A stretch of DNA of 34,531 bases from Singulisphaera sp. GP187. GTDB lineage: Bacteria > Planctomycetota > Planctomycetia > Gemmatales > Gemmataceae. Under the pieces are notes generated by a model. It was not told where the DNA came from. It searched no databases and saw nothing but the letters and a program-made list of their open reading frames with translations. The DNA lies in contig CAMDQN010000070.1 of NCBI GenBank assembly GCA_945905925.1, positions 1 to 34,531 of the forward strand, in the 5' to 3' direction. The position numbers were made by a program, and so were the translations under genes. This document shows, piece by piece, positions 1-34,531 of this stretch. How positions within the stretch are numbered: position 1 is the first letter of the stretch; every line of letters begins with the position of its first letter.

Positions 1-16
1 GACGCCTCCGACAAAA
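1..16 (+). repeat. Left terminal inverted repeat of the IS element
   Basis: GACGCCTCCGACAAAA, an exact reverse complement of 1891-1906. Confidence 0.9.
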
Positions 17-44
17 CTCGCCGAGCTCCGCTGAGGGATTTTCC

Positions 45-1778
45 TCACCAACTCGGCGAGACGCGGATGGCTTGGGAATTCGCGGTTGCAATCGACCCGA
101 CGATCTGCCAATGCGGTTTCCAGACGACGATCCGGGCCAAAACCCGGCCGACCAGGCCCCGGGCGGCCAGGATCGCCTGGATTTTGGCCTGTAAGGCCTT
201 GGATCGCGTCGCTTGGAGTAGGTTCCAACCCGCCACACGCAGGTAGAGCGCGTGCGCGACCGCTTTTAAGCCGCGAACCCGCAATTGGCCCAGGCCTGTC
301 CGACGTTTCAAGCCCCCGTTGGTCGACTCCAACCCCGACCGCGTGGCGTAGCGTTCCTCGAACGGGACCGTCTGCTGCTCGCGGCGGCGTTCCTCCAGGC
401 GACGCTGCTTGTGCGAGTAACGCAACTCATATTTCCTCCCCTTCTTCTCCATTGGACACGCCTTGAAGAACGGACAGCTATGGCAGTCCTCCGGACTCAT
501 TTCGATCGTCGTCGTCTCGGCTTTCGCGTCGCACACCACCGCCAGTGGAATCTTCCCCGACGGGCACGCCGACACTATTCCCGACCGCTCGTCCAACGCG
601 AAATCGTCGACCGACAGCGGCTCCAACTCCGACGGCGTGTCCAATGCGGACTCGGACTCCTCGCCCTTCGCGCCCGCCACGGGACTGACCAACTCGACTC
701 CCATCTTGGCCGCCAGTTGGACGTTCTCGTCCGAACCGTATGCCGTGTCCGCCAGGGCACTCTCGGGCAGTCGCCCGTTCTGGTCCAACTGCTCCAACAG
801 CGGCTTCAACGCATTCGCGTCGTGCTCCGCTGCCGTCTGCACCAACGCTCCCACGAGCAGTTGGACCTCGCCGTCGCCGCAGGTTTCCGCCAGTTGTATC
901 TGGTAGCCCTGGCCCTTGTGCCCGTCGTACGTCGCGTCCGGGTCCGACGGATTCTGCAGCGACGACCCCGTCGACTTCGGACGCACCTGCACCTTGTCCG
1001 CCACGATCTCGCAGTGCTCCCCGAACACCCGCACCAACGCTTGGTAGCTCGGCCGCGATGACAGATCGGCGTCCTCCGCAAACCGCTCGATCAAGTCCCG
1101 CATGTCCTCCGCCACCTGCTGCAACGTCTTCGCCTTCGACTCGGCCGCCGCCTTCTTCGCCGCGAACAGCTTGCCGACAGACACCGCATACCGCGACCGC
1201 AACGCCTCGGGCAACGCGGCGTACGACTCCGGGGCGTGCCGCTTTACCTGCGCCAGGAAGCGTTGGACGGTGACGCCCAACAGTCGGGTGCGGCCGAACG
1301 AAGCCATGGCGCTGAACACGTGCGTCGAATCGAGCCGCTGACGCGAGATGTCCAACTCCAGCAACTCCACGAGTCGGCCGGTGACCGCGTGCATCGTCTG
1401 GGCGCCCAGCTCGTTGTCGAGGAAGTGCTCGCGATAGCGTTCGAGGGTGCGTTCGCAGAGTTCATCGACACCGGTCTGGAGGTTGAGCGCGAACTGCACG
1501 TCGCTGCGAAACAGGTAGGCCTCGACGGCGTCGGCGTTGGTCCAATCGAAGGTCTCCTGGAGGAAGAGCAACCCGGCCATCGCGTGGAGTTCTTTGGTGG
1601 GCCGGCCGAGGGTGGGGTGGTAATGGAGCCCGAGTTTTTTCGCGGGCATGAGTTCGAGGACGACGGCGCGAAAGAGCGCCGGCCAACCCGCCTCGAGCCG
1701 CTGGCGTGCGAGGGGCGAGAAGAGTCCGTCGTAGGGGTCAAAGAGGACGCCTTGTCGGGGATCGATGAAGTGGCGCAT
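45..1778 (-). CDS. IS1182-family DDE transposase
   Basis: A 577-residue transposase that should cut and rejoin the ends of the surrounding element. The N-terminal part (about residues 15-110) resembles the DUF772 transposase domain. The likely catalytic triad is D150 (RLDSTHVFS), D344 (LADTAYGSDEN) and E484 (SGLESTNGGLKRR), the last followed by the usual basic and hydrophobic C-terminal helix region. A cysteine cluster at 405, 416, 432, 435 and 441 looks like the small metal-binding insertion common in IS1182 proteins. The reading frame is intact and the start MRHFIDPRQGV is typical of the family. It is the only gene in the element. Family name is from recognition of the motifs; an IS4/IS5-like alternative is less likely. 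Confidence 0.88.
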   Translation of the reverse strand: MRHFIDPRQGVLFDPYDGLFSPLARQRLEAGWPALFRAVVLELMPAKKLGLHYHPTLGRPTKELHAMAGLLFLQETFDWTNADAVEAYLFRSDVQFALNLQTGVDELCERTLERYREHFLDNELGAQTMHAVTGRLVELLELDISRQRLDSTHVFSAMASFGRTRLLGVTVQRFLAQVKRHAPESYAALPEALRSRYAVSVGKLFAAKKAAAESKAKTLQQVAEDMRDLIERFAEDADLSSRPSYQALVRVFGEHCEIVADKVQVRPKSTGSSLQNPSDPDATYDGHKGQGYQIQLAETCGDGEVQLLVGALVQTAAEHDANALKPLLEQLDQNGRLPESALADTAYGSDENVQLAAKMGVELVSPVAGAKGEESESALDTPSELEPLSVDDFALDERSGIVSACPSGKIPLAVVCDAKAETTTIEMSPEDCHSCPFFKACPMEKKGRKYELRYSHKQRRLEERRREQQTVPFEERYATRSGLESTNGGLKRRTGLGQLRVRGLKAVAHALYLRVAGWNLLQATRSKALQAKIQAILAARGLVGRVLARIVVWKPHWQIVGSIATANSQAIRVSPSW

Positions 1779-1890
1779 CTGCGACGGAACCCCAGTGCTG
1801 GTATGGAGTTAGCATAGCGCACCGGGGCCGTCGCGCCAAGAGATAATCGATGTATAGTGTTTGCAAATAACAACTTGTGTCAAATCAGAC

Positions 1891-1906
1891 TTTTGTCGGA
1901 GGCGTC
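1891..1906 (-). repeat. Right terminal inverted repeat of the IS element
   Basis: TTTTGTCGGAGGCGTC, an exact reverse complement of bases 1-16. Confidence 0.9.
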
Positions 1907-1945
1907 TCCTCTGTGTTCTCTGTGACTTTGTGGTTAATTCTGCTT
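1907..1945. repeat. Dispersed 'CTCTGTGTTCTCTGTG' type repeat
   Basis: The bases next to the IS right end read CTCTGTGTTCTCTGTG followed by ACTTTGTGGTTAAT. This resembles an intergenic repeat found in planctomycetes and other bacteria whose reverse translation gives NHK/HKxHK strings. The IS appears to have landed in or beside such a repeat. Its relation to the HK-type repeat at 8969-9127 is suggested by composition only. Confidence 0.45.
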
Positions 1946-1992
1946 TCTTTTCTACGCTTATCGTGTGGCTTTTACATTTGGAGGCTCAACGA

Positions 1993-3294
1993 ATGACGGC
2001 GGTTCCGGCGCGGGCGTGGGCGGTGACCGCCGCGGGCACAGCCGTTAACCTGTGTCTCGGCATCCTCTACGGCTGGAGCGTCTGGAAGGCCGCGCTCGTA
2101 CCGCAAGACGCGTCCCTCTACGGCACGCCCATGACCGGGCTGAACGAGGGCTGGATTTACCTCAGCAACACTCAAGGCAACTGGGCCTACTCCGTCTGTG
2201 GGGCCGTGTTCGCGCTGTTCATGATCCCCGGCGGTCGCCTGCAGGACCGATACGGGGCGAAAATCGGGGCCACGCTCGGCGGGTTGTTCCTCGCAGTCGG
2301 GTGCATCATCGCGGGCTTGATGAAGAGCTACGAGGGCCTGGTGATCGGGTTCGGCGTGTTCGGCGGAATCGGGATGGGTCTGGGCTACGCCGCGGCCACG
2401 CCCGCTGCGGTGAAGTGGTTCCACAGCAGCCGGCGCGGTCTGATCGTCGGCTTGGTTGTCGCCGGGTACGGGGCCGCTGCCGTTTACATCTCCCCGCTCG
2501 CGGACTACCTCATCCGAACCCACGGCTTGACCGGCAGTTTCGTGGGACTGGGTATCTTGTTCGCAGTCGTGGTGGTGATCGCGGGGCGGTTGCTCAACCC
2601 CCCGCCGACCGGGTATGTGGCGCCCGCTCCCGAGGCGAGCGTAAAGAAAGAACAGGGGACTGACGCCCCACGCTCGCCTCAGATCGACTTCAGCGCGAAT
2701 CAGATGCTGCGCACGTGGCAGTTCTACGCGCTCGTGTTCCTGTTCATCGGGTCGGCGCAGTCGGGCCTTCTCGTCATCGCGAACGCGAAGTCGCTGCTCA
2801 CGGACGCCGCGGGCAAAACGGGCTTCTTCGCCGAGAACGCGTGGCTGCTCGTCACCTTCATCGGCGTCGTGAATGCAACCGGGCGCGTCGGCACCGGACG
2901 GTACTCGGACCGCATCGGGCGGTTAAATGCCTACGCGATCAACGGCGCGGTTTCGGCCCTCTGCCTGCTCGTCGCACCGTGGGTGATCGCGGAGAAGAAC
3001 GTCTTCCTGCTGTTCGCGATTATTGGCGTGATGGCGTGGCAGTACGGTGGCTCGCTCGCGCTCCTGCCGGCGATGACTGCCGACTACTACGGCCCGAAGA
3101 ACATGGGACTGAACTACGGACTGGTATTCGCGGGCTGGGGCATCGCGTTCTTCGTGCCGCAGGTGGCGAGCGTCATCAAGGACGCCACCAAGCAGTGGGA
3201 CGGGGCGTTTTACCTGTCGGCGGGACTGCTCGTTGCGGCGGTGCTGGTTAGCCGTATAATCCGCAAGCCGGTTTCAGCCGCGTCTTCCGCCTGA
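1993..3294 (+). CDS. OFA-family MFS transporter (oxalate/formate antiporter-like)
   Basis: A 433-residue integral membrane protein with about twelve hydrophobic segments, arranged six plus six around a central hydrophilic loop (the PAPEASVKKEQG area). It resembles the OFA group of the major facilitator superfamily, with GGRLQDRYGAK after the second helix and TGRVGTGRYSDRIGR in the second half, both forms of the MFS loop 2-3 motif. OFA members exchange small organic anions across the inner membrane, but the substrate cannot be told from sequence. The ATG at 1993 was chosen because GGAGG lies at 1980-1984. An upstream TTG-started extension would run through IS and repeat DNA and is not credible. 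It is the first gene of a plus-strand run with short gaps. Its native promoter may have been lost to the insertion sequence. Confidence 0.85.
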   Translation: MTAVPARAWAVTAAGTAVNLCLGILYGWSVWKAALVPQDASLYGTPMTGLNEGWIYLSNTQGNWAYSVCGAVFALFMIPGGRLQDRYGAKIGATLGGLFLAVGCIIAGLMKSYEGLVIGFGVFGGIGMGLGYAAATPAAVKWFHSSRRGLIVGLVVAGYGAAAVYISPLADYLIRTHGLTGSFVGLGILFAVVVVIAGRLLNPPPTGYVAPAPEASVKKEQGTDAPRSPQIDFSANQMLRTWQFYALVFLFIGSAQSGLLVIANAKSLLTDAAGKTGFFAENAWLLVTFIGVVNATGRVGTGRYSDRIGRLNAYAINGAVSALCLLVAPWVIAEKNVFLLFAIIGVMAWQYGGSLALLPAMTADYYGPKNMGLNYGLVFAGWGIAFFVPQVASVIKDATKQWDGAFYLSAGLLVAAVLVSRIIRKPVSAASSA

Positions 3295-3342
3295 GACATT
3301 GGGCAACCTGGCAGAATTAGCCACCCCACGGGGCTGAAACTT

Positions 3343-3720
3343 ATGTTGTTCGCGTTGCTGTTTTTCTTAATCACCGCGCACGCGCTGATGGATTATTCGC
3401 TCCAGAACGATTCGATGGCGGGGTGCAAGTGCCGGAAATCCACCAACCCAATCGCCGCGAGCGTGCCGTGGTACTACTGGCTTACCTCGCACGCGTTCCT
3501 GCACGGGGCCGCGGTCGGCGTCATTTTCCGGTGGATGAACTTCGATTGGAATGTGGTCACGGCCGTCGCGATGGCGGAAACTGTGATCCACTGGTTCACC
3601 GACTACGGTAAGTGCGAGAAGTGGTACTCACTGCACGTCGATCAGGCCATCCACATCAGCTGCAAAATCGCGTGGTGGGCGCTCGTCGCGTGCGAAGTCG
3701 TCAAGCCGATCGGGGCGTAA
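3343..3720 (+). CDS. DUF3307 family membrane protein
   Basis: A small protein of 125 residues with about three to four hydrophobic segments. Conserved-looking positions are the N-terminal AHALMDYSLQND, the LTSHAFLHG segment, ETVIHWFTDYGKC, and the C-terminal DQAIHISCKIAWW. The His and Asp residues in or near membrane segments fit DUF3307, whose function is unknown and which also occurs in phages. It lies 48 bases after the MFS gene and ends one base before the DevB start, so it is probably co-transcribed with the exporter. Whether it takes part in export is not shown. Confidence 0.7.
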   Translation: MLFALLFFLITAHALMDYSLQNDSMAGCKCRKSTNPIAASVPWYYWLTSHAFLHGAAVGVIFRWMNFDWNVVTAVAMAETVIHWFTDYGKCEKWYSLHVDQAIHISCKIAWWALVACEVVKPIGA

Positions 3721-3721
3721 C

Positions 3722-4915
3722 ATGCCGCACACCGCGGGACGCGCCTGCCCTCGTCGTGGTAGCACGCTGACCACGGTACTCGTCGCGCTTGTCTCGCTCA
3801 TGGCCGGCGGCGCCGCGGGATACTTCATCGCTGGACACGCGAACAAACCCGAAGCCAAGCCCGACCCAGGCGCGACCACCGGTCCCACGGCACGCGACCG
3901 CGTCACCGCGCTCGGGCGCCTCCAGCCCGAAGGCGGCGTTGTGCCCGTGTACGGCCCGCCCGGGGACCGCATCGTGAAGCTCTATCCTCTCGCGCCAGGC
4001 TCGTCACTGAAGGCCGGTGATCCAATCGCCGAACTCGCGAGCTACAAGGACCGGCAACTCGAAGTTCAGATCGCGAAAACGCAACTCGACGAAGCGAAGG
4101 CCGCCCGCGACGCGGGCAAGTTGGCCGGTGAGAAGAAGATCCTGGCCGCGAAGGCCGAACTCAATCAGGCGAAGGCCAACAAGGTCAGCGACCTCGCTGC
4201 GCTCGACGCGAAGCTCAAGGCCGTTGAACTTCAGGCGAAGACCGCCACGAAGCAAGTCGAGCGGTTGAAGAGTGTGAAGACCGCGGCCGAGGACATCGAG
4301 CGGGTGGAACTGCTTCAGGCGCAGGCCAACGCGGAACTCGCCGCGACCCAGGCCACGCGCGATAAGACCAGAATCACTTACGAAGAGACCGAGAAAGCGA
4401 CACAAGCGCGAATCGAAGCGGCAGAAGCGGAGTTGAAGGAGGCGCTCGCCCGTGTTCCGATCAAGTCGTCGGAGGAGAAGGTCGCGCTCGCGGAGCAACT
4501 GCGCGCGCTGACAATGCTCAAAGCGCCGGTGTCCGGCATCGTGCTGAAAGTGACCGGGCGCGACGGCCAGCCTACCGGCATGGAGCCGATCCTTCAGCTC
4601 GCGGACCTCGGCAAGATGACAGCGATCGCCGAAGTGTATGAGAGCGACGTGGCACGCCTCGCGTCGTGGGTGCGCGGCGGTCCGGTGATGGCGGAAGTCA
4701 CGAACCCGGCGCTGCCGAAGCCGCTGAAAGGCGTGGTCCGCTCGGAAGCCGACATCACGCGAATGATCGCGCGGAACCAGGTGTTCGCAATGGGTCCGCG
4801 CGAAGACGTTGACCGGCGCGTGGTGGAGGTGATCGTTCACCTCGACGACGCGAGCGCCGCGGACGCCGGCCGGTTCGTGGGACTTCAGGTGACGGTAGCG
4901 TTCGTGCCGAAGTAG
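3722..4915 (+). CDS. devB: DevB-like periplasmic adaptor (membrane fusion) protein
   Basis: This 397-residue protein should link an inner-membrane ABC exporter to an outer-membrane channel. It has one N-terminal membrane anchor (about residues 17-38), a first lipoyl half (ALGRLQPEGGVV, then GDRIVKLYPLAPGSSLKAGDPIAEL), a long Lys/Ala/Glu-rich coiled coil (about 110-255), the second lipoyl half (LTMLKAPVSGIVLKV), and beta-barrel and membrane-proximal domains. The GRLQPEGG motif is typical of DevB of the DevBCA exporter, which in cyanobacteria exports heterocyst glycolipids. The cargo here is unknown. The ATG follows the DUF3307 stop codon after one base. Two DevC-like permeases and a DevA-like ATPase follow on the same strand. 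Confidence 0.85.
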   Translation: MPHTAGRACPRRGSTLTTVLVALVSLMAGGAAGYFIAGHANKPEAKPDPGATTGPTARDRVTALGRLQPEGGVVPVYGPPGDRIVKLYPLAPGSSLKAGDPIAELASYKDRQLEVQIAKTQLDEAKAARDAGKLAGEKKILAAKAELNQAKANKVSDLAALDAKLKAVELQAKTATKQVERLKSVKTAAEDIERVELLQAQANAELAATQATRDKTRITYEETEKATQARIEAAEAELKEALARVPIKSSEEKVALAEQLRALTMLKAPVSGIVLKVTGRDGQPTGMEPILQLADLGKMTAIAEVYESDVARLASWVRGGPVMAEVTNPALPKPLKGVVRSEADITRMIARNQVFAMGPREDVDRRVVEVIVHLDDASAADAGRFVGLQVTVAFVPK

Positions 4916-4928
4916 CCACTGTCGTCTC

Positions 4929-4973
4929 GGCGAGCGGGGGCGTAAGTCCCCTGATAGTCTCGCGCCGCTCGCC
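4929..4973. repeat. Palindromic 'CGTAAG' repeat between devB and devC
   Basis: GGCGAGCGG at 4929-4937 pairs exactly with CCGCTCGCC at 4965-4973, and inside it GGGGCGTAAGTCCCC forms a smaller hairpin. The core GCGAGCGGGGGCGTAAG recurs with one extra G at 28025-28052, within a coding region, so this is a dispersed family. It sits in the only gap between the devB stop and the first devC start. Confidence 0.7.
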
Positions 4974-4990
4974 TTCGGACATGAGACACC

Positions 4991-6208
4991 ATGACTCCCC
5001 TTCGGCTCGCGTGGGCGAATCTGGTTCACAAGCGGGCGCGGACATTCGTCGCCGCGGCCGGGGTCGCGTTCGCCGTCGTCCTCGTGTTTATGGAACTAGG
5101 CATGCTCGGCGGCGTCGGTCGCACCGCGACCATGCTCTACGACAAGCTCCAGTTCGATCTGCTCATCACGTCGTCCGAGTACCTCGACCTGAGCCGCGCA
5201 CCCGAGTTCCCGCGACAGCGGCTCGTGCAGGCTCGCGTCGATGCCGTGGACGACGTGATTCCGGTTTCGTTCGGGGTCGCCGGGTGGCGGGCGCCGCGCC
5301 AGGAATCGCTGTTCGGCGACACCGAACCGGGCGGGCAGTTGAGCATCAACATCGTCGCGGCCCCGCCGGACAAGTTGAACAAGGCGTTCGTCGTGGGAGA
5401 ATCTGGTGCGTTCGCTTCGGAAGCGGAAGCGATCGAAGCGGGAAAGAGACTGAAGCAACTCGACACGTTCCTGCTCGACCGGCGTTCGAAGCCGGATTTC
5501 GGCGACCTCGCGAAGTTGCAGGCGATCCCGCCCGACGGTCGCGGCGGCGAAGCGGTTCGCCTGAACGGTCAGCGCGCGAGCGTGGTCGGCGGGTTCGATC
5601 TCGGCACCGGATTCAGTTGGAACGGGATGCTGCTCACCAGTGAAGAGAGCTACGCCAAGTACGCGATGCGTCCCCGCGACGCGGTTCATTTCGGACTCGT
5701 GCAAGTGAAGCCAGGCGTGAACCCGGTCGCGGTGCAGCAACACTTGCGACGCACGCTGCCGCCCGACGTGAAGGTGTACACACGCGCCGAGATCAACGCG
5801 GACGAACGCAACTACTGGCTGCGGCTCACGTCGATCGGTCAGTTCCTGCTCGTCGCGGTTATTCTGGCAATCGTGGTCGGTGTGATCTTCGTGTACCAGA
5901 TGATGGCCGCGGACATTCGCAACATGCTGCCAGAGTACGCGACCGTGAAGGCGCTCGGGTATCGCCCGCCGTACCTAACGGGCGTGGTGCTGTGGCAGGC
6001 CGTGCTGCTCGCGGTGTTCGGCTACGTTCCGGGGTTCGTCGCGGCGCTGGGGCTGTATCATGTGGCGAGCAACTTCGGCGGTATCCCGACCGCGATGACG
6101 CTCGAAACGGCTGTAGGCGTGCTCGCGCTGACGTGCTTCATGTGCCTCGCGTCCGGGCTGTTGGCCGTGCGGAAGGTTCACTCGGCGGACCCGGCCGACC
6201 TCTTTTGA
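4991..6208 (+). CDS. devC: DevC-like ABC exporter permease, first copy
   Basis: A 405-residue inner-membrane permease of the FtsX/MacB-like fold. One membrane segment lies near the N-terminus (about 18-40, after LAWANLVHKRAR). A large extracytoplasmic domain follows (about 50-270), then three more membrane segments in the C-terminal third. LPEYATVKALGY after the second helix is the expected contact with the ATPase. The N-terminal pattern, with FAVVLVFMELGMLGG and a following EFPRQRLVQA, fits DevC. A second, clearly different DevC-like gene follows, so the exporter may be a heterodimer, whereas cyanobacterial DevBCA has one DevC. It should assemble with the DevB before it and the ATPase at 7507-8961. 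Confidence 0.85.
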   Translation: MTPLRLAWANLVHKRARTFVAAAGVAFAVVLVFMELGMLGGVGRTATMLYDKLQFDLLITSSEYLDLSRAPEFPRQRLVQARVDAVDDVIPVSFGVAGWRAPRQESLFGDTEPGGQLSINIVAAPPDKLNKAFVVGESGAFASEAEAIEAGKRLKQLDTFLLDRRSKPDFGDLAKLQAIPPDGRGGEAVRLNGQRASVVGGFDLGTGFSWNGMLLTSEESYAKYAMRPRDAVHFGLVQVKPGVNPVAVQQHLRRTLPPDVKVYTRAEINADERNYWLRLTSIGQFLLVAVILAIVVGVIFVYQMMAADIRNMLPEYATVKALGYRPPYLTGVVLWQAVLLAVFGYVPGFVAALGLYHVASNFGGIPTAMTLETAVGVLALTCFMCLASGLLAVRKVHSADPADLF

Positions 6209-6210
6209 AA

Positions 6211-6300
6211 GGGATGAAGGATGGGAGGATGAAGGATGAATGGAAGACCATGTGGTCTTCGTGTTTTCCTTCATCCCTCATCCCTCATCCTTCATCCCTC
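6211..6300. repeat. Imperfect inverted repeat of 'ATGAAGGATG' type
   Basis: The gap between the two devC genes is almost wholly taken by GGGATGAAGGATGGGAGGAT-like sequence on the left and its approximate complement (TTCATCCCTCATCC and similar) on the right. The centre GAAGACCATGTGGTCTTC is a perfect hairpin of 8 bp with a 2-base loop. The arms are related by short tandem GGATGAA units, so the pairing is imperfect. Confidence 0.75.
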
Positions 6301-6302
6301 AC

Positions 6303-7517
6303 ATGCGACCTCCACCCGTACCGCTGGCCTGGAAGAACCTTGCTCACGACAAGGTGCGGTTCGCGCTGTTCGCGTCCGGCATTGGGTTCGCGGTGGTGCT
6401 CATGGGCGTTCAATACGGCATCATGAATGCGATGCTCGACAGCAACACCGTGCTCATCGAACGACTCAAGGGCGACATCGTACTCATCAACCCGAACAAG
6501 GTGTCGCTGCTGTTCCGCGAAGGCGTGTCGCGCCGGCGCATCGCGGAGGTGGAAGGCGTGAGCGGCGTGAAGAGCGTCACGCCGGTGTATACGGAGTATT
6601 CCATCGCGTCGCTTCGACACACCGCGAACGACCCGGCGGCACGCACCAACACGCGCCGCATTCGCGTCGTCGCCGTCGATCCGAACGCCGACGCGCTCGA
6701 CCTGCCCGGCGTGACCGCGAAGGACTGGCAGGAGTTAAACACGCCCGGCACGGCGCTCTACGATCGCAAGAGCCGCGCGCACCCAGACCAGGTGAACCAC
6801 CCAGGCGAATCGGTGTTCGGCAAACTCGAACCGGGCGCGCGCACCGAACTCGCGGGGCGAGAGATCCGGCTCGTTGCCGGTTTCGAGATGGGTTTCGACT
6901 TCGGCACCGATGGCAGCGTGGTGGTGAGCGACCGCACGTTCGAGAAGTGGGTGCGCGAGCCGTACTACCCCGCGGAACCGATGGCGGAATGTGACATCGG
7001 ACTCGTGAAACTCGACCCCGGCGCCGATCCGAAAGTGGTGAAGGCCGCGCTCGAAGCGAAGTTCGCCGCAGGCGACGTGCTGGTTCTCACACGCGACGAG
7101 ATGGTGTCGCGCGAGAAGAGTTTCTGGTGGACGAACACGCCGATCGGGTTCGCGTTCGGGGCCGGTGTGTTGTTGGGCTTCGTCGTCGGTGTGGTGATCT
7201 GCTATCAGATTCTCGCGAGCGACGTGGCCGACCACCTGCCCGAATACGCGACGCTCAAGGCCATCGGCTACACAAACCGTTACCTGAGTTGGATCGTGTT
7301 GCAAGAATCGCTGATCCTCGCGGCGGCCGGCTTCGTCCCCGGAGTGCTGGTGACTTACGGCGCGTATCTCCTGCTCACGGAGATCACCGGGTTGCCGATG
7401 GTACTCACGCCGGGGCGCTTTGGGCTGATCCTGGGGCTGACGATCGTGATGTGCGTTAGCTCCGGGCTGCTCGCGGTGAACAAGGTGAAGAAGGTGGATC
7501 CCGCCGATGTCTTCTGA
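6303..7517 (+). CDS. devC: DevC-like ABC exporter permease, second copy
   Basis: A 404-residue paralogue of the preceding permease, with the same layout: one N-terminal membrane segment (FALFASGIGFAVVLMGVQYG), a large extracytoplasmic domain, and three C-terminal membrane segments around LPEYATLKAIGYTN. The two copies differ throughout, so the duplication is old. The ATG at 6303 (MRPPPVPLAWKNL) was chosen because the 21 codons upstream in frame, from an ATG at 6240, are encoded by the repeat and give a low-complexity string (FIPHPSSFIPH). No strong Shine-Dalgarno is visible before 6303, so translation from the repeat cannot be excluded. The 3' end overlaps the ATPase start by 11 bases, which suggests translational coupling. 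Confidence 0.83.
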   Translation: MRPPPVPLAWKNLAHDKVRFALFASGIGFAVVLMGVQYGIMNAMLDSNTVLIERLKGDIVLINPNKVSLLFREGVSRRRIAEVEGVSGVKSVTPVYTEYSIASLRHTANDPAARTNTRRIRVVAVDPNADALDLPGVTAKDWQELNTPGTALYDRKSRAHPDQVNHPGESVFGKLEPGARTELAGREIRLVAGFEMGFDFGTDGSVVVSDRTFEKWVREPYYPAEPMAECDIGLVKLDPGADPKVVKAALEAKFAAGDVLVLTRDEMVSREKSFWWTNTPIGFAFGAGVLLGFVVGVVICYQILASDVADHLPEYATLKAIGYTNRYLSWIVLQESLILAAAGFVPGVLVTYGAYLLLTEITGLPMVLTPGRFGLILGLTIVMCVSSGLLAVNKVKKVDPADVF

Positions 7518-8961
7518 TGCTCAAAACAACCCCTCCCCAACCCCTCCCCTAAGAAGGGAGGGGCTAAATCCGGCTCCCCCTCCCTTCTTAGGGGAGGGGG
7601 TTGGGGGGAGAGGTTCTTCCCCCCTCCCGCCGCCCGGTCAGCCGGTGCTCCGCATCCGCGGGGTGAACCACTACTTCGGCACCGGCGACACGCGAACACA
7701 AGTGCTCTTCGACAACACACTCGAAGTGATGCCCGGTGAAATGGTCATCATGAGTGGGCCATCAGGCTCCGGTAAAACCACAATCCTCACGCTCATCGGC
7801 GGACTGCGCACGCTGCAAGAAGGCGAGATCGAAGTCTGGGACGCGAACCGCGGGGACTACCGCACGCTGCGCGGCGTACCAGAACCGGAGTTGGTCAATG
7901 TTCGGCGGCTCATCGGGTTCATCTTCCAGCGACACAACCTGTTCGACTCGCTCACCGCGATGCAGAACATCCGCATGGCGCAGCGCCTGAAAGAGAGCGC
8001 CGCCGACCCCGACGAAGCCGCACGCGACATCCTCACGTACCTGCTCCTCGGTGAGAAGGACATTCAATCGAAGTCGCAGAAGTCGCGGTTCGACTACAAG
8101 CCCGCGAAGCTGTCTGGTGGGCAGCGGCAGCGCGTCGCCATCGCCCGCGCGCTCATCAACCGGCCAAAGCTCGTGCTCGCCGACGAACCCACCGCCGCGC
8201 TCGACGCGAACTCTGGCCTCGCGGTCGTCACACTCGTGCAGGAACTCGCGCGTGTTCGTTCCGAAACGGATTTGCAGAAGCTCGTGCGCCCGGCCGAAGA
8301 AGCCGGTGAGAACGGCCGACTCGCGGAGTGGCAGGTGCCGCTGCTCAGGAAGATCGCCACCGAACACGGCACCACCAGTCTCATCGTGACGCACGATTCG
8401 CGCATCATGAACCTCGCCGACCGCATCGTTCATATGGAACGCGGGAGGATCGAATCGAACGTGGTCGTCGCGGAGCGCCTGTTCGTCCGCGAAGGGCTGA
8501 GGCAAAGCCCGGCATTCGCCGCGATCCTGCCCGAAGAGCAGGAGAAGATCGCGGATTCCGTGTTGGTGGGGGTTCACCCGAACGACCCGGTGCGCCCGGA
8601 TCACTTGGCGGCAAAACCGGGGTGCGTCGAAGTGTACGAACCCGGACAGGCGATCGTGCGACAAGGCGACGCGGTCAATGCGGAGAGCAAGTTCTACCTG
8701 ATCCGGCGCGGGATTGTGGACGTGTCGCGTGTCGTCAACGGGGCAACGCAAAAACTCACCGAGATGGGATCGGGTCGGTACTTCGGCGAGGTTGCGTTCC
8801 TCATGGATCAACCGCGGAACGCGACCGTGCGTGCGATCACCCGCGTCGAAGTGTACACGGTGAGCCGCGCCACATTCGACAAGTTTCGGTCGGTGAGTTT
8901 GCCGTTCATCGAACGCGTGCTGGCGAACTTCCGCGCCGGCGACGGCACTCCGCGAACCTGA
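7507..8961 (+). CDS. devA: DevA-like ABC exporter ATPase with C-terminal cyclic-nucleotide-binding domain
   Basis: A 484-residue ATPase that should power the DevBC exporter. It carries the Walker A motif (GPSGSGKT, residues 84-91), Q-loop Q141, signature LSGGQ (202-206), Walker B (LVLADEP, 222-228) and H-loop H296. About 40 residues rich in Glu/Arg (247-285) separate Walker B from the H-loop, longer than usual. Residues about 374-470 form a cyclic-nucleotide-binding domain: EPGQAIVRQGD, FYLIRRGIVDV, YFGEVAFL and PRNATVRA match the phosphate-binding cassette. The N-terminal 40 residues are largely encoded by the palindromic repeat at 7528-7615. The ATG at 7507 overlaps the devC stop. An in-frame GTG at 7645, after a purine-rich stretch in the repeat, is a possible alternative start. 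DevA proteins without this extra domain are about 230-250 residues. Confidence 0.85.
   Translation: MSSDAQNNPSPTPPLRREGLNPAPPPFLGEGVGGRGSSPLPPPGQPVLRIRGVNHYFGTGDTRTQVLFDNTLEVMPGEMVIMSGPSGSGKTTILTLIGGLRTLQEGEIEVWDANRGDYRTLRGVPEPELVNVRRLIGFIFQRHNLFDSLTAMQNIRMAQRLKESAADPDEAARDILTYLLLGEKDIQSKSQKSRFDYKPAKLSGGQRQRVAIARALINRPKLVLADEPTAALDANSGLAVVTLVQELARVRSETDLQKLVRPAEEAGENGRLAEWQVPLLRKIATEHGTTSLIVTHDSRIMNLADRIVHMERGRIESNVVVAERLFVREGLRQSPAFAAILPEEQEKIADSVLVGVHPNDPVRPDHLAAKPGCVEVYEPGQAIVRQGDAVNAESKFYLIRRGIVDVSRVVNGATQKLTEMGSGRYFGEVAFLMDQPRNATVRAITRVEVYTVSRATFDKFRSVSLPFIERVLANFRAGDGTPRT
7528..7615. repeat. Palindromic 'CCCCTAAGAAGGG' repeat inside the devA 5' end
   Basis: The left arm (7528-7563) reads AACCCCTCCCCAACCCCTCC followed by CCTAAGAAGGGAGGGG. 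The right arm (about 7575-7615) is its near complement, with a short loop. The same left arm occurs at 19009-19044. In the devA frame it gives PSPTPPLRREGLNPAPPPFL, so the repeat is read as protein if translation starts at 7507. Confidence 0.85.
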
Positions 8962-8968
8962 TCGAATG

Positions 8969-9127
8969 GTTGGAACCAGAAGAGGGATTGGCCGCAACAA
9001 AGCACAAGAAGCACAAAAGAAAACCAAGACAACAGAGTGAGTTCAAGACAACTGAACTCTGTCTGCTCTTGGTTTTCTTTTGTGCTTCTTGTGCTTTGTT
9101 GCGGCCAATCCCTCTTCTGGTTCCAAC
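8969..9127. repeat. Perfect 61-bp inverted repeat with 37-base loop (HK-type)
   Basis: Bases 8969-9029 are an exact reverse complement of 9067-9127. The arms contain CAACAAAGCACAAGAAGCAC, a string seen in HK-encoding dispersed repeats. A 6-bp stem AGTTCA/TGAACT (9040-9045 and 9053-9058) lies in the loop. The element starts seven bases after the devA stop and ends two bases before the stop of the convergent gene at 9130. Confidence 0.93.
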
Positions 9128-9129
9128 TG

Positions 9130-9384
9130 CTACGAAGCGGATGTGGTCGGTTGCGAGGCGAGCAACTCGCCGATGACCCGCCGGAGCATCTGCCCGGTGG
9201 TCATGCCGCGCCGGCTGGCAGCGGCTTCCAGTTCCATGGCCTGCCACAGGGGCAGGAGAAGCGTCAATTCGACGACTTCCTGATCGGAACGGGCCGCGTT
9301 AGGTGAGATGGCATCGAATAATGGTTGCACGGCGTCACCTGCCCTGGAAGGCGTGTACGGCGGCTTGTCGCCACCGAAAGTCAC
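9130..9384 (-). CDS. Small ribbon-helix-helix-like protein
   Basis: An 84-residue protein with no certain family. The C-terminal half looks like a ribbon-helix-helix DNA-binding fold: one strand (VVELTLLLP), a helix (WQAMELEAAASRRG), a turn and a second helix (TTGQMLRRVIGELLA). The N-terminal half (KPPYTPSRAGDAVQPLFDAI) is Pro-rich and probably unstructured. The start is GTG. The gene lies alone between the HK-type inverted repeat and a MITE, convergent with devA. It could be a transcription regulator or an antitoxin without its toxin. The fold is inferred from residue pattern only. Confidence 0.55.
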   Translation of the reverse strand: MTFGGDKPPYTPSRAGDAVQPLFDAISPNAARSDQEVVELTLLLPLWQAMELEAAASRRGMTTGQMLRRVIGELLASQPTTSAS

Positions 9385-9415
9385 GGACCAAAACCGGATG
9401 CGTCCAGTTATCCAT

Positions 9416-9524
9416 TAGAGCACTTTCAGTGAATACGTAGCGTCTGGTCCGAGCCGCGACCATCAGGGAGCGAACGTTCGCACGCTCCCTGATGGTCCGC
9501 TACGAATTTTCTGAAAGTGCTCTA
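9416..9524. mobile_element. TA-flanked MITE, probably IS630-related
   Basis: A 109-bp element with 14-bp perfect ends, TAGAGCACTTTCAG at 9416-9429 and CTGAAAGTGCTCTA at 9511-9524. Inside are further paired segments, CGTAGCG/CGCTACG and CCATCAGGGAGCG/CGCTCCCTGATGG, around a central CGAACGTTCG. The TA at each outer edge fits the TA target duplication of IS630/Tc1-type transposition. It has no coding capacity, so it would need a transposase elsewhere in the genome. Confidence 0.75.
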
Positions 9525-9925
9525 GCCCCCGCGCAGGGGCATCGTAACCACCCACTCCCCAACGGCAAGGCACGATCGCGCAACACGCGCCGAGGTGTTC
9601 GTCTCGCGAAGTCGCTCAACATCCGCGGGTTGTGTTTGGGGCGAGGGTTGGTTGTCAAACGGCCAAATGCAACCGCAATGCCGCACCGAGAAAAGATACT
9701 CGGATTCGCATCAATATGTTCGAAATGCCGCTCTTTCCGAGAACTGGGTGCATCTGGGTCGAGCACTCCTTCCGTGGCGATCGCTTACTTCGCGCGCAGT
9801 TTTGGTCAGAACGCGGGCAGCGCCGGGATCGTGAAAACGTGAGAGAACAACGAGAATTGTGTCGCGTGGTTGGGTGTCAGAGGGCCTGTTCCGAATCTGC
9901 GGGCCGGGCGGTTCGTGGCTGTTTT
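9525..9925. other. Intergenic stretch with no supported gene
   Basis: About 400 bases between the MITE and the PilZ gene. Short overlapping frames exist on both strands, but none has a ribosome-binding site, recognisable domain or codon pattern like the neighbours. No clear repeat or RNA structure was seen. Confidence 0.5.
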
Positions 9926-9953
9926 TTGCAACCTACCAACCGCGTGCTAGAGT
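9926..9953 (+). promoter_or_regulatory. Possible sigma70-like promoter for the PilZ gene
   Basis: TTGCAA at 9926-9931 and TAGAGT at 9948-9953 are separated by 16 bases, and the PilZ start codon is about 40 bases further on. Both hexamers deviate from consensus, and planctomycete promoters are little characterised. Confidence 0.35.
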
Positions 9954-9993
9954 CGCGTAGCGAAAGAGACACGGGTGGGTGAAGGGCGGGACC

Positions 9994-10518
9994 ATGTTAT
10001 TCGCTGAAATGTTCGACGCAGCTCGGACCTGGGCGGGCGGGCATCTGCCGCTCACGGTCGGCGGGGGTGTCGCGCTGCTGGTGTTGGTGTTGCTGGCAGC
10101 CAGTGCCGTTTTGCGCCGGCGTGAACTCGACCCGGCGAAACTGGCGACGACCAACACGAACGCCGTGACTGGCGAGAAGGCGCTGAGCTGGACACCAACG
10201 GAGCAGTCCTATGCCGACCGCCGAGGGGCCGTCCGTCGCGAGGGCCAACCGGTTCGCGTGCTGCTCGCTTCCACGACCTTCCGCAACGGGACCGGCGATG
10301 GCTACGTTATCGACCGCTCGACCGGTGGGCTGAAACTCGCGATCCAAAGCGCCGTGCCCCCGGGAACGACCGTTCAGGTGCGCGCCCTCGACGCGCCGGA
10401 CACAATCGGGTTCGTCACGGTCATCGTCCGCAGTTGCCGCAAGAACGACGACTACTACGAACTCGGCTGCGAGTTCGACAAGACCCCGCCGTGGAACGTG
10501 CTCCTGTTGTTCGGGTGA
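9994..10518 (+). CDS. Membrane-anchored PilZ-domain protein
   Basis: A 174-residue protein with one N-terminal membrane segment (LTVGGGVALLVLVLLAASAV) and a PilZ-like domain in the last 100 residues, a family that often binds cyclic di-GMP. The domain shows an RRxG start (RRGAVRREGQPVRV), a D-x-S-x-G-G motif (IDRSTGGLKL) and a late GCEF strand, matching RxxxR and DxSxxG of PilZ. The ATG at 9994 follows AAGGGCGGG. A GTG at 9979 would add five residues and is less likely. The last coding bases (LLLFG and stop) lie within a perfect 19-bp hairpin. It could be a cyclic di-GMP effector at the membrane; the target is unknown. Confidence 0.75.
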   Translation: MLFAEMFDAARTWAGGHLPLTVGGGVALLVLVLLAASAVLRRRELDPAKLATTNTNAVTGEKALSWTPTEQSYADRRGAVRREGQPVRVLLASTTFRNGTGDGYVIDRSTGGLKLAIQSAVPPGTTVQVRALDAPDTIGFVTVIVRSCRKNDDYYELGCEFDKTPPWNVLLLFG

Positions 10519-10543
10519 ACCTGCGGTTCACCCGAACAACAGG
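10503..10543 (+). terminator. Perfect 19-bp hairpin overlapping the PilZ stop codon
   Basis: 10503-10521 and 10525-10543 are exact complements around a 3-base loop (TGC). The left arm includes the last codons and stop of the PilZ gene, so the right arm is an inverted copy of the gene's own 3' end. No T-run follows, so it is called a terminator by position and strength of the stem. Confidence 0.65.
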
Positions 10544-10556
10544 AAGCACGAAATAC

Positions 10557-10622
10557 GAAGCACGAAATCCGAAAGGAAGACAGGAGCAATGGTGCCTGTC
10601 TTCCTTTCGGATTTCGTGCTTC
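10557..10622. repeat. Perfect 28-bp inverted repeat of 'GAAGCACGAAATCCG' type
   Basis: 10557-10584 is an exact reverse complement of 10595-10622, with a 10-base loop. The arm (GAAGCACGAAATCCGAAAGG and on) is preceded by a partial direct copy, GAAGCACGAAATAC at 10543-10556. This is a familiar type of dispersed intergenic repeat in planctomycetes. It lies between the PilZ gene and the next gene, 14 bases after the hairpin at the PilZ stop. Confidence 0.88.
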
Positions 10623-10691
10623 TTCTCGTTTCTCGCTTTTCCCCGCGCGTGGGTAATCTGAACTCCGTTCTGATTGTTCCTCTGGGGCAAC

Positions 10692-11534
10692 ATGATGCGT
10701 GCCACACGACGGTTTCGCAAGACGGTCCGCTTCGCTCTCGTCGGGTTGGTCGTCGCGCTCGGAGTCGCGCGCTCGTCGGCCGCACCACCACCGGAGGTTT
10801 TGCTCGCGAAGGCGGTGGAGACGGCGGACTTCGCGGGCGTCGTGAAGATCACGGACGTGCCCGCAGCGCCGAAAGCAGGTTTCCTGGCAAGCGCGCCGCC
10901 GACGGTGGTGGCGAAGCCGCTGTCGGTGTTGAAGGGCGACGCGAAAGCCGACCTGCGGGTCGTGTGGCAAACATTCTGCGGCGTCTGCCTGCCCTCCGAC
11001 CCGGCAACCGTGGAAGTCATTCTCCCCGCGGTCGGCGACGAGTACATGGTCTATCTGACGAAGAGCAAGGACGGCACCTTCGCCCGGCTCGGCTACCAGT
11101 GGCACTTTCACAAGATGCCCGCGGCGCCCAATGTTCGCGTGCAGCCGTCTCACGATAACGCCTGGCGCGGGCTGATCGAAGTATCACCGTCGGTCGCCGG
11201 TCTGGGCGAGGCGGTGAAATATAGGTTCACGCGCACGCGGCTCGGCCGCGAGCCGTGGACCGGGAACGAGTCCAACATCACCGCCGAAGACATCGACGTG
11301 ATCGACCTCACTCGCAAGCAGGTGCTAGACCGGAAGAAGCCGGGCGTGCGGAAGACCGCGCCCGCGGTCATCGAGAAAGGCGAGACGGTGGTGGACGTGA
11401 TCGACTTGACCGAGGCGTTCGGCATCACGAAGCCGGGAGAATATTGGGTGTTCCGCGGCGGCGCGTTCGAGGGCAACGCACCGCTACGGTTCGACATCAC
11501 GGACAAACTGCGCACCCGCACGGACAAGAACTAA
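10692..11534 (+). CDS. Secreted protein of unknown function
   Basis: A 280-residue protein with a Sec-type signal: basic RRFRK, a hydrophobic stretch (FALVGLVVALGVA) and a likely cleavage after SSAA. No family was recognised. The mature part starts with a region that resembles secreted proteins in which a CGVC-like pair (FCGVCLP) follows a beta strand. It ends with IDLTEAFGITKPGEYWVFRGG, a beta-rich tail that recalls a cohesin- or Ig-like sheet. The ATG at 10692 was preferred over a TTG at 10674; ATG at 10695 is also possible. The stop codon overlaps the stop of the convergent ThDP enzyme. Confidence 0.6.
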   Translation: MMRATRRFRKTVRFALVGLVVALGVARSSAAPPPEVLLAKAVETADFAGVVKITDVPAAPKAGFLASAPPTVVAKPLSVLKGDAKADLRVVWQTFCGVCLPSDPATVEVILPAVGDEYMVYLTKSKDGTFARLGYQWHFHKMPAAPNVRVQPSHDNAWRGLIEVSPSVAGLGEAVKYRFTRTRLGREPWTGNESNITAEDIDVIDLTRKQVLDRKKPGVRKTAPAVIEKGETVVDVIDLTEAFGITKPGEYWVFRGGAFEGNAPLRFDITDKLRTRTDKN

Positions 11535-11549
11535 TCGTTTTTCTTGTCC
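11522..11549. terminator. Bidirectional hairpin across two overlapping convergent stops
   Basis: GGACAAGAA at 11522-11530 pairs exactly with TTCTTGTCC at 11541-11549, with CTAATCGTTT between them. The stop of the plus gene (TAA, 11532-11534) and that of the minus gene (11531-11533) both lie in the loop. The T-run in the loop, TCGTTTTTC, could aid termination on the plus strand. Confidence 0.5.
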
Positions 11550-13423
11550 AACTGGATCGCGCGCGAGCCGATGCGGGCCAGGAACCGGGCCTTCTGTGCC
11601 GCGGACAATTCCTTCGTGTATCGCGCGCGGACCGCTTCGACCCACCGCACTTTTCGCGTACCGTAATCGGTCGCGACGCGAACCAACACCGGCCCGGCGT
11701 GGCACACCGCGCCGTGCAACTTCTGCTCCAACTCCGCCTGCGAAGTGATCTCCACGTAAGCCACGCCGAACGCTTGCGCGAGCGCCTTGTAATCGAGTCG
11801 CGTCAGGATCGTGGCCGTGGTCCGCAGGTACGCGGGCTTCTGCAACATCTGCATGTAGTGGTACGCCTGATCGTCGAGAATCACGAACTTCACCGGCAGG
11901 TGCTCGCGCGCCGCGGTCGTGATTTCCATTGCGCTCATCAGTAAGCAGCCGTCCCCGGTGAGCGTGGCGACCGTCTTGCCGTAATGCACTTTCTGCGCGC
12001 CGAGCGCGGCCGGGATGCTCCAGCCCATCGCCTGGTTATCGACCGGGTTGAAGTACGTGCGCGGGTGGCACACGCGGAAGTGTTCCGCCGCGAGGTGTTC
12101 CGTCACGCTCACGTCCGTGAACAGCAGTGCGTCGGGCGGCAGCACCTTGCGCAGCGCCGAGACGGTCGCGAGCGGATCGACGCCGCACTTCGAGGGGTGA
12201 ACCGTGCAGAGTTCCTTCGCGGCATCGACCTTCAGGTCGCGAATGCGGTTCACGAGTGGTTTGTCTTCGGCGCGCCGGAGTTTGTCGCCGCACGCGAGCA
12301 GGCGTCCCAGGAAGATGCCCGCGTCCGCGTGAACGCACACGTCGGTTTTCAGAATGCGGCCGAGGTTACAGTGGTTCGCGTCCACGTGAATCACGTGCTT
12401 CGGCTGCGGGTTGCCGTAGTAGCCGGTCGAAACCTCGCTGAACTTCACGCCGATCGCGAGCAGCGTATCAACGCCCGACTTGAGCGGGTGCTTGGGGTCG
12501 CGTGCAAATGCCTTCTCCGCCACTTCTGACGCATGAGCGCCGAAACCCCAACCGACTGCGAGCGGGTGCGCGTCGCTAATCACGCCACGCCCCGAAACGC
12601 TGGTCGCGACGGGCGCCTGAAGCAGCTCCGCGACAGCAGCCAGTTCCGCACCGTAACTCATGCACCCCGCGCCAGCGTAAATGCCGATCTGGTGCTTCTT
12701 GTCCGCGAGGAACGGCAGCGCCTTCTCAAAGGCTGCTTCGTCGAACGGCGGGGCGGGAACGGCGGGCGGGGCGGTGCGGAAGTCGTGCGCCTCGATGAAC
12801 AGGTTGTAGGGTATGACGACCGCGACCGGTCCCGGTTCGCCTTGCATCGCTGTGACGAACGCTTGCCGCACGGCGGCGGCGATCTGCGCGACTGTTTGCA
12901 CCGGGTACACGCACTTGCACACTGGTTTGAGCAGCGCGACCTGATCGAGCGCGTGAACCTGAAACGGCTTCGCCTTCTCGCCGTTCGCGACATCGCCAAC
13001 GATGGCGACGAGCGGCGACGAGTCCAACAGCGCTTCGCCTAAACCCGTGAGTGAGTTGGTAACACCGGGTCCGGGAACGACGCACAGCACGCCCGGCTTT
13101 CCGGTGCTGCGGGCGTAGCCGTCGGCCATGCACGCGGCGCTGAACTCGTGCGTCACCAGGAGGTACGGAACACCTTTCTCCTTGAAGGTGTCCCACAACT
13201 CGTTCTCTTGCGCACCGGGAATACCGTACACGCACCCAACGCTTTCCGCGAGCAGCGCTTCGCAGAGCGCCTCGGCTCCGGTCATTTTGCCGAACACCCA
13301 TCCGGGGTGCCGCGCGGCGCGTACGTTCGCGACCGGCCCCGCGCCGACCGCGTTCGCGGCGAGTACACCGCCGACGGCCGCGGTTCCTTGAAACAGCCCG
13401 CGACGGGAGAACGCGAAATCCAT
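11531..13423 (-). CDS. Tat-exported thiamine-diphosphate-dependent enzyme (acetolactate synthase-like)
   Basis: A 630-residue enzyme of the acetolactate synthase/benzoylformate decarboxylase type. It starts with a twin-arginine signal, SRRGLFQGTAAVGGVLAANA, so it should be folded before export. The catalytic-type Glu is E93 (THEFSAACMADGYAR), and the central domain shows IGIYAGAGC and the Rossmann-like VIHVDAN. The ThDP motif is GDG (490-492), then 24 residues, then DD (517-518) where the family usually has NN. The ATG at 13423 follows GAGGTG. A longer frame reaching 13471 lacks support. It is convergent with the secreted protein and divergent from the LptB-like ATPase. Substrate and physiological role are unknown; an envelope role is inferred from the signal. 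Confidence 0.8.
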   Translation of the reverse strand: MDFAFSRRGLFQGTAAVGGVLAANAVGAGPVANVRAARHPGWVFGKMTGAEALCEALLAESVGCVYGIPGAQENELWDTFKEKGVPYLLVTHEFSAACMADGYARSTGKPGVLCVVPGPGVTNSLTGLGEALLDSSPLVAIVGDVANGEKAKPFQVHALDQVALLKPVCKCVYPVQTVAQIAAAVRQAFVTAMQGEPGPVAVVIPYNLFIEAHDFRTAPPAVPAPPFDEAAFEKALPFLADKKHQIGIYAGAGCMSYGAELAAVAELLQAPVATSVSGRGVISDAHPLAVGWGFGAHASEVAEKAFARDPKHPLKSGVDTLLAIGVKFSEVSTGYYGNPQPKHVIHVDANHCNLGRILKTDVCVHADAGIFLGRLLACGDKLRRAEDKPLVNRIRDLKVDAAKELCTVHPSKCGVDPLATVSALRKVLPPDALLFTDVSVTEHLAAEHFRVCHPRTYFNPVDNQAMGWSIPAALGAQKVHYGKTVATLTGDGCLLMSAMEITTAAREHLPVKFVILDDQAYHYMQMLQKPAYLRTTATILTRLDYKALAQAFGVAYVEITSQAELEQKLHGAVCHAGPVLVRVATDYGTRKVRWVEAVRARYTKELSAAQKARFLARIGSRAIQLDKKND

Positions 13424-13522
13424 GAGCGCACACCTCGGAAAACAGAATGGCCTGGATCTATCGGCAAACACTGATGGGCGAGTTCGCGCGGAATGCGCGG
13501 ATTTGGGGCAACGCGCGGTTTA

Positions 13523-13570
13523 GCGTTCGCCCCGAGGGGCGATCTTTGCTCGCCCTCCGGGGCGAAACGC
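13523..13570. repeat. Palindromic 'CGCCCCGAGGGGCGA' repeat upstream of the LptB-like gene
   Basis: GCGTTCGCCCCGAGGGGCGA (13523-13542) and its imperfect complement TCGCCCTCCGGGGCGAAACGC (13550-13570) form a strong structure with a 7-base loop, and each arm also folds on itself. It lies between divergent genes. A reading frame through it from 13447 would fuse the repeat to the ATPase and is not used. Confidence 0.75.
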
Positions 13571-13650
13571 TCAACGACGCGCCACTTCTGCTTGCGAATT
13601 TCCCAGACTTCAGGTACTTCCCTTTCTCTATTGGCAGGGGGAGTGCGCGC

Positions 13651-14943
13651 ATGCCGCTGTTGGAAGTCGAGGGGCTGGTCAAGTATTACGGCAACCGGGC
13701 CGTTGTCGACGGCGTGTCGTTCTCGGTGGACGCGGGCGAGATCGTCGGTCTGCTCGGCCCCAACGGGGCCGGGAAGACGACCAGTTTCCGCATGACCACC
13801 GGGCAGATCCAACCGAACGACGGCAAGGTAACGTTCAACGGCGACGACGTGACCGCGCTGCCCATGTACCAGCGCGCGCGCCGCGGAATGGGCTACCTGT
13901 CGCAAGAGCCGAGCGTGTTCCGCAAGCTCACCGTCGAAGGGAACCTACTCGCGATCCTCGAAGCGCTGCCGCGGAGCCGCAAACTGGGCCGCAAACTCAG
14001 CCGCTCTGAACGGTGGGAACGCACCAACGAGGCACTGGCGCGCTTCAAATTAGACACGGTGCGAAAGAGCACTGCGGGCCGCTGTTCGGGCGGCGAAAAG
14101 CGCCGACTCGAAATCGCGCGCTGTTTGGTGTGCGAGCCGTTGCTCATCCTGCTCGACGAGCCGTTCGCGGCGGTTGATCCCATCACGACGGAAGACATCC
14201 GGCGGAACATCCGCGAACTGGCCGATTCGGGCATCGGCATTCTGATCACCGACCACAACGTGCGCGAGGTGTTCCGCACCGCGGACCGCGTGTACCTCAT
14301 CACCGCAGGAAAAGTGGTAACTCGCGGCACGCCGATGGAACTCGTGAACGATCAGGTCGCGATTGACGCGTACCTGGGCCACAGTTTCGAGGAAGACGGG
14401 TTCACTCGCCACTTCGACGCCCGCGCCGCGGCGCGCAAAGCGGAATCTTCGACGACCACACCCGCGCCGGTGCCGGTCGTGCGCTACACGCCGCCCGCGA
14501 GCAAGCCGGTCGTGACGCCGTCCGCGAAGGCGATTTCGCCACCGCCCGCGCCGGTCGCGACGGTGACGCCCCCGACAGCGTTCCCGGCCGCGCCGCCTTC
14601 GCCGTTCTCGTCCACCACGCCGGCCCCGGTGAGCGCGCCCGTCGGCGGGTCGATGGCCGCGGTGCTGGAGATCGAGAAGGTTCGCCGCGCCGTGGAAGGG
14701 TTAGCCGACGACCGCACGTTAAAGGCTTCGATGGTGGAGTTGGTTGCGCGCGGCACCGTGGCGATTCCCGCACTCCTCGAAGCGATGGAGCGACGCGACG
14801 CGACCCTTCGCACGCGGGCGTTCGAGGTGCTGAAGTACGTCGGAAAGAACTACGGCGCGCTCGAATACGACCCGAACGGCGCCACCGACGCGCGTCTCCG
14901 TCAGGTTGCATATCTCCGGGCCAAGTTGGAACGCCGCAGATAG
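13651..14943 (+). CDS. lptB: LptB-like LPS-export ATPase with long C-terminal extension
   Basis: A 430-residue protein. Residues 1-250 are an ATP-binding cassette of LptB type: GPNGAGKTT Walker A (37-45), SGGEKRRLEIARCL signature, Walker B LLILLDEP (164-171), and the LptB-like ITDHNVRE H-loop (199-206). LptB drives lipopolysaccharide transport from the inner membrane. After residue 260 comes a Pro/Ala/Thr-rich linker (about 265-335), then a helical region (about 336-430) in which AIPALLEAMERRDATLRTRAFEVL resembles one HEAT-type repeat pair. LptB itself is usually about 240 residues, so the tail is unusual. The ATG at 13651 follows AGGGGGA. No LptF/G/C/A gene is in the window. Confidence 0.8.
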   Translation: MPLLEVEGLVKYYGNRAVVDGVSFSVDAGEIVGLLGPNGAGKTTSFRMTTGQIQPNDGKVTFNGDDVTALPMYQRARRGMGYLSQEPSVFRKLTVEGNLLAILEALPRSRKLGRKLSRSERWERTNEALARFKLDTVRKSTAGRCSGGEKRRLEIARCLVCEPLLILLDEPFAAVDPITTEDIRRNIRELADSGIGILITDHNVREVFRTADRVYLITAGKVVTRGTPMELVNDQVAIDAYLGHSFEEDGFTRHFDARAAARKAESSTTTPAPVPVVRYTPPASKPVVTPSAKAISPPPAPVATVTPPTAFPAAPPSPFSSTTPAPVSAPVGGSMAAVLEIEKVRRAVEGLADDRTLKASMVELVARGTVAIPALLEAMERRDATLRTRAFEVLKYVGKNYGALEYDPNGATDARLRQVAYLRAKLERRR

Positions 14944-14944
14944 T

Positions 14945-14969
14945 GTTTGGTGTTTCGCGTTTGGTGTTT
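14945..14969. repeat. Short direct repeat GTTTGGTGTTT downstream of the LptB-like gene
   Basis: GTTTGGTGTTT occurs at 14945-14955 and 14959-14969. It resembles the T-rich 'TTTGGTGTTTCGCG' dispersed repeats common in such genomes. GGTGTTTCG here also pairs with CGAAACACC at about 15028-15036. Confidence 0.4.
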
Positions 14970-15037
14970 AGTATTTGGGAGGTCGCGTTCCTCTTCGAGC
15001 CGCGGCTAACTAACCACATACCAGGCACGAAACACCC

Positions 15038-15511
15038 ATGTCACCTCAAGAACTGGCCGACCAATACCTCGCCGGTGCGGCGCAACTCCGGGCCGCGGTC
15101 GCGGGCATGACCCGCGAACAACTCCTCGCGCGCCCGGTCGCGGGCAAGTGGAGCACGCTGGAAGTGGTGTGCCACATCAGCGACTTCGACCCGGTCCTCG
15201 TGGAGCGCATGAAGCGGATCCTCGCGATGGCGAGCGATGTTCCGCTGCTCCTGGCCGCGGACGAGAACCTGTTCTTGAAGGCGCTGAAGTACGATGACCG
15301 CGACGTGGAGGAAGAGTTGGCGGTGATCGACGCGACCCGCAAGCAGATGGCCCGCATCATTCGCAGGCTGACGCCGGAGCAACTTCAACTGACCGGCAAC
15401 CACAACAAGCGCGGCTTGCAGACGCTGGAGAAGGTGATTGGGATGGCCATTAATCACATCCCGAACCACTTGGCGTTCGTGGCCGAGAAGCGCAAGGTGC
15501 TGGGGGTGTAG
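15038..15511 (+). CDS. DinB-like four-helix protein
   Basis: A 157-residue, mainly helical protein of the DinB/YfiT-like superfamily. GKWSTLEVVCHISDFD near residues 36-51 is the typical first metal-binding helix, and NHIPNHLAFVAEKR near the C-terminus supplies the second His pair, while the family usually uses three His residues for a metal. Members include thiol-transferases and damage-inducible proteins, but the substrate cannot be predicted. It is codirectional with the LptB-like gene, 94 bases downstream. Its stop lies directly against the 15512 inverted repeat. Confidence 0.75.
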   Translation: MSPQELADQYLAGAAQLRAAVAGMTREQLLARPVAGKWSTLEVVCHISDFDPVLVERMKRILAMASDVPLLLAADENLFLKALKYDDRDVEEELAVIDATRKQMARIIRRLTPEQLQLTGNHNKRGLQTLEKVIGMAINHIPNHLAFVAEKRKVLGV

Positions 15512-15707
15512 TTTTGTAGGGTGGGTCGAGCCGGCTTTGCGGCGAAGGCCCACCACGACCAACGGCGCTGGCTCGCATGTCGTTCTGACGGACGCAATTG
15601 TAAAATGTTCCACGTGGAACGTCGGCGCACGTCTGAATATTGCGCGTCTGAACGTTGACGGTTCTGGTGGGCCTACGCCGCAAAGCCGGCTCGCACCCCC
15701 TACAAAA
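15512..15707. repeat. Long inverted repeat of 'TTTTGTAGGGTGGG' type
   Basis: The left arm 15512-15555 starts with TTTTGTAGGGTGGGTCGAGC and continues through CCGGCTTTGCGGCG. The right arm 15665-15707 is its complement with about 85 to 90 percent identity. The 109-base centre holds the parS-like palindrome. The arms begin one base after the DinB-like gene's stop and end one base before the stop of the next, convergent gene. Confidence 0.85.
15606..15621. promoter_or_regulatory. parS-like ParB-binding palindrome
   Basis: TGTTCCACGTGGAACG contains the perfect 14-bp palindrome GTTCCACGTGGAAC. This equals the parS palindrome recognised by ParB/Spo0J in Pseudomonas and fits the general GTTNCACGTGNAAC consensus. 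It lies in the centre of the inverted repeat at 15512-15707. No parA or parB gene is present in the window, and ParB binding is inferred from the motif only. Confidence 0.7.
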
Positions 15708-15708
15708 C

Positions 15709-18700
15709 CTACCTATCCGCGCGGAACTGCAACAGCCCCATGCCCTCGGGGCGCGGCTCGTTGTCGGCCGGGCCACTCCACGACTGCACGCCCACGCCCG
15801 GCACGAACCGCGACACGTTCATCGCCCACGTCTTCCCGTGAGCCGGCTTGTCGCTGGTCAATTCCACAAGCGGAATCGCGATCTCCGCCGTCCAGCCGGT
15901 GTCGGTCGCGTTGAACGCGACGTGGTACTTTGGGTTCCAGCCCTTATCGCCCCAACAGTCTTCCGCCAGACAACCGCGATGGTCGATCTGGAACCGGTAG
16001 TACGTCTGGTAGTCGCGGTCCATGTCGAGCAGGATGTCCACGCGATCGTGACCGCGCATGTCGGCATCGCGGAGCCGCTTCGCGACCGGTTCGACCTTCT
16101 TGCCGGTCGGGTACTCGCATTTCACCGCGATGTACACGTGGCGGTCGTCGTAGGTGAACATGCTCTCGGTCTTGTACTGCTCGCCGAACGTCTTCGCTTC
16201 TTCGGAAGCGGTCACCTTTAGTGACAGTGCCTTCGCACTCTTCCAACAATCGTCGTCGAGTTTACCGTCGAGTAGCGGGCGGCTATCGGTGAGTTTGCAG
16301 TACGCGAGCGGCTTCGGCGCCATCGGAATGGCGCTGGTGTTCGCGAGCCACATCTCCGCCGCGAGGCAGTCGCGCCACGGGTCGAGTCCGGGGTTCGCGG
16401 TCACGGCGGCGGGCGTGTGCTTGAAATAGTCGTTGATGAACGTGTCCGCGTCGTTGTGGCGCCCGACCTGCCGACGCGCGGCGAGGAAGCACAGCCACGA
16501 AGCCGGGTCGCGACTGTGGACTGGACCGAACGCGGCCAACTTCGGTTCCAGATCGAGACACGTCTGGTGCCACTTCAGAATCATGTTCGGGCTGTAGAAC
16601 TTGTAATGATCCTCGGTCACCGACGCGCCGCCGATGCCCGTGGTCGTGCCGCTCGCGGGCGCGATCTTGTTTCCGCTGTTGGCGTCGAAGGTCACGTTCT
16701 TGAGCAGCAACTTCTGCTGAATTTCGGTGCGACGACGGGCTTCGCTGCTCGCGTGGTAGCGCGTCATCCAGCGGAATGCTTCGACCGATAGCGGGTGTCC
16801 GGGGTAGTTCACGGTGAGGATGCCGAACACCTCGCGCGCCTCGATCCACTTGCCCTCGCGGGCCAATCGCGTGCCGACCGCGAACGCGGTGCGGGCCGCC
16901 ACGTCGTCGGGCATCTTCCTCAGGTCGGTGGTGAGTGAACCCATCAGTTTGTCCACGCCGCCGAACTCGGTGTCGCTGATGCCGGCGAGCGATTCGAGGT
17001 TCCGGCGCGCCTGCACCGCCTTCTGCTTCTCGGTCGCGGCGGCTGGGTCGTAGGTCATCGCGATGGTGCGTCGTGCCGTTCCGCCCGGTGCGAGCGCGGC
17101 GCCGTCCATCAGGTTGGCGTGCCCTTCCGCGCCTTGCAGCCGGTGCGCGACCAGCACGAAGCAGCGGCGGTCGGTGATGGCGCCATCGCCAGCGAGGACG
17201 CGGGTCGCGGCTTCGGAGTAGTCCTTTGGCGAATCGTTGAGCCGGTTGTTGAACACGCTCTGATCCATCTTCACCGCGGCGGTCTTCGGGTCGAGCGCGA
17301 GCGCGTAGAGCTTCTTCGCGGCCCACGGTTTGAGGCCGAGCGTGGTGATCTGTTCCGGGAATGCGTTCGGGTCGGCGGCTTGTTTGAACGCTTCCTTCGC
17401 GACGTTCAGCGCGAGCGCATCAGCCGGTGTGGTGTCAGCGGCGTAGAGGTCGCACACGATCACTTCCGGCTGCCACGTGCGAATCGCGAGCACCGCCTGG
17501 CGCAGCAGTTGTTCGTTCGCCTTGTTGCCGTGTGCGCGGTCCCACGTTGCGAGCAACTCGCGCGGCGGCAGTCCGACCGCGTGCGCCGCGACCGGGAACG
17601 CCCACGCGCTTTCCGCCGCGGCGCCGCCGGCCAACCGCATCGCGTAACGCGACCGTTCGCCGTCGCTCGCGCGCTTCGGATCGACCGTGGCCGGGTCCGC
17701 GTTCATCAGGCTGGTCGAAGCACACAAGTAGCCGTCGGCGCCGCCGAGGTGCGCCACTACATCGAGCGGCGTACTCTTGCTGCTCGCGTGGAGGAACAGC
17801 GCCGCGGCCCGCTGACCGCCAGCCTTCTGCACCTTCCAGGTCTTGCCGCCGTCGCTCGTGCCGATGATGCACCCGAGATCACCGACGATCCAGCCGTCCT
17901 TTTCGCTGATGAAGTGGATGCCGTTCGCGGGCACGGTGAGTTCGGTCTTCTGCACTTCCCACGTCTTGCCGAGGTCGCTGCTATGCAGCACGAACCCGCC
18001 CGGGCGACCCGCGACCCACACATGATTCCCGACCGAAGCGACGCACTTAAAATCGCACGCCGCGAGCGCCGCGGCCGGAAGTCCGAGGTTCACGAAGCCC
18101 CACTTCTTCCCACCATCGGTGCTGGTGAGCACCGCGCCGCCGTCGCACGCGGCGAAGCACGGCGCGAAACCTAGCGGGGCGGTGCTCCACGCGACACCGT
18201 GGACCGTGCGCCCCGCGAGTGGGTCGAGTTCCGCCTCGTGATATTCGGCGTCCGAATAGCCGCCCGGAGCCTTCGCCGGCAACGGGGGAGTCAGAGTTCC
18301 GAGTTTGCCCCACACGCCCGCGACAAGGGTGTTCCTCCCACCGGGACCGGGAATGATGTCCGCGGCGCGGTTCGACGGCATTCGCGGCCCCTTCACCGGC
18401 TCCCACGTCGCGCCGGCGTCCGTGGTGGTGAACATGCCGGTGGGGAACGCTTCGGAGCCGTCGCCGCACGCGAAGCCGTTCTTCTCGTCGAAGAACTTGA
18501 TCGCGTGCAGACCGGGCATCACGTTGGTGCCCATGTCGGCCCACTTGATGCCGCCGTCGGTGGTCTTCAGCATCACGCCGACCGACCCGGCGGGCGTATC
18601 AATGCGGCCGACCGCCCACCCGGTGTACGGCGTGACGAAGTGAATCCCGCGGAGGCTGGCCCGCGTGCCGGTCTTCTGACGCTCCCACGTTTTACCGCCG

Positions 18701-18873
18701 TCGATGGAGTGCCAGACAGCGCCGTCGTCGCCGCACGCCCAGCCTTCGCTCGCGTCCACAAACTTGACCACGTGCAACCCGGCGTCATCAAATGCGACCG
18801 TGGGTTGTGCGAGCACGGGGGCCGTCATCGCGAACACAGACGCCGCCACGAGAAGTAACCGAGCCTGAATCAT
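15709..18873 (-). CDS. Large secreted Asp-box propeller protein with C-terminal CBM9-like domain
   Basis: A 1054-residue protein with a Sec signal (LLLVAASVFAMTAPVLAQ). Residues about 25-355 hold at least six Asp-box motifs (SIDGGKTW, TTDGGIKW, TTDAGATW, STDGGKKW, SSDLGKTW, TSDGGKTW) of a Ycf48/BNR-like propeller. Residues about 360-560 resemble a PIG-L-type deacetylase in outline (DVVAHLGGADGYL, then IRTWQPEVIVCD), but the HPDD metal site is not evident. A helical segment follows. Residues about 870-1050 look like a family 9 carbohydrate-binding module (LLDGKLDDDCWKSA, FTYDDRHVYIAV, HDRVDILLDMDRDYQTYYRF). The ATG at 18873 was preferred to a GTG at 18885, since GGAG lies close upstream. A cell-surface or envelope role is inferred; no activity can be assigned. 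Confidence 0.72.
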   Translation of the reverse strand: MIQARLLLVAASVFAMTAPVLAQPTVAFDDAGLHVVKFVDASEGWACGDDGAVWHSIDGGKTWERQKTGTRASLRGIHFVTPYTGWAVGRIDTPAGSVGVMLKTTDGGIKWADMGTNVMPGLHAIKFFDEKNGFACGDGSEAFPTGMFTTTDAGATWEPVKGPRMPSNRAADIIPGPGGRNTLVAGVWGKLGTLTPPLPAKAPGGYSDAEYHEAELDPLAGRTVHGVAWSTAPLGFAPCFAACDGGAVLTSTDGGKKWGFVNLGLPAAALAACDFKCVASVGNHVWVAGRPGGFVLHSSDLGKTWEVQKTELTVPANGIHFISEKDGWIVGDLGCIIGTSDGGKTWKVQKAGGQRAAALFLHASSKSTPLDVVAHLGGADGYLCASTSLMNADPATVDPKRASDGERSRYAMRLAGGAAAESAWAFPVAAHAVGLPPRELLATWDRAHGNKANEQLLRQAVLAIRTWQPEVIVCDLYAADTTPADALALNVAKEAFKQAADPNAFPEQITTLGLKPWAAKKLYALALDPKTAAVKMDQSVFNNRLNDSPKDYSEAATRVLAGDGAITDRRCFVLVAHRLQGAEGHANLMDGAALAPGGTARRTIAMTYDPAAATEKQKAVQARRNLESLAGISDTEFGGVDKLMGSLTTDLRKMPDDVAARTAFAVGTRLAREGKWIEAREVFGILTVNYPGHPLSVEAFRWMTRYHASSEARRRTEIQQKLLLKNVTFDANSGNKIAPASGTTTGIGGASVTEDHYKFYSPNMILKWHQTCLDLEPKLAAFGPVHSRDPASWLCFLAARRQVGRHNDADTFINDYFKHTPAAVTANPGLDPWRDCLAAEMWLANTSAIPMAPKPLAYCKLTDSRPLLDGKLDDDCWKSAKALSLKVTASEEAKTFGEQYKTESMFTYDDRHVYIAVKCEYPTGKKVEPVAKRLRDADMRGHDRVDILLDMDRDYQTYYRFQIDHRGCLAEDCWGDKGWNPKYHVAFNATDTGWTAEIAIPLVELTSDKPAHGKTWAMNVSRFVPGVGVQSWSGPADNEPRPEGMGLLQFRADR

Positions 18874-19008
18874 GCTCCGCTCCACTGAACTGAGAGCCTC
18901 CTATCAATCGGCGGAGGCTTTGGGGGAAGCGGGGTAATAGGCGCGCGGCGGAAATGACGCTAGCCGAGTTTCAGGGTCGTTTAGTTCGTGAAGGTAGCTG
19001 GTTTCGCC

Positions 19009-19093
19009 AACCCCTCCCCAACCCCTCCCCTAAGAAGGGAGGGGCTTCAGCATTTAGCCCCTCCCTTCTTAGGGGAGGGGTTGGGGAGGGGTT
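19009..19093. repeat. Perfect 37-bp inverted repeat of 'CCCCTAAGAAGGG' type
   Basis: 19009-19045 is an exact reverse complement of 19057-19093, with an 11-base loop. The left arm matches 7528-7563 over 36 bases, which makes this the second copy of that family. It lies between two divergent genes. Confidence 0.92.
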
Positions 19094-19147
19094 CTTTCGG
19101 GCGAGAACTCACTTGACGCGACTACCGGGAATGACAATACCTGCGGC

Positions 19148-20224
19148 ATGCGTCTCTCCATATCGCGGGTGGCCAGGCTGTTTCGGCAACCGCTCGGATC
19201 GCGTACCGGCGGACGGGCGCGGCTTCGCGTGGTCGCCCACGACCCGGTTCCGTTCGCACCGAACCGGCACCGCTCGCGTGCGAGGCTCGCGCTGGCGCTG
19301 TTCCCGCCGGCGTTCGTGGTGGTGCTGTTGACGGTCTGGGCGGGCGTCGAAGCCGCCGTTCCCGAAATCACCGATACCGATTACCACGCCCGGTTGCAAC
19401 TCGTTCGCACAGCGGCAGCCGAACACCCTGACCGGCCACTCGGCATCGTGTTGGGGAGTTCGCGCACCGTGTGGGCATTCCGCCCTGAGCAACTAACCGA
19501 ACCCGACGGCGTCCACTGGGTGAACGGGGCGCACGTGGGTGCCGGGCCAACGTTGGATCGGGTGATCCTGCACCGGTTCCTGCGCGACGGGATCAGGCCC
19601 ACGGTGGTGGTACTCGAAGTGATGCCACCATTCTTCGTGAAGGAAAACAACCGGTTCGTGGTCGGGCACTTCGCGGTCTCCGAGATGCCGCTGGCGCGCC
19701 GATACTCGGACAAACCGTTCGGCTACGACTACCACTTCCTACGCCACCGGTTGAGGCGCGCGCCCGACCTCGTGCGTGTCACCGACCCACTCGCGGGGTA
19801 TCAGATCCACGACGCGCGCGGCGGTCGGATCGCGGAAATCGACATGAGTCCGGCCGATCGCGCGAAGCGGACCGCGGCGGCCTTCAAGGAGCACGGCGAA
19901 TACCTGCGGCGCATGACCGTGCGCCCGGCCGCAGACCTCGCGTTTCGCGACACCCTCCGCGAAGCCGCGGACCACGGCATCCGCGTCGTGGTGCTCCGTG
20001 CGCCGGAGGGACCGACGTTCCGCAGTTGGTACGACCCGGAGGGGTTGAAGCGGTTCGACGAGTACATCGCGGGCGTCGCGGGCGAGTTCGGAACGCCGGT
20101 GATCGACGCGCGTCTGTGGCTGGACGAAGAAGACTTCTTCGATTCGCATCACGCGTTGAAGCGAGGCGCGGACAAGTTCACCCTGCGGTTCGCACGCGAG
20201 TTCGCGAACCTTCCCGGCCATTGA
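19148..20224 (+). CDS. Membrane-anchored SGNH-like protein (DltD/DUF1574-like)
   Basis: A 358-residue protein with a basic cytoplasmic N-terminus, one membrane segment (about 46-70, LALALFPPAFVVVLLTVWAG) and an extracytoplasmic SGNH-type domain. GSSR (103-106) corresponds to block I with its nucleophilic Ser, and DSHHALKRGADKF (332 on) supplies the Asp-x-x-His of block V. Such proteins esterify or de-esterify envelope polymers such as acylated polysaccharides; here only the fold is suggested. The start ATG at 19148 has no strong Shine-Dalgarno. It lies after the 37-bp inverted repeat, and the repeat may belong to its 5' untranslated region. Confidence 0.6.
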   Translation: MRLSISRVARLFRQPLGSRTGGRARLRVVAHDPVPFAPNRHRSRARLALALFPPAFVVVLLTVWAGVEAAVPEITDTDYHARLQLVRTAAAEHPDRPLGIVLGSSRTVWAFRPEQLTEPDGVHWVNGAHVGAGPTLDRVILHRFLRDGIRPTVVVLEVMPPFFVKENNRFVVGHFAVSEMPLARRYSDKPFGYDYHFLRHRLRRAPDLVRVTDPLAGYQIHDARGGRIAEIDMSPADRAKRTAAAFKEHGEYLRRMTVRPAADLAFRDTLREAADHGIRVVVLRAPEGPTFRSWYDPEGLKRFDEYIAGVAGEFGTPVIDARLWLDEEDFFDSHHALKRGADKFTLRFAREFANLPGH

Positions 20225-20272
20225 TACCGTGGGTCGAGCGGTGGTACACTCACATCTCACCCCGAGGCCGTC

Positions 20273-20353
20273 ATGCCGATCCACGACTGGGCCCGTGTTC
20301 CCGCTTACGCGGACGTGCTGCCGCACGACCGCAAGAAGCTCGAACCGCGCTGA
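20273..20353 (+). pseudogene. Remnant of a DUF4058-like gene
   Basis: A 26-codon frame starts MPIHDWARVPAY, nearly the same as the usual start of DUF4058 proteins (MPIHDWTRV), then ends at a stop after DRKKLEPR. Known family members are about 200 residues or more, so the rest is missing or deleted. The upstream CACCCCGAGGCCGTC may be remains of its leader. The family match is from recognition of ten residues only. Confidence 0.4.
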
Positions 20354-20469
20354 GCGCTCCTGCGATTCGTGTCGCGGCCTTTTTCAGTAAGCCCACCTTG
20401 CCGAGGCGGGCTGCGTTCGAGTTGGTGAAGCAACACGAAGGTACGAGCAGCGATACGAAGTGCGAAGCC

Positions 20470-20490
20470 GTGCCGCTCGGCAAGCGGCAC
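20470..20490. terminator. Hairpin between convergent SGNH and Gfo/Idh genes
   Basis: GTGCCGCT at 20470-20477 pairs with AGCGGCAC at 20483-20490 around a 5-base loop, ten bases after the stop of the minus-strand oxidoreductase. A second, weaker hairpin lies at 20390-20412. Neither is followed by a T-run. Confidence 0.45.
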
Positions 20491-20500
20491 CTACCAGAAC

Positions 20501-21688
20501 TCACTTCCGGCTCTTCGGGTGGCGGAACGGGATCCACCCGCCATTCGCCTTGCTGCTCTCCACGCACTTCGTGATGAACAGCATACCCTCCACGCCGTCG
20601 TAGATGTTCGGGTACACCGTGTTCACGGTCTCGAACTTCTCGCCGTTGGCGCGCTTCACGATCGCGTCGTAAGCGGTGTTGTAGACGTTCGCGAACGCCT
20701 CGAAGAACGCTTCCGGGTGGCCACTCGGAAGACGCACACTGCTTCCGTGCGCGGCACCCAAGTACGGCCCACCGTTGCGCGTGTAGAGCTTGTGCGGCTC
20801 GCCGTTCTTCCGCACCAGCAGCTTGTTCGGTTCCTCCTGGTGCCACTCGATCGCACCCTTTGTGCCGTCCACTTCGATGAACAGGTCGTTCTCGCGGCCG
20901 TGCGAAATCTGCGACGCGGTCACGGTCGCGAGCGCGCCGTTGTCGAACCGCACCAGCGCCACACCGTAATCATCGAGCGCGCGACCGGATTCAAACACCT
21001 TCAGCGAGCAGGAAATCTCTTTCGGCAGCAGCCCGGTGATGTAGCGGCCGAGGTTGTACGCGTGCGTGCCGATGTCGCCGAAGCACCCCGCGATGCCGCT
21101 TTGCTTCGGGTCGGTGCGCCACTTCGCCTGCTTCTGGTCGCTCGATTCGAGTCGGGTGCGGAGCCAGCCCTGGATGTAGTTGGAGCGGATCGCGTTGATC
21201 TCGCCGAGGTCGCCGTTGAGGACCATTTCGCGCGCCTGCCGCACGAGCGGATACCCGGTGTAGTTGTGCGTGACTGCGAACACCACGCCCGACTTCTCGA
21301 CCACCTTGAGCAACTCTTCAGCTTGAGCGAGGTCGAACGTGAGCGGCTTGTCGCAGATCACGTTGTAGCCGGCTTCCGCGAACGTCTTCGCGATCTCGAA
21401 GTGCGTGTGATTCGGCGTCGCGACGGAAACGAAATCCACCTTGTCGGTGCGTTTGGCTTCGGCTTCGGCCATCTCCTTGTAGGAACCGTAAGCGCGTTCG
21501 GCGGGGATGTCGTAATCGGCCGCGGACGCTTTCGCCTTCGCGGCATCGCTGGACAGCGCACCCGCGACGAGTGCCGCGCGGTTATCGAGCACCGCGGCGG
21601 TGGCGTGAACGCGACCGATGAAGGCACCTTGCCCGCCCCCGATGAGGCCCATGCGAAGTTTGCGGTTGAGCGGCGCGTTGGTCGGCAC
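20501..21688 (-). CDS. Gfo/Idh/MocA family oxidoreductase
   Basis: A 395-residue NAD(P)-dependent oxidoreductase, a family that acts on sugars, inositols and related hydroxy compounds. The nucleotide-binding loop is GGGQGAFIG (17-25). DKP (113-115) holds the family's active-site Lys (ICDKPLT, normally EKP). Further on, [14 protein letters not shown] is the conserved substrate-side Asp/His segment. The GTG at 21688 was chosen because GGGAG lies seven bases upstream; a start at the second Met (MGLIGG) is possible. It follows the CoA-transferase by 80 bases on the same strand, so the two may be an operon. The substrate is not predictable. Confidence 0.85.
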
Positions 21689-21768
21689 GGCGGAACTCCC
21701 GGGAAGAGGTTCAGAGGGGAAGCGTGCCGGAGATTGTAAGGAAGGCGCGTAAAGTGGGCGAGTCGCGC

Positions 21769-22989
21769 TCACACCACACCCTTCGCCTTCAGCGCGTTGA
21801 CCGCGTCCGCGTCTAACCCCAAGAGTTCGCCCAATACACTCGCAGTCTGCTCGCCGAGGCGCGGCGGCATCGTTGGTTCGGCACCGGGCGCGCCGTGCAG
21901 GTGAACCGGGTTGCCGATCAGATCGACCGGGTTGCCGGCCGGGTCGCGCACCGTCAACTTCATTCCTCGCGCGAGCGTTTGCGCGTCGGCGAATGCGTCC
22001 GCGTAAGTGCGCACCACCGCGTGTGGCACGTTCGCGCCCGCGAGCCGCTTCTCCCACTCCGCGGTCGGGAACTGCTTCATTAGAGCCTCCACCTTTGGGA
22101 CCACTTCGGCGCGAAACTCAACGCGCTGCCGGTTGGTCGCGAATCTCGCATCAGTTCCGAGTTCGGTTGCGCCCGCCGCAGTGCAGAACGCGCGCCACTG
22201 GCCGTCGTTGCCGACGTTCAGCACGAGCCAACCGTCGGCCGTCGCGAATAGCTGGTACGGCACGATTTGTAAGTGTGCGTTTCCTTGTCGTTGCGGAACC
22301 TTGCCGCTTGTGAGATACGCTTGCGCGACGTTCACCTGGGCCGCGAGCGCGCAGTCGGTGAGCGCGAGATCGATCGCGTAACCGTGACCGGTGCGTGACC
22401 GCGCGTGGAGTGCCGCGAGAATCGCGTTCGACGCGTAGAGGCCCGTGAGGATGTCCGCGAGCGCCACACCCACCTTGTACGGCGGTCCCTCCGGCGGGCC
22501 GGTGATGTTCATCAAGCCGCTGAGCGCTTGAATGGCGAAGTCGTAGCCGGGCGCGTCCTTCATCGGCCCGGTGCGCCCGAACCCCGAGATCGAACACGCG
22601 ATTAACTTCGGGTGGCGCGAGAGCATCGCGTCCGGCGCGAGGCCGAGCTTCTCCGCGCTGTCGGTGCGGAAGTTCTCGATCAGCACGTCGCACTTCGCCA
22701 ATAGTCGGTGGAAGATGTCCGATCCATCGGGACTGCCGATGTCGAGCGTGAGCGATCTTTTCCCGCGATTGCACGAAAGGAAGTACGCGGAAAGGTCATT
22801 AAATCCCGGGACGTAGGGCGGTCCCCAACCGCGCGTGTCGTCGCCGGCGCCCGGGCGTTCGAGCTTGATCACATCGGCGCCGAGGTCCGCGAGCAACTGC
22901 CCGCAGAACGGCCCCGCCAACACGCGGGCCGCATCGAGTACGCGAACACCGTTCAGCGGCGGAACAGCATCGATCGGGAACGGTAGCAT
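21769..22989 (-). CDS. CaiB/BaiF family III CoA-transferase
   Basis: A 406-residue CoA-transferase. The N-terminal VRVLDAARVLAGPFCGQLLADLGADVIKLERP is the family's CoA-binding Rossmann-like start, and D179 in VALADILTG sits where the catalytic Asp of formyl-CoA transferase lies. GYDFAIQALSGLMNITG precedes it as expected. The enzyme moves CoA between carboxylic acids such as oxalate, formate, carnitine or succinate derivatives. The exact substrate is unknown, although an OFA-type anion transporter is at 1993-3294. The ATG at 22989 has a strong AAGGAGG eight bases upstream. Confidence 0.88.
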   Translation of the reverse strand: MLPFPIDAVPPLNGVRVLDAARVLAGPFCGQLLADLGADVIKLERPGAGDDTRGWGPPYVPGFNDLSAYFLSCNRGKRSLTLDIGSPDGSDIFHRLLAKCDVLIENFRTDSAEKLGLAPDAMLSRHPKLIACSISGFGRTGPMKDAPGYDFAIQALSGLMNITGPPEGPPYKVGVALADILTGLYASNAILAALHARSRTGHGYAIDLALTDCALAAQVNVAQAYLTSGKVPQRQGNAHLQIVPYQLFATADGWLVLNVGNDGQWRAFCTAAGATELGTDARFATNRQRVEFRAEVVPKVEALMKQFPTAEWEKRLAGANVPHAVVRTYADAFADAQTLARGMKLTVRDPAGNPVDLIGNPVHLHGAPGAEPTMPPRLGEQTASVLGELLGLDADAVNALKAKGVV

Positions 22990-23072
22990 GGCGATCCTCC
23001 TTGCTCAATTCTACGGCGGCGCGCGATAATGCCGCTTCCCGCCCCACACTCTTCCTCTCCCGGAGTTCCTCA

Positions 23073-24329
23073 ATGTCACTCGTTCGCATCGCTGCCGCGT
23101 GTGTCCTCGCGACAATCGCGTTCTCGCTGACCACAACGGCGCGCGCCGACAACTGGCCCGCGTGGCGCGGTCCCACCGGACAAGGCGTGTCCACCGAGAA
23201 GAACCTGCCAGCGAAATGGTCCGCGACCGAGAACGTGAAGTGGAAAATTGCGCTGCCAGACGTCGGCAACTCCACGCCGATCGTCTGGAGTGACAAGATT
23301 TTCCTCACGCAAGCCACCGACAAGGGCAAGAAGCGGTCGCTGTACTGCCTCGCCCGCAAGGACGGCTCAAAACTGTGGGAGAAGACCGTCGAGTTCGACG
23401 GCAAGGAAGTGATTCACGGTACGAACACGTACTGCGCCGCGTCGCCGGTCACGGACGGCGAGCGCGTCGTGGTGTTCCACGGTTCGGCCGGCATGTACTG
23501 TTACGACTTCACCGGCAAGGAACTCTGGAACAAGAAGTTCGGTGCGTGCGATCACATCTGGGGCAGCGCCGCGTCGCCGATCATCTACAAGGATCTGGTC
23601 ATCCACAACTTTGGGCCGCACGCCGCCGTGTTCCTGATCGCGCTCGACAAGAAGACCGGCAAGGAAGTGTGGAAGTCGGACGAGCAGAAAGCGGCGGATT
23701 ACATCGGTTCGTGGAGCACGCCAGTGGTCGCGAAGGCCGGTGATCGCACCGAGTTGGTGGTGAGTTGGCCGGCGCAAGTGAAGAGCTACGAGCCGGAAAC
23801 CGGCAAGGTACTCTGGAACTGTAAGGGGTTGGAGAAGGAAGGCGGGCAGGACCGGTTGACCTACGCCTCCGCGCTCGTGAGCGAGAAGTATGTGTTCGCG
23901 GCGGCCGGGTACGGTGGAGCCGCGATCGGCGTGAAGACCGGCGGCTCGGGCGACGTGACCGACACGCACCGGCTGTTCCGCGTGGCCAAGAACCCGCAGC
24001 GCATCGGTTCTGGCGTCATCATCGGCGATCACGCGTTCGTCGTGAACGAGCCGAGCATCATCTGTAGCGACCTCAAGACTGGCAAACAGGTATGGGACAA
24101 GCCCATCGCGGGCGGGTCGTGGAGCAGCATCGTTCAAGCCGACGGCAAGTTGTACCTCACGTCGCAGCGCGGCGAAACGCTCGTCTTCGCGGCTAACACG
24201 AAGGAGTACGACGAGGTCGCGACGAACAAACTCGACGGCGCCACCATGCGGGCGTCCATCGTGCCGTCCGACGGTGAGCTTTTCCTCCGCACTTACAAGC
24301 ACCTGTGGTGCATCGCTGGGAAGAAGTAA
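23073..24329 (+). CDS. Secreted PQQ-type beta-propeller protein
   Basis: A 418-residue protein with a Sec signal (LVRIAAACVLATIAFSLTTTARA) and propeller repeats typical of the outer membrane BamB/PQQ-like fold, such as WPAWRGPTGQG near the start and repeats of the form ALDKKTGKEVWKS and SDLKTGKQVWDKP. No PQQ cofactor ligand or enzyme motif was identified, so it may be structural or a binding protein. The ATG at 23073 follows GGAG eight bases upstream. A frame from 23001 adds unsupported residues. It is divergent from the CoA-transferase, with the shared control region in the 83-base gap. Confidence 0.8.
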   Translation: MSLVRIAAACVLATIAFSLTTTARADNWPAWRGPTGQGVSTEKNLPAKWSATENVKWKIALPDVGNSTPIVWSDKIFLTQATDKGKKRSLYCLARKDGSKLWEKTVEFDGKEVIHGTNTYCAASPVTDGERVVVFHGSAGMYCYDFTGKELWNKKFGACDHIWGSAASPIIYKDLVIHNFGPHAAVFLIALDKKTGKEVWKSDEQKAADYIGSWSTPVVAKAGDRTELVVSWPAQVKSYEPETGKVLWNCKGLEKEGGQDRLTYASALVSEKYVFAAAGYGGAAIGVKTGGSGDVTDTHRLFRVAKNPQRIGSGVIIGDHAFVVNEPSIICSDLKTGKQVWDKPIAGGSWSSIVQADGKLYLTSQRGETLVFAANTKEYDEVATNKLDGATMRASIVPSDGELFLRTYKHLWCIAGKK

Positions 24330-24655
24330 CTGCTTTCAAAGTGGTAGTGCGTCTCTGCTCAACTGTGACGGTGCGCGAGTGACCCGTGCCCGCCCCTCCG
24401 AAATGACCCGCGCAAACTCTCGCGGAGCGCCGACTTCGCATCGGTGCCCCGCGTTGTCGTTCTCAGGCTCGCGTTCGTTACCTGTTGCGGCCCGACGCGA
24501 GGAACGCGAGAAGTACGATCGGCAGCGGCAACCCAAGCAGCAGCGCCACAAGGCCATCGAGTTCTTCTTGGGGCGTCGTATCAGTCGCTCAGAAATGGAG
24601 TTGAGGCCGAGGCGGTGTTCAAGTCTCAGCCGTCGGTGACTGGAAGGAGGAAAAA
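24330..24655. other. Intergenic stretch, possible gene remnant
   Basis: About 330 bases without a supported gene. On the minus strand, near 24490-24600, a stop-to-stop frame without a good start codon reads DGLVALLLGLPLPIVLLAFL, a membrane-like helix. This may be a remnant of a small membrane protein, but it is too short to classify. Confidence 0.3.
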
Positions 24656-24715
24656 ATGCAAGCCGTGTCCCGAACCGGGCGAGGGTTCCCCGAGTGGGTC
24701 GGCGCGCACCTGTGA
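24656..24715 (+). CDS. Possible 19-residue leader ORF upstream of the phosphate transporter
   Basis: MQAVSRTGRGFPEWVGAHL starts seven bases after a near-perfect AAGGAGG (24643-24649), one of the best ribosome-binding sites in the window. It ends about 100 bases before the PiT start. It could be a leader peptide, or chance. No family was recognised. Confidence 0.3.
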   Translation: MQAVSRTGRGFPEWVGAHL

Positions 24716-24816
24716 AGATTGCGTGAAGAACAGCCGGAAACCCTTGTTCCAAGTGCCTCGAATAGCGAAATACTTTGTGTGTTTGCCGATTTCCCCGACC
24801 GTTCAAGGGACCGTGT

Positions 24817-26238
24817 ATGAACTTCTGGGAAGTTGCGTTCTCACTCCCGATGTGGCCACTCATCGCGCTCGCGCTGGCCCTGATCACCGCGTTCGGGTTC
24901 GAGTTCATCAACGGGTTCCACGACACTGCCAACGCGGTCACCACGGTCATCTACACTCGCTCACTTACGGCCACGCCCGCCGTCCTCTACTCTGGCTTCT
25001 TGAACTTCCTCGGCGTGCTCCTCGGCGGCACGGCGGTCGCCTTCGGCATCGTGAACCTGCTCCCCGTTGATCTGCTCGTCGAAGGAAAGTCGAACGCCGC
25101 GCTCGTGATGGTCATGTCGCTGTTGCTCGCGGGTGTGACGTGGAACCTCAGCACGTGGTACTTCGGGTTGCCGGTGTCGAGTTCACACACGCTGATCGGT
25201 TCGATCCTCGGCGTCGGCATCGCGAACGGGCTGTGGAAGGAAACCGGGTTGAATGGGGTGAACTGGGTCGAGGTCAAGAAGGTGGGGCTGGCGCTGCTGT
25301 GCTCACCGCTGATCGGGTTCGTGCTGTCGATGCTCCTGTTGTTGCTCATGAAAGTGTTCTTCCGCTCGCCGCGTCTCTACACGCCGCCGGAAGGTGACGA
25401 CAAACCGCCGACCGCGATCCGCGTCGCGCTGATCGCGACGTGCGGCAGCGTGAGTTTCGCGCACGGCTCCAACGACGGGCAGAAAGGCATGGGCCTCTTA
25501 TTGCTCGTGCTCATCGGCTTCCTCCCGCTTCACTACGCGCTGACCGTGAACAAGCCGGAACACGCCCCAGTCGTGTTCGCCGCGGTTGGTGAACTGCGCG
25601 AGGAGTACGCGAAGGCGGGCGTCGAGATTCCGAAGTCGGACGACCCGAAGAAGCCGAAACTCGGCGACCATCTGGAGGTAATCGAAAGGGAATTGAAGGA
25701 CAAGAAGAGCTTCGAGGAACTGCCACCAAACAAGGAAGAGCGGTGGGACGTGCGGCAGGCGATCGCGGGCGTCGGCCGCGACCTGAAGAAAACCGAGGCG
25801 GATGACAAGCTGCCGGAGGAGTTCCGCAAAAAGCTCACGAAACTGCGGAAGGAGAAGTTCCTGCCGGCGGTGGAGTACGTGCCGCTGTGGGTGGTGATCG
25901 GCACCGCGCTGGCGCTCGGGATCGGCACGACGATCGGCTACAAGCGGATCGTGAAGACCGTGGCCGAGAAGATCGGCAAGACGCACCTGACCTACGGGCA
26001 AGGCGCTGCGGCAGAAGCGGTCGCGGGCAGCACGATTCTGATCGCCGCCGTGACCGGGTTGCCAGTGAGTACGACGCACGTGCTCAACAGCGGTGTGGCC
26101 GGCACGATGGTCGCGAACCGGTCCGGCCTCCAGTGGAAGACGGTGAGCAAGATCTTCACCGCGTGGCTGCTCACGCTGCCGTCATGCATCCTGCTCGCGG
26201 GCACGCTGTTCTGGATCGGCCGTCTGATTGTGGGTTGA
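24817..26238 (+). CDS. PiT-family inorganic phosphate transporter
   Basis: A 473-residue low-affinity, proton- or sodium-coupled phosphate transporter of the inner membrane. The two inverted PiT signature segments are present: FINGFHDTANAVTTVIYT (30-47) in the N-terminal half and SFAHGSNDGQKGMG (213-226) in the second. The expected membrane segments flank a charged cytoplasmic loop (about 245-360) rich in Lys/Glu/Asp, which joins the halves. The ATG at 24817 follows AAGGGA. No Pho regulator lies nearby. The stop codon starts a 21-bp inverted repeat shared with the convergent WD40 gene. Confidence 0.9.
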   Translation: MNFWEVAFSLPMWPLIALALALITAFGFEFINGFHDTANAVTTVIYTRSLTATPAVLYSGFLNFLGVLLGGTAVAFGIVNLLPVDLLVEGKSNAALVMVMSLLLAGVTWNLSTWYFGLPVSSSHTLIGSILGVGIANGLWKETGLNGVNWVEVKKVGLALLCSPLIGFVLSMLLLLLMKVFFRSPRLYTPPEGDDKPPTAIRVALIATCGSVSFAHGSNDGQKGMGLLLLVLIGFLPLHYALTVNKPEHAPVVFAAVGELREEYAKAGVEIPKSDDPKKPKLGDHLEVIERELKDKKSFEELPPNKEERWDVRQAIAGVGRDLKKTEADDKLPEEFRKKLTKLRKEKFLPAVEYVPLWVVIGTALALGIGTTIGYKRIVKTVAEKIGKTHLTYGQGAAAEAVAGSTILIAAVTGLPVSTTHVLNSGVAGTMVANRSGLQWKTVSKIFTAWLLTLPSCILLAGTLFWIGRLIVG

Positions 26239-26295
26239 GAAGAGACCTACCCCCGGCTCCCTTCAGGGAGGGGGGCCGGGGGTAGGTCTCTTCTC
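26237..26295. terminator. Bidirectional terminator-like 21-bp inverted repeat across two stops
   Basis: GAGAAGAGACCTACCCCCGGC (26237-26257) is an exact complement of 26275-26295. The PiT stop (26236-26238) and that of the minus-strand WD40 gene (26294-26296) lie at its two edges, so the gap between the genes is almost entirely the repeat. The inner CTACCCCCGGCTCCCTTCAG type sequence is familiar as a dispersed planctomycete repeat. Confidence 0.8.
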
Positions 26296-28372
26296 ATTTC
26301 ATTAGTTCCGACAACCGCCACACCTCGACCGTTTTGCCGGCGCCGAGCGTCATCGTGTCTTCGTTGGGGCCGAACGCCAGCGCCTTCACGGGTGCGGCCA
26401 ACTTCTTGCGCTGAACCACCTTCCCGGTCGGCACCTCGATGATTGCGAGCCAGCCGGTGTTGTCTGTTACCGCGAGCCACGCCCCCGATGGAGCGAACGA
26501 CAGCCCGGTCACCGGCGCCGCGAACACCGCTTCGACGGTCGGCTTGCCGCCCCTGTACAGCCAGAGCGCGATGGTTCCCTTGTCGTCGCCGGTCGCGAAG
26601 TCGCCGGTCCCGACACACGCGGTCCACGCCTTCACGGGTGCCTTGTGGTCGCGGTTCACCGTTTCCGCCTTCATCGGAAGCGACCAGATCGTGATCGAAC
26701 CGTCGGGCGCGCCGGCGAACAACCGGTCGGCCGGAGTCCACGCGAGGAACGTCGGGCCAGTGGGTTTGGTCGGGTCGGTCGTGATGCCAGCGGGCGTGAC
26801 CTCGTCCTTCGGGACGGTGGTCGCGAATCCTTTCGCCTTCGGCGGGGTCAGCACGAACGTCGTCGAGAGGAACCGGTGCGCCAGCGCGTTCCCGCGGACC
26901 GCAGCGAACCTAACGCGGTCGTTCGCCAGGTCCGGCGCCACCGCGACGAACGCACCGTTGATCTTCGCGGGTGCCGCCGGCGACCCATTCCGCGGCACCG
27001 CGACCACGCCGGTCGAGGACGTGGCGAACAGGAATTGACTGCTGGAGTCGAACTGGAGGCGCGTTACGGGGCCATCGACCTTCGGTCCGGGCGACATCGT
27101 CTCGTACGCTGGCTGGTCGAGCGCCCCGACGCGAGTGCTGCCGTCGGCGTACCCGATGGCGAAGTGGTTGCCGTCCGGGGCGATGTTCAGCGCGGTCACT
27201 TCGGCTGGGCCTTCGTCGAGCGCGCTGGCACCGTTCGCGTAGGCTTTATCGACGTGCGTGTCCGGGCGCCGCGGGCCGGGATCCGGTGGCGGATCGGGCG
27301 GATTCGGGTTCGGATTCGGCGGACCGGGCGGCTCGACGATCGGAGTCTGAACCTGCTCGATGGCCTGCTTCCGCCCGGCGAGGTACGCGGTCGCGCCGAA
27401 GAAGAACACGCCCGTCACCAAGACGCACAGCAGGGCCATCACCGCGACCTGTGCGGGCACCGAGCGGCGCGAGAAGAGAACCACGGACGTGTTCGCGACT
27501 AAACCCACAAGCGCGAACGCCGCGCCGACCATGAGGCCGAACTCGAGTCCCACGTTCGCGGTCTGCGAGAGGACGAGCGGCCCGCTGGCCAGCCCGAGCG
27601 CAAAGATCAGCGCGAGCCACAGGAGCCACCACTTCCGGCGATAGTCGGCCGCGACCGGGACCGGGTGTTTGCCCGCCAGGAACAAGATCGCGTCGCGAGC
27701 GAGCGGGCGTGCATACCGCGCCTCGACGCGGAGCGTGACCGCGCGTTTGTCCGGCAGCGTGACGGTCATTTCGCCGGCCGCGGGAGCGTCGGAGCGGCAC
27801 CCGACCGGGATGTAAAGGAATGGCTTGAGTGGTTCGACTTCGAGGAACGCGCCGTGCGGGACGAACACCGCGAAACACGGACCGACGTACTGGCGCGCCG
27901 AGTCCGCGAGGACGCGCACAGGCACGCGGAACGGGACCGTCTCCGCCGGGTGCCCGCCGTCCGGGGGCGGATCGTCGTCGAGCGAAAGCGGCGTCTCGTC
28001 GTCGAGCGACAGCAACTCCGTCTTGGCGAGCGGGGGGCGTAAGCCCCCTGATGCTTTGGGCGGCGGCGTTGCTTTGGTCGAAACGGGCGAGGGCGGAAGC
28101 GAAGTCTTGACCGTTGTTTTGGCTGACGCTTTGGGAGGCATCGGCGGCGGCACCGACGCCGATGGCGGGCGCTTCGCGGGCGATTTCTCCGCGTTGCGCT
28201 CGGTTTCCGCCCGCGGTGCGGAAATGGCCGGGAGGTACACCGACGCCTCCAGCGCGGCGGTCAGATCGACCGTCGCCAGGCACTTCGGGCACTTCGCCGA
28301 CCGACGCTGAGTTCCCCCCTCGGGCAACTTCAGCCGCTTCCCGCACGCCCGACACACGACGCGCACCGCCAT
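26294..28372 (-). CDS. Zinc-ribbon, membrane-spanning WD40-type protein
   Basis: A 692-residue protein. A zinc ribbon opens it (C7, C10, C28, C31; CRACGK and CPKC), followed by a Pro/Ser/Thr-rich linker containing the repeat-encoded SGGLRPPLA (109-116), and a beta domain (about 145-240) that resembles part of a PilZ-like or similar fold. Three likely membrane segments lie at about 247-268, 275-300 and 307-333, then a PNPNPNPPDPPPDPGP stretch, then WD40/propeller blades to the end (about 390-692). The propeller is therefore probably on the far side of the membrane from the zinc ribbon, depending on topology. The ATG at 28372 follows GGAGG. A longer frame to 29245 lies antisense in the kinase and was rejected. 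No enzymatic motif was found. Confidence 0.78.
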   Translation of the reverse strand: MAVRVVCRACGKRLKLPEGGTQRRSAKCPKCLATVDLTAALEASVYLPAISAPRAETERNAEKSPAKRPPSASVPPPMPPKASAKTTVKTSLPPSPVSTKATPPPKASGGLRPPLAKTELLSLDDETPLSLDDDPPPDGGHPAETVPFRVPVRVLADSARQYVGPCFAVFVPHGAFLEVEPLKPFLYIPVGCRSDAPAAGEMTVTLPDKRAVTLRVEARYARPLARDAILFLAGKHPVPVAADYRRKWWLLWLALIFALGLASGPLVLSQTANVGLEFGLMVGAAFALVGLVANTSVVLFSRRSVPAQVAVMALLCVLVTGVFFFGATAYLAGRKQAIEQVQTPIVEPPGPPNPNPNPPDPPPDPGPRRPDTHVDKAYANGASALDEGPAEVTALNIAPDGNHFAIGYADGSTRVGALDQPAYETMSPGPKVDGPVTRLQFDSSSQFLFATSSTGVVAVPRNGSPAAPAKINGAFVAVAPDLANDRVRFAAVRGNALAHRFLSTTFVLTPPKAKGFATTVPKDEVTPAGITTDPTKPTGPTFLAWTPADRLFAGAPDGSITIWSLPMKAETVNRDHKAPVKAWTACVGTGDFATGDDKGTIALWLYRGGKPTVEAVFAAPVTGLSFAPSGAWLAVTDNTGWLAIIEVPTGKVVQRKKLAAPVKALAFGPNEDTMTLGAGKTVEVWRLSELMK
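28025..28052. repeat. In-frame copy of the 'CGTAAG' palindromic repeat
   Basis: GGCGAGCGGGGGGCGTAAGC and following bases match 4929-4954 apart from single-base changes. On the minus strand it is read as SGGLRPPLA in the linker of the zinc-ribbon/WD40 protein. Confidence 0.75.
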
Positions 28373-28510
28373 GACCGGTTTCCTCCCCAGCGACCATTCT
28401 TGAGGATTGTAACTTGTGGAAGTCGCAACTGGTCTGGTAATCCGCGCGGCGATACATCGCGGTGATGCGATAGAATAGACTGACTGAACGTTCGCCTCCC
28501 GGAACCGCGA
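28373..28510. promoter_or_regulatory. Shared upstream region of the divergent WD40 pair
   Basis: A 138-base gap between two divergently transcribed genes must hold both promoters. For the kinase, TAGAAT near 28471-28476 is a candidate -10 hexamer without a clear -35. For the minus gene, TACAAT near 28406 is a candidate -10. No operator was recognised. Confidence 0.35.
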
Positions 28511-30523
28511 ATGCCGACGCGCCGCCTCACATGTCCCTGTGGTCACGTCTGGGATCACCAACTCGACGGGCCGGTGCCGGCCGACGTGCGCCTCATTTGT
28601 CCCTCTTGCACGCTCCGCCAACCCGCGGTCGAGCCGAGCCGAACCTCGCCCGAGGCCACGCACGTGACCAACCCGGAAGCCGTCGCGAGCGCCGAGCGCC
28701 GGCGCCGCGAGGCGGCAGCGATCATCGGCCCGGGCCGCATCATCGCGGGGTACGAGATCATCGAGGAGATCAACCGCGGCGGCATGGGCGTCATCTACAA
28801 GGCCAAACAGCCAGTGGTGAACCGGCTCGTCGCGCTGAAGGTCATCACGCCCAGCAAGCTCGACCAGCCCGGCACGCGCGCCCGGTTCAAGCGTGAGGTC
28901 CGCGCGTCCGGCCGGCTCAGCGACCCGTGCATCGTCACCGTCTTCCAGTCCGAATTCGACGGCCCGATTCCGTTCGTCGCGATGGAGTACGTTCCGGGCA
29001 TCGACCTGCTGCGCCTCGTGCGCCAGACCGGGCCGCTCCCGGTGGTCGATGTCGTGTACTACGCACGTCAGGTGGCCGAGGGGCTTCAGCACACCCACGA
29101 AGCTCACGTCGTCCACCGCGACATCAAGCCGTCGAACCTGATGGTTAGCCCGTCGCCCCTTGTGTCGTCCGAGGCGCGCACCGGGCGGCTGCCCAAGGTG
29201 AAGATCCTCGACATGGGCCTTGCACGGGTGATCGATGTCGATCACGTGGACCCGGAAACGGACGACTTAACACTACCGGGCGTGTTCGTCGGGACGCCCG
29301 ACTACGTTTCGCCCGAGCAGGCCGAGGATCCGCGCGCCGCGGACACCCGAAGCGACCTCTACTCGCTGGGCGGGGCGATGTACTACTGTCTCACGGGGGA
29401 GGTGCCGTTTCCCGGTAAGACGCTGGCCGCGAAGCTCCGCAAGCAGCTCACCGAACCACCGCCATCGGCCGCGTCGAAACGGTCCGACGTGCCGGTCGCG
29501 GTCGATTCGATCATCCGCAAGTTGATGGCGCTCGACCCGAACGACCGCTATCAGACCCCGAACGAACTGGTGGCGGCACTCGACGTGGTACTGAAGCACG
29601 CGCCGGCGAAACCGGGCACGAAGGCTTCGCCAACGGTGTCCTCGGTGTTCGCGAAGGCGCACGACGGCGGCGTCAGCGCGATGACCGCGGCGTTGGACGG
29701 CGCATTCCTCCTTACCGGCGGCGACGGCGCGCTCAAGTTGTGGCACCTGAGCACGCTGAAGGAACAGCGCACGATCAACGGCGACGTGGGCGCGGTGGTT
29801 CACCTCGCGGTCGCGCCGAGCAGTCGGTGGGCGGCGACGTGCGCGATTCGGCTCAGTTCGTCGGACATGGGCGTGCAATTGTGGGACTTGAGTACCGGGG
29901 CCGAGGGAAAGCGGTTCCGAGGGCCGACGGACAACATTGCCGGGGTCGCGATCTCGCCTGACGGTCAGGGCGTAGCCGCCGCGAGCGCCGACAAGATGGT
30001 GTGGCTGTGGCTCCGCGAACCGGGTCAGCCGGTGTCCGCGGTGTGCATCAAGGGGCACACCGGCGCGGTCACGGCGGTGGCGTTCGTGGCCCCCGATTCG
30101 CTGCTCTCGGCGAGCGCCGACGGCACCGTGCGGCAGTGGGACTTGAAGACCGGCAAGTCGAAAGGCACGCTGCCAGCCGCAGTGGGCCCGATCGGCGCGC
30201 TGGCGTTCGTGGCGAAGCGTGTGGCGGTGGTCGGGCGCGATGGCCTCGCGCTACGGCAACCGGGTTCGGGCGTGTTCCAGAAGTTGAGCGGCCATGATGG
30301 AACAGTGTCGTGTTGTGCGCTCTCGCCCGACGGCCGACTGCTCGCGAGCGGCGGCGCCGACCGCACGGTGCGCGTGTACCGCGCTGAGGACGGGTTGCAA
30401 CTCACGGCATACACCGGGCACGACAAGCCGGTGCGTTCGGTGGCGTTTTCGCCCGCGAGCGACGCGGTGTACTCGGGCGACGAGGGCGGCATCCTCCGCC
30501 GCTGGCCGGCCCCGAAACTGTAG
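28511..30523 (+). CDS. Ser/Thr protein kinase with N-terminal zinc ribbon and C-terminal WD40 propeller
   Basis: A 670-residue Hanks-type kinase. The N-terminal zinc ribbon has C8, C10, C30 and C33. The kinase domain runs about 80-365: glycine loop NRGGMGVIYKA (first Gly replaced by Asn), catalytic Lys K110 (VALKVI), E129, HRDIKPSN with D204, metal-binding D234 in DMG where DFG is usual, and SPE in place of APE. These changes also occur in other planctomycete kinases, so activity is likely. About 380-670 are WD40-type repeats (for example TVRQWDLKTGKSKG and GHDGTVSCCALSPDG). There is no membrane segment. The ATG at 28511 has no strong ribosome-binding site. It is divergent from a second zinc-ribbon/WD40 protein, which suggests functional linkage. 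Substrate is unknown. Confidence 0.85.
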   Translation: MPTRRLTCPCGHVWDHQLDGPVPADVRLICPSCTLRQPAVEPSRTSPEATHVTNPEAVASAERRRREAAAIIGPGRIIAGYEIIEEINRGGMGVIYKAKQPVVNRLVALKVITPSKLDQPGTRARFKREVRASGRLSDPCIVTVFQSEFDGPIPFVAMEYVPGIDLLRLVRQTGPLPVVDVVYYARQVAEGLQHTHEAHVVHRDIKPSNLMVSPSPLVSSEARTGRLPKVKILDMGLARVIDVDHVDPETDDLTLPGVFVGTPDYVSPEQAEDPRAADTRSDLYSLGGAMYYCLTGEVPFPGKTLAAKLRKQLTEPPPSAASKRSDVPVAVDSIIRKLMALDPNDRYQTPNELVAALDVVLKHAPAKPGTKASPTVSSVFAKAHDGGVSAMTAALDGAFLLTGGDGALKLWHLSTLKEQRTINGDVGAVVHLAVAPSSRWAATCAIRLSSSDMGVQLWDLSTGAEGKRFRGPTDNIAGVAISPDGQGVAAASADKMVWLWLREPGQPVSAVCIKGHTGAVTAVAFVAPDSLLSASADGTVRQWDLKTGKSKGTLPAAVGPIGALAFVAKRVAVVGRDGLALRQPGSGVFQKLSGHDGTVSCCALSPDGRLLASGGADRTVRVYRAEDGLQLTAYTGHDKPVRSVAFSPASDAVYSGDEGGILRRWPAPKL

Positions 30524-30575
30524 TGCGTTGCACCGGATCAGGCACGCGTGGTACGATCAAAGCAGGAGGTATCCC

Positions 30576-30758
30576 ACGTCGGCCGACGCGATTGACAAGC
30601 CGACCACCCCGACGGTCGCGCCGACCTGCGAGAAACTCGCGCGCGAGATAATCGAACTGGCGAACAGTTCCCACCACCGGTCCGCGCTGAACTGTTCGCC
30701 AACGCCAAGTGGTTCGAGGAGCGGTGGATGAAGCCCCCCGACGCGATCTCGCGGGGTA
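30576..30758 (+). pseudogene. Possible degraded gene after the kinase
   Basis: A strong AGGAGG (30564-30569) is followed six bases later by ACG TCG GCC, where an ATG would fit. The frame reads SADAIDKPTTPTVAPTCEKL and then REIIELANS. A second frame (+2 from about 30689) continues with ELFANAKWFEERWMKPPDAI, so a point change at the start codon and a frameshift could explain the loss. The family was not recognised. Confidence 0.3.
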
Positions 30759-30769
30759 AACGGTGCGTG

Positions 30770-30806
30770 CCCGTGGCGCAAGGATCTCGCCCCCCCGCGC
30801 CACGGG
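30770..30806 (+). terminator. 10-bp hairpin downstream of the kinase region
   Basis: CCCGTGGCGC at 30770-30779 pairs with GCGCCACGGG at 30797-30806 around a 17-base loop. No T-run follows. The surrounding stretch 30524-30964 otherwise holds only the possible pseudogene and no other clear feature. Confidence 0.4.
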
Positions 30807-30964
30807 TCGCTCGTCCAGCCAATCGCCACGGTCCGCGTTCCCGGCACAAATCCCCGCGTTTCACGCGAACTCACACCTTCTACAACTGGCGGTAACCTTC
30901 GCGAGAGCGTAAAATCGGCGCTTTAGGTAAGCTCTGCCGCCGAATCATCCACGAGAGCCGCACC

Positions 30965-33900
30965 GTGAAACCCACCCACTTTACCGGGCGCCGCATTGCG
31001 TTCGGTCTCCTCGCCGCGCTCATCTTCGTGTTCCCCGGCGTTGCCCGGTCCGACGAAGAAGACGACAAACTCAAGAAGGAAATCGCGGACACCCTCAAGC
31101 AGATCGAAGACCTCAAGAAGAAGCTCGACGAACTGCGCAAAGGTCCAGAGTTCCCGCCCGCGCCGAACACGATCCCGGAAGCCGCACTCGCCAAGATGAG
31201 CTGGCGCGGCATCGGGCCAGCGAATATGGGCGGGCGAGTCACCGCGCTCGCGGTCGTCGAGAGCGACCCCACCACCTACTACGTCGCCACCGCCAGCGGC
31301 GGGTTGCTCAAGACCACCAACAACGGCACCACGTTCAGCTTCGTATTCGAGAAGGAAGCGACCGTTTCTATCGGTGATGTCGCGGTTGCGCCGAGCGACC
31401 CGAACGTCGTTTACGTCGGCACCGGCGAGAGCAACCCGCGAAACTCCGCGTCCTATGGCGACGGCGTTTACAAGTCCACCGACGGCGGCAAGAACTGGAA
31501 GAACGTCGGCCTCAAGAAGTCGTTCAGCATCGGGAAGATCGTGATTCACCCGCGCGACCCGAACACGGTGTACGTCGCGGCGATGGGCCGCGTGTGGGGA
31601 CCGAACGAGGAACGCGGTGTCTTCAAGACCGTCGACGGCGGCCAAACCTGGACGAAGTCGCTCTACATGGACAACAACACCGGCGCAATCGAGTTGCGCA
31701 TGGACCCGACCGAACCGAATGTGCTACTCGCGGGGTTGTGGGAACGGAAGCGCGACGAGTTCGACGGGTTCTTCGGCGCCGGTCCGTGGCCCGGGCCGGA
31801 CCAGTACGGACCAATCACCGCGCACGGACCGGGCGGCGGGCTCTTCAAGACCGCCGACGGTGGCAAGAACTGGAAGAAGTTGACCGGCGAGAAGGGCGCG
31901 ACCGGACTACCCACCGTGAAGACCGGTCGCATCGGTCTCGACTATTCGCGCAAAACAAAGGGATTGGTGTACGCGATCATCGACACCGAGGATATTGGCA
32001 AGGGTCGGCCGGCGCTCACGGTGATGCTCGGCGTGTCCGGTGAGGGCGAAAAGGACGGCGCGAAGATCACAGCCACCGTCGAGGACGGTCCCGCCGCGAA
32101 AGCCGGGCTGAAGGCCGGCGACCTAATCACCGCCGCAGACGGCAAGAAGATCACCAGTTACGACGAGCTGCTCGACTTCATGGTGACGAAGAAGCCCGAC
32201 GACGTGGTGAAGCTCACCGTCGTTCGCGGCAAGGAGAAGGACAAGAAAGAAACGCTCACGCTCGAACTGAAACTCGCGCCGCGCCCGGCTGCGACGGAAC
32301 CGAAGGGCAAGGGGCAGACGAGCCTTTCGCCGGGCGGAATCGTGTTCACCATCACCAGCTTTGAAGACCCGGTGAAAGTCGCTGAGGTGCCCAAAGGCGG
32401 GGCCGCCGAGAAAGCCGGCGTGAAAGCCGGGATGACCGTCGTCGCGGTCGAAGGCAAGGGCACCGCGAACTACCGCGAGTTCCGAACGGAGTTGCGAGTG
32501 TCGCCGAAACTGGAGAACCCGCGCAAGGACGGCGAGAAGGTGAAGGTCAGTTTCAAGGACGGCGACAAGAAAGCATTCGAGGCGACATTGCCGCTCGCGA
32601 TGGCAGAGGTGCGGTTCCAGGGCGGCAAGCAGGGGCCGAGCAGCCCGGGGCGACCGTTCCTGATGAACCCGGTCGTCGGCGGGCAGCAGCAGAACATCCA
32701 GGCCAACCAGGGCAAGGACGGCTACCAGACCGGCGGCGTGTACATGTCGAAGGACAACGGCGACACCTGGGCCCGCGTCAACAGCGTGAACCCGCGACCG
32801 TTTTACTTCTCGAATGTTCGCGTCGATCCGACCGACGATAAGTCAATTTACGTTCTCGGCGACACTGTCTTGTGGAAGAGCACGGACGCGGGGAACCGGT
32901 TCGTGAGCGCGCAAGCGGGCACAGTTCACCCGGACCACCACGCGCTCTGGATCGACGCGAAGGACGGCCGCCACATGCTCCTCGGATGCGACGGCGGGTT
33001 CTACAAGACCTACGACCGCGGCGCCACCTGGGATCACCTAAACGTGCTGGCCCTGGGGCAGTTCTACCACGTCGCGGTGGACAACCGGAAACCGTACCGC
33101 GTCTACGGCGGGTTGCAGGACAACGGCAGTTGGGGCGGTCCGTCGCGCACGCTGCGCGGCACCGGACCCGCGAACGAAGACTGGCAGTTCCTCCGCGGCG
33201 GCGACGGGTTCGTGTGTCGCGTCGATCCGAACAACCCCGATTGGATTTACGCCGAAAGTCAGAACGGGGGCATGGGCCGGCTGAACCTGAAGACTGGCGA
33301 GAGCGCTGGCATCGGCCCGCGCCGGGTGAAACCCGACGAGGAGCTGCGATTCAACTGGAACACGCCGTTCATCCTCTCGAATCATAATTCGCACATCTTC
33401 TATTGCGGAGCGCAGTACGTGTTCCGCTCGGTGGCGCGCGGCGACAACCTGAAAGCGATCAGCCCGGAACTGACGCGAACCAAACAAGGCTCGATGACCG
33501 CGATCGCCGAAAGCCCGAAGAGCGCCGACGTGCTGTGGGCCGGCACCGACGATGGCAACCTCTGGGTCACGAAAGACGGCGGCACGAACTGGTCGAACGT
33601 GATCGACAATCTCAAGAAAGCCGGCGCGCCAGGCCCACGCTGGGTGAGCACCATCGAGCCGAGTCGCACAAAGGAAGGACGCTGTTACGTGTGCCTCGAC
33701 GGGCACCGTTCCGACGACGACAAGCCGTACCTGTTCGTGACTGAGGATTTCGGTCAGACGTGGAAGAGCATCGCGAATAACCTGCCGGCGTTCGGCTCGA
33801 CGCGCACGCTCCGTGAGGACATCACTACGTCGGAGATTTTGTACTGCGGCACGGAGTTCGGCATCTGGGTGTCGATCAACCGCGGCGAGACATGGGCGAA

Positions 33901-34483
33901 GTTAAGCAACAACTTACCCACGGTCGCGGTGCATGAGGTCGCGCAGCCGACGACCGCGAGTGAGATCGTGATTGCCACGCACGGGCGCAGTGTGTGGGTC
34001 TTGGACGTGGCGAGCCTGCGGCAGATGAAGCCCGAAGTGCTCGCGGGACCGGTCACGTTGTTCGCGCCGGCGGTGGTGACGCGGTGGCAGTTCGCGCCGG
34101 GGAGCTTCCCGTACTCGCGCGACGTGCGGAAGTTCTACGGCACCAACCCGGCGCCCGGCGGGAGCATCGAGTACCTGCTCACGAAGCCCGCGAAAGACGT
34201 GTCCTTGAAGATACTCGACGTGAACGGCAAGTCGGTGCGCGACTTCAAAGGCCCGCCCACAACGGCCGGCTTCCACCGATTGCAGTGGGCACCGCCGAAG
34301 GCTGGGGGCTACCGCATCGTGTTGACCGTGGACGGAAAGGAGTTCCCGCAGATGGCGACCGTGGAAAACGACCCGAACGCGACGGTCGGCGCGATCATCA
34401 CCGACGCTCCGCTGCCGGCCCCCGGCACCGAAGAGGAAGAGGAGATGGACGTGACGCCGTTCATCCCGAAGGCCTCGGATTAA
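30965..34483 (+). CDS. Large secreted sortilin/VPS10-like propeller protein with two inserted PDZ domains
   Basis: A 1172-residue protein starting at a GTG with a Sec-type signal (about 10-28, AFGLLAALIFVFPGVARS), then a short charged coiled coil (about 32-60). Asp-box motifs (STDGGKNW, TVDGGQTW, TADGGKNW, later SKDNGDTW, TKDGGTNW, TEDFGQTW) mark a VPS10/sortilin-type propeller. Two PDZ-like segments are inserted in the middle: about 350-437 (DGPAAKAGLKAGDLI) and about 450-545 (KGGAAEKAGVKAGMTV). A beta-rich C-terminal domain (about 1040-1140, KPAKDVSLKILDVNGKSVRD) resembles an Ig-like fold and ends in an acidic tail. The PDZ segments probably bind C-terminal peptides in the envelope. No hydrolase residues were identified. 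The 3' end leads into a 19-bp tandem repeat. Confidence 0.8.
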   Translation: MKPTHFTGRRIAFGLLAALIFVFPGVARSDEEDDKLKKEIADTLKQIEDLKKKLDELRKGPEFPPAPNTIPEAALAKMSWRGIGPANMGGRVTALAVVESDPTTYYVATASGGLLKTTNNGTTFSFVFEKEATVSIGDVAVAPSDPNVVYVGTGESNPRNSASYGDGVYKSTDGGKNWKNVGLKKSFSIGKIVIHPRDPNTVYVAAMGRVWGPNEERGVFKTVDGGQTWTKSLYMDNNTGAIELRMDPTEPNVLLAGLWERKRDEFDGFFGAGPWPGPDQYGPITAHGPGGGLFKTADGGKNWKKLTGEKGATGLPTVKTGRIGLDYSRKTKGLVYAIIDTEDIGKGRPALTVMLGVSGEGEKDGAKITATVEDGPAAKAGLKAGDLITAADGKKITSYDELLDFMVTKKPDDVVKLTVVRGKEKDKKETLTLELKLAPRPAATEPKGKGQTSLSPGGIVFTITSFEDPVKVAEVPKGGAAEKAGVKAGMTVVAVEGKGTANYREFRTELRVSPKLENPRKDGEKVKVSFKDGDKKAFEATLPLAMAEVRFQGGKQGPSSPGRPFLMNPVVGGQQQNIQANQGKDGYQTGGVYMSKDNGDTWARVNSVNPRPFYFSNVRVDPTDDKSIYVLGDTVLWKSTDAGNRFVSAQAGTVHPDHHALWIDAKDGRHMLLGCDGGFYKTYDRGATWDHLNVLALGQFYHVAVDNRKPYRVYGGLQDNGSWGGPSRTLRGTGPANEDWQFLRGGDGFVCRVDPNNPDWIYAESQNGGMGRLNLKTGESAGIGPRRVKPDEELRFNWNTPFILSNHNSHIFYCGAQYVFRSVARGDNLKAISPELTRTKQGSMTAIAESPKSADVLWAGTDDGNLWVTKDGGTNWSNVIDNLKKAGAPGPRWVSTIEPSRTKEGRCYVCLDGHRSDDDKPYLFVTEDFGQTWKSIANNLPAFGSTRTLREDITTSEILYCGTEFGIWVSINRGETWAKLSNNLPTVAVHEVAQPTTASEIVIATHGRSVWVLDVASLRQMKPEVLAGPVTLFAPAVVTRWQFAPGSFPYSRDVRKFYGTNPAPGGSIEYLLTKPAKDVSLKILDVNGKSVRDFKGPPTTAGFHRLQWAPPKAGGYRIVLTVDGKEFPQMATVENDPNATVGAIITDAPLPAPGTEEEEEMDVTPFIPKASD

Positions 34484-34531
34484 GAGAAGGGGTTCGTTTG
34501 AAGAGAAGGGGTTCGTTTGAAGAGAAGGGGG
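34482..34531. repeat. 19-bp tandem repeat at the window end
   Basis: AAGAGAAGGGGTTCGTTTG is repeated exactly at 34482-34500 and 34501-34519, and a third copy starts at 34520 and runs to the window end. The array begins inside the stop codon of the PDZ protein and may continue past the window. Confidence 0.88.

Follow-up and report, generated by a model that had tools for sequence, protein, structure and literature searches.

A conserved DevBCA-type exporter variant with a cyclic-nucleotide-binding domain fused to its DevA ATPase

In the window, the whole stretch of 34,531 nucleotides that was analysed from Singulisphaera sp. GP187 (contig CAMDQN010000070.1), the last gene of a DevBCA-type row encodes a DevA ATPase whose chain continues into a cyclic-nucleotide-binding domain (cNBD). 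The fusion is a real, conserved variant of the DevBCA exporter that was not found described in the open-access literature, as searched by titles and the starts of abstracts. The best explanation is that the protein serves a MacB-like (type VII) exporter of the DevBCA type as its ATPase subunit and bears a putative ligand-binding, regulatory domain on its cytosolic C-terminus. The best reading of its function, which is considered fairly probable, is an exporter whose ATPase would be switched by a cyclic nucleotide. The row and the parts of the fusion are laid out as follows.

3722-4915, plus strand: DevB-family membrane fusion protein, 397 aa (TIGR02971, 314.6 bits, cut-off 129)
4991-6208, plus strand: DevC-like permease 1, 405 aa (TIGR01185, 257 bits, under the cut-off of 290.35; FtsX, PF02687)
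6240-7517, plus strand: DevC permease 2, 425 aa (TIGR01185, 301.3 bits, over the cut-off of 290.35; FtsX and MacB_PCD)
7507-8961, plus strand: DevA ATPase-cNBD fusion, 484 aa, an open frame without internal stop (Pfam, NCBIfam, AlphaFold2)
7525-7615, unstranded: imperfect inverted repeat within the 5' end of the fusion frame, two 39-nt arms, 85% complementary
7645-8454, plus strand: DevA nucleotide-binding domain, residues 47-316 (TIGR02982 match; Walker A at 84, LSGGQ at 202, LADEP at 224, H-loop His 296)
8248-8361, plus strand: lineage-specific insert before the H-loop, residues 248-285 (locus reading, comparison of fused proteins, conservation, dN/dS)
8452-8541, plus strand: conserved linker from ATPase to cNBD, residues 316-345 (22 of 30 positions invariant in 18 Gemmata-type proteins; helices in the model)
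8629-8886, plus strand: cyclic-nucleotide-binding domain, PF00027, residues 375-460 (Pfam profile; predicted fold)
8782-8835, plus strand: phosphate-binding cassette, residues 426-443, FGEVAFLMDQPRNATVRA, with Glu 428 and Arg 437 (conservation in 91 fused proteins)

Both halves of the fusion are recognized by profiles. In Pfam, ABC_tran matches residues 71-230 (99.1 bits against a cut-off of 25) and cNMP_binding matches residues 375-460 (69.7 bits against a cut-off of 27.5, E = 2.1e-19), while in NCBIfam the ATPase part exceeds the curated cut-off for DevA (TIGR02982, 340.1 against 295.8 bits), which bears out the first-pass annotation of a DevA ATPase fused to a cNMP-binding domain. All the ATPase motifs are present, namely GPSGSGKT at residue 84, LSGGQ at 202, LADEP at 224, and LIVTHD at 292. 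The chain then runs on for 169 residues (316-484), in agreement with the roughly 170 extra residues reported earlier, and these carry FGEVAFL from residue 426 and PRNATVRA from residue 436, with both the Glu and the Arg of the phosphate cassette in place. The insert of about 40 residues that had been noticed ahead of the H-loop is also real, the spacing there being 41 residues in the fusion and 4-6 in relatives without the insert. The extreme N-terminus probably lies outside the conserved protein, because residues ~7-36 are encoded within the imperfect inverted repeat and the pLDDT is below 50 for residues 1-4 and 6-35 in the AlphaFold2 model.

The whole fusion was modelled by AlphaFold2 with a pLDDT of 90.0 and a pTM of 0.83 (alignment of 71 sequences). 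In Foldseek, MacB chains head the matches of this model, ahead of further MacB-like ATPases and of MetN, and among the solved-structure matches listed, none is suggested by its description to be a two-domain chain of ATPase and cNBD. Around the linker, the model has helices at residues 321-333, 335-338, and 342-352. Modelled alone, the linker and cNBD (pLDDT 88.8) resemble the cNBDs of PKG and PKA; against the CNB-A domain of PKG II with cGMP, VIA-align gives a Z of 17.9 and an rmsd of 1.4 over 118 residues, several other PKG/PKA domains lying within a Z of 1 and thus being tied with it. Structure prediction and profile search had been suggested as a check that might reveal a cNMP fold devoid of the phosphate cassette; the outcome was a predicted cNMP fold with the cassette intact.

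The four genes of the row lie on one strand in the order DevB-DevC-DevC-DevA, the fusion gene being the last and its ATG (7507) lying inside the end of DevC2, with an overlap of 11 bp. The two permeases share 31% identity; both match FtsX, and the MacB_PCD match of DevC2 also exceeds its Pfam cut-off. In heterocysts, DevBCA has a glycolipid role. The present row resembles DevBCA in that relatives of DevA, DevB, and DevC stand side by side, all above curated cut-offs save DevC1, but differs in the fusion of a cNBD to DevA and in the possession of two distinct permeases. The likeness to MacB, evident in the Foldseek matches of the ATPase and in the profile matches of the permeases, is likewise partial, given that the ATPase here is on its own chain and has a C-terminal cNBD. 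By word count, 'cyclic nucleotide' occurs nowhere in the main text of a MacB review (PMC5985334).

In single-sequence searches of the loci of the best 80 relatives of the fusion, a DevC relative was found directly upstream on the same strand in 47 and a divergent DevB in 20, with neither of these arrangements in 13. Six of the 13 start less than 100 bp from the locus end, two (L051 and L053) have 2.5-3.3 kb upstream, and one (L072) falls in neither class because its DevB match sits just ahead of the fused gene. The other four (L055, L057, L061, and L086) have more than 4 kb upstream with no DevC or DevB match in the single-sequence search, and their partners therefore lie elsewhere or are too divergent for a search of this kind.

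The residues expected to hold a ligand phosphate are kept in most fused proteins. In a set of 91, assembled without regard to the cassette but for the most part by rank of similarity to the window, so that intact cassettes are favoured, 89 have the Arg together with an acidic residue (Glu and Arg in 81, Asp and Arg in 8), and 2 have neither. Arg 437 is invariant across the 71 rows of alignment A3. In a 92-row alignment, Gly 402, Phe 426, Gly 427, and Arg 437 are present in all 92 rows, Pro 436 in 91, Ala 439 in 90, and Glu 428 in 84 with Asp there in 8, the invariance of the Arg being partly a matter of selection, as cassette-less rows had been removed. The best-conserved cNBD positions in these intact rows are those of the cassette and the glycines.

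The residue beside the cassette Arg is Ala in PKA and Thr in PKG. In the fused proteins, it is Asn in 77 of the 91, and this Asn is found in 12 of 15 ATPase-fused cNBDs versus 4 of 35 other planctomycete cNBDs (Fisher p = 5e-6), a comparison confined to the parsable cNBDs of L001 and L116-L174, many cNBDs that were not parsed standing outside the 15 and 35. Because the sequences are related and some domains are unparsed, the Asn next to the cassette Arg is a signature and not proof of specificity. The cNBDs of PKA, PKG, and the CNG channels MlotiK1 and SthK are matched in sequence, predicted fold, and phosphate cassette, whereas the effector, an ABC ATPase, and the Asn beside the cassette Arg set the present protein apart from them.

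There is also a paralogue in which the cassette is gone. The family of G053 has 22 fused proteins, distributed over 19 of its 45 genomes; 4 of the proteins are intact and 18 lack the Glu and Arg. Both kinds of copy occur in G444, G451, and G476. The cassette-less paralogue is monophyletic, with support of 0.94 for the ATPase part and 0.998 for the cNBD, in trees of 17 cassette-less sequences from which one fragment was left out and G539 is absent. Gly 402, 423, and 427 are kept in all 18 cassette-less proteins and Glu 428, Arg 437, and Ala 439 in none (0/18), so the fold can evidently persist while the ligand residues go. The paralogue represents a ready-made natural control.

In the preferred reading, in which a cyclic nucleotide switches the ATPase, a DevC pair, possibly DevC1 with DevC2, would be driven by two DevA-cNBD subunits. 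A class III cyclase would make the cyclic nucleotide, which would bind the cNBD and cause its C-terminal helix and the conserved linker to shift, as in PKA, PKG, and CNG channels, and this shift would alter the pairing of the ATPases or the hydrolysis of ATP, such that export via DevB would track the level of the messenger. In the osmolyte importer OpuA, c-di-AMP acts on CBS domains fused to an ABC ATPase. The two cases are alike in the action of a second messenger, proposed in the present one, on a domain that is joined to an ABC ATPase, but OpuA is an importer, and its domain and messenger are different. If the proposal is true, the motor of a DevBCA-type pump would be the point at which a nucleotide messenger switches it, planctomycetes would gain a direct path from intracellular signalling to envelope export, and a little-studied messenger pathway would become testable with one soluble protein.

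The proposed source of the messenger was sought as PF00211 matches in the 59 relatives, the 45-genome family, the family of G051, which has 3 genomes only, and 397 genomes of the class. Such matches are frequent throughout the class (363 of the 397 genomes). Where the fusion is intact, 76 of 77 genomes have one, versus 7 of 16 where the copies are cassette-less only (Fisher p = 1e-7), although the p value ignores common descent, some of the matches are weak, and a single family accounts for 15 of the 16 cassette-less genomes and a single genus for 17 of the 77 intact ones. For this tally, G549, G577, and the second copy of G046 were scored as Arg plus Glu by eye, G117 was left out, and G539, in which the Arg is lost and the Glu kept, was counted among the 16. 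The intact-fusion genome with no PF00211 match, G612, is 83% complete, and G673 of the same genus has one. Within the family of G053, PF00211 is matched in 6 of 15 cassette-less-only genomes versus 26 of 30 others, with a p value (0.004) that again takes no account of descent, the nine cassette-less-only genomes without a match belonging to four genera. In genus g297, an intact copy and a cyclase go together in G444, while the only copy in G442 and G443 is cassette-less and neither has a cyclase match. A strict rule by which loss of the cassette entails absence of the cyclase is ruled out, as 7 of the 16 cassette-less-only genomes have a match. Because the genomes are related and the trend is not phylogenetically independent, the tendency of an intact cassette to co-occur with a class III cyclase provides modest support for gating by a cyclic nucleotide.

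The genome of the window has three PF00211 matches, which are above the cut-off and weak (27.9-47.6 bits); in one of these proteins, the cyclase domain is the sole Pfam match. By eye, the three keep the metal-binding Asp motifs and the transition-state Asn and Arg, and have Asp or Gly three positions ahead of the GD motif, where Lys is the usual substrate-selecting residue.

The nearest published precedent found is HetC, a peptidase-containing ABC exporter of Nostoc, in which the N-terminal cNMP domain is required for function and binds ppGpp (Kd 59 uM) but not cAMP (PMC10986499). HetC and the fusion are alike in being an ABC exporter component with a cNMP-family domain, but the domain of HetC is N-terminal, shares its chain with a C39 peptidase and a membrane domain, and binds ppGpp; a C39 peptidase or membrane domain is absent from the fusion, in which only ABC_tran and cNMP_binding were matched in Pfam at E <=0.001. 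Given this behaviour of the HetC domain and the Asn after the Arg in 77 of the 91 fused proteins, cAMP or cGMP cannot be assumed as the ligand. The same two lines of evidence, together with the concentration of the Asn in ATPase-fused cNBDs, speak for a rival in which the ligand is ppGpp or another nucleotide rather than a 3',5'-cyclic mononucleotide, the exporter following the stringent response or some other signal; this is judged unlikely, as the cassette Arg and its acidic partner are kept in 89 of the 91 proteins and tend to accompany class III cyclases. Another reading, quite unlikely as it stands, is that a whole class of DevBCA exporters would respond directly to some cyclic nucleotide that is neither cAMP nor cGMP. 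The Asn would then mark the receptor, and the messenger would come from the unusual class III cyclases of these bacteria, the three of the own genome lacking the usual substrate-selecting Lys, in which case the loss of the cassette and the loss of the cyclase in the paralogue clade would be one change.

Conservation and selection are unevenly distributed along the chain. Among the 18 Gemmata-type proteins, mean conservation is 0.961 in the linker and 0.926 in the cassette region (12 of 21 positions invariant), as compared with 0.758 in the cNBD beta-roll and 0.737 in the insert, the lowest of ten segments; the beta-roll nevertheless has a smaller share of invariant positions (10 of 50) than the insert (11 of 38). 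Over four pairs, the range of dN/dS is 0.01-0.04 for residues 286-345, which include the H-loop, 0.05-0.14 for the ATPase, and 0.08-0.16 for the cNBD. The cNBD is under purifying selection; in three of the four pairs, the ATPase is the more tightly constrained of the two. The insert has a dN/dS of 0.14-0.22 in three pairs and an undefined one in the fourth, making it the highest segment wherever the ratio is computable. The first-pass annotation had suggested that the insert might transmit the signal, but this role finds no support, as the insert is missing from 62 of the 91 fused proteins and is the fastest-evolving part. We infer that the linker (316-345) is a better candidate than the insert for signal transmission.

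The weaker constraint on the cNBD relative to the ATPase would also suit a domain that binds no ligand and serves as a structural or dimerisation module holding two ATPases together. A whole clade of paralogues retains the domain while lacking the ligand residues, and such a role is possible there; in the intact group, however, few cNBD positions are as well conserved as the ligand residues, and the explanation is considered decidedly unlikely. Gating of the ATPase by a cyclic nucleotide remains the preferred reading.

The fusion recurs well beyond the window. Among 59 genomes (own and 58 relatives), 16 of 18 of the same genus gave a match extending into the cNBD, as did G025 and G029; there was none in G014 and G015 of the same genus, the latter being 68% complete. 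The match of G018 stops at a contig end, and those of G013 and G016 carry one in-frame stop as listed, although their open frames nevertheless hold both domains. Reading of loci located the fusion in G021, G026, G030, G034, G046, G051, G053, G055, and G057 also, and it is present in at least 28 of the 59 genomes, own genome counted. An unfused relative of 235 aa is found in L030 and L031.

A scan of named genomes with the H-loop-cNBD segment yielded 273 relatives, the best 80 of which are all fused, including L100, a contig-end fragment that matches both profiles and lies below the ATPase threshold used. The same fusion had been proposed for a search in other planctomycetes, and it is indeed there: going by their record titles, these best 80 relatives comprise 71 planctomycetes, 7 members of the proteobacteria or Verrucomicrobia (L063, L064, L072, L082, L083, L089, and L113), and 2 that are unplaced (L050 and L092, labelled only bacterium), with most of the 80 being metagenome-assembled and misbinning being possible. 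L082 is a named strain, the alphaproteobacterium Terasakiella pusilla DSM 6293. In a phylum sample, the whole H-loop-cNBD profile was matched in 4 of 392 genomes, own one among them. In the class sample, alignment A2 at E 1e-35 gave a match in 74 of 397 genomes, which is an undercount because the own genome and genus, both known carriers, went unreported there. That the join is a product of chance, an assembly artefact, or a decaying fusion has a negligible probability and is refuted by its recurrence in 16 of 18 same-genus genomes and all of the best 80 relatives, together with purifying selection. In addition, fused relatives may reside on plasmids: a plasmid search matched at least 5000 records, of which those listed are all at less than 60% identity, and 57 of the listed ones span at least 80% of the query.

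An imperfect inverted repeat lies within the 5' end of the gene for the fusion protein, a DevA ATPase with a C-terminal cyclic-nucleotide-binding domain (cNBD), and is read in frame as part of that protein. It looks like a putative dispersed repeat that lengthened the N-terminus of the fusion protein. The repeat and further features of the window are as follows:

1861-3720, MFS transporter and DUF3307 gene, upstream of devB
7525-7615, imperfect inverted repeat with arms of 39 nt that are 85% complementary
9979-10518, small PilZ (c-di-GMP) domain protein, identified by domain match, 3' of the fusion gene
15709-18885, large protein with BNR/sortilin-type repeats and a CBM9 domain
30965-34483, large protein with BNR/sortilin-type repeats and a PDZ domain

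Among the best 80 of 273 relatives of the H-loop-cNBD segment in named genomes, a DUF3307 match adjoins devB in eight loci, every one of the Gemmata type, and a PilZ match downstream of the fusion gene recurs in two of the 80 (L036 and L037).

Besides the fusion, the sole PF00027 match in the genome of the window lies in a 944-aa frame on contig C38 (locus L001), in which the portion within the locus carries a cNMP domain flanked on both sides by 4Fe-4S ferredoxin domains. PF00027-matching frames with a length near 944 aa are present in several genomes of the same genus.

A second paralogous clade of DevA-cNBD fusions is formed by L175-L181, L184-L190, L192, L193, L199, and L200, in which the phosphate cassette of the cNBD is absent and the fold glycines are retained.
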